46,881 bases of DNA from Candidatus Gastranaerophilales bacterium. Its GTDB lineage: Bacteria; Cyanobacteriota; Vampirovibrionia; Gastranaerophilales; Gastranaerophilaceae. The notes beneath the pieces are model-generated. The model did not search any database. It was not told the origin of the DNA and was given only the letters and a program-made list of their open reading frames with translations. The position numbers and the translations under genes were made by a program. The stretch lies in assembly GCA_944324315.1 (NCBI GenBank), contig CALUVW010000017.1:1-46881 (forward strand). The letters are read 5' to 3'. Positions 1 through 46,881 of this stretch are shown here, one piece after another; position 1 is the stretch's first letter; every line of letters begins with the position of its first letter.

Positions 1-53
1 GTGTCCGTTGAAGTCTACCCCTTTGACTTTTGGTTGTATCCCTTGTGTGGCGG
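1..53 (+). repeat. Dispersed repeat, copy 1 (GTGTCCGTTG family)
   Basis: The first 53 bases match 11387-11433: both start GTGTCCGTTG, have a short C-rich variable stretch, then GACTTTTGGTTGTA(T/A)CCCTT(G/A)TGTGGCG. The copy at 11387 has a run of eight C where this one has a longer mixed stretch. Origin unknown; both copies lie in the accessory part of the window. Confidence 0.7.
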
Positions 54-144
54 AAGAATTGGAAGTCATTGCTCCCAATTCCGTATCATTCAGACACAAT
101 TACCATTCTTTTCCGTTAAGTCCACGTTTTTGCCTTGGGATATA

Positions 145-189
145 AGCCCAACCTACAAAATATTTTGAGTATTTTAAATTTGTTGGGCT
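145..189. other. Possible stem-loop downstream of the HExxH gene
   Basis: AGCCCAAC (145-152) pairs with GTTGGGCT (182-189) across a 29-nt AT-rich loop. It lies just downstream of the minus-strand gene ending at 200, but no T-run follows on either strand, so it is at best a weak or processing-type 3' end structure. Confidence 0.35.
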
Positions 190-199
190 GTTGGAGAAA

Positions 200-1231
200 C
201 TAAATAATATGTTTTAACAAATAATACAATTCTACTGCCTGTTCTGATACATAATAAGCTTCTTTTTCGTTAACTTGTTGTTTGTATTGCTTAAATGCAG
301 TTTCTGTAAAATTTTCCCCTACATTTTCATAATTTTTAGTACATGCAATATAATCCATACCTCGTTTATACAAAGGAGAATCTTCGCTTATTGTCCCATA
401 CTTAGCTTTTATGTTAGCTATTAACTCTTCACCAAAATATTTGTCATAATATTTTTCCAGTTGTGTTATTGAATATTTTGCATTCTGAGGTATTCTTCTA
501 GCTCGTTGAGCAAGAGCATTGATGTAAGCGTCTTTATTTACTGCTAATGCCAATGCAGCTTGTTCTGCATGTTTTAATTCATGCATTACAAGATTAAAGA
601 ATTTTACTCTGTTTAAAGGGCTGTTTTGATAAATGATATTCATAAAATCCAAGTTCGTAGACATGCCGGCATTTCCCCCAAGTCCGGAACTCAACTTAGC
701 TCTAAATCTTGCCTCTATATTTAAAAACTCCAGCCCGTAATCTTTCTTCACTTGCTCAATAAGTTTTTTTACATACGTTTCAAAATCAACTTCTTCTAAA
801 ATTAATTTATATTTAGCACATAATTCTTTTGCCTCGTTGGGGGTCAAATCTTTAGCAAAAATATTCTTAATTATTTCTTCGGGTTTGTGAGAGTTTTTTA
901 AACAGTACTCATAATTAATCTTATTGTACCTTTCGATGTATTTTGCTATTAGATTTTTTTTAACGGCATCTGAGCCTTGAAAAAAATCAATTTCGTGAGC
1001 TAAAACTGTAAAATCATCATAATTCGTTGCTTTATCTAATTTTGTAAATAATTTAGCAAGAGGACCTTGTGAAAAACTTGCAATATCACTTCCCAGCTTG
1101 GGCACATATTTTAATCCGCAAGTATCAGCCCTTGTAATTACGTTAGTTTCTAAAATACTCCTTTTACCACAAGCCTTAACGTATTTTGCGGTATATTCAA
1201 ACAAATTTGTCGCTAAATCGTATTTCCCCAT
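200..1231 (-). CDS. Hypothetical protein with HExxH (putative zincin)
   Basis: About 343 aa, mostly charged and helical, no signal peptide or membrane segment. The only recognisable motif is HELKH at about residues 217-221, set in a helix (NLVMHELKHAEQ), which fits the HExxH zinc-binding motif of zincin metallopeptidases; I see no certain third ligand. An in-frame start 14 codons upstream exists, but the ATG at 1231 is preferred because AGGAGA ends 6 nt before it. It stands alone on the minus strand among repeats and decayed mobile DNA. The peptidase role is inferred from one motif; I do not recognise the family. Confidence 0.75.
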   Translation of the reverse strand: MGKYDLATNLFEYTAKYVKACGKRSILETNVITRADTCGLKYVPKLGSDIASFSQGPLAKLFTKLDKATNYDDFTVLAHEIDFFQGSDAVKKNLIAKYIERYNKINYEYCLKNSHKPEEIIKNIFAKDLTPNEAKELCAKYKLILEEVDFETYVKKLIEQVKKDYGLEFLNIEARFRAKLSSGLGGNAGMSTNLDFMNIIYQNSPLNRVKFFNLVMHELKHAEQAALALAVNKDAYINALAQRARRIPQNAKYSITQLEKYYDKYFGEELIANIKAKYGTISEDSPLYKRGMDYIACTKNYENVGENFTETAFKQYKQQVNEKEAYYVSEQAVELYYLLKHII

Positions 1232-1311
1232 AAAACATCTCCTGATATTTGTATAAAGTATTTTCTTTTTCAAAAATTGCTTAAAATGTTACAATTATTA
1301 GTTCAAATTAA

Positions 1312-1364
1312 CGAAAATAATCACACTATCTGTTCAATATAATCAAACCTTGTGTTCTTTTACA
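1312..1364 (+). repeat. 53-bp direct repeat, copy 1 (flanks GNAT gene)
   Basis: Starts CGAAAATAATCACACTATCT and ends AATCAAACCTTGTGTTCTTT plus TACA. It matches 2083-2134 in the same orientation with a few mismatches. The two copies bracket the GNAT gene 1438-1884. The 3' half recurs alone at 12854-12877. Confidence 0.75.
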
Positions 1365-1437
1365 TTTTTTTTTACAAAAAACAATTATTATTTATATTTA
1401 AATATTTAGTCAAAAATTTTTATTAAAGGGTAGAATC

Positions 1438-1884
1438 TTATAAAATTTTCTTTAAATAAATCATATCTATCAGTTGTTTTCCTTCTTCAAAAATTGGATG
1501 TTCATAGTTATTTATAAAAAAGTTTTGTAGCCTATGAGATTCTTGGAAGCCTCGTTTTTTGTAAAATTCTAATATTTTGTTATTTTCTCCAGTGCCTAGA
1601 ATTAAATATTTATAATTTGTTTTATATTTATTACATACAAAATTAATCAATGCTGATGCATAGCCTTTATTTTGATACTGCGTATAAGTTGCAAGATTTT
1701 TTATTTCAACGGTTTCCTTATCAATCTCCATAACAGCACAGATTGATGTCAAGATATCATTATCGTACAAAGCAAAAAGTTTTGACGATTCCAGATATTT
1801 GTTAATCATTGCTTTATCTTCATCGCCGATTAATAGAATATCCATATAATCCTTTTTATTCGTAGTTATTTCTTTAATTTGCAT
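1438..1884 (-). CDS. GNAT family N-acetyltransferase
   Basis: A 148-aa single-domain GNAT. Motif A with the acetyl-CoA pyrophosphate loop is visible at about residues 66-80 (ATYTQYQNKGYASALI, Q-x-x-G-x-A), followed by a conserved GTGENNKILEFYKKRGF segment typical of motif B. It should transfer an acetyl group from acetyl-CoA to an amine; the substrate cannot be told. There is no Shine-Dalgarno. Instead TATATT (1891-1896 on the minus strand) ends exactly 6 nt before the ATG, suggesting a leaderless mRNA. The gene lies between two 53-bp direct repeats, so it may have arrived as a small cassette. Confidence 0.85.
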   Translation of the reverse strand: MQIKEITTNKKDYMDILLIGDEDKAMINKYLESSKLFALYDNDILTSICAVMEIDKETVEIKNLATYTQYQNKGYASALINFVCNKYKTNYKYLILGTGENNKILEFYKKRGFQESHRLQNFFINNYEHPIFEEGKQLIDMIYLKKIL

Positions 1885-1896
1885 AAGTTAAATATA
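1885..1896 (-). promoter_or_regulatory. -10 box placed for a leaderless GNAT transcript
   Basis: TATATT at 1896-1891 (minus) then TAACTT then ATG. The 6-nt gap would put the transcription start at or next to the A of ATG. No good -35 was identified. Confidence 0.4.
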
Positions 1897-1900
1897 TCAT

Positions 1901-1931
1901 AATTGATACAAAACCGAAACAAAGGTCGGAA
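1901..1931 (+). repeat. ~30-bp repeat, copy 1 (AATTGATAC...CGGAA)
   Basis: AATTGATACAAAACCGAAAC followed by AAAGGTCGGAA. A close copy is at 3390-3419, directly before the Mu-type transposase fragment, so these could be remnants of transposon ends. Confidence 0.6.
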
Positions 1932-2082
1932 ATAGGGGGATAATGCTTTGTTCTCAGAGTTAATGCGTATGTACCCAATGAAATAGAATATTATAAGAAA
2001 TCCGTATTAAAAACAGGGTTTTATTAAGAATGTATTAATGAAAACATTGCTCAACTGTTTAACATTTTAAATTTATTTTGCC

Positions 2083-2134
2083 CGAAATAATCAAACTATC
2101 TGTAAAATATAATCAAACCATGTGTCTTTTTACA
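2083..2134 (+). repeat. 53-bp direct repeat, copy 2 (flanks GNAT gene)
   Basis: Second copy of the repeat at 1312-1364: CGAAATAATCAAACTATCTG, then AATCAAACCATGTGTCTTTT plus TACA. It ends 6 bases from the stop codon of the 65-aa gene at 2140. Confidence 0.75.
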
Positions 2135-2139
2135 ATAAA

Positions 2140-2337
2140 TTAATTATTTGCCAACAGATTTTTTATAATGCATTGTTTACTTACGTTATCTTTCATAAAA
2201 GGAAATGCTTTTTTGAATAACTCGTTCAAATCATTTTCATTCAAATTCAAAGTATACTCAAATTTATTTCTTGATTTTGCAATTTGAGCAGCTGTTGTAA
2301 ACATATTTAATAATTCTAAAGCATCTTTATCAGTCAT
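2140..2337 (-). CDS. Small protein downstream of zeta-like kinase (possible antitoxin)
   Basis: A 65-aa acidic/helical protein (MTDKDALELLNMF...). Its start overlaps the end of the zeta-toxin-like gene by 8 nt, so it is almost certainly translated from the same mRNA by coupling. Small partners of zeta-like kinases often act as antitoxins, but epsilon-type antitoxins usually precede the toxin; here the small gene follows. No family recognised. The antitoxin role is inferred only from position and size. Confidence 0.65.
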   Translation of the reverse strand: MTDKDALELLNMFTTAAQIAKSRNKFEYTLNLNENDLNELFKKAFPFMKDNVSKQCIIKNLLANN

Positions 2338-2938
2338 TAACTTTTATTTCATCCTTTGCAATTTTATATATGTTATAAAATAATTCTTGTTTCTCTTTAT
2401 TTATTATATCATATTTTTCTTTTTTACCAAAAGACACAACTACAGGAGCATAATCATAGCCATTATAAAACAATGTCCAATCATCTACCTGTAAACGGTA
2501 TTCATCCCAAAATTTCACAAAACTTTTGTAATACCTGCGAATAATATCTTCTTCCGGAACATCATGCCCGCCATTTTTAACACGCGTTTTTACCCTTTTA
2601 ATACATGTTGTACAACTTTGTAAGAAAGAATAAACTAAAATAATTTTGTAATTTTGACTTTTAGCCTTATCTATTATTCTTGTAATATTATTACCAGAAA
2701 GAGTTGATTCTACAGCGAATGACAGATCATCTTTAAAATATTGTGCTAAGCGTTTAAAATATTCTTTGCCCGCAGATATAGGAACGCTATTAATTGCATT
2801 TGGTGCAATTTCTTTCGCTATTTCATCAGCATTAAGAAATACCAAATTCTTTTCTTTCAAAAGAACTTCCGCAAGAGTACTTTTACCACTGCCATTTGCA
2901 CCTGCTATTATATATAATATTTTATCTTTATAATGCAT
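2330..2938 (-). CDS. Zeta-toxin-like P-loop kinase
   Basis: A 202-aa P-loop protein with Walker A AGANGSGKST at about residues 13-22, the AGxNGSGKSTL form typical of zeta-toxin and related UDP-GlcNAc kinase-like proteins. NADEIA near residue 37 and FAVESTLSG near residue 74 are the usual acceptor and substrate motifs of this family. Zeta toxins phosphorylate UDP-N-acetylglucosamine; many chromosomal relatives are uncharacterised. No Shine-Dalgarno; TAAAAT ends 6 nt before the ATG (leaderless arrangement). Overlaps a 65-aa gene at its 3' end. The fold is clear; toxicity is not shown. Confidence 0.8.
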   Translation of the reverse strand: MHYKDKILYIIAGANGSGKSTLAEVLLKEKNLVFLNADEIAKEIAPNAINSVPISAGKEYFKRLAQYFKDDLSFAVESTLSGNNITRIIDKAKSQNYKIILVYSFLQSCTTCIKRVKTRVKNGGHDVPEEDIIRRYYKSFVKFWDEYRLQVDDWTLFYNGYDYAPVVVSFGKKEKYDIINKEKQELFYNIYKIAKDEIKVND

Positions 2939-2950
2939 AATATGATTTTA
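2939..2950 (-). promoter_or_regulatory. -10 box placed for a leaderless zeta-like transcript
   Basis: TAAAAT (2950-2945, minus) followed by CATATT and the ATG. Same 6-nt geometry as at the GNAT, DUF3089, F-x-G and mlaE genes. The -35 region (TAACCT) is poor. Confidence 0.35.
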
Positions 2951-3389
2951 TCATGGAATAAATCTTCAGGTTATTAATATTAACAATTTTTTCATACAGT
3001 ATTTGGGTAAAAAGTTCCAATGTCGTACAGTCAGCGGAGTTTTTTCGTACATTAGGGCTTAAATCACCTTCAAGCCCTTTTTTATTGCAGTTTTCCAAAG
3101 TTCGATTGTTTGCATTTTGTGCATTCAAAATATATTGATTTTCTACGATTGTTTGGAATACAGGCTTCAATATCAGGTTAAAAGTTTTATCTTTGTATGT
3201 GTAATGAAGTGAGTATTTTGCGTAGGGCAGATGGTGCGATTATTTCGGGTAAAAGTTTTTTAGTACTCTCTCTGCTTGTGTTTTAGGGTAATCAAGACTT
3301 GGTTCAAATGGGCTAATTATTTAGGGCAAAGTGAGTCGTTTGAGGTTTTTGAAATTTTTGTTTTTCTACTGTGTTTATTTAAAATTTTT
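2951..3389. other. Intergenic stretch with no convincing gene
   Basis: About 440 bp between the zeta-like gene and the transposase fragment. An 80-codon minus-strand frame (2928-3170) exists but has no ribosome-binding site and no recognisable features; nothing else was found apart from the repeat at the right edge. Confidence 0.5.
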
Positions 3390-3419
3390 AATTGATACGA
3401 AACCGACACATACTCGGAA
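3390..3419 (+). repeat. ~30-bp repeat, copy 2, before transposase fragment
   Basis: AATTGATACGAAACCGACAC then ATACTCGGAA; close copy of 1901-1931. Immediately upstream of the Mu-type transposase start, so a transposon left end is possible. Confidence 0.55.
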
Positions 3420-3461
3420 GTGCTGTTCCAATTTTTCATCTTCAGAGGTAATGTGTTGCGT

Positions 3462-3968
3462 ATGGGAAACAGTTATATAAATATTAAAGAAATCGCTCAG
3501 GCTAAGGGATTAAAGAGTACCCGCTCAATCCGAATAGAAATAAACAAACCTGAAAGCAAATATATTTCAAGAGAAGTCAAAGTTAACGGCGGTATCTCAT
3601 ACGAAATATTGTTTTCAAGTTTAGAACCTGAATTACAACAAAAACTTCGGGAATGCGAAACCAAATCAACGGCAATAGTTCCCCTTAATTACAAACCGCC
3701 GACTGTAACGGATAAAGCAAGATTGAAGGCAAATCACAGAATGAACATTGTTAAAGCCGCACTTGAATACAGAAATAAATATCAAACAATAAAAGAAACT
3801 GATACGGAATTTTTAGACCTGTATAATTCAGGTTTGTATTTACTAAAAGCATACAAATTTCTTGGTAGTATTTCAATCGGAACTTTAAGAAGATACATAC
3901 AAGCCTACAAGAAAACAGGCAACGCAGAATCACTACAAGCTGTTGACTTTTACGGTAAACTACTATGA
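3462..3968 (+). pseudogene. Mu-type transposase, N-terminal fragment
   Basis: About 168 codons from the ATG at 3462 (a GTG at 3453 is also in frame and closer to AGAGG). The start (YINIKEIAQAKGLKSTRSI) followed by VKVNGGISYEILFSSLEPEL resembles the winged DNA-binding N-terminus of MuA/BcepMu-type transposases, and the end (ISIGTLRRYIQAYKKTGNAESL) the following helical segment. The DDE catalytic core is missing: similarity stops near 3945, where unrelated minus-strand methylase sequence begins. An intact transposase is about 600-700 aa, so this is a non-functional relic. Confidence 0.7.
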
Positions 3969-4068
3969 ACTCATGTTCAATTACAAAATATTCTTTTGCT
4001 TGACCACCACCATCTTTCTTTCTCCATATAAAAGAGCCTATATAATTTTCTTCTCCAAAAACTTCATT
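3946..4068 (-). pseudogene. DNA methyltransferase (Mod/N6-N4 type), internal fragment
   Basis: Reading 4068 to 3946 on the minus strand gives an open 41-codon segment: NEVFGEENYIGSFIWRKK, then DGGGQAKEYFVIEHEFIVVY, then RKS. This strongly resembles the segment of type III Mod-like DNA adenine methyltransferases that runs 'DEVFGEENFI...W.K...A......EHEYILVYAK'. No catalytic DPPY is included. It overlaps the 3' end of the helicase remnant in another frame, so helicase and methylase were probably adjacent genes of one restriction-type locus before decay. Right-hand sequence continues directly into the transposase relic. Confidence 0.6.
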
Positions 4069-4807
4069 ACAACCGTAACTTTATCGGCAATAGATTTTGT
4101 AAATGTCGTAAACAATATATCTTCCGAACTTTCAACAAGTTGTTCATTTGCTTGCCTGTGCTCCGTCAAGTTTTCTTGGAAAGCCCGAGCAACTTCATCT
4201 CTGTGTCTGAAATTTTTTAGGACTTCCTTTATCTTTACATCAAAGTTACCTACAATATCATCCGACATTCCGAAAATCCTGTTAAACTGCAAAGTCCACT
4301 TGTTTATAAGTTCAAGCATTCTGACATCAGCAAAATTTTCATGGCTTAAAAGATTTATAACCAGCACATCAGAATTCTGTCCTTGTCTGTGGCACCTGCA
4401 AATCCTCTGCTCCATTTGAATTGAATTATAAATATCATATCGTAATTTACAACCACAGGACAGTATTCTATATCCAAACCCTTCGCCGCATCATCGGTTG
4501 CGATTAGAATTTGAATATCCGCATCCGCTCTGAATCTTTCCAATGAATTGTTGTCTTTGTATTTTATAGTGTTGTACCCATCCTGCAAAAACAATTTATA
4601 TAGAACATCCAGTGTCGTGGAATTACTTACAAAAATGATTGCTTTTTGATTAACTTTCATTGCTTTCAGGTGGTTAAAAACGGTTTTTAAAATTTTCAAA
4701 AGCTGTGTGGTTTTTGAATTAATTTTTATTTCTGATGCAAGTTTTTGAATATGCAGCAGAGCAGCTTTTTCAAGTCCATAAGTTCTTTGAATTGCAGGAG
4801 ATATCAT
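4038..4807 (-). pseudogene. SNF2/DEAD-type helicase, C-terminal remnant with frameshift
   Basis: Two minus-strand frames join into one helicase C-terminal domain. The first (4807 to about 4440) contains ATDDAAKGLDIEYCPVVVNYD (motif V region, split here as ATDDAAKGLDIEY / CPVVVNYD). The second, from about 4440 down to 4038, begins YNSIQMEQRICRCHRQGQ, the motif VI arginine-finger segment. The frame change falls between these motifs, near 4437-4445. The N-terminal ATPase lobe is absent. Followed on the same strand by the methylase fragment, fitting an SNF2 helicase plus methylase restriction or defence locus. Confidence 0.75.
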
Positions 4808-5183
4808 ATTGCCAAACGCCTACGATGAAGATGAAAGTGTAAAAAAAACAACAGGTTAAGGTTGTATTCATCTATTTCGGGGTAGGCAATCGAAAAAATT
4901 AAATCTTTCATCTAATATTGCACTAGAGAGGTTAACTCCGAAATTAGAGCCGGGTGCTTACACTAAATTACTGGTTGCTAAGATTCAAGCAACAAATGAA
5001 AGAATTAAGACTTTAGAAGAAGCAATTGCAACACAGGTAAAACCAGCAAAAGTCAGAGATGCCGAAGCGGATTTAAGTTTTTATAGAAATTGGGATGATG
5101 CGTATCAAAAAAACAAATATGAAACAGAAGCAGAAAGTGCTAAAAAAGCTGAACGCGATAAATACTGGAAAGGTTTTAAGTGG

Positions 5184-6701
5184 ATGTCTGATGGAGACTC
5201 AAAATATGATGAAAAAATGCAGCCGTATTGGAACGGACATTGGAGACATCAGAGAATCGAGTGGAATTTAGATGATTTAAGACAGATTGTTGCTGATTAT
5301 AATAGTTCAAAAGATTTACAGCGTCAAACTTTAGAGGCATTAAAACGAGAAAGAGCGTCATACATTGCCCAATTAACCAGTGCTCATCTGGGAGATTATG
5401 TAAATCAAACAGTAAATCAGCATGGCAGCATTAATGAAAGAATAGCCGGATATATTGATGTAAAAGAACAAATCAAAAAGGATTTTGTAGCTCCTCTGCT
5501 TGCAAGCAAAGATAATCCGAATGTAAGCTTGCCAAATGCGGTTGTACTTTATGGTGCTACAGGTGTTGGCAAAACAGAAATGCTTAAAGGTGTAGAAGAA
5601 GAATGTAAAGCTGTTGCAGAGATTGTTCATTTCCCGATGGATACATCGTTGGATGATTTTCGAAAAGAAATGGATAAATTATTGGAGCAGGCAAAAAACA
5701 GATTTGATAAAACCAAAAAACGAACTATTCTTCTTATTGATGAGGCTGAAAAGTATATGTGTATGAGTGAATTAAAAGCTAATCGGTTAGCCACTGAATT
5801 TGAAGCGGATGATTTTGAAATTTTAAATAAATATGGCAATAACGATAAGGATAATGTTGATTATTTAAAATCACTTCTTGATTGGATATCAGAAGTTCCA
5901 AAGGAAGGAGAAACAAACAAGTCAAAAAGTGCTACAACATTATTTATAACAACCAACTATCCACACTTGATTGATCAGGATTTGATGAGAAGAAAAGGAA
6001 AATTTACGCCAATTGCGGTTCATCCTGCTAAGGATTTTAATTTGGAAGCTGTAATTAAGCACTATTTTAAACAAAATTCAGACCTTCTTGAACAAATTAA
6101 AATGCTTGCCCCGAATGACAATTTTACAGAAATTCTGAATGGACAGGTAAAATTTTCAGAGAAAGCAAAAAATGTTTTGTTAGAGAAAAGAACCAACGGC
6201 ACAATAAATAACATGCATATTGACTATGAATTATCTGACTGGCCTGACCTTAAACGATTCATAAAATTTATGAACCCGTCAGACAAACGCGGGGCATACA
6301 GTAATGTTGAAATTAAAGATATGATTTCAAAAGCTTTTGATAGATATCTTGAAAATCCGACCAAACCTATGTACAAGTATTTCTTTGATATTAAAAATGA
6401 AACCAACAGAGATATTACACCTGCAAGATACAGCAAATTCAGAACAATTTACAATATGGTAACAGATAAGTTTGATTCAGAAGGTTTTGGACAGGCAGAA
6501 AAAAATTTCACCGACCTAATTAATGCTTACCAGAACGGAGAACTCAATGAAGAAATGTGTACAGCAGTAGAAAAACAGATGGCACATATTCAGGAAGAGT
6601 TACAAAAACTTCAATCTAAAATGAAAGCAGGCATAGCTCTAACAGAAGGTGAACAAATGCAGTATGACCTGTTCAAGAAATATGACAGTATCTGGGAATA
6701 A
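5184..6701 (+). CDS. AAA+ ATPase, probably 5'-truncated
   Basis: 505 aa from the ATG at 5184. Walker A GATGVGKT at residues 124-131, Walker B ILLIDE at 182-187, sensor-1 asparagine in TTNYPHLI near residue 258, and RR at 269-270 as candidate arginine finger: a complete classical AAA+ domain. The same frame stays open back to about 4860 with credible protein sequence (coiled-coil-like, ERLTPKLEPGAYTKLL and onward) but has no ATG, GTG or TTG there and meets a TAA at 4857-4859. The original N-terminus therefore seems lost to the rearranged DNA upstream. A weak AAAGG precedes 5184. First of four co-directional genes; paralogous to the gene at 8822. Substrate unknown. Confidence 0.8.
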   Translation: MSDGDSKYDEKMQPYWNGHWRHQRIEWNLDDLRQIVADYNSSKDLQRQTLEALKRERASYIAQLTSAHLGDYVNQTVNQHGSINERIAGYIDVKEQIKKDFVAPLLASKDNPNVSLPNAVVLYGATGVGKTEMLKGVEEECKAVAEIVHFPMDTSLDDFRKEMDKLLEQAKNRFDKTKKRTILLIDEAEKYMCMSELKANRLATEFEADDFEILNKYGNNDKDNVDYLKSLLDWISEVPKEGETNKSKSATTLFITTNYPHLIDQDLMRRKGKFTPIAVHPAKDFNLEAVIKHYFKQNSDLLEQIKMLAPNDNFTEILNGQVKFSEKAKNVLLEKRTNGTINNMHIDYELSDWPDLKRFIKFMNPSDKRGAYSNVEIKDMISKAFDRYLENPTKPMYKYFFDIKNETNRDITPARYSKFRTIYNMVTDKFDSEGFGQAEKNFTDLINAYQNGELNEEMCTAVEKQMAHIQEELQKLQSKMKAGIALTEGEQMQYDLFKKYDSIWE

Positions 6702-6716
6702 AGAGGAATTACATTT

Positions 6717-8414
6717 ATGTATATAACAAAAATTGACGGGAATTATAACTATAAAAATAATCCTTATTTTTCAGCAAAAATTCCAGAAAAAGAACTAATA
6801 CAAGAATTAAAGAAAATTGCAGTAAGTGAAAGCGATATTGTCCAAAAACATATCTCATATTTAAATGATATGCAAAAAGGCAGTGATATCTCCCCTGAAA
6901 GAAAAGCTGCAATTAATGAGTGGCTGAGCATGAAATTATATGAAGCATCATCTTTTGATCCAGTAAAAGAAGAACAAAAAGTAAAAGAACAAATTGAATA
7001 TATGGAAAAAGACAAAACCCCTAATAAATTAATCCGTACAGGGAAAAAAGTTTTTCAATTTATTAAGAAAAAAATAACCGATGAACCAGAATACGTTCAT
7101 CCTATGATGCGTAGTTTTAATGCCCAAAAACATGAATTATCCTTTTTTGAAAAATTTAGAGATTTATTCTCTTCATATTTGGAATTAATCCCTAAATCCG
7201 TTCAGGAAAAAGCTAAGACATCAAACAATAAACCACCTGAGCTAGAAGATATTTTAAAACAAATCGGTCTTGAAAAATATGGACTGGACATGTCAAAACA
7301 AAGTGATAATATAGAAACAAAAGGAGTCAGTATAATGGACAGCATCAATTTATCCACAAATAAAACAAATATTCCATCTCAAGGAGTACCCCCGAACAGC
7401 CATCCGCAGCAGACAATAAAAACACCTGAACTCAAGGAAGATACTTTTGAACGTGAAGATAAAAGTAAAATGAGTAAAGGGAAAAAAGCTGCAATTGCGG
7501 CAGGAGCTGCAGGTGCAGCTGCAGCTGTTACTTATATCGCAACAAGAGGAAAGAATAAAAAAGCGGGAAAACAAGCAGTTGAAGAAGGGAAGAAAATTGT
7601 TGATACCGGTAAAAAAGCCGTAAAAGAAATTATTGAGACTAAGTCACCTCAAGAAATAGAAAATATTCCTAAAAAATTTCAGGAACTTAAGAAAAAAAAC
7701 ATGGAATATTATGAAAAATGGCTCAATAAAATCCCGTATGATGAAAAAGAATATGACAGATGGAGAGCAGAAGAATATGACCCGTTTATGAAGCGAATAA
7801 AAGAGAAGAATTTGTCAACTGTCGAGAAAAAAATATTTTCACTAAATCCAAATGAGCAAGTGAAAGAAAAAGAGGAGTATCTGCGTTCGGTTTTATCACG
7901 TGCACGTGACAGCGAAGCTTCATACTATGACGGACTTGTTGAATTCGAAAAATATGGAAGAAAAGAATCACTTTTTGAGGGATTCACAACAAATATTACT
8001 TATTTTCAGACAAAATTTCCCGAAAATCCAAGCGAAAAAACTGTAAACAAATTTATGGATATTTGCGAAAAATTCGGTAAAAGTATGTCTTTAGATAAAT
8101 ATGGTGATTTGGACAACCATACCGACGGACTTAACTTTATGGCTGTAATCTCAGAAAAAGGAGTTATAACATCAATTGACCAGTTAAAACGAGCATTAGA
8201 AAAAGGTAAAAAAATTATATGGAGTAATCGTAGTATTAACAATCTTAAATGGACATTAATGCGTGCAGAAGATGCTCCATACAAAAATAATAAAGAAGTT
8301 AAAGAAATATTGCAAAAATTCTACGATACAGCTTATGAAAACAAAAAACCTTTTATTAAAACGTTTTTTGAAGAACATGGAGATCCAAATGAATTAGAAC
8401 ATATAATTCTATAA
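6717..8414 (+). CDS. Hypothetical protein with central membrane anchor and duplicated module
   Basis: 565 aa, 15 nt after the AAA+ gene. The N-terminus has NPYFSAK (residues 15-21), a weak version of the F-x-G motif seen elsewhere in the window. Residues 207 to about 265 repeat the protein encoded at 8497: MDSINLSTNKTNIPSQG, then PQQTIKTPELKEDTFE, then a basic-flanked Ala/Gly-rich hydrophobic stretch (KKAAIAAGAAGAAAAVTYIA) that looks like one membrane helix. A charged, coiled-coil-like region of about 300 aa follows. The ATG at 7335 (residue 207) has its own AAGGAG upstream, so a shorter product may be made, or this is a fusion of two genes. Function unknown. Confidence 0.7.
   Translation: MYITKIDGNYNYKNNPYFSAKIPEKELIQELKKIAVSESDIVQKHISYLNDMQKGSDISPERKAAINEWLSMKLYEASSFDPVKEEQKVKEQIEYMEKDKTPNKLIRTGKKVFQFIKKKITDEPEYVHPMMRSFNAQKHELSFFEKFRDLFSSYLELIPKSVQEKAKTSNNKPPELEDILKQIGLEKYGLDMSKQSDNIETKGVSIMDSINLSTNKTNIPSQGVPPNSHPQQTIKTPELKEDTFEREDKSKMSKGKKAAIAAGAAGAAAAVTYIATRGKNKKAGKQAVEEGKKIVDTGKKAVKEIIETKSPQEIENIPKKFQELKKKNMEYYEKWLNKIPYDEKEYDRWRAEEYDPFMKRIKEKNLSTVEKKIFSLNPNEQVKEKEEYLRSVLSRARDSEASYYDGLVEFEKYGRKESLFEGFTTNITYFQTKFPENPSEKTVNKFMDICEKFGKSMSLDKYGDLDNHTDGLNFMAVISEKGVITSIDQLKRALEKGKKIIWSNRSINNLKWTLMRAEDAPYKNNKEVKEILQKFYDTAYENKKPFIKTFFEEHGDPNELEHIIL
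7321..7337 (+). promoter_or_regulatory. Internal ribosome-binding site and ATG within the 6717 gene
   Basis: AAGGAG (7321-7326) sits 8 nt before the in-frame ATG at 7335-7337. The paralogue at 8497 begins at exactly the equivalent ATG with TTGGAG upstream, so the start signal itself appears to have been duplicated with the module. Confidence 0.5.
7335..7490 (+). repeat. Duplicated coding module, copy 1
   Basis: About 150 bp (ATGGACAGCATCAAT onward through the ATGAGTAAA before the membrane segment) nearly repeated at 8497-8650. At protein level about 40 of the first 49 residues agree; the membrane segments then diverge. Confidence 0.85.
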
Positions 8415-8496
8415 AAAAGTAAATCTATAAAAATTTATTACATGTATTAGCAAAAAATAAATATTTTGTGTTTTCTAAAAAATTGGAGCAATAATA

Positions 8497-8650
8497 ATGG
8501 ACAGCATCAATCTATTCACAAATAAAACGAGTATTCCTTCACAAGGTATAACACCAAATAAACAACCGCAGCAGACAATAAAAACACCTGAACTCAAGGA
8601 AGATACTTTTGAACATGAAGATAAAAGTAAAATGAGTAAAAGGAAGAAAA
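8497..8650 (+). repeat. Duplicated coding module, copy 2
   Basis: Second copy of the module at 7335-7490, including start codon context. Confidence 0.85.
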
Positions 8651-8802
8651 TTGCTATAGGAGCTGCAATAATTGGCGGGATTTGGGCTATTACTGAATTT
8701 ATCATTTGGAGATATGACAAATCTACAAATAAAGTTTTAAAAGAAGCTGAAAAAACATTTCAAGAAACTAAAAAATCTCTTGATGAATTGGGAAATATCT
8801 AA
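8497..8802 (+). CDS. Small single-pass membrane protein (duplicated module)
   Basis: 101 aa. Residues 1-49 closely match residues 207-255 of the 6717 gene product, followed by a hydrophobic helix (IAIGAAIIGGIWAITEFIIW, residues about 53-72) flanked by lysine and arginine, and a short charged tail ending LDELGNI. TTGGAG lies upstream of the ATG. The Pro/Gln/Thr-rich N-terminal part plus one helix suggests a tethered adaptor or regulatory protein. It lies between the large duplicated-module gene and the degenerate AAA+ gene, all on the same strand. Function unknown. Confidence 0.75.
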   Translation: MDSINLFTNKTSIPSQGITPNKQPQQTIKTPELKEDTFEHEDKSKMSKRKKIAIGAAIIGGIWAITEFIIWRYDKSTNKVLKEAEKTFQETKKSLDELGNI

Positions 8803-8821
8803 ATAATATTATGGTTAAAAT

Positions 8822-10144
8822 ATGAAAATCACTGCTATAAACAATATAAATAAAAATATTCAATATAGAAACAATAATTATAACTCTGTATCTGTAAAAT
8901 ATGAAAATACCAAAAATTTAACTAAAGATGAATTTATACATAAATCGGTTAAGCCTCATAATCCAAGTTTTAAAGGCAGTGATGCTTATAAATTTGTAAT
9001 GTATAATTTAGAAAACGGATTTCTTGGCTATACTAAAGAAAAAGCAAAGCTTGCACAATCTTTTTTAGTACCATTTGTTGAGTCAATAAGAAATCCGGAA
9101 ATACCGGTTCCTCCATCAATCCTTTTGCATGGTTCAGAAACAAATGTAATTAACAACATTATAAATAGAATTAATTATATCCTAAGTCCACTACCTTATG
9201 ATGTAGTAAAACTTGTAAAGACTTCGAAAGAGGACTTCTTTGCAAATATTAAAAATCTATTAAATGCTCATCAGATATCTAGTCAACAAGGACGTTATAG
9301 ATTTATTACAGTTATTGACGAACCTGAAAATCATTTAGGAATGACGTATACACAGGCTAAAAGATTGTTAAATTTTAACTTCACCCCAGAAGATATAAAA
9401 ATCCTAAACGAAAATAATGATAATGTTGATAATATAAATTATTTAAAAAGTTTGCTTGATAACTGCAGTAAGCCGGCCGCTGATAGAGGTTATGCAACAT
9501 CTTTTATATTTACTTCAAAAAATCCACATTTAATTCATCCTGATTTTCGAAAAGGGAAAATGGAAAAAATTGGTTTCAACAGACCGGAAGATGCAGGTGT
9601 ATTATTCCTTAATATGCTAAAATCACATAAGGAAGCGATTGAAAGTCTTGTCACAGATGACCCTACAAAAATTTATTATAAAAACAGGTTAAAAAATGTT
9701 AATCTTGAAGATTTAAGTATTCAACAGATAGATGAAATAAGAAATTTCTTTGAGCCCAACTACCCTAAAGGAGCATTCAGTTATGGTGATATTAGGAATT
9801 TAACTTTTGATACTTTCAGTACAATTATTAAAAATGATGAAAGAGTTCCATGGGTGGACTGTTTGTATGCAACGCTAAATAACAGCAAAAGATCCTATAC
9901 TCCTGAACAAGTAGTAAGACAAATGGAAATTTCAGATTTATTTGAAAAGCGCCAATCCATGTATAACTTTTTAAAAAACAAATTCGAAAATGGAGACATA
10001 AGTCCAGAAGAAATAATACAGTTTGATTTTCATGCTGCTGTAAGAAAAGCCCAAATAACTATGTTAGAAAAATTAGAAAAAGAAGATAAACTTAATATTT
10101 ATGATAAGTATACTTTGAAAAAATTTAAAGAAGAAGAATTATAA
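8822..10144 (+). CDS. AAA+ paralogue with degenerate Walker A (pseudo-ATPase)
   Basis: 440 aa; aligns with the AAA+ protein at 5184 through the whole ATPase domain. Walker A GATGVGKT is replaced by GSETNVIN (residues 104-111), so the P-loop lysine and Ser/Thr are gone. Walker B is kept (ITVIDEPE, D166 E167), as is the sensor-1 region (TSKNPHLI, N234) and the shared block NYLKSLLDN (206-214). The N-terminus has the motif NPSFKGSDAY at 47-56, in an Asn-rich region. It has no convincing Shine-Dalgarno and starts 20 nt after the 101-aa gene. ATP hydrolysis is unlikely; ATP-independent binding or a structural role beside the active paralogue is the inference. Confidence 0.8.
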   Translation: MKITAINNINKNIQYRNNNYNSVSVKYENTKNLTKDEFIHKSVKPHNPSFKGSDAYKFVMYNLENGFLGYTKEKAKLAQSFLVPFVESIRNPEIPVPPSILLHGSETNVINNIINRINYILSPLPYDVVKLVKTSKEDFFANIKNLLNAHQISSQQGRYRFITVIDEPENHLGMTYTQAKRLLNFNFTPEDIKILNENNDNVDNINYLKSLLDNCSKPAADRGYATSFIFTSKNPHLIHPDFRKGKMEKIGFNRPEDAGVLFLNMLKSHKEAIESLVTDDPTKIYYKNRLKNVNLEDLSIQQIDEIRNFFEPNYPKGAFSYGDIRNLTFDTFSTIIKNDERVPWVDCLYATLNNSKRSYTPEQVVRQMEISDLFEKRQSMYNFLKNKFENGDISPEEIIQFDFHAAVRKAQITMLEKLEKEDKLNIYDKYTLKKFKEEEL

Positions 10145-10164
10145 TTTATTTCAAAGTTTTATTA

Positions 10165-10176
10165 TATAATTAACCT
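10165..10176 (+). promoter_or_regulatory. -10 box placed for a leaderless DUF3089 transcript
   Basis: TATAAT (10165-10170), then TAACCT, then ATG at 10177. Perfect -10, 6-nt gap, no Shine-Dalgarno. The -35 region is weak. Confidence 0.45.
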
Positions 10177-11151
10177 ATGAAAAAGATATTGATTATTTTT
10201 TTACTTTTTACTGGCTGTTTTATTAATTGTTTTGCTGCAGAAATTCAACTTACAGACTATTCTGATAACTCAAACTGGCTTTCAAAACCTGCAAAAACAT
10301 ACTCTGCTGACGTTTTTTATATTTATCCGACTGTTTGCACAACGGAAGATAAAAGTAATCTATGTGCAATAGATAATAAACAAATGAGAGAAAGTGCAAA
10401 AACTGTTTTTAAACTTCAGGCGGAAGCTTTTGATACCGTTGCAAATATTTATGCCCCTTTTTATACTCAGTATAATTTCAGAGCATTTGAATACTCACAT
10501 TATGAAAAGATTCAACAAAATACATTAAATAATGCTCAGGGGCTTTCGGATGTTTATGGGGCACTCGACTATTATTTTAAAAAATTAAATCAAGGTCGTC
10601 CATATATTCTTGTCAGTCACTCGCAGGGTTCAGCTATAATGCTTGTTGTCTTGAGCGATTATATGAAAAAACATCCCGAATATTACAAAAATATGGCTGC
10701 GGCTTATGTTATAGGCTATCCTGTTACAAAAGAGTATTTAAAGAATAATCCTCATCTTAAATTCGCAAAAAAATCAGATGATACAGGAGTAATCATTTCA
10801 TATGATGTTCAGGCTCCAGACAAATCGGGAATAAATGTTTTACAGGCAAAAAATCAGTTGGTTATAAATCCTATAAGTTGGAGCAGAGGACAAAGGCGCA
10901 TTAAGGCAGATAAAAACCTCGGCAGCTTGGATGAAAAAACTTTAAAAATAACAACTCCTGGTATTGCAGATGCAAAGATTAATAAAAAACTCGGTGTTGT
11001 TATTTGTTCGACAGTTGATACTGCAAAATATGAAATAAAACTTCCTAAACTATTCGGGAATGGTTCTTTCCACGGACAGGATTTTCAATTTTACTTTCTT
11101 AACCTTAGAGAAAATGCAAAAGTTAGAATTGATAAATTCTTAAACAGATAG
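10177..11151 (+). CDS. Secreted DUF3089 alpha/beta hydrolase
   Basis: 324 aa with a clear N-terminal signal peptide (MKKILIIFLLFTGCFINCFA, cleavage likely after A20). The body fits DUF3089 (PF11288), a lipase-like alpha/beta-hydrolase family: ADVFYIYPTV near residue 44, the GALDYYF helix near 128-134, nucleophile elbow SHSQGSA at 147-153 with S149 as candidate nucleophile, and VIGYPVT near 178-184. The elbow has Ser where Gly is usual at the first position. Likely exported across the inner membrane; substrate unknown. Separate transcription unit (own -10 box). Confidence 0.85.
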   Translation: MKKILIIFLLFTGCFINCFAAEIQLTDYSDNSNWLSKPAKTYSADVFYIYPTVCTTEDKSNLCAIDNKQMRESAKTVFKLQAEAFDTVANIYAPFYTQYNFRAFEYSHYEKIQQNTLNNAQGLSDVYGALDYYFKKLNQGRPYILVSHSQGSAIMLVVLSDYMKKHPEYYKNMAAAYVIGYPVTKEYLKNNPHLKFAKKSDDTGVIISYDVQAPDKSGINVLQAKNQLVINPISWSRGQRRIKADKNLGSLDEKTLKITTPGIADAKINKKLGVVICSTVDTAKYEIKLPKLFGNGSFHGQDFQFYFLNLRENAKVRIDKFLNR

Positions 11152-11227
11152 TTTTAGAGAAAAATATTACCTTTACCTGCAAGAATATAATTTGCGTTAT
11201 TTTATACATGGAAGTCAAATCTTAAAA

Positions 11228-11254
11228 TGTCATCCCAAACTTGTTTCAGGATCT
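11228..11254 (-). repeat. Palindromic dispersed repeat (CTGAAACAAGTTCAG family), copy A
   Basis: Minus strand reads AGATCCTGAAACAAGTTTGG then GATGACA, an imperfect inverted repeat. Other copies: 21321-21346, 25625-25651, 32098-32124. Confidence 0.75.
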
Positions 11255-11346
11255 AATAACTGTAGGACTTTGTATTTGACATTTCAATCGTGTACGGTTT
11301 GCCTATAAAGTGGCTTTGTGTTTAGGTTTTAACCTGTCGGAAGTGT

Positions 11347-11481
11347 CCGAAAATAATTAAACAAAATTACTTGAAAAGTCCACGAAGTGTCCGTTGCCCC
11401 CCCCGACTTTTGGTTGTAACCCTTATGTGGCGAAAGTTTAGGGTGTATTTGAACTTTTACGAATGGTTTGATTATTTTCGG
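11347..11481. mobile_element. MITE-like element with 16-bp inverted ends
   Basis: CCGAAAATAATTAAAC (11347-11362) and GTTTGATTATTTTCGG (11466-11481) are inverted copies with 15/16 identity, bounding 135 bp without coding capacity. The same end sequence occurs near 1312 and 2083 in the larger direct repeats. A non-autonomous element is a reasonable reading; no target-site duplication was confirmed. Confidence 0.45.
11387..11433 (+). repeat. Dispersed repeat, copy 2 (GTGTCCGTTG family, C8 run)
   Basis: Matches 1-53. Contains eight consecutive C at 11397-11404. Confidence 0.7.
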
Positions 11482-11536
11482 CATGGACATTTGAAATTTG
11501 TCATAAAGTTTGTTATTTTTTTAATTTCGAGTATGT

Positions 11537-12150
11537 CTACGACAGGTAATTTAATAAACCCAGCGGGTTTAAAAGGGCATATTTTGCTTCAATATTTTGT
11601 CTTCTGTTTCCCCATTTTGCAAAGGCAAAATTAACACCGGATGATTTTGCACACTGCATATCATAAATACTGTCGCCGATATAAAGAGTTTCTTCTGGCT
11701 TTACTTTTGCAAGTTCCATATATTTTAGGAGAGGTTCGGGGTTCGGTTTATGCTTTTTAGTATCATCTGCACAGATAATAATTCCAAAATATTTGTTAAG
11801 TCCGAAATGCGTAACTTCTTCGTCAAATTCAGCTTTTGTTTTAGATGTTACTATTCCTAATTTATAATCAGGTGAAAGTTTTTGCAGCAAATCTTTTATA
11901 CCGTCAAAAACACAAACAGAATTTTTGTAGCTATTCAAATGATTATTCCATAAATCAACTGTTTCAGTTATGTTTGTAATACCAAGCTGCTTTATTGCCG
12001 CTTCGCCCGTAATACCCAGTACAAATCTAATTCTTCAATTTTATAATTTTTATTTTGCACTTCTTTTAAGGTATCCTGCAGGGAATGCAGAACAGCATAT
12101 TCAGTATTTATCAAAGTTCCGTCAACATCAAAGACAATATGTTTATACAT
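11537..12150 (-). pseudogene. HAD-family phosphatase, single frameshift
   Basis: Starts at the ATG at 12150 (AGGAGA 4 nt upstream) with MYKHIVFDVDGTLINTEYAV, the HAD motif I aspartates. The frame breaks near 12023-12026: restoring one base in the AAA run gives an unbroken protein of about 204 aa continuing EELDFVLGITGEAAIKQLGI. The rest (11938 down to 11537) has motif II IVTSKTK, motif III lysine in KHKPNPEP and motif IV GDSIYD. Similar to Gph/PpaX-type phosphatases. Its start overlaps the acetyltransferase stop by 8 nt (coupled operon). True mutation and a homopolymer sequencing error are both possible. Confidence 0.8.
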
Positions 12151-12733
12151 TATCTCTCCTGATATCATCAAAGTATTTTATAACCCGGCAAGGGTTGCCA
12201 ACCGCAACGCAATCATCCGGAATAGATTTATTTACCACGCTTCCTGCGCCGACTATACTGTTTTTACCGATAGTTACTCCCGGCAGAATTATTACACCGC
12301 CGCCAATCCATGCCCCATCTTTTATCTCTACAGGGTCCGCACAGGTGTTATAATAAATTGGATCATCTTCCGCTCTTTCAATAATATAGCGTTCTTCTAG
12401 CAAAACCGGATGATATGCAGTATAAATTTGAACATTTGGTGCAAACATGATACAGTTTCCGATAATAATTTTTTCATTATCAATAAATGTACAATTAGGT
12501 CCTATTATAACATCCTTACCTATAAAAATATTTTTTCCGTATTCACAGTGAAATTTTTCATCAATTACAACATTAGAGCCTATTGAACCGAATAATTGTT
12601 CAAGGATTTGACGTTTTTGATGCTCATCGTTAAAATCCAATGAATCGTACTTTCTCATCAAAGCTCTTGCGTTTTCTCTCATTTTGCACAATTCTACAGA
12701 ATTCGTATCTATATATTTATATTTTTTTTGCAT
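12143..12733 (-). CDS. Maltose/galactoside-type O-acetyltransferase
   Basis: 196 aa, full length for the Maa/LacA/NodL group. The N-terminal Mac domain (MRENARALMRKYD, about residues 18-30) is followed by left-handed beta-helix hexapeptide repeats (GKNIFIGKDVIIGPNC through WIGGGVIILPGVTIGKNSIV), the catalytic histidine in AYHPVLLEER near residue 113, and the usual end VAVGNPCRVIK. It transfers acetyl from acetyl-CoA to a sugar hydroxyl in the cytoplasm. CAGGAGTAATAT precedes the ATG. First gene of a two-gene unit with the HAD phosphatase, whose start lies inside its stop region. Confidence 0.9.
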   Translation of the reverse strand: MQKKYKYIDTNSVELCKMRENARALMRKYDSLDFNDEHQKRQILEQLFGSIGSNVVIDEKFHCEYGKNIFIGKDVIIGPNCTFIDNEKIIIGNCIMFAPNVQIYTAYHPVLLEERYIIERAEDDPIYYNTCADPVEIKDGAWIGGGVIILPGVTIGKNSIVGAGSVVNKSIPDDCVAVGNPCRVIKYFDDIRRDNV

Positions 12734-12853
12734 ATATTACTCCTGACAAGAAATATAACATAAATATTTTATTATTAGAAACTGTAAAATGTAAATAAGT
12801 TTGAGAAAATGTCAGAGTATATTAAAAAGATATTGACTTCTTATTCCAAAAAC

Positions 12854-12877
12854 AATCAAACCATGTGTTCTTTTACA
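12854..12877 (+). repeat. 24-bp repeat (AATCAAACCATGTGTTCTTT), third copy
   Basis: Same sequence as the 3' half of the direct repeats at 1312-1364 and 2083-2134. It is followed by CCTGCCGGAAGTGGCCGAAA, which resembles 11328-11350. Confidence 0.7.
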
Positions 12878-12925
12878 CCTGCCGGAAGTGGCCGAAATTT
12901 TACATACAAAGAATAAGTTATTAAA

Positions 12926-13390
12926 TTATAACCCCAAACGTTTTTTTAAAGCGATTAATACAATCATGTTATCAATATATTGTGGACAATAATTATACGG
13001 TGTCATCAAAGGAATTGTTTGTGTCAGTTCTTTTGACGCTGTTTCTCTGTCATACATATCATTAACATAAGTATTGATAACAAGAACCAGAGAGGTCGTT
13101 GATGAATCTAAAACAGAACAATATTCCTCGTTTTGAAATTTTAAAGCTTTTTCTTTATTATCATTCAGCAACTGATTACAATCAGCATTACGTTTTTTTA
13201 TAAACTTAAACTTTGTAAACGGGTTTATATTCTTTTCAATAAGCTCCGCCACTAATTCTTCATTTTGACAAATATTCACACTATCAAATTGGCTTGGATT
13301 TACAAAATAAATATAGCCTGCAAACAAAAGTGATAAAACAACAAGTGTTATAAAAATATAACCAACAGCCTTTTTAAAAGTATTTTTCAT
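12926..13390 (-). CDS. Small membrane-anchored hypothetical protein
   Basis: 154 aa. Basic N-terminus then one hydrophobic helix (YIFITLVVLSLLFAGYIYFV, about residues 11-30), so an inner-membrane anchor or uncleaved signal with the rest outside. The remaining ~120 aa contains five cysteines (CQNEE, DCNQL, YCSV, YCPQ among them), which could form disulfides outside the cytoplasm. No family recognised. Isolated gene next to the tRNA; no clear Shine-Dalgarno. Confidence 0.65.
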   Translation of the reverse strand: MKNTFKKAVGYIFITLVVLSLLFAGYIYFVNPSQFDSVNICQNEELVAELIEKNINPFTKFKFIKKRNADCNQLLNDNKEKALKFQNEEYCSVLDSSTTSLVLVINTYVNDMYDRETASKELTQTIPLMTPYNYCPQYIDNMIVLIALKKRLGL

Positions 13391-13484
13391 AAATTAATAA
13401 TGATATATCATGTTAATTTTGTCAATAAATTAAAATCAATATTGCAAAATTTTATTGTTTGGAATAAAATATATAAGGAATTAT

Positions 13485-13555
13485 TCCCGGATCGTCTAGT
13501 GGCAGGACTGAAGATTCTGGCTCTTCCAACGGTGGTTCGAATCCATCTCCGGGAA
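13485..13555 (+). tRNA. tRNA-Gln (anticodon CUG)
   Basis: Full cloverleaf. Acceptor TCCCGGA/TCCGGGA, D stem GTCT/GGAC, anticodon stem GAAGA/TCTTC with loop TTCTGGC (anticodon CTG), T stem GGTGG/CCATC with loop TTCGAAT, discriminator A at 13555. The U1-A72 pair is typical of glutamine tRNAs. CCA is not encoded. No other RNA gene adjoins it. Confidence 0.93.
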
Positions 13556-13613
13556 TTTGTTTTTAATTTTGATTAATACTTTAATAGCAAAAAAATTTTT
13601 TTTATGTTTTCTG

Positions 13614-13619
13614 TATAAT
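13614..13619 (+). promoter_or_regulatory. -10 box just before the 13626 gene
   Basis: TATAAT followed by ATGAAT and then ATG at 13626: the same 6-nt spacing as in other SD-less genes here, which argues for the second ATG as the start. No good -35. Confidence 0.4.
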
Positions 13620-13625
13620 ATGAAT

Positions 13626-13904
13626 ATGAATTTGAATATTAATTCTCCATCTTTTAAGAGTGTGTATACGGTAGACACAGGAAGTGCCACATCTAAAACT
13701 CAAATTTTTACACTAGGTGCTTTAATGAATAATTTTTGGCTGAATAATGCCGGCACTACTTTCAATAAAATAAGAAATACCGGAGTTTACGGACAAGTTG
13801 ACTTTAATGTAAAAGATTATAAAGACAGCTCGTTTGAATCCATTATGAATAACAACGGTATTTCTTATAAGAAGAAAAACAACACTCTTAACTATATTGC
13901 TTAG
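13626..13904 (+). CDS. Small hypothetical protein with F-x-G-type N-terminus
   Basis: 92 aa from 13626 (94 aa from the ATG at 13620). Begins MNLNINSPSFKSVYTVDTGS; the SPSFKS segment matches the motif NPSFKGS of the 8822 protein and similar segments elsewhere. No membrane helix or known domain. No Shine-Dalgarno; TATAAT ends 6 nt before the start. Its stop overlaps the stop of the convergent gene at 13901 by 3 nt. Confidence 0.6.
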   Translation: MNLNINSPSFKSVYTVDTGSATSKTQIFTLGALMNNFWLNNAGTTFNKIRNTGVYGQVDFNVKDYKDSSFESIMNNNGISYKKKNNTLNYIA

Positions 13905-15247
13905 TTGTTGTTATTAAAAAATTTATTTTCAAGGTTTATTTTGAATTTAACCAGTTTATATTTTATAAATCCTGTTAAAGTTCTGGTATCAGACCTTAAA
14001 TCATTTAAAGTTGCTTCCTGCATAACCCTGTTAATATATGGTTTTCCATCAATAAGATCTTTTGCCAATTCAATTTCATTATAATTTCCAATAAGATTAT
14101 TGCGATAAGCTTTAAATAAATTTTTTAAAGAGTTAATTTTTTTATTTACAACCTTTGTATCAATATTTGCAATAAATTCATACAAAGAAACAGGAGATTT
14201 AAAGGGTATATTTTTTTCTATAACATTGTAAACAAATTCCTTATCATTTTCATTGTTTTCAATCTTATGTAATATATCTGGCACTACTTTTATATTTTCA
14301 GAATTTTCTGCAAATGACATATAATTTTTAGATAAATAATTATCAAAAAAGTATATTCTGTCTTTATAATTATCCCGATTTGAGGATTTCAAAATCTTCA
14401 ATAAAGTTTCATTCAAAGCTTTTTTATCATAAGATACTAAAAAGCGTAAACTTTTTCCAAAATGTGAAATAACTTCCATTTTTTCTGGATAATAATCCGA
14501 CATAAGCACTTCTTCTGATAAATCTGAAAATTTTTCATCTTGATTTTTCAAATTAATAATATCAAACAACTGTTCATACTTCTGTGGCTGATATGATTTA
14601 TTTTCTATTGCCTGTTCCAAATCAGATACAATATTTTTCTTATTAATATTCAAATATAAATATGGTTTATAATCAGCAAAATTTTTATTAATTTCTGAAG
14701 CATATTTTGAATTAACAAAGCCTGATAAGAAATTGTAAGATAGTTTTTTTGTATTAATTATCTTCTCATTCAAATTTAATAATTTTAAAACAAGATCTGT
14801 TTTATCTTTGTTTTTATCCATTGCGACAAATAAATTTTCAAGCTCTCCGAAGGATAAATTATCTTGTTTGGCCAATTTTTTATGAACAATTGATGGTTTA
14901 GAAATATTTGAAACCATATCAGCCACATTCTTAAAATTTGTTCCTAACTCTTTAGACTGATTTGTAAAATATAAATTTCTATACTTTCTTCCTAAAATAT
15001 ACATCAAGTCATGTTTTATCTGATTCCCAGAGGTGTAAATATTTTTAGCATAGTCTGCCTCTTTAGATGAAATATTAAAATACCTCTGCATATTATAATT
15101 AAAATTTTTATACATTTTAGATTGCGGTATTCTTAAAATTTTTGCGGGAGAAAAACTGCCGCTAAAATGTATACTATCTGATTTATTTGAGTTGTTTGTA
15201 ATACTGTACTGAGATACAAATTTTTGGGGTAAATTGTCTACTTTCAT
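13901..15247 (-). CDS. Hypothetical helical protein with F-x-G motif
   Basis: 448 aa, lysine- and asparagine-rich, almost entirely helical, no signal peptide. Residues 24-30 are DSIHFSG, an F-x-G motif after an Asn/Ser-rich start (MKVDNLPQKFVSQYSITNNS). The remainder resembles helical-repeat proteins but no family is recognised. SD is weak (GAAG/AAGAAG stretch). It lies directly downstream of no operon partner: mnmG begins 1.9 kb upstream on the same strand and ends 40 nt before this start, so co-transcription with mnmG is possible. Confidence 0.7.
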   Translation of the reverse strand: MKVDNLPQKFVSQYSITNNSNKSDSIHFSGSFSPAKILRIPQSKMYKNFNYNMQRYFNISSKEADYAKNIYTSGNQIKHDLMYILGRKYRNLYFTNQSKELGTNFKNVADMVSNISKPSIVHKKLAKQDNLSFGELENLFVAMDKNKDKTDLVLKLLNLNEKIINTKKLSYNFLSGFVNSKYASEINKNFADYKPYLYLNINKKNIVSDLEQAIENKSYQPQKYEQLFDIINLKNQDEKFSDLSEEVLMSDYYPEKMEVISHFGKSLRFLVSYDKKALNETLLKILKSSNRDNYKDRIYFFDNYLSKNYMSFAENSENIKVVPDILHKIENNENDKEFVYNVIEKNIPFKSPVSLYEFIANIDTKVVNKKINSLKNLFKAYRNNLIGNYNEIELAKDLIDGKPYINRVMQEATLNDLRSDTRTLTGFIKYKLVKFKINLENKFFNNNN

Positions 15248-15287
15248 TTTTCTTACTTCTTTCTTTTCTTTCTAACTTTACTACTAA

Positions 15288-17171
15288 CTAAACTTTATTA
15301 ATCTGTCTGCGTTCAAGCATTACCATTAAAATTGAAATATCTGCAGGTTTTACACCGCCGATACGTGATGCCTGAGCAAGAGTCTTAGGCCGGATTTTTG
15401 AAAGCTTGTCTTTTGTTTCTGATGAAATATGGTCAATTGTTGAATAGTCTATATCATCCGGAATTTTAAATTTATCTAATTTTGATGCCTGCTCGACTTG
15501 AAATTCCTGACGCTTCAAATACCCGTCATATTTAACTAAAATTTCCACCTGTTCTGCAACATCAAAAGGAATATTTAATTCTTTTGTACAATCATCAATT
15601 TCCTTAATTACACTGTAATCAATATTCGGACGTTTAAGAAGTTCTGCTATTTTCATGCCGCGTTCCATATGCTCGCCATATTTGGCTAAAATGGAATTAA
15701 CCTCATCTGTGGCTGAAATTTTTGCATCTTTAATTCGGGATAATTCTTGTTCAATTGCTTCCTGCTTATCAGTAAAAATTTTAAACTGTACATCATCAAT
15801 AAGTCCGTACTTTCTGCCGATAGGTGTAAGTCTTGCATCAGCATTGTCCTGACGAAGCAAAAGTCTGTATTCCGAGCGGGACGTAAGCATTCTGTAAGGA
15901 TCCTGAATATCTTTTGTAACAAGGTCATCTATCAACGTTCCGATATAAGAAGAACTTCTTGAAAGTTCAAGCATTTCAGAGTCATTTAGATAATTAAACG
16001 CATTTATACCTGCAACAAGCCCTTGAGCTGCTGCTTCTTCATAGCCGCTTGTACCGTTAATCTGACCTGCAAAGAACAGACCTTTAATACTTTTAGACAT
16101 TAAAGAATGAGTTGTTTGAACAGCAGGAACATAGTCATATTCAACAGCATAGGCAGGTTTTATAACATGCGCATTTTCAAGCCCCGGAAGAGTTCTTAGC
16201 ATCTGAACCTGAACATCTGCCGGCAGACTGCTTGAAAATCCCTGAATATAAACCTCATAAGTTCCCAAACCTTCAGGCTCAATAAAAATATGGTGCGATG
16301 GATTTTCGCTAAATCTAACAACCTTATCTTCAATAGACGGGCAGTAGCGCGGTCCGACTCCTTGAATTAGCCCTTGAAACATAGGAGATTTATCCAAATT
16401 CGCTTTAATAATCTCATGCGTTTTTTCATTGGTTCTTGTCAAATAACACGGATATTGGGTTCTGACAGGTCTGTCAGGTTTAAATGAATAAAAATGCAAA
16501 GTTTCATCTCCCGGCTGAATTGACATTTTAGAATAATCAATTGTACGTTTATCAACTCTCGGAGGTGTACCTGTTTTAAGTTTTTTAATATTTATTCCAT
16601 GTTTAATAAGAGATTCTGAAAGGCCGTAAGCAGCTTTTTCACCGAGTCTGCCGGCGCTATATGAGCGGAGTCCGACAAATATTTTACCGTTCAGGGAAGT
16701 ACCAGTTGTTAAAATAATTGCACGTGCACAATATTCTATACCATACTCATCTATTGCTCCGGTAATTTCTCCATTTTTAACCAGTAAATCAGTAATGCAC
16801 GCCTGACGCAGATATATATTTTCGTTTTTCTCAATAATATTGCGCATATAATCCATATACTGCTTTTTATCAGATTGTGCGCGCAGAGCTCTGACGGCGG
16901 GGCCTTTAGAGGAATTAAGCATCTTCATTTGTATATAAGTTGCATCTGCCGCTTCACCCATAACACCGCCTAAAGCATCAATTTCACGGACTAAAGTTGA
17001 TTTTGCAGGGCCTCCAATTGCAGGGTTACAGGGCATTAATGCAATATGATCAACATCTAGCGTTGCAAGTAAAACTTTTGCGCCCAGACGAGCACAGGAT
17101 ATAGCAGCTTCACATCCGGCATGTCCAGCACCTACAACAATTACATCGTATTTGTTATCTAAATAATCCAT
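15288..17171 (-). CDS. mnmG: tRNA uridine-5-carboxymethylaminomethyl(34) synthesis enzyme MnmG
   Basis: 627 aa, normal length for MnmG/GidA. N-terminal FAD-binding VIVVGAGHAGCEAA (residues 9-22), NPAIGGPAKSTLVREID near 49-65, and the C-terminal helical domain ending RIGGVKPADISILMVMLE. With MnmE it installs the cmnm5/nm5 group on wobble U34 of tRNAs, using FAD, NADH and a folate C1 unit. Start ATG 17171 has TAGGAA 9 nt upstream. The partner mnmE is not in the window. Confidence 0.98.
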   Translation of the reverse strand: MDYLDNKYDVIVVGAGHAGCEAAISCARLGAKVLLATLDVDHIALMPCNPAIGGPAKSTLVREIDALGGVMGEAADATYIQMKMLNSSKGPAVRALRAQSDKKQYMDYMRNIIEKNENIYLRQACITDLLVKNGEITGAIDEYGIEYCARAIILTTGTSLNGKIFVGLRSYSAGRLGEKAAYGLSESLIKHGINIKKLKTGTPPRVDKRTIDYSKMSIQPGDETLHFYSFKPDRPVRTQYPCYLTRTNEKTHEIIKANLDKSPMFQGLIQGVGPRYCPSIEDKVVRFSENPSHHIFIEPEGLGTYEVYIQGFSSSLPADVQVQMLRTLPGLENAHVIKPAYAVEYDYVPAVQTTHSLMSKSIKGLFFAGQINGTSGYEEAAAQGLVAGINAFNYLNDSEMLELSRSSSYIGTLIDDLVTKDIQDPYRMLTSRSEYRLLLRQDNADARLTPIGRKYGLIDDVQFKIFTDKQEAIEQELSRIKDAKISATDEVNSILAKYGEHMERGMKIAELLKRPNIDYSVIKEIDDCTKELNIPFDVAEQVEILVKYDGYLKRQEFQVEQASKLDKFKIPDDIDYSTIDHISSETKDKLSKIRPKTLAQASRIGGVKPADISILMVMLERRQINKV

Positions 17172-17359
17172 ATTGCATATTCCTAATCGGCTACAAAATT
17201 ATTATATTACAAAGAAAAAATTTTAGAATAAAAGTTAAAATAGATTAACCTATCATCTACTCCAGATGGATGATATTATTTTAAACTACTAAAGATTAAT
17301 ATAATTTATATCGACAAAAGAATATACATAGAAAATACACATCTTATTGGAGCTCATTG

Positions 17360-19018
17360 ATGTCAGAACAGATTTTACTACAGCCGATACAGGCCTCAGA
17401 TACTAATAAAGCACAAGAATCGCTAGAAAAAGCCAGGATAGCACATGAAAAATATCTCATACGACAGCAAAATAGTGATTTACAAGAAGCAATAGAATAC
17501 TATATTGATGCGGTTAAATATGATCCATCTATGCCTGAAGCTTATTACAGACTCGCGACTTTAATGTGGGAACAGGGACAAATAAGTCTTGATACAGCAA
17601 TTGAACAATGTAAAACAGCTGTCTCTATCGCACCAAAAAACATAAATGCACACCTGTATACCGGCTTTTTTATGAAGATGGCTAATGATTTTAAATCCGC
17701 AGAAGCTGAATTCAAATCAGCAATAAAGATGGGAAAATTAAAATCTGCAAGACCAAGATTGATTTTATCACAATCTATTCTGCAAAAAATAAACTCCGAA
17801 AATGGAAATATTTCTGATTATCTGAGCTTTTTATACTACTTTTTATCAGGGAGCTTAATGCTTGCATGGGACCGCCCGACAATGAAAATGTTTTACAAAA
17901 ACATGTCGGATGATTTTTCCGTTTTCACATACAATACAGTCGGAAAATTTTTGGAAAAATTTAAGATGTATCCTACGGCGGAAAATCTTTACAGGCAAGC
18001 TGTTTCTGCAACCAAACACGGAGAAATTTTTTATAACAAAATGGGCGATTTGGCTCTAAAGAATAAAGAACTTGATCTTACTGTTGATTGCTACAGAAAA
18101 GTTCTTGAAACAAATCCTCTGAACAGAGAAGTTTTAATAAAACTTGCGACTGTTTTACAAACTTATTTTCCTGATAACACTGATGAAACAATAGACTGCT
18201 ATGAAAAACTTCTTGAATTTGGAATAGATACACCTCAAATTTACTATGAATTAGGTCATCTTTATCTAAAAAAAGAAGATAAAATTAACTCAATAAGTGC
18301 ATTCAAACTAGCACTTGAAAATGACACTGAAAATCCTTTTTATAATAATTCTCTTGCATATGCATATTCAAAAGCAGAATTATATGACGACGCTATAGAA
18401 CATTATCAAAAAGCAATCAATCTAAATCCTGATAAAGAATGGACTTCAATAGTTTGTCAGGCTCTGGGTTCTATTTATGCTGAAGTCAAAGGTAACATAG
18501 ATGCTGCTGTATCAACTTATCAAGCAGGAATTATCCTTGATCCTAATAATTATGATTTATATATTTCACTTGGAGATATTCATATGGCTGCATACGATCT
18601 TGATAATGCAATCAGATCATATTGCGATGCGATTACGCTTAATCCTGACGACTACAGAGGATACGCTAAAGCCGGAATTGCTCTATGGGAAAAAGATTAC
18701 CTTGAAGAAGCTCTTGTATCGTTCCATAAAGCAATAGATTTAAATCCAGACAATGAATATGCACAAAACAATCTCGGAATTTTATATCTTGACGGTTTAG
18801 GTGATGCAGAAGAAGCTCTTGAATACTTTGAAACAGCGATAGAACTAAATCCTAGCTATACTCTGGCATATTTTAATGCCGCAAGAGCCTCACAGGCAAT
18901 GGGTTTTATAAATGACGCAGCAAATTATTATCAAATGTCAATTGATCTAAATAAAATAACTCAAGATTTAGATGAAGAAGACATTATAAATAGATTACAC
19001 AAATTATTTGAAATTTAA
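17360..19018 (+). CDS. Tetratricopeptide-repeat protein
   Basis: About 552 aa from the ATG at 17360, which has GGAG 7 nt upstream (a TTG directly before it is less likely). Roughly ten TPR units: early ones around residues 30-130, then a dense array from about 205 to the end with typical P/N-P turns (LNPDDYRGYAKAG, LNPDNEYAQNNLGILYL, LNPSYTLAYFNAA). No signal peptide or membrane helix, so a cytosolic protein-interaction scaffold. Lone gene; partner unknown. Confidence 0.88.
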   Translation: MSEQILLQPIQASDTNKAQESLEKARIAHEKYLIRQQNSDLQEAIEYYIDAVKYDPSMPEAYYRLATLMWEQGQISLDTAIEQCKTAVSIAPKNINAHLYTGFFMKMANDFKSAEAEFKSAIKMGKLKSARPRLILSQSILQKINSENGNISDYLSFLYYFLSGSLMLAWDRPTMKMFYKNMSDDFSVFTYNTVGKFLEKFKMYPTAENLYRQAVSATKHGEIFYNKMGDLALKNKELDLTVDCYRKVLETNPLNREVLIKLATVLQTYFPDNTDETIDCYEKLLEFGIDTPQIYYELGHLYLKKEDKINSISAFKLALENDTENPFYNNSLAYAYSKAELYDDAIEHYQKAINLNPDKEWTSIVCQALGSIYAEVKGNIDAAVSTYQAGIILDPNNYDLYISLGDIHMAAYDLDNAIRSYCDAITLNPDDYRGYAKAGIALWEKDYLEEALVSFHKAIDLNPDNEYAQNNLGILYLDGLGDAEEALEYFETAIELNPSYTLAYFNAARASQAMGFINDAANYYQMSIDLNKITQDLDEEDIINRLHKLFEI

Positions 19019-19075
19019 AATAAAAAATTATTGGCAAGATTTCTTAAAATAAATTAAATTTTTTCTTGTTTACGG

Positions 19076-19081
19076 TATAAT
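19076..19081 (+). promoter_or_regulatory. Probable -10 box of pnp
   Basis: GGTATAAT with TATAAT at 19076-19081, about 65 nt upstream of the pnp start; the transcript would have a ~57-nt leader. The -35 is not obvious. Confidence 0.4.
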
Positions 19082-19145
19082 AAGAACGAACAATAGAAGT
19101 GTATAACTAAGAACGCACAGGAAGTGCGAGAAAGAAAAGGTAATT

Positions 19146-21287
19146 ATGGTACCGGAAACAAAAAAATTTGAAATTGAGATTGGCGGAAAAACCGTTACGA
19201 TAGAAACAGGTAAATACGCACAATCTACAAATGGTTCTGTAACCGTAAGATGCGGAGATACAATGCTGTTTGTGCATTGCGTCGTTTCTAAAGAACCTAG
19301 AGTTGGAATAGATTTTTTCCCGTTGTTAATTGACTATGAAGAAAGAATGTCATCAATCGGCCGTATTCCAGGCGGTTATAACCGCTCAGAAGGTAAGGCC
19401 GGCGATAAAGCTATACTTATTTCAAGACTTATTGATAGACCAATAAGACCTTTGTTCCCGAAAGGTTACAGAAACGATATACAAATTGTAGCACAGCTAT
19501 TCAGCTATGATCAGGTTAATCAGCCGGATACTCTTGCAATGTTAGGGGCATCATGCGCTTTAATGCTTTCAGGCGCTCCTTTTGAAGGCCCTATCGGAGC
19601 TGTCAGAGTTTCAAGAGATGAAAACGGCAATATGATTGCTAACCCAACTCATCAACAGGCAGACAAATCCGATTTAGATATCGTTGTAGCAGGTACTCAT
19701 GATTCTGTAATTATGGTTGAAGCAGGTTGCAAATTCGTTACAGAAGACGATATTATGAACGCTGTTGAATTTGCTCAAGTAGAAATAAGAAAACAATGTG
19801 AAGCTCAAGTTGCATTTATGAAAGAATGCGGAGTTGAAAAAGAAGAATTTGTCAATCCTTATGACACAACAGAAATCAAAAAAATTATTGAAGAAACAGC
19901 TCATGATATGATTTTTGATGCTTACCATAACTTTGACAGAGAATACAGACAGAATAAACTTGAGGAAGCTAAAAAACTTGTTAAAGAAAAAATTGATGCA
20001 CTTCCGGAAGATGACTACATCAAAAAAATTATGGAAGAAACAGGCATTGATTTTGTTGCAGAAGAATTTAAAAACGCAGAAAAACATATTATGCGAACAA
20101 TGATTCTTGACGAAGGTGTCAGAGCAGACGGTAGAAAACCAAACGAAGTTCGTCCTATCTGGTGCGAGGTTGGAGTACTTCCAAGAGCTCATGGTTCTGC
20201 CGTATTTACAAGAGGACAAACTCAGGTTCTTTCCGTTGCAACCCTTGCAGGCCCTGGAATGAAACAGGAACTTGACGGAGTTGATCCGCAGACAGAAAAA
20301 ACATATATGCACAAATACATATTCCCTGGATTTTCAGTAGGCGAAGTAAAACCATTAAGAGGACCGGGCAGACGTGAGGTCGGACACGGCAATTTGGCTG
20401 AAAGAGCAAATATTCCGGCGCTTCCGTCACAGGAAGAATTTGGATACACAATCCGTGTAACATCAGATGTTCTTGAATCAAACGGTTCAACATCAATGGC
20501 TTCTACCTGCGGTTCTTCAATGGCTTTGATGAATGCCGGTGTTCCGGTTAAATGCATGATTGGCGGCGTTGCAATGGGTATGATTACCGAAGAAGGCAAA
20601 GAACCAGTTGTACTAACCGATATTCAAGGTATTGAAGACTTTTTAGGCGATATGGACTTTAAAGTTACAGGTAATGATGACGGTATTACTGCTCTTCAAA
20701 TGGATATGAAAGCAAAAGGAATTGCAAATGAAACATTGCGCCGCGCTTTAGCTCAAGCAAAAGAAGGCAGACTTCATATCTTAGGCAAAATGAGAGAAGT
20801 AATTTCAGCTCCTGCAGATCATCTGTCACCTTATGCTCCGAGCATTACAACAATGACAATTCCTGTTGAAGATATCGGAACAGTAATCGGACCGGGCGGC
20901 AAACAAATCAGAGCAATTATTGACGCCTCAGGTGCCGAAATTGATATTCAGGATTCAGGCGTTGTAACTATTACCTCTAACGATCAAGAAGGTGCAGAAA
21001 TCGCACAGAGAATGATTAAAGAACTTACTTTCAAACCTGAACCGGGAATGGTTGTAAAAGGCAAAGTTGTTAGAATTATTCCGATCGGTGCATTCGTAGA
21101 ACTTGCACCCGGTAAAGACGGTATGGTTCACATCTCTCAGGTTTGCAACGAGAGAATTGATACAATTGAACCGCACCTTCACATCGGCGACGAAGTTATC
21201 GTTAAAGTAATTAAAATCGATGATAAAGGCAGAGTAAACCTCACTATAAAAGGGGTGTCTGACGAAGAAAAAGCTCAATTTAATTAG
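19146..21287 (+). CDS. pnp: Polyribonucleotide nucleotidyltransferase (PNPase)
   Basis: 713 aa with all expected parts: first RNase PH core (FFPLLIDYEERMSSIGRIPGGYNRSEG near residues 57-83), helical linker, second RNase PH core with GPGRREVGHGNLAERA (about 401-416) and GDMDFKVTGNDDGITALQMD (about 502-521), KH domain (GTVIGPGGKQIRAI near 579-592) and S1 domain (VKGKVVRIIPIGAFVELAPG near 637-656). Degrades RNA 3'-5' by phosphorolysis and can add tails. AAAGG precedes the ATG. Monocistronic, ending in an unusual long-loop terminator at 21303. Confidence 0.98.
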   Translation: MVPETKKFEIEIGGKTVTIETGKYAQSTNGSVTVRCGDTMLFVHCVVSKEPRVGIDFFPLLIDYEERMSSIGRIPGGYNRSEGKAGDKAILISRLIDRPIRPLFPKGYRNDIQIVAQLFSYDQVNQPDTLAMLGASCALMLSGAPFEGPIGAVRVSRDENGNMIANPTHQQADKSDLDIVVAGTHDSVIMVEAGCKFVTEDDIMNAVEFAQVEIRKQCEAQVAFMKECGVEKEEFVNPYDTTEIKKIIEETAHDMIFDAYHNFDREYRQNKLEEAKKLVKEKIDALPEDDYIKKIMEETGIDFVAEEFKNAEKHIMRTMILDEGVRADGRKPNEVRPIWCEVGVLPRAHGSAVFTRGQTQVLSVATLAGPGMKQELDGVDPQTEKTYMHKYIFPGFSVGEVKPLRGPGRREVGHGNLAERANIPALPSQEEFGYTIRVTSDVLESNGSTSMASTCGSSMALMNAGVPVKCMIGGVAMGMITEEGKEPVVLTDIQGIEDFLGDMDFKVTGNDDGITALQMDMKAKGIANETLRRALAQAKEGRLHILGKMREVISAPADHLSPYAPSITTMTIPVEDIGTVIGPGGKQIRAIIDASGAEIDIQDSGVVTITSNDQEGAEIAQRMIKELTFKPEPGMVVKGKVVRIIPIGAFVELAPGKDGMVHISQVCNERIDTIEPHLHIGDEVIVKVIKIDDKGRVNLTIKGVSDEEKAQFN

Positions 21288-21302
21288 ACACAATAATAAT
21301 TA

Positions 21303-21397
21303 AACACCATTTTGTAAATCTGTCATTCTGAACTTGTTTCAGAATCCTGTCAAAGAATTTTTCTAATAAATTCAATATGACAAAATGGTGTTTTTTT
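21303..21397 (+). terminator. pnp terminator with a ~64-nt loop containing a dispersed repeat
   Basis: AACACCATTTTGT (21303-21315) and ACAAAATGGTGTT (21380-21392) are a perfect 13-bp inverted repeat followed by a T-run. The large loop contains a palindromic dispersed repeat (21321-21346). Likely the pnp terminator; a hairpin opened by a repeat insertion is a plausible origin. Confidence 0.7.
21321..21346 (-). repeat. Palindromic dispersed repeat, copy B
   Basis: Plus strand TGTCATTCTGAACTTGTTTC then AGAATC: same family as 11228, 25625 and 32098, with compensating changes on both arms (TTCTGAA/TTCAGAA) that keep the hairpin. Confidence 0.75.
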
Positions 21398-21441
21398 ATA
21401 TTCTTTTATGCTACTCTGAAATTAACTGGAGGATAAATATC

Positions 21442-22485
21442 ATGTGCGATGTTATAACAATTGGAAGCGCGACAATGGATGTATTTGTAGAAAGTGATGA
21501 TGCAAATATAGTATCCGTTTATACCAAAGATAAAAAATCTGAATTTATGAGCTACCCTTACGGGGCAAAAGTTGAAATTACGGAATTCACATCTAAAGTA
21601 GGCGGCGGCGGGATTAATACCGCAGTAAACTTCTCAAATCTTGGTTATAATACAAGTGCAATCTTTAAAATAGGGGATGATATTTATTCCGACGGGATAT
21701 TAGAATCATTTAAAGATAAAAAAGTGGATTTATCAAACATTATTCAGGACAAGAGTCTAAGCACCGGCTTTTCAATTATTCTTGTAAGTTTTCAGGGTGA
21801 CAGAACTGTTCTTGCACACAGAGGAGCAAACGCTAAATTAAATAAATCTGATATAAATTTTGAAGCTATCAAAAATGCAAAACTTTTATATATAGCACCG
21901 CTAAACGGTGAGAGCACAAAAGTTCTTGATGATATTGCAAACTTTGCAAGAGAAAATAACGTTTTTGTCTGCTTCAACGCAGGCTCATCAAGCTTAAAAA
22001 AAGGTTTTAATTATCTTAAGAAAATTCTTGAAGATGCTAACGTTGTTGTTATGAACAAAGAAGAAGCATCGCTTGCTACACAGATACATGTCCGTCCGGA
22101 TACAAGAGAAGAAAAGTTTTCAGAAGAACTTATACATCCGGATGTAAAAGAAATGTTTAAAAAGTTAAAAGTTGCGGACTATCAGGTGATAGTAATCACA
22201 GACGGCGGTAAAGGCGCTTATGCTTATGACGGAAAAGATTTTTACTACTGCCCTGTATTTGAAGGCCCTGTGGTATCAACACTGGGTGCAGGCGATGCTT
22301 TTGCCTCAACTTTCTGTGCAGCATTAGAAAGAACGAACAGAGATATCGGCAAAGCTTTGATGTACGCTTCTGTTAACTCTGCCGGTGTAGTATCAGAATT
22401 TGGAGCAACACAGGGGCTTTTAACATTTGAACAAATAGAAGAAAAGCTTAAATCAAACCCTGGCTACACATACCAGAAAGCTTAA
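21442..22485 (+). CDS. PfkB-family carbohydrate kinase
   Basis: 347 aa from the ATG at 21442 (CTGGAGG 10 nt upstream; a longer frame to 21385 runs into the terminator). PfkB signatures: VGGGGINTAVNFSNLGY near residues 53-69 and the ATP/anion-hole signature STLGAGDAFASTFCAAL near 275-291, with the catalytic aspartate in GAGDAF. This ribokinase-like family phosphorylates sugars or nucleosides; the substrate is not evident. It follows pnp after the terminator and converges on rnhB with 1 nt between stop codons. Confidence 0.9.
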   Translation: MCDVITIGSATMDVFVESDDANIVSVYTKDKKSEFMSYPYGAKVEITEFTSKVGGGGINTAVNFSNLGYNTSAIFKIGDDIYSDGILESFKDKKVDLSNIIQDKSLSTGFSIILVSFQGDRTVLAHRGANAKLNKSDINFEAIKNAKLLYIAPLNGESTKVLDDIANFARENNVFVCFNAGSSSLKKGFNYLKKILEDANVVVMNKEEASLATQIHVRPDTREEKFSEELIHPDVKEMFKKLKVADYQVIVITDGGKGAYAYDGKDFYYCPVFEGPVVSTLGAGDAFASTFCAALERTNRDIGKALMYASVNSAGVVSEFGATQGLLTFEQIEEKLKSNPGYTYQKA

Positions 22486-22486
22486 A

Positions 22487-23293
22487 TCAAAACAAACTTA
22501 GCTGTTCCTGCTTTGCAAAATGTTTTTGCAGATAAGAAGGACGATGATATTTACATAAACCGTATTTATCAATAAGTGCCATGTGCTCTTTTGTTAAATA
22601 TCCTGCATTGTCTTTCCAATTGTACTGAGGGAATTCCTCATCAAGTTTTAGCATATATCTGTCACGGCTAACTTTTGCTAAAATACTTGCGGCAGCAATT
22701 GAGGCTGAGCGGCTGTCGCCTTTAACAACATATCTTTGAGAATAATCAAAGTCCCAAATTCGTTTATTACCATCGATAAGTATCATTATTTCGCTTCTGC
22801 TCAGCATATTTCGGGCAATCATTTTTTCTTTACTGTCAGATATAGGATAAAGCTTATTAATAACATCTTCTAAAGCAAGGCGCATTGCTTTTAAGGAAGC
22901 GTTTAATATATTTATTCTTTCTATTTCTTCAACTTCAATACAAATCGTAGAATTTACAGAATTTTCTTTAATTATATCGTACAAATATTCACGTTTTTTA
23001 GGAGAAAGCTTTTTACTGTCATTCAAATCTTCAAGCTTTTCCACAAGCTCCTTTGAGCGGCTATCAAAACAAACAGCACTTGCAAAAACGCCGCCTGCTC
23101 CGCATCCGCGGCCTGCCTCATCAGTCCCTATTACAAATCTTCTTTTCTGGTTTAAATCAAACGTAAAAAGTTGTATTACTCTTGAATCAACAGTTAAATC
23201 TGTTTTTAAGCGTTTTTTTACTTTTTTATTATTTTTTTCTATCTCTACTTCATCTTCAGATGAATCATGACCAAATCTGTTATACTTTTCCAT
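22487..23293 (-). CDS. rnhB: Ribonuclease HII
   Basis: 268 aa. Catalytic core starts near residue 55: IGTDEAGRGCGAGG (Asp and Glu of the active site, GRG loop), later MILIDGNK (third acidic residue) and GDSRSASIAAASILAKVSRD. Removes RNA from RNA/DNA hybrids, including single ribonucleotides. The N-terminal ~50 residues are a charged extension not found in short RNase HII. Start overlaps the rbgA stop (TAATG), so it is translationally coupled as the last gene of rplS-rbgA-rnhB. Confidence 0.96.
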   Translation of the reverse strand: MEKYNRFGHDSSEDEVEIEKNNKKVKKRLKTDLTVDSRVIQLFTFDLNQKRRFVIGTDEAGRGCGAGGVFASAVCFDSRSKELVEKLEDLNDSKKLSPKKREYLYDIIKENSVNSTICIEVEEIERINILNASLKAMRLALEDVINKLYPISDSKEKMIARNMLSRSEIMILIDGNKRIWDFDYSQRYVVKGDSRSASIAAASILAKVSRDRYMLKLDEEFPQYNWKDNAGYLTKEHMALIDKYGLCKYHRPSYLQKHFAKQEQLSLF

Positions 23294-24135
23294 TAGATAT
23301 CGTCCAAAATAAATTTACCGATTTTACCTTCTCTAAAGTCTCTCAACACATAAACCGCAGTACGTTCAATATCAGTCTGTCCACCTGATACAATCCAATT
23401 TCTGGATTGCGCAATGTCATCAAGAGAAAGATTATCTACTTTATAAAAATCTTTTACAATTTTAGGATATTTTTTTTCTAGCATTTCAAGGAGTTCTTTT
23501 GCAACAATTTCATTTGAATAAGCATTATCCGAAACAGCATTAACAAAAGCTAATTTCTTGGCTCTTGCTTGATCTTCCTGTTTCATTGGAATAATCCCCG
23601 GAGTATCTAGCAAATCTAATTGCGGATTAATTCTTACCCACTGCTGCTGTCGTGTAACACCAGCTTTCGCACCTGTTTTGGTTTTAGAAGATTTAGTTAG
23701 TTTATTTATAATACTTGATTTTCCGACATTCGGCATACCAACAACCATTACACGAGCAGGTCTACGCAAAAGTCCTTTTTTAATCAAGGCTTGTATTTTC
23801 GGTTCTGAAAGCTCAACAGCTTTTTTCACAATTATGTTTAAATCCTTTGAATTTTTTGCGTCAGTTTTTAATACCGGAAACCCCGATTTTTCTTCAATAA
23901 TTCTTATGAATTTATTTAACTCATCCGGATTTGTTAAATCAGATTTATTTAGCAATATTAAACGGGGCTTTTCGCCTAAAAGCCCCGTAATATTATCATA
24001 ACAACTTGATAAAGGTAATCTTGCATCAATAACTTCAATAACGGCATCAACTAAAGAAAGCTGTGCTTTTAGCTGTTTTTCAGCTTTAGCAATATGACCT
24101 GGATACCAGTGTATATGAAGCTTATCTTTTTTCAA
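23293..24135 (-). CDS. rbgA: Ribosome biogenesis GTPase A (RbgA/YlqF)
   Basis: 280 aa circularly permuted GTPase: G4 NKSD (about 60-63) comes first, then G1 GMPNVGKSS (about 132-140) and G3 DTPG (about 172-175), with the N-terminal [12 protein letters not shown] of the YlqF group. Needed for late 50S assembly. Start is TTG at 24135, with AAGGA 5 nt upstream, lying inside the rplS 3' end (14-nt overlap). Forms an operon with rplS and rnhB. Confidence 0.96.
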
Positions 24136-24475
24136 TTTTTTCCTTGATACGAGTTGCTTTACCGGAACGTTCTCTGAGGTAATAAAGTTTAGAACGTCTT
24201 ACATCACCTTTTCTGAGAACAGTAATTTTATCAATTCTCGGAGAATTAAGCAAGAATACACGTTCTACGCCAACGCCCTGGAATACTTTTCTTACTGTAA
24301 TAGTTTTGTTAATACCTGAACCGTGTTTTTTTATAACAGTTCCTTCAAAAGCCTGAATTCTTTCTTTATTACCTTCTACAATTCTAACAAAAACTTTAAC
24401 AGTATCACCCGGATTTGTTTCAGGGAGATTGTCTCTTAAATATGTTTTTTCCAATTCATCAATAATAGGGTTCAT
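24122..24475 (-). CDS. rplS: 50S ribosomal protein L19
   Basis: 117 aa, normal L19 length: [59 protein letters not shown] and the C-terminal [14 protein letters not shown]. Located at the 30S-50S interface. AAAGGAATTGTAAA precedes the ATG. Leads the rplS-rbgA-rnhB operon; rimM and trmD, common neighbours elsewhere, are absent. Confidence 0.98.
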
Positions 24476-24614
24476 TTTACAATTCCTTTATAACTTTATA
24501 TTTCGTACTTATTTTAAATTCCTTAATAGATGCTCCACAACACCTACGCACGTAAAAATATCGTAAAACAAAGTCAGAAAAAATTCAAGCGGTATTTGAA
24601 ATTTTGTTACGATA

Positions 24615-24644
24615 GTTAATCCTCCCTTAAAAGAGAGGATTAAC
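24615..24644. terminator. Hairpin 3' of pilin 1
   Basis: GTTAATCCTC (24615-24624) and GAGGATTAAC (24635-24644), perfect 10-bp stem with a 10-nt loop. Just downstream of the pilin-1 stop; no strong T-run, so termination is only probable. Confidence 0.5.
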
Positions 24645-24654
24645 TGATTATGTT

Positions 24655-25638
24655 TTAATAATTCATCTCCCAGCCGTCATGGATAATTAATTCTAAACAG
24701 GCGCCCTTAAGAAGTTCAGACATAGGACTAGATAAACACTCATCTTTTAAGTTTCTGAGTCGTTCTTGTTCGGTCATAATCCAAGTTTGGTTTGCTGGAA
24801 GTTGCTGTTTACGATAATAGTAATACCAGGAATTATAATCCGTAAATGGTAACACTCGACCATCAGACATCAGCATAAGACCAAATATATCCCGCCCAAC
24901 AATATTTGGTTTCTTTTGACCATTTACGTCTATATAGATATAACCACCAAGCATATAAAATATTATACTACCGTCAGGAAGTGTACCTGATACGAGATAA
25001 TTATTATATGCAGACAAACCCAACATAGATAATAAAGAAATAAAAGGTACAGGCAGATTAGGGTTACTTTCCAGACCTTGTATAGATACATTATAATCAA
25101 ATAATGAACTATTCATATTAAGAGTTGTTTCAACATTAGATAGCTTAAAAGTATTAACTACTCGGGTTAAATTATCTGAATAAGCAGCGAATAGTTGAAC
25201 ACCCAAATCCTTGTTTTCTCTAGCAGTTAAATAATCAAGAAAACCTGCACAAGTCATATCTGTACAGCCTTGACTGGTCATAATTTGGCGAAATCCCTCA
25301 TTCAAGGTTGCGTATGTTTTCTTTATCTGTGTAACCAATACTTTCTTCTGGTAATTAGCAATTAATGAAGGCATTGTCAAAGCAGCTACTACACCTATGA
25401 CTCCAAGAGTGATTAATACCTCTGCCAAAGTAAATGCTACCCGTTGTTTAAGTGAAAGGTGAAGAGTGAAGGAGGAAACGGCATTTCTTCCTTCTCCTAT
25501 GGGAGAGGGGTGGGGTGGGTATTGATTAATACCCATCCTCCTATCCTTCCCTAATAAGGGAAGGAAGGTGTTTACGTTACAGACTTCGCATCTATGCCTC
25601 TTTGCTTCTTTGCATCTAATTACCAGATCCTGAAACAA
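24655..25638 (-). CDS. Type IV pilin-like protein 1 with repeat-derived leader
   Basis: Prepilin peptidase site VA|FTLAEVLITLGVIGVVAALT: mature protein starts at the Phe codon at 25434, Glu at +5, one N-terminal helix. The mature ~259 aa has a cysteine pair CTDMTC and the segment DVNGQKKPNIVGRDIFG also seen in pilin 2. The leader in this frame is abnormal: about 68 codons of translated repeats from a TTG at 25638, and the frame is open back through the poly-G tract to a TGA at 25732. The likely original start (25754) is in another frame at G10. An ATG at 25536, with GGAAGG 8 nt upstream, offers a shorter alternative start. Confidence 0.8.
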   Translation of the reverse strand: MFQDLVIRCKEAKRHRCEVCNVNTFLPLLGKDRRMGINQYPPHPSPIGEGRNAVSSFTLHLSLKQRVAFTLAEVLITLGVIGVVAALTMPSLIANYQKKVLVTQIKKTYATLNEGFRQIMTSQGCTDMTCAGFLDYLTARENKDLGVQLFAAYSDNLTRVVNTFKLSNVETTLNMNSSLFDYNVSIQGLESNPNLPVPFISLLSMLGLSAYNNYLVSGTLPDGSIIFYMLGGYIYIDVNGQKKPNIVGRDIFGLMLMSDGRVLPFTDYNSWYYYYRKQQLPANQTWIMTEQERLRNLKDECLSSPMSELLKGACLELIIHDGWEMNY

Positions 25639-25651
25639 GTTCAGGATGACA
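25625..25651 (+). repeat. Palindromic dispersed repeat, copy C
   Basis: AGATCCTGAAACAAGTTCAG then GATGACA; perfect arms TCCTGAA/TTCAGGA. Lies inside the pilin-1 leader cassette and is read through by the pilin frame. Confidence 0.85.
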
Positions 25652-25697
25652 TTTTGTAAACTTGCTTGACTTCTTGACCTCTTAGATAAATTATTTT

Positions 25698-25754
25698 CTA
25701 AAAGCTCGGAATCGCCCCCCCCCCGAGGCTTTCAGGCATAATAAATCTCTTCAT
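25698..25754 (-). CDS. Short leader ORF of pilin 1 (G10 state)
   Basis: ATG at 25754 with AAGGAA 6 nt upstream and a good promoter (25790-25818). At ten G it encodes MKRFIMPESLGGGAIPSF and stops. With eight or eleven G the same start would continue in frame into pilin 1. It is therefore best viewed as the true 5' end of the pilin gene in an 'off' state, or as a consequence of a homopolymer miscall. Confidence 0.55.
   Translation of the reverse strand: MKRFIMPESLGGGAIPSF
25715..25724 (-). repeat. Poly-G (G10) tract in pilin-1 leader
   Basis: Ten consecutive G on the coding strand, in CTC-(G)10-CGATTCCGAGC. Homopolymeric G/C runs of this length are classic slipped-strand sites. CTCGG and CCGAG flank it and could pair. 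Confidence 0.9.
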
Positions 25755-25789
25755 ACATCATTCCTTTCTTTTTTTTATACTACATTTTT

Positions 25790-25818
25790 ATTTTAACATA
25801 TATACATCAAGTTTTCAA
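25790..25818 (-). promoter_or_regulatory. Promoter of pilin 1
   Basis: TTGAAA (25818-25813) - 17 bp - TAAAAT (25795-25790) on the minus strand; start near 25783, about 29 nt before the ATG at 25754. Confidence 0.6.
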
Positions 25819-25824
25819 TATAAA

Positions 25825-25853
25825 TTGCATTATAATACAATTTTTTGTATAAT
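25825..25853 (+). promoter_or_regulatory. Promoter of mlaE-mlaF, leaderless geometry
   Basis: TTGCAT (25825-25830) - 17 bp - TATAAT (25848-25853), then CAGGAA and the ATG at 25860. The predicted start is the A of ATG itself. Overlaps the divergent pilin-1 promoter region. Confidence 0.65.
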
Positions 25854-25859
25854 CAGGAA

Positions 25860-26669
25860 ATGGGAAGTCTCCAAAAATATTATAAACAATCAGCCACATA
25901 TAAAATTTTTTCCGGCATATTTATTGAGTTTGCAAACTTTTTAGATACACTAGGGAAAATTACTTTAAACGGAATAGAAGTTCTAAAATGTATTCTAAAA
26001 TGGCAAATAGACAAAAAAGAACTGTTTGACCAATGCTACAGATTCGGGATAACATCTCTGCCCATAACATTATCAATTGTCGGGATGACTTCTATTATTG
26101 TCGCATCACAGGTTGCCCTTGAAATGGTTAAACAGGGCGGAGGAAACTTTGTCGGACTTTTAATGACAATGCTTATTGTTAGAGAAGTCGGAGTTATTAT
26201 GTCAGGTTTTGCAATTATTTCAATGATAGGCTCATCTTTAGCTTCTGAAATCGCGACAATGAGAGTAACAGAACAAATTGATGCAATAGAAGTTTTAAAG
26301 GTTAATCCTATCAGATACTTGTTTGTGCCAAGGGTTTTATCAGGAATTTTAATGATGCCGCCTGTTGTAATAATTGCCGCTGTAGTAGGAGTTATAGCAG
26401 GAGCTGTTACATCTAACCTTACATCCGGTTTAGGATACAGGGCATTTTTTGATTCGGCATGGCTTGGTATATATATGAAAGATCTTGGGGTTTGCTTGCT
26501 CAAATCCGTATTTTTCGGAGGGACAATTGCCCTGATAAGCTGTTCAAGCGGTTATTACGCCAGCGGAGGTGCCAAAGGTGTTGGGGAAGCGACAAATAAA
26601 GCCGTAGTCTGGTCATTTGTGGCTATTGTAATATGGGATATGATTTTCGCTATTGCTTTCTTCTTTTAA
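25860..26669 (+). CDS. mlaE: MlaE-type ABC transporter permease
   Basis: 269 aa from the ATG at 25860. MlaE/DUF140 features: an amphipathic N-terminus, ITSLPITLSIVGMTSIIVASQVA, EVGVIMSGFAIISMIGSSLASEIATMRVTEQIDAIEVL (about residues 113-150), and several membrane helices. Forms the membrane part of a phospholipid transporter between inner and outer membranes in didermal bacteria. Promoter geometry supports a leaderless ATG start; a TTG 15 nt upstream is less likely. mlaF follows after 18 nt; no MlaD (MCE) gene is adjacent. Confidence 0.92.
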   Translation: MGSLQKYYKQSATYKIFSGIFIEFANFLDTLGKITLNGIEVLKCILKWQIDKKELFDQCYRFGITSLPITLSIVGMTSIIVASQVALEMVKQGGGNFVGLLMTMLIVREVGVIMSGFAIISMIGSSLASEIATMRVTEQIDAIEVLKVNPIRYLFVPRVLSGILMMPPVVIIAAVVGVIAGAVTSNLTSGLGYRAFFDSAWLGIYMKDLGVCLLKSVFFGGTIALISCSSGYYASGGAKGVGEATNKAVVWSFVAIVIWDMIFAIAFFF

Positions 26670-26687
26670 CGAGGTAAATTATAAATA

Positions 26688-27413
26688 ATGAGTATAGAAG
26701 TTAAAAATTTAATAAAAACATTTGATGAAAAACGAATAATTGACGATATTTCCTTTAAAGTTAATAATGGTGAAACTCTTGCAATTGTAGGGTTTTCTGG
26801 TTCAGGGAAAAGTACTGTTTTGAAACTAATCTGCGGACTTTTAACTCCCGACAGCGGCGAAATAATTACTTCAAAAGGCGATATTGCGATGGTTTTTCAA
26901 TATTCTGCACTTTTTGACTCTCTTAATGTGGAAGATAACATCGCTTTCGCTCTGCATGAAAGAAAAGAGTTAAGAAAAAAATACACGGAAAAAGAAATAA
27001 AAAAAATAGTTGCTGAAAAGCTGGAACTTGTAGGGCTTAAGGGTATTGAAAAAAAATTCCCGTCAGAACTTTCCGGAGGTATGCAAAAAAGAGTGAGTTT
27101 TGCGCGTGCAATTGTAACCGAGCCAAATTCAATACTTTATGATGAACCTACATCGGGCTTAGATCCTATATCTTCAACACTTATTGAAGATTACATTGTA
27201 AGATTAAAAGAAGAAACTCACGCAGCATCAGTTGTTGTCACACACCAGATGTCAACAATTACAAGAACAGCAGACCGCGTAATCATGCTGTATCAGGGGA
27301 AAGTTGTTTTTGAAGGAACGCCAGAAGATATGCTAAAACAGGATAATGAATACACAAAACAGTTTGTAACGGCATCTCTTGACGGACCTATGAAAATTAT
27401 ATCCGATAACTAA
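26688..27413 (+). CDS. mlaF: MlaF-type ABC transporter ATPase
   Basis: 241 aa. Walker A GFSGSGKST (residues 35-43), Q-loop in VFQYSALFDSL (about 69-79), signature LSGGMQKR (about 130-137), Walker B ILYDEPTSGLD (about 149-159) and the switch His in VVTHQM. FQYSALFDSL is characteristic of MlaF. Powers the MlaE permease. Same operon as mlaE, and the aminotransferase gene starts 12 nt later with its own AAAGGAAG. Confidence 0.93.
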   Translation: MSIEVKNLIKTFDEKRIIDDISFKVNNGETLAIVGFSGSGKSTVLKLICGLLTPDSGEIITSKGDIAMVFQYSALFDSLNVEDNIAFALHERKELRKKYTEKEIKKIVAEKLELVGLKGIEKKFPSELSGGMQKRVSFARAIVTEPNSILYDEPTSGLDPISSTLIEDYIVRLKEETHAASVVVTHQMSTITRTADRVIMLYQGKVVFEGTPEDMLKQDNEYTKQFVTASLDGPMKIISDN

Positions 27414-27425
27414 GAAAGGAAGATT

Positions 27426-28676
27426 ATGAACTTAGAAAAATTGTTTAATAAAGAGGTAATGTCTCTTGATACTTATATAATGTTTAAGTTAAAAGAAGAA
27501 ACGGCAAAACTAAAAAACGAACTTATTGCAAGAAACAGGGCTCCTATATCGCTTTCAATGGGTGCCCCAACCGCAAATCCGCCGCAAGAATTAATCAATC
27601 GCTTAAAAGAAATTCTTGACGAGGATGGTATTCACATGTATTCTACCCCTAAGGGAGAACCTTATTTTAGAAAAGCAGTTGCTGAAAGAATGAAAAATCG
27701 TTTTGGAGTAGAATTGGATCCTGAAACGGAAATATTTTCACTTGTCGGCTCCAAAGAAGGAATTGCAAACCTTGTAAGATTTGTAACAACACCAAAACAT
27801 ACAGAACTTGAAAAAGATGTAATCATGGTTCCTGATCCCTGTTATGCTTCCTATTTACAATTTATTCAATGTTCCGGGGCAAAAGCTTATCCGATGCCCC
27901 TGACATCGGAAAATAACTACAAACCTGATGTGGAACAAATATACAATCAGATATTAAAAGATGGTTACAAGGCAGAAAATATAAAAGCAATCTTTATTAA
28001 CTATCCCAATAATCCTATGGGAATAACTACAACAAAAGACTACATAAAATCGGTAATTGATTTTTGTAAAAAATATGATATATTACTCGTTTCAGATGCT
28101 GCTTACGCCGATTTATACTTTGATGAAAGCGAAAAACCTTTCAGCATATTTGAAATAGAAGGTGCTAAAGATGTTGGCATAGAATTTCACAGCTTTTCAA
28201 AACCTTATGCCGTTACCGGCTGGAGATTAGGCTGGGTATGCGGGAATAAAGAAGTCGTTCAACGTTTCGGCAAAGGTAAATCAACAATAGATAACGGTAT
28301 TTTCAAGGCACTTCAAAAAGCCTGCGCCGAAATTTTAAACTCCGAAGAAGGAGACAAATACATTGAAGAAAGAAACAAAGCTTACGCAAGAAAACAATCA
28401 ATAATGGTAAAAGGTTTTAAAAAACTCGGCTGGCCTATTGATGAAAAAACAGTGCCGCATACAACATTTTACCTGTGGCTTCCAATCCCGAAAAGATATA
28501 ATTCGGCATTTGGATTTTGCGAGGATGTATTGAAAAAATCAGGAGTTGTTCTTGTACCTGGCAACGCATTTGGAGAACACGGAGAAGGATTTTTCAGACT
28601 TTCATACGTATGTTCGGATGAACAATTGCAAGAGGTTATAGACAGATTCAAAGCTGACGGGTTTACATTTAATTAA
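27426..28676 (+). CDS. Class I aminotransferase, DapL-like
   Basis: 416 aa fold-type I PLP enzyme. Visible: LSMGAPTANPP near residue 39, YPNNPMG (about 196-202), DAAYADLYFD (about 224-233), the PLP lysine in HSFSKPYAVTGWRLGW (about 256-271) and the C-terminal arginine segment GFFRLSY. It resembles LL-diaminopimelate and aspartate-type aminotransferases; with lysA elsewhere in the window a DapL role is attractive but not proven. AAAGGAAG lies 5 nt before the ATG. Third gene of the mlaE-mlaF unit; a hairpin terminator follows. Confidence 0.85.
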   Translation: MNLEKLFNKEVMSLDTYIMFKLKEETAKLKNELIARNRAPISLSMGAPTANPPQELINRLKEILDEDGIHMYSTPKGEPYFRKAVAERMKNRFGVELDPETEIFSLVGSKEGIANLVRFVTTPKHTELEKDVIMVPDPCYASYLQFIQCSGAKAYPMPLTSENNYKPDVEQIYNQILKDGYKAENIKAIFINYPNNPMGITTTKDYIKSVIDFCKKYDILLVSDAAYADLYFDESEKPFSIFEIEGAKDVGIEFHSFSKPYAVTGWRLGWVCGNKEVVQRFGKGKSTIDNGIFKALQKACAEILNSEEGDKYIEERNKAYARKQSIMVKGFKKLGWPIDEKTVPHTTFYLWLPIPKRYNSAFGFCEDVLKKSGVVLVPGNAFGEHGEGFFRLSYVCSDEQLQEVIDRFKADGFTFN

Positions 28677-28715
28677 TAAAAAACCTTATCATCAGAATTA
28701 TACTTTTAAATACTT

Positions 28716-28744
28716 AAAAGCTGCCTGTTATTCAGACAGCTTTT
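28716..28744. terminator. Terminator between aminotransferase and convergent gene
   Basis: AAAAGCTG-CCTG and CAGA-CAGCTTTT form a stem with one mismatch around a TTATT loop; A- and T-rich ends make it usable from both directions. Confidence 0.65.
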
Positions 28745-28800
28745 CAATTATATATAAAATCTGGCAAATTTAATAATATAAGTCTTGCTTAATTATGTTC

Positions 28801-29172
28801 TTATGAAAGTGCCATTAAAGCTTTCACAGAACGTGCATTATCTCTTACCTCTTCATCAGAATGCATTTCTACTGTATCTTCCAAAATTTTCATAGCTTCA
28901 GACTTATCATCAAGAGATAACAGTTCGTTAATTGTGCTCATTGCAACAACTGTTGACATATCGTTAATACCTTTTCCTTTATTTGTAATAACAACTTTCA
29001 ACGAATCATGCATATTTTTCTTAACAAGAGCACGAGAAGTCATTTCTCGGATTGCGTCAATTTTTGAATTTGTACCTACATCTTCAAGAATAGAAATTGT
29101 TTCAGGGTTTTCATTTTTACCCAAACCTTCAATTATACTGGTTACATTTTTTACAATCTTTTTATCTACCAT
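28801..29172 (-). CDS. Small helical hypothetical protein (HEAT-like)
   Basis: 123 aa from the ATG at 29172, which has GGGAGG 8 nt upstream (a longer frame to 29220 overlaps the preceding gene). Three or four helical pairs with regularly spaced Leu/Ile/Val, e.g. TISILEDVGTNSKIDAIREM, resemble HEAT-type repeats. No signal peptide. Follows the 29701 gene by 19 nt on the same strand, so the two form an operon. No known family recognised. Confidence 0.7.
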   Translation of the reverse strand: MVDKKIVKNVTSIIEGLGKNENPETISILEDVGTNSKIDAIREMTSRALVKKNMHDSLKVVITNKGKGINDMSTVVAMSTINELLSLDDKSEAMKILEDTVEMHSDEEVRDNARSVKALMALS

Positions 29173-29191
29173 TTTCTTAAAACCTCCCTGA

Positions 29192-29701
29192 TTAAACTGC
29201 AGCTTCCCAAGCAGCAACACTATCAGCCATTAACTGTCTTGCTGCTGTCATATCATCCATTTTAGCAACAGATTTTGCGCTAACACCTGATGAAATCAAA
29301 TCTGTTACGGAAGTTCCAAGAGCATCTTTTACAGAATTGTAAATTGAAACAGCTTTTTCTTTAGCCGGTGTAAATGAAATTTCTATTCCGTTAAGTTTAT
29401 TCCAGCTGTTAACAACACTGTCTTTCATTCTATGCCCGAATGATACTACAGAATTAATCATGTTCTGGAATTTTTCTCCAATACCTGAAATAGAACCAAC
29501 TAAAGCACTTGCTTTAAGTTTTCCTGTAAAGCTTGGTTGATCATTCTTCTTTGCAGAAGATTCAAATACATCCGCAGTCAAAACGTTTCCTTTGAAAGAA
29601 GATGCTGCGAACGGATTTGAAGAATTTCTTTGAGTAGTTGTTTCGTGCTTGCTTGTATTAAACAAACGTTCACGAATTGATGGGATTGATAAATTTGCCA
29701 T
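29192..29701 (-). CDS. Hypothetical protein with two F-x-G motifs
   Basis: 169 aa from the ATG at 29701 (AAAGGA 10 nt upstream). The N-terminal 60 residues are Ser/Thr/Asn-rich and contain SSFKG (34-38) and PSFTG (56-60). The C-terminal half is Ala/Ser-rich and amphipathic (ISGIGEKFQNMINSVVSFGH, DALGTSVTDLISSGVSAKS). No membrane helix is certain. Counting from the upstream Met of the longer frame would add 22 residues without SD. First gene of a pair with 28801. Confidence 0.7.
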   Translation of the reverse strand: MANLSIPSIRERLFNTSKHETTTQRNSSNPFAASSFKGNVLTADVFESSAKKNDQPSFTGKLKASALVGSISGIGEKFQNMINSVVSFGHRMKDSVVNSWNKLNGIEISFTPAKEKAVSIYNSVKDALGTSVTDLISSGVSAKSVAKMDDMTAARQLMADSVAAWEAAV

Positions 29702-29786
29702 TGTTCTTATCCTTTCATATTCTATCGACTTTAATAGGATATCATCATAATTTTTTTTATGGCTCAACCTTTTGGTGTATTCTTAT

Positions 29787-29815
29787 TTGAATTTCTTATA
29801 CTTTAGTTGTAAAAT
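29787..29815 (+). promoter_or_regulatory. Promoter of mazG
   Basis: TTGAAT (29787-29792) - 17 bp - TAAAAT (29810-29815); GAGGAG then precedes the ATG at 29836. Confidence 0.55.
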
Positions 29816-29835
29816 CGACATAGAGGAGATAAATT

Positions 29836-30612
29836 ATGGGATATGAAAATTTAGATAAATTAATAGAAACAGTCAGAATTTTACGTTCTCCACAGGGCTG
29901 CGAATGGGACAGAGCGCAGACTCATAAGACATTACGTCCTAATATGCTAGAAGAGGCTTATGAAGCAGTTGACGCGATGGATTCAGGAGACATAAAACAT
30001 TTAAAAGAAGAACTAGGAGATGTTCTTTTACAGGTTCTTTTACACTCACAAATTGCGAGCGACGAAGGAGAATTTAACCTTGATGACGTAGCTAAAGGAC
30101 TGAATGAAAAACTTATTCACAGACACCCTCACGTTTTCGGGGATACAAAAGTAAATTCAACACAGGATATAATTGACAATTGGGATAAACTGAAAAAAGA
30201 AGAAAAACCGCACAGAAAATCTGCGATGGATGGAATTTCAAAATCTCAATCCGCTCTTATGAGCGCGCAAAAAATCAGCAAACGTGCAGTAAAAAAAGGT
30301 TTTGAATGGCCGGACGAAAAAACACTCTATGAATGCATATTTTCAGAATTTGACGAATTTAAAGAAGCTGTAAATGAACACAATTTTGAACATGCCGAAG
30401 AAGAGATGGGCGATATACTTTTTGCGGTCGTTAATCTTGCACGCTGGAATAAGATTGATGCAGAACAGGCACTTTTGAAGGCAAACAAAAAATTCATGGC
30501 TCGTTTTAGAAAAATGGAAGAATTGTCAGAAAAACCGTTAGAAGAATACAATTTCAGGGAATATGATATATTATGGAAGCGAGCTAAGGAATATTCTGTT
30601 ACTAAGTATTAA
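29836..30612 (+). CDS. mazG: Nucleoside triphosphate pyrophosphohydrolase MazG
   Basis: 258 aa, tandem MazG domains. First domain: CEWDRAQTHKTLRPNMLEEAYE with acidic metal ligands and LKEELGDVLLQVLLHS (about residues 56-71). Second: GFEWPDEKTLYECIFSE, EEEMGDILFAVVNLARW. The intervening GDTKVNSTQDIIDNWDKLKK is typical. Hydrolyses NTPs to NMP and pyrophosphate. Strong GAGGAG 8 nt upstream. Single gene, followed after 86 nt by a small ORF. Confidence 0.95.
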   Translation: MGYENLDKLIETVRILRSPQGCEWDRAQTHKTLRPNMLEEAYEAVDAMDSGDIKHLKEELGDVLLQVLLHSQIASDEGEFNLDDVAKGLNEKLIHRHPHVFGDTKVNSTQDIIDNWDKLKKEEKPHRKSAMDGISKSQSALMSAQKISKRAVKKGFEWPDEKTLYECIFSEFDEFKEAVNEHNFEHAEEEMGDILFAVVNLARWNKIDAEQALLKANKKFMARFRKMEELSEKPLEEYNFREYDILWKRAKEYSVTKY

Positions 30613-30698
30613 GAAATATTAACAACTATACCCCTAAAAAAGCAATTCCTTAAGAAAAAAATCCTTTATATAAATATACAGGAAAGAGGACAAGGATT

Positions 30699-30902
30699 AT
30701 GAAAGAACAGGAATTAAATACATTGATGTCTGTAGTTTCAGACCCCATAAAAAATGTTTATAAAATAGAATCAAGAAAAGACTTGGAAGAGATTCAGCGT
30801 ATTATAAGAATTTTTAATATTTCTGAAAGCCAGCATAACAAACATGCAATGCTTTCTATTAAAAACCTTGCCACTTTCAGATTAGTATTGAGTAATAATT
30901 AA
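30699..30902 (+). CDS. Small hypothetical protein
   Basis: 67 aa, no cysteines, mixed helix: MKEQELNTLMSVVSDPIKNV. AAGGATT immediately precedes the ATG at 30699. No membrane segment or known motif. Located between mazG and the terminator at 30950; function unknown. Confidence 0.6.
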   Translation: MKEQELNTLMSVVSDPIKNVYKIESRKDLEEIQRIIRIFNISESQHNKHAMLSIKNLATFRLVLSNN

Positions 30903-30949
30903 TACTTTCTAAGTATATAAGCAAGCCCGAAAAACCAAACTTGAATAAA

Positions 30950-30978
30950 AAAGCTCTGATATATTTTATCAGAGCTTT
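30950..30978 (-). terminator. Terminator of pilin 2
   Basis: AAAGCTCTGATA and TATCAGAGCTTT pair perfectly over 12 bp around a 5-nt loop. On the minus strand it continues into TTTTTT, fitting the pilin-2 transcript; the plus side is also T-rich and could serve the 67-aa gene. Confidence 0.85.
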
Positions 30979-30989
30979 AAAGTTTTATT

Positions 30990-32111
30990 TTATCTTAAAG
31001 ATTCCCAGTAACCTTTTGCTTCATCATCAGGATTTTTATCTATTAAAGCATAATAGGCACACCCTAAACCATTACCGCGTTGTGTTGCATTTATAGAGCA
31101 AGGATTACCAAGTTGCATAGCAGTGGGACTTTGTGCGGAGGATTCATACTCATCACCCGGAAATAATTGTTCTAACTCTTCTTCTGAATAATAGCCTGTA
31201 GCACGTTTTGGATTTAATCTGTCTTTTTTATCAATATCAAAGAAAAAGATATCATATCCCAGAATATTAGGTCCTTTAGTACCGTTTACATCAATTGTTA
31301 AGTTGATTTCAGCGGCATTAACATAGATATCAAAACACATGCCGTTTGCTAAGGCTTTACTGGGTTTAACCGTACCTCTATCAATAAATGGATTATCTGT
31401 TGTTTTGCTATAATTTCTTACATTACCTGTATAAGTACATGTGCCTGCAACTTTTAATTTTGAAAACAAACTATCTCTAATAATTTTTGCATCAGGATAA
31501 TAAACAGAACCATCGGGCCGTTCTTCACTAATAGCAAATGAACTGCGCAGCGCTCCGCCTTGTTCTTCTGCAACAGTGATAACAGCCTGACTTAAAATTG
31601 AATATGCAGCTTTAAACGCAGTTTCAAGTTGTTTATTACGGGTATTATTAATTAACACAGGCATTGTCATTGCGGCAACTACACCAATAATACCAAGGGT
31701 AATGAGAACTTCTGCCAAAGTAAAAGCGGCTTTCGGTTTTAGTGAAGGGTGAAACGTGAAGAGTGAAGAGAGTTTATTTTTTAGTCGATAAGACGTTAGG
31801 AGATAAGTGAGTTTCGAATTAAAATTGTCATTATGAGGCTGCGTAGCACTCATAAGATTACATGACAAATGCTGACATGAATTGTCTAAAATATCAACAT
31901 GCGTAGCATCTGCGCAATCACAATATCTCAAATGTGATGGGTGGAGCGGCACGCTCCCTACGTGCGTAGCCCCTTCAATGATTAGGGAGGGGGCAGGGGG
32001 GAACGTAGCCGTTCCATACAAAATACTTAAATTGTTTATCTTTTTTACGCTAAAGACTTCGCGTCTATGCCTCTTTGCTTCTTTGCATCTAATTACTAGA
32101 TCCCGAAACAA
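30990..32111 (-). CDS. Type IV pilin-like protein 2 with repeat-derived leader
   Basis: Prepilin site KAA|FTLAEVLITLGIIGVV: mature protein starts at 31724, Glu at +5, ~244 aa, with the shared IDVNGTKGPNILGYDIFF segment and several cysteines (CTYTG, CFDIY, CSINA, CAYY). The leader in this frame is far too long for a prepilin (about 129 codons from a TTG at 32111) and consists of translated repeats (palindromic repeat D, a CTACGTGCGTAG-type repeat, a CTTATGAG/CTCATAAG repeat), yet no stop interrupts it. The frame is open back past the poly-G tract to a TGA. The good ATG at 32266 is in another frame at G10, exactly as in pilin 1. Confidence 0.8.
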   Translation of the reverse strand: MFRDLVIRCKEAKRHRREVFSVKKINNLSILYGTATFPPAPSLIIEGATHVGSVPLHPSHLRYCDCADATHVDILDNSCQHLSCNLMSATQPHNDNFNSKLTYLLTSYRLKNKLSSLFTFHPSLKPKAAFTLAEVLITLGIIGVVAAMTMPVLINNTRNKQLETAFKAAYSILSQAVITVAEEQGGALRSSFAISEERPDGSVYYPDAKIIRDSLFSKLKVAGTCTYTGNVRNYSKTTDNPFIDRGTVKPSKALANGMCFDIYVNAAEINLTIDVNGTKGPNILGYDIFFFDIDKKDRLNPKRATGYYSEEELEQLFPGDEYESSAQSPTAMQLGNPCSINATQRGNGLGCAYYALIDKNPDDEAKGYWESLR

Positions 32112-32124
32112 GTTCGGGATGACA
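32098..32124 (+). repeat. Palindromic dispersed repeat, copy D
   Basis: AGATCCCGAAACAAGTTCGG then GATGACA. Arms TCCCGAA/TTCGGGA differ from copy C at paired positions, so the hairpin is kept by compensatory changes. Confidence 0.85.
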
Positions 32125-32173
32125 GTGTTTAAACTTGCTTGACTTCTTGACCTCCTGGCGTCATGACCTCTTG

Positions 32174-32266
32174 TTAGCTCGGAATCGCCCCCCCCCCGAG
32201 GGTTTCAGGCATAGTAATTTCTAAACGAGGTTGTAATTGCTGCTCATCCAATCTTAATCTTTTCAT
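32174..32266 (-). CDS. Short leader ORF of pilin 2 (G10 state)
   Basis: ATG at 32266 with GAGGAG 8 nt upstream and TATAAT (32295-32290) just beyond. At ten G it encodes 30 residues, MKRLRLDEQQLQPRLEIT then MPETLGGGAIPS, and stops. Eight or eleven G would join it to pilin 2 in frame. Same arrangement as the pilin-1 leader. Confidence 0.55.
   Translation of the reverse strand: MKRLRLDEQQLQPRLEITMPETLGGGAIPS
32188..32197 (-). repeat. Poly-G (G10) tract in pilin-2 leader
   Basis: Ten G on the coding strand inside CTC-(G)10-CGATTCCGAGC, identical in length and context to the tract at 25715-25724. Confidence 0.9.
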
Positions 32267-32289
32267 AAATCAAACTCCTCTTTTTATAT

Positions 32290-32295
32290 ATTATA
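32290..32295 (-). promoter_or_regulatory. -10 box of pilin 2
   Basis: TGTATAAT on the minus strand, 24 nt before the ATG at 32266; the -35 is poor. Read-through from dgkA is also possible. Confidence 0.4.
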
Positions 32296-32313
32296 CATAT
32301 TTAGTATAACAAA

Positions 32314-32691
32314 TTACGCTAAAATTTTCAAGAGTGCCGAACCAAATAAAAGAACTCCTATAACAATCGCAACAACTGAGGCAAACATTACAGCACCGGC
32401 GGAAATATCTTTTGCCATGCCTACAAGTTTTGAATACCTGTTATGAAACACCGCATCCAGGGAAAATTCTATCGCAGAATTTAACATTTCGGTTACTATT
32501 ACAAAAGCGATTGTTAAAAGCAATATACACATTTTTTCAATACTGAAATCGAGAACAAAAGCCAATGCCAGAACTATCATTGCTATACAAAAATGAACTC
32601 TTATATTAATTTCAGATTTTAAGACCAGACGCATTCCTTTTCTTGCATTTTTGAATGTATTTGAAAATCCCTGTTGTTTAAACTTTGTCAT
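32314..32691 (-). CDS. dgkA: Undecaprenol/diacylglycerol kinase (DgkA family)
   Basis: 125 aa from the ATG at 32691 (GGAAAG 8 nt upstream; a TTG two codons earlier is also in frame). Three membrane helices, and the family motif EMLNSAIEFSLD near residues 64-75. In Gram-positive relatives this small kinase phosphorylates undecaprenol to recycle the lipid carrier; in proteobacteria diacylglycerol. The start lies inside the end of ybeY, and the order pgpH-ybeY-dgkA matches the conserved firmicute cluster. Confidence 0.93.
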   Translation of the reverse strand: MTKFKQQGFSNTFKNARKGMRLVLKSEINIRVHFCIAMIVLALAFVLDFSIEKMCILLLTIAFVIVTEMLNSAIEFSLDAVFHNRYSKLVGMAKDISAGAVMFASVVAIVIGVLLFGSALLKILA

Positions 32692-33184
32692 ATCCAATAC
32701 TTTCCAGCGCTTTATTTTGTAAATCTATAATAAAATTATAATCTTCTTCTGTTTGATGGTCAAATCCTAAAAGGTGCAAAATTCCATGACTTATTAAAAA
32801 TGCCAGTTCATATTCTTTCGTAACTTCTTTTTTCGCAGCTTCTTCCGTTACTTTATCAAGTGCAATTATAACCTCACCAAGATTAATTTCCCCGTCAAAC
32901 ACAAATTTCTCATCACTATCAGCAAAAATTGCAAATGTAATAATATCTGCCGCATAATCTTTATGCCTGTATTCTCTGTTTATTCCATGAGTTTTTTCGC
33001 TGTCACAAAAAAGAAAGTCAAAAGATATTGTATCGTATTTAAAACCTTCAAGACATGACAACGAATACACCTCAGGTAATGAAATATAAAATTCCAGAAT
33101 TTTTTTTGCGATATTTATAAAAAATTTCTCATCAATATCCCAATTTTCATATATATTTTCACTGAAAATATTAATATCAGGCAT
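32678..33184 (-). CDS. ybeY: Endoribonuclease YbeY (16S rRNA maturation)
   Basis: 168 aa from ATG 33184, which overlaps the pgpH stop by 8 nt; a longer frame reaches 33232. The zinc site ISHGILHLLGFDHQTEED is in its usual C-terminal place, preceded by REYRHKDYAADIITF (about residues 67-81). Involved in 16S rRNA 3'-end processing and quality control. Central gene of pgpH-ybeY-dgkA. Confidence 0.95.
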   Translation of the reverse strand: MPDINIFSENIYENWDIDEKFFINIAKKILEFYISLPEVYSLSCLEGFKYDTISFDFLFCDSEKTHGINREYRHKDYAADIITFAIFADSDEKFVFDGEINLGEVIIALDKVTEEAAKKEVTKEYELAFLISHGILHLLGFDHQTEEDYNFIIDLQNKALESIGYDKV

Positions 33185-35393
33185 TTTTATCACCATCTGA
33201 ATCATTAGTTTTAGGAGACTTTTCCCCTTCAAGCTGCTTTATTTTATTTTCTAAATCAGCATCCAGAAGTTTTGACGGCATATTTATTTTATCTTTTTGA
33301 AATTCAGCAGCAATATTTTCCTGATACTTAATTCTGTTATGCTGCATTCCGCGCAAAATTCTCGAAAAAGTAGATGCAATTATTTTTATATCTTTCAATG
33401 TTAAAGGGCTATCTGAGAGTTGACCGTCATTAAGTCTTTCAACAATAATTTTGTCAACCATTGCTTCAATTTCTTCCGGTGTAGGATTTTTTAAAGAACG
33501 AACAGCTGATTCAACAGCATCGGCAATCATCAAAATTGCAGTTTCTTTTGTATTTGGTTTTGGTCCTGTGTATCTGAATTGTTCCTCTTTAACGTTTTCA
33601 AGCCCTTCTTCTTTTACAGCCTGATTATAAAAATAACTGGCAAGCCCTTCTCCATGATGCTGCAAAATAAAATTTTGAATAACTTGCGGCAAACGATATT
33701 CTTTTGCGATTTCAATACCGTCTTTCGGATGCGCGGTTATTATCATTTTACTTATACGCGGAGTAAATTTATTGTGAGGATTTTCAATCATAAAATACGA
33801 CTGATTCTCTACAAAAAATAACGGTCGTTTTAATTTCCCAATATCATGATATAAAGCTCCGACTCTTGCCAGTATAGGATCCGCCCCGATGGCTTCTGCC
33901 GCAGCCTCACACAAATTAGAAACCATTAAACTGTGATGATAAGTGCCCGGAGCATCCATTTGAAGTCTTTTCAATAATTTCTGGTTATGATCACCTAATT
34001 CAGCAAGTCCATAAGGAGTAATTATTTTAAATGTACTTTCAAACAAAGGAAGAAGTCCTGTTGCTACTACAGCACTAATAATGCCGTTCAATAAAATAAA
34101 TGTACAATCTTTCACGATTAATACACTGTCAACTTCTATAAGACATTTTTCCAAAATATAAATTGCAAGAACAATAACCAGCCCTGCAAGCCCTATATTA
34201 AAACCTGTTTTAATAATATCAACTCTTTCAGCATATCTTATCTGAGAAATTACAACTATAGAAAACATGCTCAACAAAGTAAGAGCCACAACATATTGTA
34301 AACTATACTGGTATCCGACAGACATCACCGATAGCAATAATATTGAAACAATCAAGGCTATTCTCGGTTTTGTAAAAATGGAAGCTAATATCAAGAAAGC
34401 CGGTATAGGCAAAACATAGGGAGAAAAGCCTGTCGGCAGAACAACACCGATAAATGCCAGTAATATTGTTAAAAAGGCTATCAATGAAAGGGATCTTGGT
34501 TCTAAATAATCTTTTTCAAAAAATTTCATATATCCAAGGAACAAAGAAGTTCCGACAAAGACTATAAAATATATTGCAAGAAGTCCCTTCCAGTTCAATT
34601 CATATACGTTATACCCCGCCTGACGCAAAGCATCCCTTTTCAGTCTGGACACAGGACCTTCACCTTTAAATAATATTTTATCACCTTTTTGAAAAACAAC
34701 TTCATAAGGTTTGACTGCATTTTGAGCATTTTTTCTTGCAATTTCAGTAGCAAATTCATCAACAACAAGATTCGGAACAATTACCTGTTCTAATAATGCT
34801 TTTATTACAGAAACCTGACGCTTTGAAACATTTGATACCATATTGTTTAAAATAATAGAATCAATGTTGTCCTTTTCATAATCTTTTTCTGTAATACCTG
34901 CCTGTAAAATATTTGCAAGCGTAACAGAAGATTTGTCAAAAACTTCATGCAAAATATTGTCATCAGCCTTTAACAAAAAATTTATAATAAAACTACGCTG
35001 CGAATTATCAGAAAGATCAAACAGTATTCCTAATTCTTCTTTTTTTATATCATCTCCGACATCTTTTCTACGTATCTGCATAACTGATGTCTGAAGTGTT
35101 TGAAGATTATTTTTAATAAACTCATCTTCTGCCGGAGCCATAATCGGTTCAACTTTTTGCGCAACTTCTTTTCTTCTAAGCTCGGTACGTTTTACATCCT
35201 CAACAATTAAAGTCTTTTGAGCTATAATATCACGTTTACTGATACCGTTTTCAATTATGTTTTGAAAAAAGAAATTTTGCGAAGAAATGACCGTAGTCAT
35301 TAACACCGTAAAACCAACAAAAGATAAAATCTTAACCGATTGTGATGAAGTAAAAAAATCTTTTAACTTCGAAATAAATTCTATTTTTGCCAT
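33177..35393 (-). CDS. pgpH: Cyclic di-AMP phosphodiesterase, 7TM-HD (PgpH) family
   Basis: 738 aa. N-terminal membrane helix, ~230-aa extracytoplasmic 7TMR-HDED region, about seven helices (around residues 265-460), then a cytoplasmic HD domain: HHSLMVSNLCEAAAEAIGAD and GALYHDIGK (His-Asp pair), later HPKDGIEIAKEYRLP and FILQHHGEG. PgpH hydrolyses c-di-AMP to pApA. Its synthase CdaA is also in this window. SD is AGGAA about 10 nt upstream. Heads the operon with ybeY and dgkA. Confidence 0.94.
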   Translation of the reverse strand: MAKIEFISKLKDFFTSSQSVKILSFVGFTVLMTTVISSQNFFFQNIIENGISKRDIIAQKTLIVEDVKRTELRRKEVAQKVEPIMAPAEDEFIKNNLQTLQTSVMQIRRKDVGDDIKKEELGILFDLSDNSQRSFIINFLLKADDNILHEVFDKSSVTLANILQAGITEKDYEKDNIDSIILNNMVSNVSKRQVSVIKALLEQVIVPNLVVDEFATEIARKNAQNAVKPYEVVFQKGDKILFKGEGPVSRLKRDALRQAGYNVYELNWKGLLAIYFIVFVGTSLFLGYMKFFEKDYLEPRSLSLIAFLTILLAFIGVVLPTGFSPYVLPIPAFLILASIFTKPRIALIVSILLLSVMSVGYQYSLQYVVALTLLSMFSIVVISQIRYAERVDIIKTGFNIGLAGLVIVLAIYILEKCLIEVDSVLIVKDCTFILLNGIISAVVATGLLPLFESTFKIITPYGLAELGDHNQKLLKRLQMDAPGTYHHSLMVSNLCEAAAEAIGADPILARVGALYHDIGKLKRPLFFVENQSYFMIENPHNKFTPRISKMIITAHPKDGIEIAKEYRLPQVIQNFILQHHGEGLASYFYNQAVKEEGLENVKEEQFRYTGPKPNTKETAILMIADAVESAVRSLKNPTPEEIEAMVDKIIVERLNDGQLSDSPLTLKDIKIIASTFSRILRGMQHNRIKYQENIAAEFQKDKINMPSKLLDADLENKIKQLEGEKSPKTNDSDGDKNA

Positions 35394-35444
35394 ATATATA
35401 ATAGTTCCTATATTATTATTTAACTTTTAATATATTATAACTTC

Positions 35445-36389
35445 CTAAAAATTTTTCAAGTCTTGCAGTTTTAACCGTCTTTGAATATCTTCAAGAAGTT
35501 TACGGTTAATAGAAAGCAATTCCGACAACACTGCAATTAATGCAACCTGTACACCGGTAATTATTAATATAGCAGAAAGAATTAATGATTGGATATGCCC
35601 AGAACCGCTTCCGCAAAAATAAAACCATAAAAATCTTAAACCGATAAAAAAACCTACCCCTAAAAACAAACTCGCAAGTATAGAGAAAAACCGGAAAGGT
35701 CTGTATATCACAAACATTCTTATCATTGTGAACATAGAACGTCTGACGTAATCAAATATATTTTTTACAAGTTTGGACTTTCTTAACTCCGGATTTACAT
35801 TAACAGGAACGCATTTCAGCTGTAAACCTTTTGCCTTTGCCTGAATTATGGTTTCAAGGGTATAAGTGTAATTATCAAAAATATTAAGCTGTAAAGCAGC
35901 ATTACGAGAAAAAGCACGAAACCCGCTCGGGGCATCCTCAACATCTGTTGAACTTATAATTCTCATAACCAGCGAACCGAGTTTTTGTAAAAATTTTTTT
36001 AGTAATGAAAAATGCTTGATTTTTGAAACGGGACGCGCTCCTATAACAATATCAGCTTCGCCTTCCAAAATAGGTGAAACAAGTTTTTTTATATCATCCG
36101 CACAATACTGGTTATCTGCATCTGTATTAACGATAATATCAGCCCCGTATTCAAGAGAATTATTTATCCCGGCAATAAATGCTTTTGCCAAACCGACATT
36201 ATGCGGCATTTCAACAATATGGTCAACCCCCAGAGACTTTGCAACCTCAACGGTTTTATCAGTTGAGCCGTCGTCAATCACAAGAACTTCAATTTTATCT
36301 ATACCATCTATCTTTTTAGGTAACGCATTAATTGTCACCGGTAACGATTCTTCTTCATTATAACAAGGTATTTGAATTATTAATTTCAT
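35445..36389 (-). CDS. Family 2 glycosyltransferase, membrane-anchored
   Basis: 314 aa. GT2 fold: IQIPCYNEEESLP at the start, VIDDGSTDKT near 38-47 and NTDADNQYC near 88-96 for nucleotide-sugar and metal binding, EAPSGFRAF-like segment (EDAPSGFRAFSR) near 151-162, then two C-terminal membrane helices (about 234-290). Like dolichyl/polyprenyl-phosphate sugar synthases, which make the donor used by GT39/GT83 enzymes. Divergent from the GT39-type gene at 36440 with 50 nt between; overlapping -10 boxes. GAGGGAAGTT precedes the ATG. Confidence 0.9.
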   Translation of the reverse strand: MKLIIQIPCYNEEESLPVTINALPKKIDGIDKIEVLVIDDGSTDKTVEVAKSLGVDHIVEMPHNVGLAKAFIAGINNSLEYGADIIVNTDADNQYCADDIKKLVSPILEGEADIVIGARPVSKIKHFSLLKKFLQKLGSLVMRIISSTDVEDAPSGFRAFSRNAALQLNIFDNYTYTLETIIQAKAKGLQLKCVPVNVNPELRKSKLVKNIFDYVRRSMFTMIRMFVIYRPFRFFSILASLFLGVGFFIGLRFLWFYFCGSGSGHIQSLILSAILIITGVQVALIAVLSELLSINRKLLEDIQRRLKLQDLKNF

Positions 36390-36417
36390 AACTTCCCTCT
36401 TTTAATATTTCTTTTTT

Positions 36418-36427
36418 ATTATATAAT
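36418..36427. promoter_or_regulatory. Overlapping divergent -10 boxes
   Basis: ATTATATAAT contains TATAAT on the plus strand (36422-36427) and on the minus strand (36423-36418). The two glycosyltransferase genes would thus be transcribed from the same short AT-rich spot. Confidence 0.45.
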
Positions 36428-36439
36428 TAAAGAGGGATT

Positions 36440-38086
36440 TTGACAATCGTGAAAAAGTTCTTAGGAATAACCGCAATAACTCTTTTAGGTCTTATTTTTA
36501 GGCTCATATTTATTAACAAGCCTGATGGTTTATGGAATGACGAATATGTAAGCTGGACTATTTCTTCAACACCTTTATTCAACGGCTTTATGAATGCGGT
36601 AAAATCACAATGCCACATGCCTTTTTACTATCTTTATATGAAAGTTTACATGTTTTTCTTCGGTCAAAGTGATCTGGCTTTAAGAATATCCTCTGTCATT
36701 CCTGGGATTTTAGCAATTCCTGTAATGTATTTTGTTGGAAAAGAAAAAAACGAAAAAACAGGAATTTATTGCGCAGTTCTTACAGCTATAAGTTCTTTTC
36801 TTATTTATTATTCGCAAGAAGTAAGATTATATTCAATACTTTTTCTATTCTCGGCATTATGTATCCTTTATACTTTAAAATGTATAAAAGCTCCAACTGT
36901 TAAAAATCTAACTCTATTCTCGCTGTTTAATTTCTTAATATTATTTACTCACACAATCGGTTTTGTTTTCGTATTCTTTAATTTAATTTTTATCAGCATA
37001 AATCTTTACGGGAAATTTAAAAAACTTATACTGTCAGTATGGACAGGTATAATAGCATGCGCTATTGTATTATCACCGCTTATTTTCAACATTTTTACAA
37101 CAAAATCTTTTTCTCAATGGTGGGGGCATTTTTCAATATCAAAAATAGGTTTTCTTTTTACAGATTATTTTTCTCCTGTTCTTACGAATTTAACCAATGC
37201 ACCTGATAATTTCTTTTATATGCCTAAACTTGCATTTTTTATGATAATACCGGCTTTTATTGCAATATTTTGTATTATTAAAGCAGTAATTAAAAATAGA
37301 ATTAATATACAGTTGTTTTTTATAGCTTTATGTACAATTTCCGTGCTGGTTATCGCTGCCATAAGCGGTAAACTTGTATTCTTGACCAAATATTCAATTG
37401 AAATTTATCCGATTTTAATTTTGCTTGCATGTGAAGGAGCATGCTCAATAAATAATAAAGTATTAAGAAACACTTTAATAACGATATATTGTTTAATATC
37501 AACAGGCTACATAATTCTCTTTCCATACTCTGCACCAAAAATGCGCCGTCCGGAAGGGCATAAAATTATGACAGATATTTTAGAGCAAATGCAGTTAAAT
37601 AAAGGCGATATTATCCTGCTGGAATATTATCCAAAATACCGTTTTGAAAAATACTTTGATTTTAGTGATTACAGAGTAGTGGAAATTCATAAAGGTAATT
37701 TCCCGGGATTCTTTTCTGAACATAACTCGTATGAGCAGGCTTATTTAAACGGAAAAAATGATTATCTAAATACATTTAAAAACTATGATAACAAATATTA
37801 TGAAAGCATGCTCGATAAAAATATATTTAATAAACTCGAACCGGGACAAAACCTTGTCATGGTAATACTAAACAGCGTAGCATTTCATTCTCCGGCTGAC
37901 ATGAAAAATATCGCATTAACTCCGGATTTATATAATAAGGAACCATTATTATTTTTAATTTTTTCATACGTAAAAAATAAAACATTTGAAGATGCTATGA
38001 AAAAGCTTACTATAACCAGCTTTGCGCAGAAAGGGAACTGGACTTTGATAAAGTTTACAAAACTTAATAAACAGACAAAATTTTAG
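36440..38086 (+). CDS. PMT/ArnT-type (GT39/83) membrane glycosyltransferase
   Basis: 548 aa from TTG 36440 (AGAGGG 4 nt upstream); a GTG at 36449 is also possible. About ten membrane helices. The first extracytoplasmic loop has LWNDEYVSW (Asp34-Glu35), the acidic pair typical of PMT/ArnT-type transferases that take sugar from polyprenyl-phosphate. YSQEVRLYSILFLF near 117-130 is also typical. The C-terminal ~150 aa is soluble. With the GT2 enzyme opposite, it could glycosylate envelope or pilus proteins or lipids; target unknown. Confidence 0.88.
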   Translation: MTIVKKFLGITAITLLGLIFRLIFINKPDGLWNDEYVSWTISSTPLFNGFMNAVKSQCHMPFYYLYMKVYMFFFGQSDLALRISSVIPGILAIPVMYFVGKEKNEKTGIYCAVLTAISSFLIYYSQEVRLYSILFLFSALCILYTLKCIKAPTVKNLTLFSLFNFLILFTHTIGFVFVFFNLIFISINLYGKFKKLILSVWTGIIACAIVLSPLIFNIFTTKSFSQWWGHFSISKIGFLFTDYFSPVLTNLTNAPDNFFYMPKLAFFMIIPAFIAIFCIIKAVIKNRINIQLFFIALCTISVLVIAAISGKLVFLTKYSIEIYPILILLACEGACSINNKVLRNTLITIYCLISTGYIILFPYSAPKMRRPEGHKIMTDILEQMQLNKGDIILLEYYPKYRFEKYFDFSDYRVVEIHKGNFPGFFSEHNSYEQAYLNGKNDYLNTFKNYDNKYYESMLDKNIFNKLEPGQNLVMVILNSVAFHSPADMKNIALTPDLYNKEPLLFLIFSYVKNKTFEDAMKKLTITSFAQKGNWTLIKFTKLNKQTKF

Positions 38087-38148
38087 CAATTTTTATTATG
38101 TTTGAACCTCTATATATATAGAAGGTTTCATTGTTGTAGGTAAAAAAG

Positions 38149-39576
38149 ATGAAAGTGGAAAGTGCAAATTTTAATATTTTTAATGCCTCTAATCTACCGA
38201 ATAATACTCAGGTAAATCGGTCTATATCAAAACAATCATTCACAGGCGGCATAGCTCCTTCAGTTTTAGCAGATGAGATTAACAAATTAAATACACCATT
38301 TTTAAAGGGAGTTAACAGACTCAGGAACAACATAGGGGAATTTCAGGATATTTGTTTAAATGCTTTAGGAACAGGATTTTTAGCTCCTTTATTTATCAAA
38401 TACAATCCGTTATCACATACAGATGAAGATACCAGAACTTATTCAGCCTGGAGACAACCCCTTTCTGCCGGTTTGGCAATTGTCACACAGGGAGGCATCA
38501 CAATTCCTTTTGTAGCACTTATTAATCACATGACAAATTCAGGCTGGTTTAATGAAAAATGTAATAAATCACCTTTCAAAGATGAAAAATATATTTACAG
38601 AACAATAAAAAAACTCAACCCGAAACTTAATAAATCACAAATTAACGAAAAAGTTAAAAGTTATATTGACGCACAAAAGAAATCATTAATTGATAATTTA
38701 AGACAGAATAATACAATTTATTATCAATATAATAATTCTCCTTATGCAACACCTATGAATTCAGAAAAATTCAAAAATCTATTAAACAAAACCATTGAAG
38801 ATATGCTCAAAGAAGAAAAAGATGAACTTGCAAGATGTAAGGGAGAAAAACTTAAAAACAGAATAGAAAGATCGGATTTTTACAGAACACATTATGATAC
38901 CTGCAAAAGTCTCTTTACAGATATTGAAAACAAAATAAATAGTGCAGGCAGTGTAAAAGAAATAAGTGACTATTTAAAAGCAAAATACAAAACACTTAAA
39001 ACACAAAAAGCGGATCCTCATTTACTTGAAATATTAAAAGAAATAAAAGCGTATGAAGTTGCCGGTAAAGAAGGCTTCTTATATAAAGTTCAAAAAATGC
39101 AGGATGCCCAACATCTTGAAGGCTACAAAGGGATGAAAACCCGCCGGGAAGTAGAAGAAAAAGTTGCAAAAAATCTTGCCGGCAGAATTTCCGAGCAGGA
39201 AGATATCATCGAATTTCTTGAAAAAGTAAAACAATCCCTCTCAGAAGGCAAAACCGTAAGCGATATTGAAGAAATGTTTGCTCAAAAGGTTAAAGAATTT
39301 AAAAATAAAGGCAAAGAATTTAAGTTACATGACAAAATCTTTTCAGAAGAAGTTATAGAAAAATTAAAGTCGTTGACTCAAAGCCATATTGACGGAGTTA
39401 AACGAATTTCAACCTTACTGGTTGCACTTGCAATGCTTCCTGTAAGCTGCTCTATATTAAACTGGGTATACCCGAGATTTATGGATGCGGTATTCCCTAA
39501 ACTTTCAAGCAAAAAACATTCAAATGAAGCAAAAGAACTTATTGATAAAGCAAATAAGAATAGCGGGGTGAAATGA
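38149..39576 (+). CDS. Hypothetical protein with F-x-G motif and membrane segments
   Basis: 475 aa. Begins MKVESANFNIFNASNLPNN and has KQSFTGG at residues 28-34. Two possible hydrophobic regions (ALGTGFLAPLF near 63-73 and AGLAIVTQGGITIPFVAL near 105-122) and one near the C-terminus (ISTLLVALAMLPVSCSIL), separated by a long Lys/Glu-rich helical domain. AGG is about 8 nt upstream of the ATG. Overlaps the next gene by 4 nt (ATGA), so the two are translated together. No known domain. Confidence 0.72.
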   Translation: MKVESANFNIFNASNLPNNTQVNRSISKQSFTGGIAPSVLADEINKLNTPFLKGVNRLRNNIGEFQDICLNALGTGFLAPLFIKYNPLSHTDEDTRTYSAWRQPLSAGLAIVTQGGITIPFVALINHMTNSGWFNEKCNKSPFKDEKYIYRTIKKLNPKLNKSQINEKVKSYIDAQKKSLIDNLRQNNTIYYQYNNSPYATPMNSEKFKNLLNKTIEDMLKEEKDELARCKGEKLKNRIERSDFYRTHYDTCKSLFTDIENKINSAGSVKEISDYLKAKYKTLKTQKADPHLLEILKEIKAYEVAGKEGFLYKVQKMQDAQHLEGYKGMKTRREVEEKVAKNLAGRISEQEDIIEFLEKVKQSLSEGKTVSDIEEMFAQKVKEFKNKGKEFKLHDKIFSEEVIEKLKSLTQSHIDGVKRISTLLVALAMLPVSCSILNWVYPRFMDAVFPKLSSKKHSNEAKELIDKANKNSGVK

Positions 39577-40430
39577 TGACAGTTACAGCTATAAATTCAT
39601 TAAATCCTAATACAGTAACAAATAATATCAACTTTACAGCTGAATCAAAAAATTCCGCTACTAAGCCTGCTGCTAATACTAAAGCGGCATCCGCAAAAAA
39701 ACATAAAAAAACTTCCAAAGCTCTGGAAACTACAATTGACCTTGCGACATTCGGTGCAGCCGGAGCTCTGGGGATAATGGGTTATAAAGGGAAATGGCTT
39801 CAAAAAGGAATAAAATGGTTATCTGATACTAAATTCATGAATAAAAAAGTTTTTCCTAATTATGAAATAGATAATGCTAAATTTATGTCTTTAATCGGAG
39901 TAACATCTATTGTTTTAAAAGACGGTTTAGGTTGTTATTTATACGTAAAACAGAGTTTAAATAACGATAAAATTCCTGAAGATAAAAGAAAGTTCGTTGC
40001 GGCACTCGACCTTGCAAACGGCGGTTTGATGGTTGCTATGCAGTTATTGACATTCTTCACAATTTCAAGTAAAAAAGTTCAGACAAAACTGTTCAATTCA
40101 TTATTCGGAGAACATTTTACAAGATCTGCCAAAAAAGCATTAAAATTTAAACTCAAACAGAATAGTGAACTGACAAATATCTCAGGAAAAGAATTTTATA
40201 AAGCAAGAGAAAAAGATTTACGTGGATTAATCGGAGCATTCGGTTATTTAACGTCACTTGCTGCGTCAGCAATTATTGCAAAACGAGTTATTGTTCCGTT
40301 TATTGCAACTCCTCTTGCTGACAAAACAAAAGCTTGGATGTGCAGAAATGATAAACCGGCTCAAACTCATAAAGATACAAAAAATACTTATGATACATCA
40401 AAACCGGCAGCACAAAACTTGCATAATTAA
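39573..40430 (+). CDS. Hypothetical membrane protein, partner of the 38149 gene
   Basis: 285 aa; start overlaps the previous stop (ATGATGA). N-terminus MMTVTAINSLNPNTVTNNIN then FTAES, close to the F-x-G pattern (F-T-A), followed by an Ala/Lys-rich linker. Hydrophobic stretches near 57-70 (FGAAGALGIMGY), 148-165 (GGLMVAMQLLTFFTI) and 220-245 (YLTSLAASAIIAKRVIVPFI) suggest several membrane helices. Ends at the terminator 40443. No family recognised; its general style resembles the 38149 product. Confidence 0.72.
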   Translation: MMTVTAINSLNPNTVTNNINFTAESKNSATKPAANTKAASAKKHKKTSKALETTIDLATFGAAGALGIMGYKGKWLQKGIKWLSDTKFMNKKVFPNYEIDNAKFMSLIGVTSIVLKDGLGCYLYVKQSLNNDKIPEDKRKFVAALDLANGGLMVAMQLLTFFTISSKKVQTKLFNSLFGEHFTRSAKKALKFKLKQNSELTNISGKEFYKAREKDLRGLIGAFGYLTSLAASAIIAKRVIVPFIATPLADKTKAWMCRNDKPAQTHKDTKNTYDTSKPAAQNLHN

Positions 40431-40442
40431 ATTTTAATAAAA

Positions 40443-40470
40443 AAATAAGATACCTAAGTATCTTATTTTC
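40443..40470. terminator. Bidirectional terminator
   Basis: AAAATAAGATAC and GTATCTTATTTT, perfect 12-bp stem with loop CTAA, between the plus-strand pair and the convergent gene at 40491. Confidence 0.85.
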
Positions 40471-40490
40471 TTCGCAATTTTTTTAATTAA

Positions 40491-40838
40491 TTAAAAAGGT
40501 TTAGTCTGATTTAATTTCAATCTTAATTCTCTAAATCTTGAAATATCTTCCTGAGTTCTGCCTGATTCCTGGAATACAGCCTGTGATGAAGGATGTACCA
40601 TTAAAACATAATCCATATGAATTTCAAGAAAATTATATTTTCTAGGAGACTGATTAGAATTTCTTGGATAGATTTCAGCATTAGTAACTGCAAGGAAGCG
40701 TCTTTCTCTGTCATTTAGCAAATCCGTAAGCTCTCTATTTGTATTTGTATATTTTGAAACATGAACCACACCTTTAATGTCATGATCTGCGGTTAATATA
40801 CATACCTCTATTGGAACTGTATCAATATTTTTACCCAT
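40491..40838 (-). CDS. Small conserved hypothetical protein
   Basis: 115 aa, all-beta-looking N-terminal part (VPIEVCILTADHDIKGVVHV, LAVTNAEIYP, YNFLEIHMDYVLMVHPSS) and a charged helical tail. Short proteins of this shape (modify-a-value, 'RGxVHV...LNDxxRxFLAVTNAEIY...LxIHxDYIxMV') look like a single-domain family I half recognise but will not name. AAAGGA is 9 nt before the ATG. Single gene. Confidence 0.7.
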   Translation of the reverse strand: MGKNIDTVPIEVCILTADHDIKGVVHVSKYTNTNRELTDLLNDRERRFLAVTNAEIYPRNSNQSPRKYNFLEIHMDYVLMVHPSSQAVFQESGRTQEDISRFRELRLKLNQTKPF

Positions 40839-40892
40839 AAATTTTATCCTTTTTTCATATAATACAATATTTTAAATCAATTGTCCATATTG

Positions 40893-41771
40893 TTAAATTT
40901 TATCACTGCTGCCTTTTGTTCTACCGCCATAAGCTTCATGAACGTCAACTATTGAAATAAATGCAGAAGGATCAATACTTTTTATAATTTCCTTCATTTT
41001 TGCAAGCTCAAGTCTTGATATTACACAATAAACTATCGTTTTTTCAGTACCCGAATAAGCTCCTATACCTTTTAAATAAGTTACTCCTATATCAAGCTTG
41101 TCAAGAAGTTCATTCCCGATTTCATAAGCTTTGTCACTTATAATTTCAATGGATTTTGCAGAATTTAAACCTTCAAGAACTGTATCAATAACACGATAAG
41201 CTATAAAATATGTTAGAACTGCATACATAGCTTTATTCCAGCCAAATACAAGTCCTGCTGCCCCGTATATAAATACATTAAAAAGCATTATCCATTCACC
41301 GACAGAAAAGCCGAATTTTTTTGATAAAACAAGAGACATAATCTCTGTACCATCAAGAGAACCTTGATTTTTTAACACAAGCCCTACTCCAGCACCCAGA
41401 ATAATTCCGCCAAATACCGTTGATAATAATAAATCATTAGTCACGGGGTGCTGATGAGTGGCAAATATATTAAGAAACAAAGAGAGCATAGCAATAGCAT
41501 AAAATGTTTGAATTACAAATTTTTTGCCTATTTTATTAAAAGCAAGAAGGAAAAACGGAATATTAATTACAAATATCAAAAGCCCAAGGTTTATTTTGGT
41601 CAAATAACTTAAAATGATTGAAATACCGACTATACCGCCGTCAATAATATTATTCGGAACTAAAAAAACTTCAAGCGCAAAAGCAGCTATAAAAGGACCG
41701 AGAGTAAGAAAAAATACTTTAGTTAATAATCCTGTTAATAATTCTTTTTTAGTCAAGTTTTTTTCCGGCAT
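40893..41771 (-). CDS. YitT family membrane protein
   Basis: 292 aa. Six membrane helices with the YitT (DUF161) sequences FLVPNNIIDGGIVGISIILSY near 29-49 and GVGLVLKNQGSLDGTEIMSL near 124-143, followed by the cytoplasmic DUF2179 domain (KSIEIISDKAYEIGNELLDK, VTYLKGIGAYSGTEKTIVYC). Function of the family is not established. Begins 6 nt after cdaA, so part of the lysA-cdaA-yitT unit. Confidence 0.92.
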   Translation of the reverse strand: MPEKNLTKKELLTGLLTKVFFLTLGPFIAAFALEVFLVPNNIIDGGIVGISIILSYLTKINLGLLIFVINIPFFLLAFNKIGKKFVIQTFYAIAMLSLFLNIFATHQHPVTNDLLLSTVFGGIILGAGVGLVLKNQGSLDGTEIMSLVLSKKFGFSVGEWIMLFNVFIYGAAGLVFGWNKAMYAVLTYFIAYRVIDTVLEGLNSAKSIEIISDKAYEIGNELLDKLDIGVTYLKGIGAYSGTEKTIVYCVISRLELAKMKEIIKSIDPSAFISIVDVHEAYGGRTKGSSDKI

Positions 41772-41777
41772 AATATA

Positions 41778-42689
41778 TTAACCCTTTTTATTTTGATCTT
41801 TAACTGTCTTTTTAATAGTCATAAAATTATTAATTTTAAATATAGTTTTCTTATCATCATCGGACTTATCTTTATAACCAAGAATATTTTCCAAATCCGA
41901 CTTCAAAGTCACTAAATCCTCATATCTTTTAAGAGTTCCGTCAATCGCAACTGATACATCTCCTGATTCTTCCGACACAACAAGGCAAGCAGCATCGCTA
42001 CTTTCAGACATCCCTATAGCAGCTCTGTGACGTGTTCCATACTTCCAGCTAAGTTTAGGATCTTCTGTCAAAGGCAACAAAACCCCTGCAGAAATAATTT
42101 TATCTCCATTTATAACAACCGCACCGTCATGAAGCGGAGTATTAGGATGAAATATGGTTAAAATTAATTCAGTCGATAAATCTGCATTTAATCTTGTGCC
42201 GACATCCGTGTACGTATTTCTTAAATCGCTTTGAAACACCATCAAAGCACCGGTACGAGACTTTGAAAGAAATTTCACGCTTTCAATTAGTTCTTTAACT
42301 ACATCAATTTTTTGGCTTTTATTCAGATTATTGTTAGTGTTAAATATTCGGCTGACAAAATCAACCTGACCGAGAAATCCTAAAAAACGACGCAGCTCAG
42401 GCTGGAAAATAACAATCAAACTCAATGAAACAAGAGTTACAATAGATTTCAAAAACATTCCGATAATATTCAAATTCAACCTGACAAGAATTTCACTAAA
42501 AACCCAAACAAATACGAGAATTAAAATACCTTTTACAAATTTTTCAGATGAAGTATTTTTAATAAATTTGGCATACAAAAACAATAAAAGAGCTGCAAGG
42601 AAAAGTATCTGGATTAAATCAGCCCAGCTAAAAGTCATATCCAAAGTTCCTATATAATTCAATATGTAAGCAATTATATCATCTATCAT
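41778..42689 (-). CDS. cdaA: Diadenylate cyclase CdaA
   Basis: 303 aa. Three N-terminal helices (about residues 23-43, 52-70, 74-95), then the DAC domain with LHDGAVV (D188-G189-A190) and GTRHRAAIGMSE (R220-H221-R222), the residues that bind two ATP and join them into c-di-AMP. The start overlaps the lysA stop by 4 nt (ATGA). lysA next to cdaA is, to my knowledge, a common arrangement in cyanobacteria. Opposed by PgpH, also in the window. Confidence 0.96.
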   Translation of the reverse strand: MIDDIIAYILNYIGTLDMTFSWADLIQILFLAALLLFLYAKFIKNTSSEKFVKGILILVFVWVFSEILVRLNLNIIGMFLKSIVTLVSLSLIVIFQPELRRFLGFLGQVDFVSRIFNTNNNLNKSQKIDVVKELIESVKFLSKSRTGALMVFQSDLRNTYTDVGTRLNADLSTELILTIFHPNTPLHDGAVVINGDKIISAGVLLPLTEDPKLSWKYGTRHRAAIGMSESSDAACLVVSEESGDVSVAIDGTLKRYEDLVTLKSDLENILGYKDKSDDDKKTIFKINNFMTIKKTVKDQNKKG

Positions 42690-44014
42690 TTACTCAGCCT
42701 ATCAGGTATTACATCATGGTGTACCAAATCATCTAATGTCTCTCTATTTATTATAATATCAGATTGAGAATTATTTACAAGTATCATTGCAGGTTTTTGA
42801 ACACGATTATAATTTGATGCCATAGAATAGTTATAAGCACCTGTGTTATAAACACACAAAATGTCACCTTCTTCAACCTGAGGAAGCTGTATATCTTTGA
42901 TTAAGATATCACCTGACTCACAAAATCTGCCTGCAACAGTTATTTCTTGAGAAAGTTCACAATCCGGTTTATTTGCAATCTCTGCATAATATTTAGCTTG
43001 ATACATTGATGGACGCGGATTATCCGCCATACCGCCATCTACTGCGAAATAAGTTCGTCCCTTTGGCACCTGTTTTGAACTACCCAAAGTATATAAAGTC
43101 ACACCGGAAGTAGAAATTATACTTCTTCCGGGCTCAATAAACAGTGCCGGAGGTTCTATATTATATTTTTTGATACATTTATTTAATGAATCAATAACAA
43201 TGTTTGCAATTTCATAAGTTGACGGCGGCAAATCTTCTTCTGTATATTTTACGCCTAAACCACCGCCGATATTTATTTCATCAAGTTTTAACCCAAATTT
43301 ATCATCAAGCCTTTTAATTTCCCTGACAAGAATTTCGATTTCATCTCCGTATATTTTCGTCTCAAAAATTTGAGATCCAATGTGAGCATGAAGTCCATGT
43401 AATTTTAAATTTGAGTAATTATTTAATATTAACTCAACTGCTTCATCAATTTGCGTTAAATCAAACCCGAACTTAGAATCAAGATGTCCTGTTTGTATAT
43501 ATTCATGTGTATGACATTCTATTCCCGGCGTAATTCTCAATAAAATATCAACAGTTTTATCGTAAGATTTTGCAATTTCATTTAACAATGACAATTCAAA
43601 AAAGTTATCAACGGAAATTCTGCCTACTCCAAGTTTAATAGCAAGTGCAAGCTCATCATAAGATTTATTATTTCCGTTGAAAAGCACTTTTGCCATATTA
43701 ATTCCTGCTTTATAAACGGTATAAATCTCTCCGGCGGATACCACATCAAATCCAAACCCTTCATTATCCAAAATTTTTGATACAGCCATCGTACATAATG
43801 CTTTTGACGCATACATCATATTAACTTTATCATAAGCAGAAAACGCTTTTTTGTAATCTTTGCAAATACTTCTTATAGTATATTCATCAAGTACATATAA
43901 AGGTGTACCGAATTTTTCGGCAAGAAGAACCAAATCACAGCCGCCGATTTCAATATTTCCGTTCTCATTTTTTTTTGTTGTTAAAGGCTTGATAAATTGG
44001 TTAGTACTGTTCAT
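42686..44014 (-). CDS. lysA: Diaminopimelate decarboxylase
   Basis: 442 aa. PLP lysine in MMYASKALCT (K71), GGGLGVKY near 258-265, and the C-terminal FCESGDIL and GAYNYSMASNYN active-site segments. Converts meso-diaminopimelate to lysine and CO2. AAGGAG is 8 nt before the ATG. Leads lysA-cdaA-yitT; the DapL-like aminotransferase at 27426 may act earlier in the same pathway. Confidence 0.97.
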   Translation of the reverse strand: MNSTNQFIKPLTTKKNENGNIEIGGCDLVLLAEKFGTPLYVLDEYTIRSICKDYKKAFSAYDKVNMMYASKALCTMAVSKILDNEGFGFDVVSAGEIYTVYKAGINMAKVLFNGNNKSYDELALAIKLGVGRISVDNFFELSLLNEIAKSYDKTVDILLRITPGIECHTHEYIQTGHLDSKFGFDLTQIDEAVELILNNYSNLKLHGLHAHIGSQIFETKIYGDEIEILVREIKRLDDKFGLKLDEINIGGGLGVKYTEEDLPPSTYEIANIVIDSLNKCIKKYNIEPPALFIEPGRSIISTSGVTLYTLGSSKQVPKGRTYFAVDGGMADNPRPSMYQAKYYAEIANKPDCELSQEITVAGRFCESGDILIKDIQLPQVEEGDILCVYNTGAYNYSMASNYNRVQKPAMILVNNSQSDIIINRETLDDLVHHDVIPDRLSK

Positions 44015-44110
44015 TGACGCTCCTTACTTCTTCTATATTTACTATAACACAATATAATATAAATTAAAATAGACTAAATAAGGGACTTATATACAAGTTT
44101 ACAGTAAAAA

Positions 44111-44272
44111 CTATTCACAAATGTATGAAACAGCAACACTTAAATATTTGTCAGCAATATCAACAACAGCCCATCTGACAGGAATGGTTCCCGACTTATT
44201 AAGTTCCTTTTCTATATAATTATTATCAAAATCTTCTATCTTTTTAATTTGGACAATTTCTGATTTTATCAA
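44111..44272 (-). CDS. 53-aa small protein, TTG start
   Basis: TTG at 44272 with GAGGAG 8 nt upstream, the SD lying across the end of the preceding gene (stop 44278). Encodes MIKSEIVQIKKIEDFDNNYI, then EKELNKSGTIPVRWAVVDIA, then DKYLSVAVSYICE. Good codon pattern, mixed alpha/beta, one cysteine, no membrane segment. Coupled to the 124-aa membrane protein gene. No family recognised. Confidence 0.65.
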   Translation of the reverse strand: MIKSEIVQIKKIEDFDNNYIEKELNKSGTIPVRWAVVDIADKYLSVAVSYICE

Positions 44273-44277
44273 AACTA

Positions 44278-44652
44278 TTACTCCTCATCTTTTTCACTAT
44301 CTAAGGAAGTAAGAAATGCCACAGGAATCATTCCGATAGAAACCCCGCCGAAATATAGCAGAGGAACAGACGCTATAGTTAATAATACGGCTTTAAAAGA
44401 GTTAAAGATGCCTTTCTCTTTTATTATCAAAAGAGAAATTATAACTCCATATATAACAGCCATGGCAGGTCCGTATAACAATCCGAAATGAGCGGCATCT
44501 TCAAATGTTACAGTTTCAGGATGCAGGACAGAAATAATTATTCCGCAAATTATACCTGCAGCAAATGCTCCCAAAAACGAATAAACAAGATAAAAACCAA
44601 AAATTTGGCTCCCTTTACGCTTTACAGATAAATCAAACAATCTTTTAAACAA
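44278..44652 (-). CDS. Small three-helix membrane protein
   Basis: 124 aa with three or four hydrophobic helices (FYLVYSFLGAFAAGIICGIIIS near 21-42, GLLYGPAMAVIYGVIISLLII near 57-77, FKAVLLTIASVPLLYFGGVSIGM near 86-108) and an acidic tail EKDEE. GGAGG lies upstream. Located 10 nt after recO and followed by the 53-aa gene; probably co-transcribed. Function unknown. Confidence 0.7.
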   Translation of the reverse strand: MFKRLFDLSVKRKGSQIFGFYLVYSFLGAFAAGIICGIIISVLHPETVTFEDAAHFGLLYGPAMAVIYGVIISLLIIKEKGIFNSFKAVLLTIASVPLLYFGGVSIGMIPVAFLTSLDSEKDEE

Positions 44653-44662
44653 ACTATCCTCC

Positions 44663-45424
44663 TTATTTGATTTCCTGTAAAATATCAGCCGAATTAAAGC
44701 GTTTTGAAGAATGACGATTTATATAGTCTTTCAAAAGTTCAAAACATACAGAACAAACTTTATCATTTGCTTTTTCATCGTATTCTGACCTGTAATCAAA
44801 GTCATACTGGAGATTTGCATTTAAAAAATCTCTTAATTTGTAATGTAAAATTGTATGTGAATTAAATTTTTCATTACAGCACTTGCATATAACACCGCCG
44901 GCACCTGATGAGAAAAACATATTTTCATCATTTATTCTTTCACCACAGCCCAAACAGTACTCCAGTTCAATACCAAATCCTGAAATCTGCATCATTTTAA
45001 GCTGAAATTTTATAACTGTCAGTAAAATTTCAACAGTATCTCGAGCATTAGAAATTTTATCCAGAGCCTTATAAAGCAAATCATAAACTTCGTTTGAACA
45101 CGGATCATCTTCAACGCCAAAATTATTCACAACCTCAGTTATATAAAGCGAATAAAAAATTTTATCCATATTTTGACGTGTCTTATGAAAAGTGTTTAGA
45201 GCTTCTGCCTGACATATTCTATCAAGATTTTTACCTTTATAAAGCATAAGTTTATTTGCGACAAGTAAATCCATTCTCGCTCCGAGCTTACTCTTAGGCT
45301 TTTTCACACCTTTTGCAACACCTCTTATAAGCCCTTTATCTTTTGAATACATTACTATAATTTTATCAGCCTCACTCAAATTATAAGATTTGAGATTTAT
45401 GGCATCAGTCACAAAATTATTCAT
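44663..45424 (-). CDS. recO: DNA repair protein RecO
   Basis: 253 aa. N-terminal OB fold (DAINLKSYNLSEADKIIVMYSKDKGLIRGVAKGVKKPKSK), then the helical domain with a four-cysteine zinc site: CLGCG (about 151-155) and CKCC (about 172-175). Helps load RecA onto SSB-coated DNA with RecR. pilT ends 16 nt upstream, so both may be in one transcript. Confidence 0.95.
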   Translation of the reverse strand: MNNFVTDAINLKSYNLSEADKIIVMYSKDKGLIRGVAKGVKKPKSKLGARMDLLVANKLMLYKGKNLDRICQAEALNTFHKTRQNMDKIFYSLYITEVVNNFGVEDDPCSNEVYDLLYKALDKISNARDTVEILLTVIKFQLKMMQISGFGIELEYCLGCGERINDENMFFSSGAGGVICKCCNEKFNSHTILHYKLRDFLNANLQYDFDYRSEYDEKANDKVCSVCFELLKDYINRHSSKRFNSADILQEIK

Positions 45425-45439
45425 AAAAATCTCTTTAAA

Positions 45440-46555
45440 TTACTTTCCAGTAGGACCGAAGGTTCCGTGGAAAACACCTCTGAACATCTGCTGTAACTCA
45501 TTTTTATTATCAGAATAGGACATCGCAATATCTTCAGAAATTAAATCCTGTTCATACAATCTGTACAACGATGTATTCATCGTAATCATATTGTTGAATG
45601 AACCTTTTTTAACCAGTTCGTAGATATCTTCAAGTTTATCTTTTTCAATAAAATCTTTTACTGTCGGAGTTACAACAAGAACTTCACATGCCGGACGTCT
45701 GCCGGTTCCGTTTGAAATCGGGATTAATTTTTGAGAAACAGTACCCCGTAAAATAGAAGCAAGCTGACCTCTTACAAATTCTCTATCTGAAGGCTCGTAC
45801 ATATTGACAATTCTATTGACGGTTTGAATAGCATCATTTGTGTGAATAGTAGCAAAAACCAAATGCCCTGTTTCCGCAGCCTTTAAAGCAGCAGTTACGG
45901 TTTCTTTGTCTCTTATTTCACCGATGAATATAACATCGGGATCCTGCCTTAATGCATACTTTATACCATCCGGAAAAGACGGTGTATCAATCAAAACCTG
46001 ACGCTGAGAAACTAGAGATTTTTTATTCGTAAAAATAAATTCCACGGGATCTTCAATAGTAATAATATGCTTTGGATAATTTATATTAACATAATCTATC
46101 AAAGAAGCGATAGTCGTTGACTTTCCGGAACCAGTAGGACCGGTAATCAAAACAAGTCCGTTATTCAGTGTCGCGAATTGTTCAATTGATTCGGGAAGCA
46201 TTAATTCAGATATTTTTTTGATATTATAAGGAATTGTCCTTATAACAAGTGCACTTTTACCTAATTGACGGCTAAGATTTACCCTGAAACGGGAAACTCC
46301 ATGAATTTCATAGGCAAAGTCCAAATCAAAAACCGAATTTACTTTTCCTTTAAAATGAACCGGTAGCAATATATCATACGCTATTGCAATATCATTTTCC
46401 GTTAAAATAGGCATGTCAACCTTTGTAATTTTGCCGTCAATACGTATGGCAGGATGTTCATCAACCTGCAGGTGAACGTCTGAAGCTCCCACGGCAACCG
46501 CTTTTTTCAAAAATGATATTATATTAAATTTACTGTTTGAATAGTTTTCAGCCAT
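45440..46555 (-). CDS. pilT: Type IV pilus retraction ATPase PilT
   Basis: 371 aa. PAS-like N-terminal domain (KAVAVGASDVHLQVDEHPAIRIDG), Walker A GPTGSGKSTT near 137-146, Asp box TIEDPVEF, Walker B VIFIGEIRDKET, His box ETGHLVFATIHTND. Retracts pili; the two pilin-like genes in the window are possible partners. Promoter TTGTCA-N17-TATAAT upstream and GAGGGAG as SD. Confidence 0.95.
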   Translation of the reverse strand: MAENYSNSKFNIISFLKKAVAVGASDVHLQVDEHPAIRIDGKITKVDMPILTENDIAIAYDILLPVHFKGKVNSVFDLDFAYEIHGVSRFRVNLSRQLGKSALVIRTIPYNIKKISELMLPESIEQFATLNNGLVLITGPTGSGKSTTIASLIDYVNINYPKHIITIEDPVEFIFTNKKSLVSQRQVLIDTPSFPDGIKYALRQDPDVIFIGEIRDKETVTAALKAAETGHLVFATIHTNDAIQTVNRIVNMYEPSDREFVRGQLASILRGTVSQKLIPISNGTGRRPACEVLVVTPTVKDFIEKDKLEDIYELVKKGSFNNMITMNTSLYRLYEQDLISEDIAMSYSDNKNELQQMFRGVFHGTFGPTGK

Positions 46556-46576
46556 AATCTCCCTCTTAATAAAAAA

Positions 46577-46605
46577 ATTATATCATTTTTTTAGCTGTGT
46601 GACAA
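46577..46605 (-). promoter_or_regulatory. Promoter of pilT
   Basis: TTGTCA (46605-46600) - 17 bp - TATAAT (46582-46577) on the minus strand, about 22 nt before the ATG at 46555. The best sigma-70-type match in the window. Confidence 0.75.
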
Positions 46606-46617
46606 TAATATGTTTAA

Positions 46618-46645
46618 TGTAACATTTATGTAACAAAAATGTAAT
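46618..46645 (-). promoter_or_regulatory. Three 11-bp-spaced TTACA repeats upstream of pilT
   Basis: Plus strand TGTAAC at 46618 and 46629 and TGTAAT at 46640, i.e. GTTACA/GTTACA/ATTACA on the minus strand with exact 11-bp period, 12 nt upstream of the -35. Looks like a binding array for an OmpR/PhoB-type response regulator; it also recalls the TTACA direct repeats bound by cyanobacterial RpaB, whose period is about 10. Confidence 0.4.
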
Positions 46646-46834
46646 ATATAGCATAAAACAGGAAATTTTTAAATCATAAAATACTTTATATAAATGTAAG
46701 GGAAATTCAAAATTATTAATTGGAAGAACTAATAGGATAACAAATAATCAAATTCTTAAAATGTGTAAGAATAAAGATTAAAAGAAAAGGTTTATTTTAT
46801 ACTCTCTCTCTTAATATCCTCGTGTTTATTTAAT
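46646..46834. other. Rest of the 3' intergenic region
   Basis: From pilT (46555) to the window end there is no supported gene. It holds the pilT promoter and repeats, a possible plus-strand promoter, and a terminator. Strongly AT-rich. Confidence 0.6.
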
Positions 46835-46865
46835 GTTGCCACTAATTCTAATGGCAACTTTTTCT
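46755..46865 (+). ncRNA. Possible ~110-nt transcript ending in a terminator
   Basis: TTGGAA (46720-46725) - 17 bp - AATAAT (46743-46748) is a possible promoter; the terminator at 46835 would end a transcript of about 110 nt without a gene. It could be a small RNA or an attenuated leader of a gene beyond the window. Confidence 0.25.
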
Positions 46866-46868
46866 TTT
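46835..46868 (+). terminator. Plus-strand intrinsic terminator
   Basis: GTTGCCA (46835-46841) and TGGCAAC (46852-46858) with a 10-nt loop, followed by a T-run. No plus-strand gene lies between pilT and this site. Confidence 0.75.
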
Positions 46869-46881
46869 ATATAAAGGGTTT

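Follow-up and report, generated by a model that had tools for sequence, protein, structure and literature searches.

A co-inherited pair of active and ATP-dead AAA proteins with membrane-anchor genes in Gastranaerophilaceae

Why would a bacterium keep, within five kilobases, one AAA protein with an intact nucleotide-binding site and a relative in which this site is destroyed, with membrane-anchor proteins encoded between them? The question is raised by a locus in a 46,881-nt stretch of DNA from a Candidatus Gastranaerophilales bacterium (genome G000), the whole of which is called the window here. The Gastranaerophilales, gut bacteria related to cyanobacteria, are for the most part uncultured and have been little characterised. 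A preliminary description presented the locus as a set of four genes bounded by mobile and restriction relics. All four open reading frames were found at the proposed places on the forward strand (starting at 5184, 6717, 8497 and 8822), with spacings of 15, 82 and 19 nt. The features of the region, including those upstream, are as follows.

3420-3968, forward: helix-turn-helix (HTH)-bearing ORF of 182 aa, possibly a truncated transposase; only match Pfam HTH_23, E 0.19
3934-4072, no strand: fragment from an earlier deletion, equal to L073 3081-3219, 91.4% over 139 bp
4071-4888, reverse: remnant of an SNF2-type helicase gene, 5' end lost; 83.5% over 819 bp to L073 4820-5636
4888-4892, no strand: deletion junction relative to genome G042; 4072 bp missing (L073 5637-9708)
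4892-5183, forward: residual AAA1 frame, orthologue codons about 66-162; open, without in-frame ATG, GTG or TTG
5184-6701, forward: AAA1, 505 aa, classic AAA ATPase, truncated at the N-terminus (505 of about 670 aa)
5550-5576, forward: intact Walker A of AAA1, YGATGVGKT; intact in 16/16 aligned AAA1
6717-8414, forward: gene 2, 565 aa
7335-7511, forward: gene 3 head within gene 2, including gene 3's own start codon and leading into the transmembrane (TM) segment
about 7485-7547, forward: TM segment of gene 2; hydropathy maximum at residue 257 of the G042 orthologue
8497-8802, forward: gene 3, 101 aa; TM anchor only, C-domain lost
8822-10144, forward: pseudo-AAA, 440 aa; AAA fold without P-loop
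9131-9154, forward: degenerate Walker A of pseudo-AAA, GSETNVIN; other partners degenerate at the same columns
9548-9550, forward: Arg243 of pseudo-AAA, invariant in 9/9 aligned pseudo-AAA, at the arginine of the second region of homology

The four genes are not the whole unit. Comparison with the longer, intact locus of G042 (L073), the closest relative of the window copy, ruled this out: in relatives the unit comprises no fewer than 6-7 genes, and what the window has is a remnant left by a deletion. The missing 4072 bp held the 5' part of the helicase gene, the genes cl10 and cl11, a gene for a protein with an HExxH motif (cl2) and the first 65 or so codons of AAA1. In the window, the whole open AAA1 frame has 613 codons, and its first usable start is codon 163, the ATG at 5184. 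No other match to the HExxH protein was found in the window genome at E<=0.001. Since the N-terminus of AAA1, the upstream region and the HExxH neighbour have all been lost, the window copy itself is probably impaired, although the junction at 4888/4892 may be an assembly error of the metagenome-assembled genome (MAG). For annotation, the four genes are to be read with caution, as the rear part of a longer unit. As for the flanking relics, the restriction or helicase part of the claim holds: positions 4071-4888 match a region inside the G042 helicase gene, the intact product of which matches PADLOC DrmD (2.1e-86), Pfam detects Helicase_C (4.1e-09) in the ORF at 4355-4807, and the G042 counterpart of 3934-4072 sits upstream of the helicase, a restriction-type neighbour. 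The mobile part comes down to the HTH-like ORF at 3420-3968, and we take this label to be weak.

AAA1 belongs to the classic AAA ATPases, with a Pfam AAA (PF00004) match of 7.5e-11 and 43 bits (gathering cut-off 21.2) and an intact Walker A. Its profile (A1) matched Cdc48 (1.2e-7), Vps4 (6.3e-6) and FtsHi4 (1.9e-5) among PDB sequences. Pfam finds a single AAA stretch, not the double AAA domain of the Pex1/Pex6 type, and no peptidase family, so that AAA1 does not combine AAA and M41 in one polypeptide as FtsH/m-AAA proteins do. In many AAA1 the Walker B Asp is replaced by Asn (LINEAE), which could weaken hydrolysis. Read by eye, the A1 alignment has no evident canonical aromatic-x-Gly pore loop, with mostly Phe at that place.

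The 8822 protein is a paralogue of AAA1, as had been proposed: tblastn aligned the two at 28% identity over query residues 86-461 (E 1.6e-17), and the P-loop that reads GATGVGKT in AAA1 has become GSETNVIN. Homologues with an intact P-loop were looked for, and the claim of an inactive partner survived, as the motif is degenerate in 13/13 partner proteins; these include the partner at L094, which keeps GK but lacks the first Gly spacing and the T/S and was counted as degenerate. The Walker B acids, said to have been kept, are present in the window copy as IDEPE, but in the family at large they are not conserved (IENIEN, LNNIEN, LDKIEN). Their retention as a family trait was thus rejected, and in the window protein it is incidental to that copy. 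No Pfam match to the 8822 protein was better than 0.0099, and Pfam found no von Willebrand A (VWA) domain of the kind expected of magnesium chelatase D. Its predicted model (pLDDT 81.4) has a classic AAA fold with one AAA domain. The best structural matches of this model include Drg1/Afg2 (Z 17.3, 4.8 A over 257 residues), Vps4 (16.9) and Pex1/Pex6 (16.8), and 989 of 998 chains reached Z>=8. The protein thus lacks a functional P-loop (GxxxxGK[ST]) while, as modelled, it keeps the AAA fold, and the invariant Arg243 is a putative arginine finger. Pseudo-AAA proteins range from 364 to 578 aa, and some carry a C-terminal extension. G034 has lost AAA1, and there the reading frame of pseudo-AAA is disrupted, which was counted as a sign of dependence. 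On contig C16 of the window genome, the start of a second pseudo-AAA survives as a remnant of 33 codons.

Both proteins have been under purifying selection. Relative to G042, dN/dS is 0.097 for AAA1 (dS 0.37) and 0.16 for pseudo-AAA, with amino-acid identities of 0.93 and 0.77, and diverged pairs in general give 0.09-0.10 and 0.16-0.23, respectively. The closest pair, L074/L075, says little with its dS of 0.03-0.06 (dN/dS 0.32 for AAA1 and 0.50 for pseudo-AAA).

The two middle genes share an anchor module, as the preliminary description had noticed, with 84.7% DNA identity over 177 bp between nt 619-795 of gene 2 and nt 1-171 of gene 3. Gene 2 (dN/dS to G042 0.15) consists of a helical N-domain, the copied gene 3 head with its TM segment and a helical C-domain; it is a fusion of the two middle genes, which are separate in G160 and G043. 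The model of the 565-aa chain (pLDDT 71.5) had no PDB match at E<=0.001, a result that applies to the full chain only. Gene 3 is probably vestigial; its counterpart is about 100 aa long in L075, and in G042 only a stop-interrupted start is left. Wherever the contig continues for 1.9 kb or more downstream of an AAA1 locus, anchor-family genes adjoin AAA1. In 14 pairs of middle genes, to which L095 and L074 were added, the C-domain was compared wherever both genes have it, and in 7/11 such loci (L076, L077, L082, L083, L084, L091 and L093) it is 97.5-100% identical at the DNA level over 679-827 bp. It is not homogenised in L087, L089, L092 and L095. TM-only pairs (the window, L074, L075, L086 and L088) and contigs that end early stand outside this count.

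The HExxH motif, which is metallopeptidase-like, is present in 11/11 cl2 genes. In six relatives of the window type (L073-L078), the HExxH gene adjoins AAA1. There is another type of cassette, in which the HExxH gene is not beside AAA1 and triple-AAA, ankyrin/GLUG and His-rich genes are found instead; its triple-AAA gene matches PADLOC IetA at 3.5e-70.

Is the active/dead pair a peculiarity of the window? It recurs in other genomes, flanking duplicated anchor proteins as had been supposed. A scan of the genome contigs with the A1 profile gave 23 loci, and the same contigs gave no match to the single 8822 sequence. Among 24 AAA1 loci, the dead partner is present in 13 and absent from four, and seven contigs end too early to judge. 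Co-occurrence of the genes thus holds in part, since L088, L091, L092 and L095 have AAA1 and anchors only, and the system can do without the dead subunit, which is missing from these 4 of 17 decidable loci. In a tree made without the P-loop columns, all 20 AAA1 fall into one clade with support (99/98), beside the dead partners; this tree has 62 of 67 rows, L051_6972, L043_11828, L041_10535, L047_556 and L058_13467 having been removed before alignment. The distance matrices of AAA1, pseudo-AAA and anchors correlate at 0.92, 0.93 and 0.97 (Mantel p 0.0002) over 11 loci, a set that leaves out L037 (AAA1 on another contig), L075, L094 and the partnerless loci. The active/dead pair is real and old. 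Similar active/dead arrays exist elsewhere in the family (L055, L056, L058 and L062), and dead subunits have arisen repeatedly, with at least two changes by starred branches and four by parsimony.

The distribution is narrow and patchy. At E<=1e-30, 18/289 genomes of the class are positive, and all of them belong to one family, Gastranaerophilaceae. Two loci come from genomes labelled otherwise, L080 from 'Clostridia' and L084 from 'Muribaculaceae'; since the cassette genes of both nest within the Gastranaerophilales ones, we take these contigs to be misbinned. A plasmid or phage gene set was rejected, as IMG/VR contigs, PLSDB and INPHARED gave no match at the thresholds used.

About 11/78 flank proteins, compared with 1/78 random G000 proteins, have a PADLOC match at 1e-30 (Fisher p 0.005), where the counts are partly inferred, the control is one genome and neighbours are not independent. 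Without L046 and L048 the figures are 7/56 and 1/78 (p 0.009), again with member counts partly inferred: dGTPase and ZorB were assigned to these two loci by inference, and the PDC-S13 match was not traced to a member. Flank genes vary between close relatives, for example PDC-S21 in L073 and SspD in L075. In PADLOC, no family was found for the 565-aa, pseudo-AAA, cl2 (E<=0.01) and cl11 proteins, and AAA1 has generic weak AAA matches only, the best being DolB (1.1e-6) and IetA (0.0022); neither AAA1 as IetA nor cl2 as its IetS partner qualifies for IetAS. L092 and L095 (in G223 and G070) are not in a defence island. Their neighbours read as secE/nusG/rplK, housekeeping genes of translation and secretion. 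An insertion hotspot adjacent to DUF3089, considered on one other genome (L060), is unproven. Apart from the cassette, proteins of G000 were surveyed for an N-terminal F-x-G signal in 14 random 20-kb stretches and the window. The loose pattern was not clearly enriched at N-termini (30/198, versus 25/198 at residues 100-160 and 12/198 in shuffled sequences). Once the window is set aside, the combination of an M-[KNRQEIL]-[IVL] start with F-x-G/A is enriched in the 14 stretches (14/26 versus 39/199, p 0.0004), but several of these 14 look spurious.

A search of the open-access literature found no described system of this composition, in agreement with the preliminary description. In defence pairs such as IetAS, and in other pairs of AAA and protease, an AAA ATPase is likewise encoded next to a protease-like gene, frequently within a defence island. 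However, IetS is a subtilase, whereas the neighbour here is a peptidase-like gene of the HExxH type, and the anchors and the dead AAA have no counterpart in IetAS. Magnesium chelatase D has further domains, including von Willebrand A, while none was found in the 8822 protein, and its I/D pair belongs to another AAA+ clade. Inactive D1 domains occur in Pex1/Pex6, which are double-ring and eukaryotic; AAA1 and pseudo-AAA each have a single AAA domain, and the kinship is only in the AAA domain. Pex1/Pex6 is a peroxisomal heterohexameric AAA motor with Pex15 as its tail-anchored recruiter (PMC5762779), and the likeness proposed here is that of a heteromeric classic AAA motor which a small anchored protein brings to the membrane. 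Paired AAA+ paralogues, one hydrolysing and one allosteric, are likewise described for magnesium chelatase I/D (PMC3789969). The chloroplast import motor FtsH12-FtsHi (Ycf2) is membrane-bound and mixes active and inactive AAA subunits, as is proposed for the present unit, but there the protease site is inactive and AAA is kept (PMC8197885), whereas here the P-loop is lost. FtsH has protease and AAA in one polypeptide; here they are separate genes.

We propose that the intact unit would be a membrane-recruited heteromeric AAA+ motor for protein remodelling, of the Cdc48/Vps4 (classic AAA) kind, and give this reading, an unfoldase comparable to Pex1/Pex6-Pex15 that is probably accessory and perhaps anti-phage, about an even chance. 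In this motor AAA1 would hydrolyse ATP. Pseudo-AAA lacks a P-loop with which to bind ATP and, given its fold and the invariant arginine that it has kept, would most likely sit in the same ring, supplying an arginine finger, asymmetry, substrate binding or some of these. The TM/C-domain proteins may tether the ring to the membrane, and the soluble version with the same C-domain and a different head may be an adaptor or competitor. Gene conversion would hold both C-domains identical, we propose, since the ring is their common binding partner. The HExxH protein is a likely partner peptidase in the window's clade. A role against phages, or in other stress or conflict, is the leading guess since the unit is probably accessory, is restricted to Gastranaerophilaceae and seems often to lie in defence islands. 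A bolder version, which we consider quite unlikely, is a family-specific conflict system in which exchangeable C-domains aim a half-dead AAA ring. Recombination would then keep the anchored and soluble middle genes identical in DNA over 700-830 bp, carrying changes from one body to the other or swapping heads between them, and would provide a membrane unfoldase/protease with a targeting module that can be switched or quickly renewed, phage or host membrane proteins being the targets.

The same facts can be read in other ways. The unit might be a constitutive envelope machine, a ring at the inner membrane that extracts proteins or controls their quality, its proximity to defence genes reflecting only the plasticity of the accessory genome. 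This is possible, though we would not bet on it: two loci lie beside apparent housekeeping genes, the tree shows a family that is old within Gastranaerophilaceae, with co-diverging members, and the core proteins match no defence family beyond generic AAA, but its patchiness (18/289), the different flank genes of close relatives and the apparent enrichment of PADLOC-type genes in the flanks fit a constitutive role poorly. Pseudo-AAA could also be a separate regulator outside the ring, such as a decoy or a substrate receptor competing for the anchors. Its dispensability in four loci, its variable length and its occasional C-terminal extensions would suit such a part, which is nevertheless unlikely, as the model shows a complete classic AAA fold, in which the second region of homology and its invariant arginine are retained, and the protein groups beside AAA1 in the tree.

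Whether the window copy still functions is a separate matter. That it is a decaying relic, with the biology to be sought in relatives, is an evenly balanced call. The deletion took the AAA1 start and the HExxH gene, which has no match elsewhere in G000 at E<=0.001, and decay is seen in the C16 remnant and more strongly in G034. On the other hand, none of the four frames is interrupted, AAA1 still has its AAA domain and an ATG, its dN/dS has stayed low since the G042 split (though the deletion may be recent), and the junction may be an assembly artefact. A chance duplication with one copy drifting is very improbable. The dead copy does evolve faster, but degeneracy at the P-loop in all 13 partners, co-divergence, purifying selection and open frames in cassettes that keep AAA1 speak for maintenance, and as a general account this explanation is already contradicted by the tree and the co-divergence.

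The preferred reading, a membrane-recruited motor, would give Gastranaerophilaceae a multi-gene AAA+ system of their own, with an ancient ATP-dead partner, anchors and sometimes a metallopeptidase-like gene, as a would-be bacterial parallel to Pex1/Pex6. The homogenisation of two adjacent genes is a recombination phenomenon that can be tested, and the repeated origins of dead subunits offer a set of natural cases in which to test why inactive subunits are kept in AAA rings.

The four genes lie on one strand at the positions assigned to them in the preliminary description, with intergenic gaps of 15, 82 and 19 nt:

5184-6701, AAA1, the active AAA protein
6717-8414, gene 2 (565 aa), middle gene, putative anchor
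8497-8802, gene 3 (101 aa), middle gene, putative anchor
8822-10144, pseudo-AAA, the dead partner

Pfam AAA (7.5e-11) places the 5184 protein among the classic AAA ATPases, and the 8822 protein is indeed its paralogue (28% identity, E 1.6e-17), carrying GSETNVIN as its P-loop sequence. The predicted model of the latter has an AAA fold (pLDDT 81.4, pTM 0.78), with Foldseek matches to p97, Vps4 and Pch2 at about 1e-6 and VIA Z scores of 17.3 for Drg1/Afg2, 16.9 for Vps4 and 16.8 for Pex1/Pex6. A head containing a hydrophobic stretch is common to genes 2 and 3 (84.7% DNA identity over 177 bp); judged by hydropathy, it would insert in the membrane. The observation made on these four genes was confirmed. 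Its interpretation, an active/inactive AAA+ pair around duplicated anchors, stood in part: such pairs are genuine, ancient and conserved, but the full unit is larger, and the copy in the window is damaged. A DUF3089 gene (10177-11151, Pfam 2.3e-44) begins 32 nt after pseudo-AAA. Another genome, G018, has a similar gene next to AAA fragments (L060:5548-6309). In its close relatives, the cassette does not have this gene as a conserved neighbour.

The pairing was examined in 24 AAA1 loci, 23 from the search plus the window. Pseudo-AAA is found in 13 of them (window, L073-L077, L082, L083, L084, L087, L089, L093, L094) and is absent from four whose contigs run on for more than 9.7 kb past AAA1 (L088, L091, L092, L095); the contigs of the other seven (L078, L079, L080, L081, L085, L086, L090) stop 2-2706 bp past AAA1, so that its presence is undecidable there. 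The P-loop is degenerate in all 13 pseudo-AAA proteins, so none has the intact motif that would have refuted the preliminary description; L094, where the dead gene precedes AAA1, retains a GK without the motif as such. All 16 aligned AAA1 proteins have an intact Walker A, and R243 and K246 are invariant in 9/9 aligned pseudo-AAA proteins. In a tree of 62 AAA domains with the P-loop columns removed, all 20 AAA1 sequences form one clade (support 99/98). Its neighbours are two groups of dead partners, of 10 and 2 rows, which the tree does not resolve as a single clade. Four changes of the label "dead" are required on this tree, at least two by starred branches, because dead members arose in other arrays too. 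Same-family arrays with further P-loop-dead members next to active ones occur at L055, L056, L058 and L062 (three active and one dead in each of L055 and L056), and the tree places them apart from the window type. Over 11 loci, the distance matrices of the three proteins (AAA1, pseudo-AAA, anchor) correlate pairwise at 0.92-0.97, the pattern expected from vertical co-inheritance.

AAA1 matches at 1e-5 in 73/241 genomes of the order, many by the AAA domain alone; at 1e-30 its profile is found in 18/289 genomes of the class, every one in the window's own family. Titles of 21 of the 23 named loci read Gastranaerophilales, Melainabacteria, Cyanobacteria or "uncultured bacterium". Two cassettes, from MAGs labelled Clostridia (L080) and Muribaculaceae (L084), nest among those of Gastranaerophilales; their contigs are probably misbinned.

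The damage to the window copy is seen against its closest relative, G042 (contig CALUVV010000006.1, locus L073). Window 4071-4888 matches inside a helicase gene there (L073 4820-5636, 83.5%), and from 4892 on the match is to AAA1, starting at L073 9709 (97.4%). Thus, 4072 bp of G042 are absent from the window.

Parts of L073 missing from the window
helicase gene, 5' part
6633-7457, cl10
7454-8509, cl11
8651-9499, cl2, the HExxH gene
AAA1, first ~195 nt

The AAA1 frame of the window is open for 613 codons, and its earliest ATG/GTG/TTG, at 5184, corresponds to codon 163 of the 670-aa orthologue. No other cl2 match was found in the window's own genome, G000, at E<=0.001. Decay is stronger in G034 (L072), in which AAA1 is gone, the pseudo-AAA frame is interrupted and genes 2 and 3 have collapsed to a single 117-aa ORF; in G042, a stop-interrupted start is all that remains of gene 3. 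Elsewhere in G000, an 85-bp stretch (L071:3915-3999, contig C16) with 95% identity to the pseudo-AAA gene start is, by its sequence, a relic of a second copy; another AAA-family gene lies about 2.4 kb away.

In G160, G043 and others, the two middle genes differ in their heads (soluble and helical in one, TM in the other) and continue into the same C-domain. The 3' DNA of the two genes is 100% identical in L082 (800 bp), L091 (712 bp) and L093 (827 bp), and nearly so in L076 (99.2%/743 bp), L077 (98.6%/724), L083 (98.1%/679) and L084 (97.5%/717); in L087, L089, L092 and L095 it is 64-70% alike or unalignable as DNA. The C-domain is therefore homogenised in 7/11 loci with two copies. Since the same gene is 68% identical between L082 and L083, near-identity inside a locus is of recent origin, through either gene conversion or a new duplication. 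Assembly collapse of identical repeats in MAGs keeps a small residual likelihood as an alternative; the loci come from several assemblies. In the window's clade, gene 2 has acquired the TM head and start codon of gene 3 by fusion, and gene 3 itself is reduced to the head; this explains the shared membrane-anchor module noted earlier.

Two main layouts surround the AAA1, middle genes and pseudo-AAA core. In L073-L078, which belong to the window's clade, the upstream genes are cl10, cl11 (divergent) and cl2, a putative metallopeptidase with HExxH in 11/11 members. A protein without a Pfam match at the window's left end (200-1273, minus strand) also has an HExxH motif (VMHELKHAEQ). In L079-L083, L086-L091 and L094, the upstream genes encode a triple-AAA protein (AAA at 1e-76 in L038), an ankyrin/GLUG-repeat protein (Ank_2 1.7e-29, Glug 5.7e-7; the two at L081:1981-8305 and equivalents) and a ~350-aa protein that has no Pfam match and, in the copies read, a His-rich C-terminus. 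L084, L085, L092, L093 and L095 have neither set. Related tandem AAA pairs have both P-loops intact in L049, L050, L052 and L053, and one variant, GPIRCGKS, in L054.

Many unrelated Gastranaerophilales proteins, and most cassette genes, show an M-K/N-I/V start and, behind a stretch that looks disordered, F-x-G/A no later than about residue 85. Those in the window are:

8822-10144 (residues 48-52)
13901-15247
38149-39576

F-x-G/A/S occurs in 118/161 cassette genes, a count without matched control. Start and motif co-occur in random G000 proteins (p 0.0004); a loose N-terminal F-x-G scan by itself gave no clear enrichment. This N-terminus may be a targeting or docking peptide that they have in common.

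Strong PADLOC matches to defence-type proteins lie near the G042 locus (DrmD 2.1e-86, PDC-S21 7.9e-85), L075 (SspD 6.3e-83, MTase_II 2.8e-61) and the cassettes of G160 (PDC-M41B 5.9e-116) and G076 (RT-DUF1848 2.5e-41). At 1e-30, about 11/78 flank proteins match, with members partly inferred, against 1/78 random G000 proteins (Fisher p 0.005), and 7/56 (p 0.009) without L046 and L048. The random proteins come from a single genome and the flank proteins from several, so that this enrichment in defence-type genes is suggestive only. None of the core cassette proteins is itself a listed PADLOC defence protein.

No description of this composition was found in the open-access literature searched. 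In its way of working, Pex1/Pex6 with Pex15 comes closest, a heteromeric AAA motor that, as outlined in PMC5762779, a tail-anchored protein recruits; the FtsH12-FtsHi motor, as presented in PMC8197885, likewise combines active and inactive subunits. The cassette belongs to neither type. We infer that AAA1 would be the motor of an unfolding ring, which pseudo-AAA may enter as an ATP-free subunit providing an arginine finger or an asymmetric docking face. The anchors would recruit and tether the ring to the membrane, and the soluble twin of the anchor's C-domain would deliver or release substrate. In the window's clade, the HExxH protein may degrade the unfolded substrate, and the whole may have a defence role. 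The triple-AAA and ankyrin/GLUG pair is a eukaryote-like repertoire that merits its own study.

Follow-up and report, generated by a model that had tools for sequence, protein, structure and literature searches.

A bank of about 90 pilin genes in a gut Gastranaerophilales bacterium looks like a set of on/off surface genes that are off by default

The window, the whole analysed stretch of 46,881 nucleotides, comes from the genome of a Candidatus Gastranaerophilales bacterium, a gut bacterium and non-photosynthesising relative of the cyanobacteria. On its minus strand it carries two pilin genes in which a homopolymer lies close to the start codon (Table 1). In pilin 2, the Shine-Dalgarno (SD) sequence and the ATG are followed by codons leading into a run of ten G residues and then by CGATTCCGAGC, and a TAA soon closes the frame as sequenced. 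Read with a tract of eight or eleven, the sequence stays open beyond the run and past the prepilin motif, with the F of FTLAEV at 31724, as far as a stop codon at 30992-30990. Re-reading the sequence confirmed the arrangement described in the original prediction, with its SD, its ATG at 32266, its G10 run, its stop in the present frame and its open frame at eight or eleven; the length given there, about 180 codons, is right if counted from the ATG and too long if counted from the run, since run to FTLAE spans 154. Palindromic repeats, such as gtcatcccgaacttgtttcgggatct (read as VIPNLFRDL), occur in the leader of pilin 2 and in those of other tract-bearing pilins and keep the frame, as if repeats accumulated in a segment that the protein later loses by cleavage.

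Table 1. Features of the two tract-bearing pilin loci in the window.
Feature	Position	Strand	Basis
Promoter-like site, TTGAAA-17-TATACT, TG before second hexamer	32303..32331	-	consensus match only
Shine-Dalgarno AGGAG	32275..32279	-	sequence
Pilin 2 ATG start; 69 nt 5' of run, constant phase to run	32264..32266	-	sequence
Pilin 2 (G)10 tract, putative switch; OFF as sequenced (10), in frame with 11 or 8	32188..32197	-	sequence
TAA ending present (OFF) frame, 30 aa	32174..32176	-	sequence
Long in-frame leader, 154 codons, partly palindromic repeats, up to prepilin motif	31725..32186	-	open frame; palindromes by inspection
Pilin 2, KAAFTLAEVLITLGIIGVV methylation motif and body	30990..31733	-	PF07963 E=8.9e-5
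Pilin 1 ATG, 30 nt before own run	25752..25754	-	sequence
Pilin 1 (G)10 tract, offset same as pilin 2	25715..25724	-	sequence
Pilin 1, motif and body	24655..25440	-	pilin search

Pilin 1 is built like pilin 2, and the claim that the two share both tract length and one-base offset holds. Such runs are rare by chance: nine-G matches number four in the window, which correspond to the two runs of ten, against 0.02 expected. The pilins are type IV prepilins, with the methylation motif, a hydrophobic helix and a PF07963 match (E=8.9e-5 for pilin 2), and the genome encodes a prepilin peptidase (PF01478 match at G000:C20, E=7.4e-10).

A search of the window's genome (G000, 1.88 Mb) for the element upstream of pilins, as the original prediction had proposed, gave 14-15 exact copies. 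These are always in frame with the upstream ATG where an ATG is present, and an open pilin frame follows them except in one degenerate copy and in copies cut by contig ends. The layout that had been noticed is therefore real, but its scale was underestimated, since 89 pilin genes carry a tract. A pilin search returned 123 matches in the genome, which holds roughly 115 runs of at least nine G (estimated from 234 matches that overlap one another); tract analysis covered about 120 pilin loci, and the tract figures refer to these pilin-bearing stretches. A run of G (63 genes) or C (26 genes) lies upstream in 89 of the roughly 120 pilins, and it is exactly 10 nt long in 78 of the 89 (87%). Elements far from start codons would have counted against the original prediction; the runs lie mostly 23-34 nt 3' of an SD-led ATG, otherwise up to 87 nt. 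Tract-free pilins with ordinary short leaders are also present.

Several features bear on how these runs are read. The pilin frame is open from run to motif in 87 of the 89 tract pilins, a figure obtained without prior selection of open frames. Twelve genes have less than 60 nt between run and motif and lack a usable internal start, so that their translation must cross the run. The runs are pure G or C and occur in every codon phase, which indicates that the DNA run rather than a peptide is conserved, and runs of eight or more A or T are nearly absent from the same leaders. Copies with 9 or 11 nt leave the in-frame length unchanged, and two of the 9-nt runs appear on inspection to be edge substitutions that keep the frame. 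Of 78 tract pilins, 47 are preceded by a relaxed promoter-like match, compared with 6.5% in shuffled sequences.

The tracts are strongly biased in frame. Among the 10-nt tracts of this genome, 74 of 78 are one base short of the pilin frame, G and C alike. When only SD-led ATGs are counted, with start codons picked by SD score, none of 78 pilins in this genome is in frame. Against an expectation of one third in frame this gives P=2e-14, a value that ignores shared ancestry; the paralogues are kin, and P values of this kind overstate their independence. Two loci are exceptions of a sort. A G11 tract at a contig end (L014) is in frame over its readable length, and in a G10 pilin at C9:19522 (L091) the run is preceded by two ATGs that overlap, with an offset of 4 nt; the outer, upstream one, which has poor SD spacing, would give an in-frame pilin at ten.

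A ready explanation for an identical offset at almost every locus of a single assembly is a systematic homopolymer miscall, which the original prediction had itself raised: true runs of 11 would be under-called and all of the pilins would be ON. Seven non-pilin genes of the same genome, encoding glycosyltransferase-like and other proteins, serve as controls. Four of them (L120, L337, L339, L340) have a 10-nt run that leaves the frame intact, which argues that the assembly has no systematic loss of bases, and the other three lack one base (L115, L116, L336); since non-pilin runs of 10 nt are thus found both in and out of frame, ten is the usual length in this genome whatever the frame. The difference in frame state between pilins and non-pilins is significant in this small sample (Fisher P=1.7e-5). 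Lengths of 9, 11 and 12 nt were called as well, and the layout recurs in independent assemblies of relatives, SPAdes-style NODE contigs included, with norms of 9, 10 and 13. Illumina sequencing, moreover, is reportedly accurate on poly-G tracts of such size (PMC6321876). A miscall is therefore an unlikely cause of the offset, and a bank of uniformly ON pilins hidden by under-calling is highly improbable. The glycosyltransferase-like genes among these controls (L116, L120, L337 and L340, so labelled by sequence inspection), with C or G runs of 10 nt that are in frame in some and not in others, are likely to be further phase-variable surface genes.

The exact G8-CGATTCC element was found, among genus relatives, in the window's genome only, and for this reason the comparison was shifted to runs near pilins generally; viral contigs, which were also scanned for it, gave no match. 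Many genomes of the family are rich in runs of exactly ten G, for example G013 with 91 and G029 and G053 with 73 each, against 0-3 in many others. Of 255 tract pilins in 11 genomes, sampled from selected stretches of which some were picked for carrying G10 runs, 20 are in frame, 196 need +1 and 39 need +2 or -1. The usual length is 10 and the in-frame length 11 in G053, G012, G013, G029, G088, G114 and G150; in G053, G150, G114 and G088 length 10 is favoured because stretches were picked by G10 runs, while the loci of G029, G012 and, for the most part, G013 were picked mainly by pilin search. In G098, G072 and G035, where stretches were picked by runs of eight or more, the numbers are different: G098 has mostly 9 and is in frame at 10, G072 has mostly 13 and is in frame at 12, with the offset reversed, and G035 has 9, 10 and 11 and is in frame at 10, with the offset mixed. 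We accordingly dropped a universal "+1" rule, to which G072 is opposite and G035 mixed. By the criteria used, no link to pilins was seen for the sampled G10 runs of G045, and in G106 the sampled runs fall within other genes.

Tract length also differs between close copies. Near-identical copies within G072 vary in length, and length differs in 6 of 11 interspecies syntenic pairs, for example at a locus that has C10 in G000 and C9 in G029 and whose flanks are 86-90% identical. Among named genomes, a scan returned four MAG loci with the layout, Melainabacteria and Gastranaerophilales among them, the other matches being unrelated. A NODE contig of CALUYO (Candidatus Gastranaerophilales) and two loci of CATKZI (Candidatus Melainabacteria) have C10 and are off, and a similar locus in CAMTMK has C11 and is on. 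Poly-C versions, the near-absence of in-frame copies and set-lengths specific to genera all go beyond what had been noticed at the outset.

We suggest that the G10 run is probably a slipped-strand phase-variation tract, one of many in a large pilin repertoire that is OFF at the usual length of the genome. When replication adds or drops one G (or C), the SD-led ATG would be joined to the long pilin frame or split from it. At the usual 10 nt nearly all pilins would be OFF, and they would be ON at 11 or 8; expression in a given cell would then be confined to the few pilins with a tract shifted to an in-frame length, and the population would thereby gain a combinatorial pilus repertoire. The layout, the open pilin frame, the tract lengths, the OFF state and the length differences between species and between paralogues are read from the sequence itself. 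A switch in the DNA fits pure G and C runs that are used alike, the near-absence of A/T runs, the tolerance of any codon phase, a length that changes under a constant frame requirement, and the use of such runs by glycosyltransferase-like genes. As in contingency genes, the repeat is intragenic and sets the frame, its length differs between species and paralogues, and the products, pilins and glycosyltransferase-like proteins, belong to the surface. We infer that slippage occurs within populations, that the proteins are expressed, and that the benefit would lie, for instance, in evasion of phages or host immunity or in altered adhesion. The earlier proposal of shared control or combinatorial pilin expression is upheld in outline, by a layout that is genome- and family-wide and close to starts.

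What is unusual about such a switch is how strongly it is biased to off. Simple phase variation does not need a constant +1 offset in most genera, OFF-by-minus-one being equally workable, and the 87% of tracts at one length in G000 is a tighter distribution than that of a large Campylobacter set, in which 52% of tracts are 9G and 30% 10G and the share of ON genes is near neutral drift (PMC6321876). In G000-like genomes the lengths 9 and 11, which flank 10, account for a few percent each; if those shares held within a population, by extrapolation some 3-4 of 90 pilins would be on in each cell. Switching may be slow, because the genome encodes MutS.

It is these same regularities that would be expected if a fixed 10-nt run caused one-base slippage of RNA polymerase or of the ribosome at a constant frequency, yielding low levels of pilin from unchanged DNA; each pilus might then be a mix of many of the roughly 90 pilins. 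The +1 offset of the 74 tracts in G000, with G and C both, and of seven more genomes is what such recoding would predict, but G072, with 13 nt and an in-frame length of 12, shows the reverse offset and G035 a mixture, and a conserved direction of shift, expected of programmed ribosomal frameshifting, is thus absent. Non-pilin genes that are already in frame also have 10-nt runs, so that length is not tied to offset. The runs are of G or C, while surveys of bacterial transcriptional slippage treat A and T runs (PMC1088944), which the leaders nearly lack. We consider recoding unlikely, and the mixed pilus that would follow from it equally so. Slippage as known from IS elements and dnaX does resemble the present case in having a slippery run followed by an open frame that is one base out of register, and differs from it in that the offset direction here varies, G and C are used alike, and in-frame copies exist.

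That almost all copies are OFF, that their repeated leaders could recombine, and that tract-free pilins with short leaders exist would also suit a silent archive, in which OFF copies store pilin sequence for recombination into a few expressed genes. Each copy, however, has an SD and an ATG of its own, in many cases a promoter-like site as well, and a frame that is open through the leader, and the pilin bodies are diverse, all of which makes an archive quite improbable.

Repeat-driven frame switching is well established, and the preferred reading, phase variation by slipped strands, has several counterparts. In Neisseria, pilus and Opa genes switch frame through repeats near the N-terminal leader, much as the tract pilins would; there, a couple of pilC or about a dozen opa genes are involved, compared with about 90 pilin genes here, and the major pilin varies mainly by recombination. 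Campylobacter is likewise AT-rich and has intragenic poly-G/C tracts of about 9-11 nt that frame surface genes, glycan genes included. Where a C. jejuni genome has 18-39 poly-G/C contingency genes of many kinds (PMC6321876), here one gene family dominates, one tract length prevails and the pilins are almost all OFF. For a mostly-off family, the nearest functional parallel is vlhA of Mycoplasma gallisepticum, a large family of surface proteins, few of them expressed, in which repeat number is the switch; its promoter GAA repeats, active at 12 GAA (PMC6258824), act on transcription, while mononucleotide runs at the coding start would act on frame.

A single-cell genome of the Gastranaerophilales lists pilA, pilB, pilC, pilT and pilD, and its mentions of repeats and pilins do not concern switching (PMC5877343). 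A literature search, with most subscription papers outside its reach, found no paper that links phase variation to Gastranaerophilales or the term phase variable to Melainabacteria. The mechanism is thus known, and its scale, the OFF bias and the lineage appear to be new. If true, these gut bacteria would have an unusually large one-family phase-variable set, in a lineage without phase variation in the literature searched. Read counts at the roughly 90 tracts in existing gut metagenomes could show which pilins are ON, in which hosts, and how fast they switch. Gene callers would also be affected, and pilins of this kind would be truncated, missed or started at false internal codons.

Some further observations concern the wider setting of the runs. 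In G000, C2:93681-109846 holds two pairs of pilin loci, the members of each pair near-identical and about 11 kb apart, both copies with 10-nt tracts, which likely represent a recent duplication. G/C runs also occur in sugar-nucleotide, aminotransferase-like and other non-pilin genes of G150 (L146) and G106 (L149-L150), in all three frame states. In G098, G045, G035 and G114 many contigs stop within about 100 nt of a tract, and repeated leaders or mixtures of lengths among the reads may be the cause.
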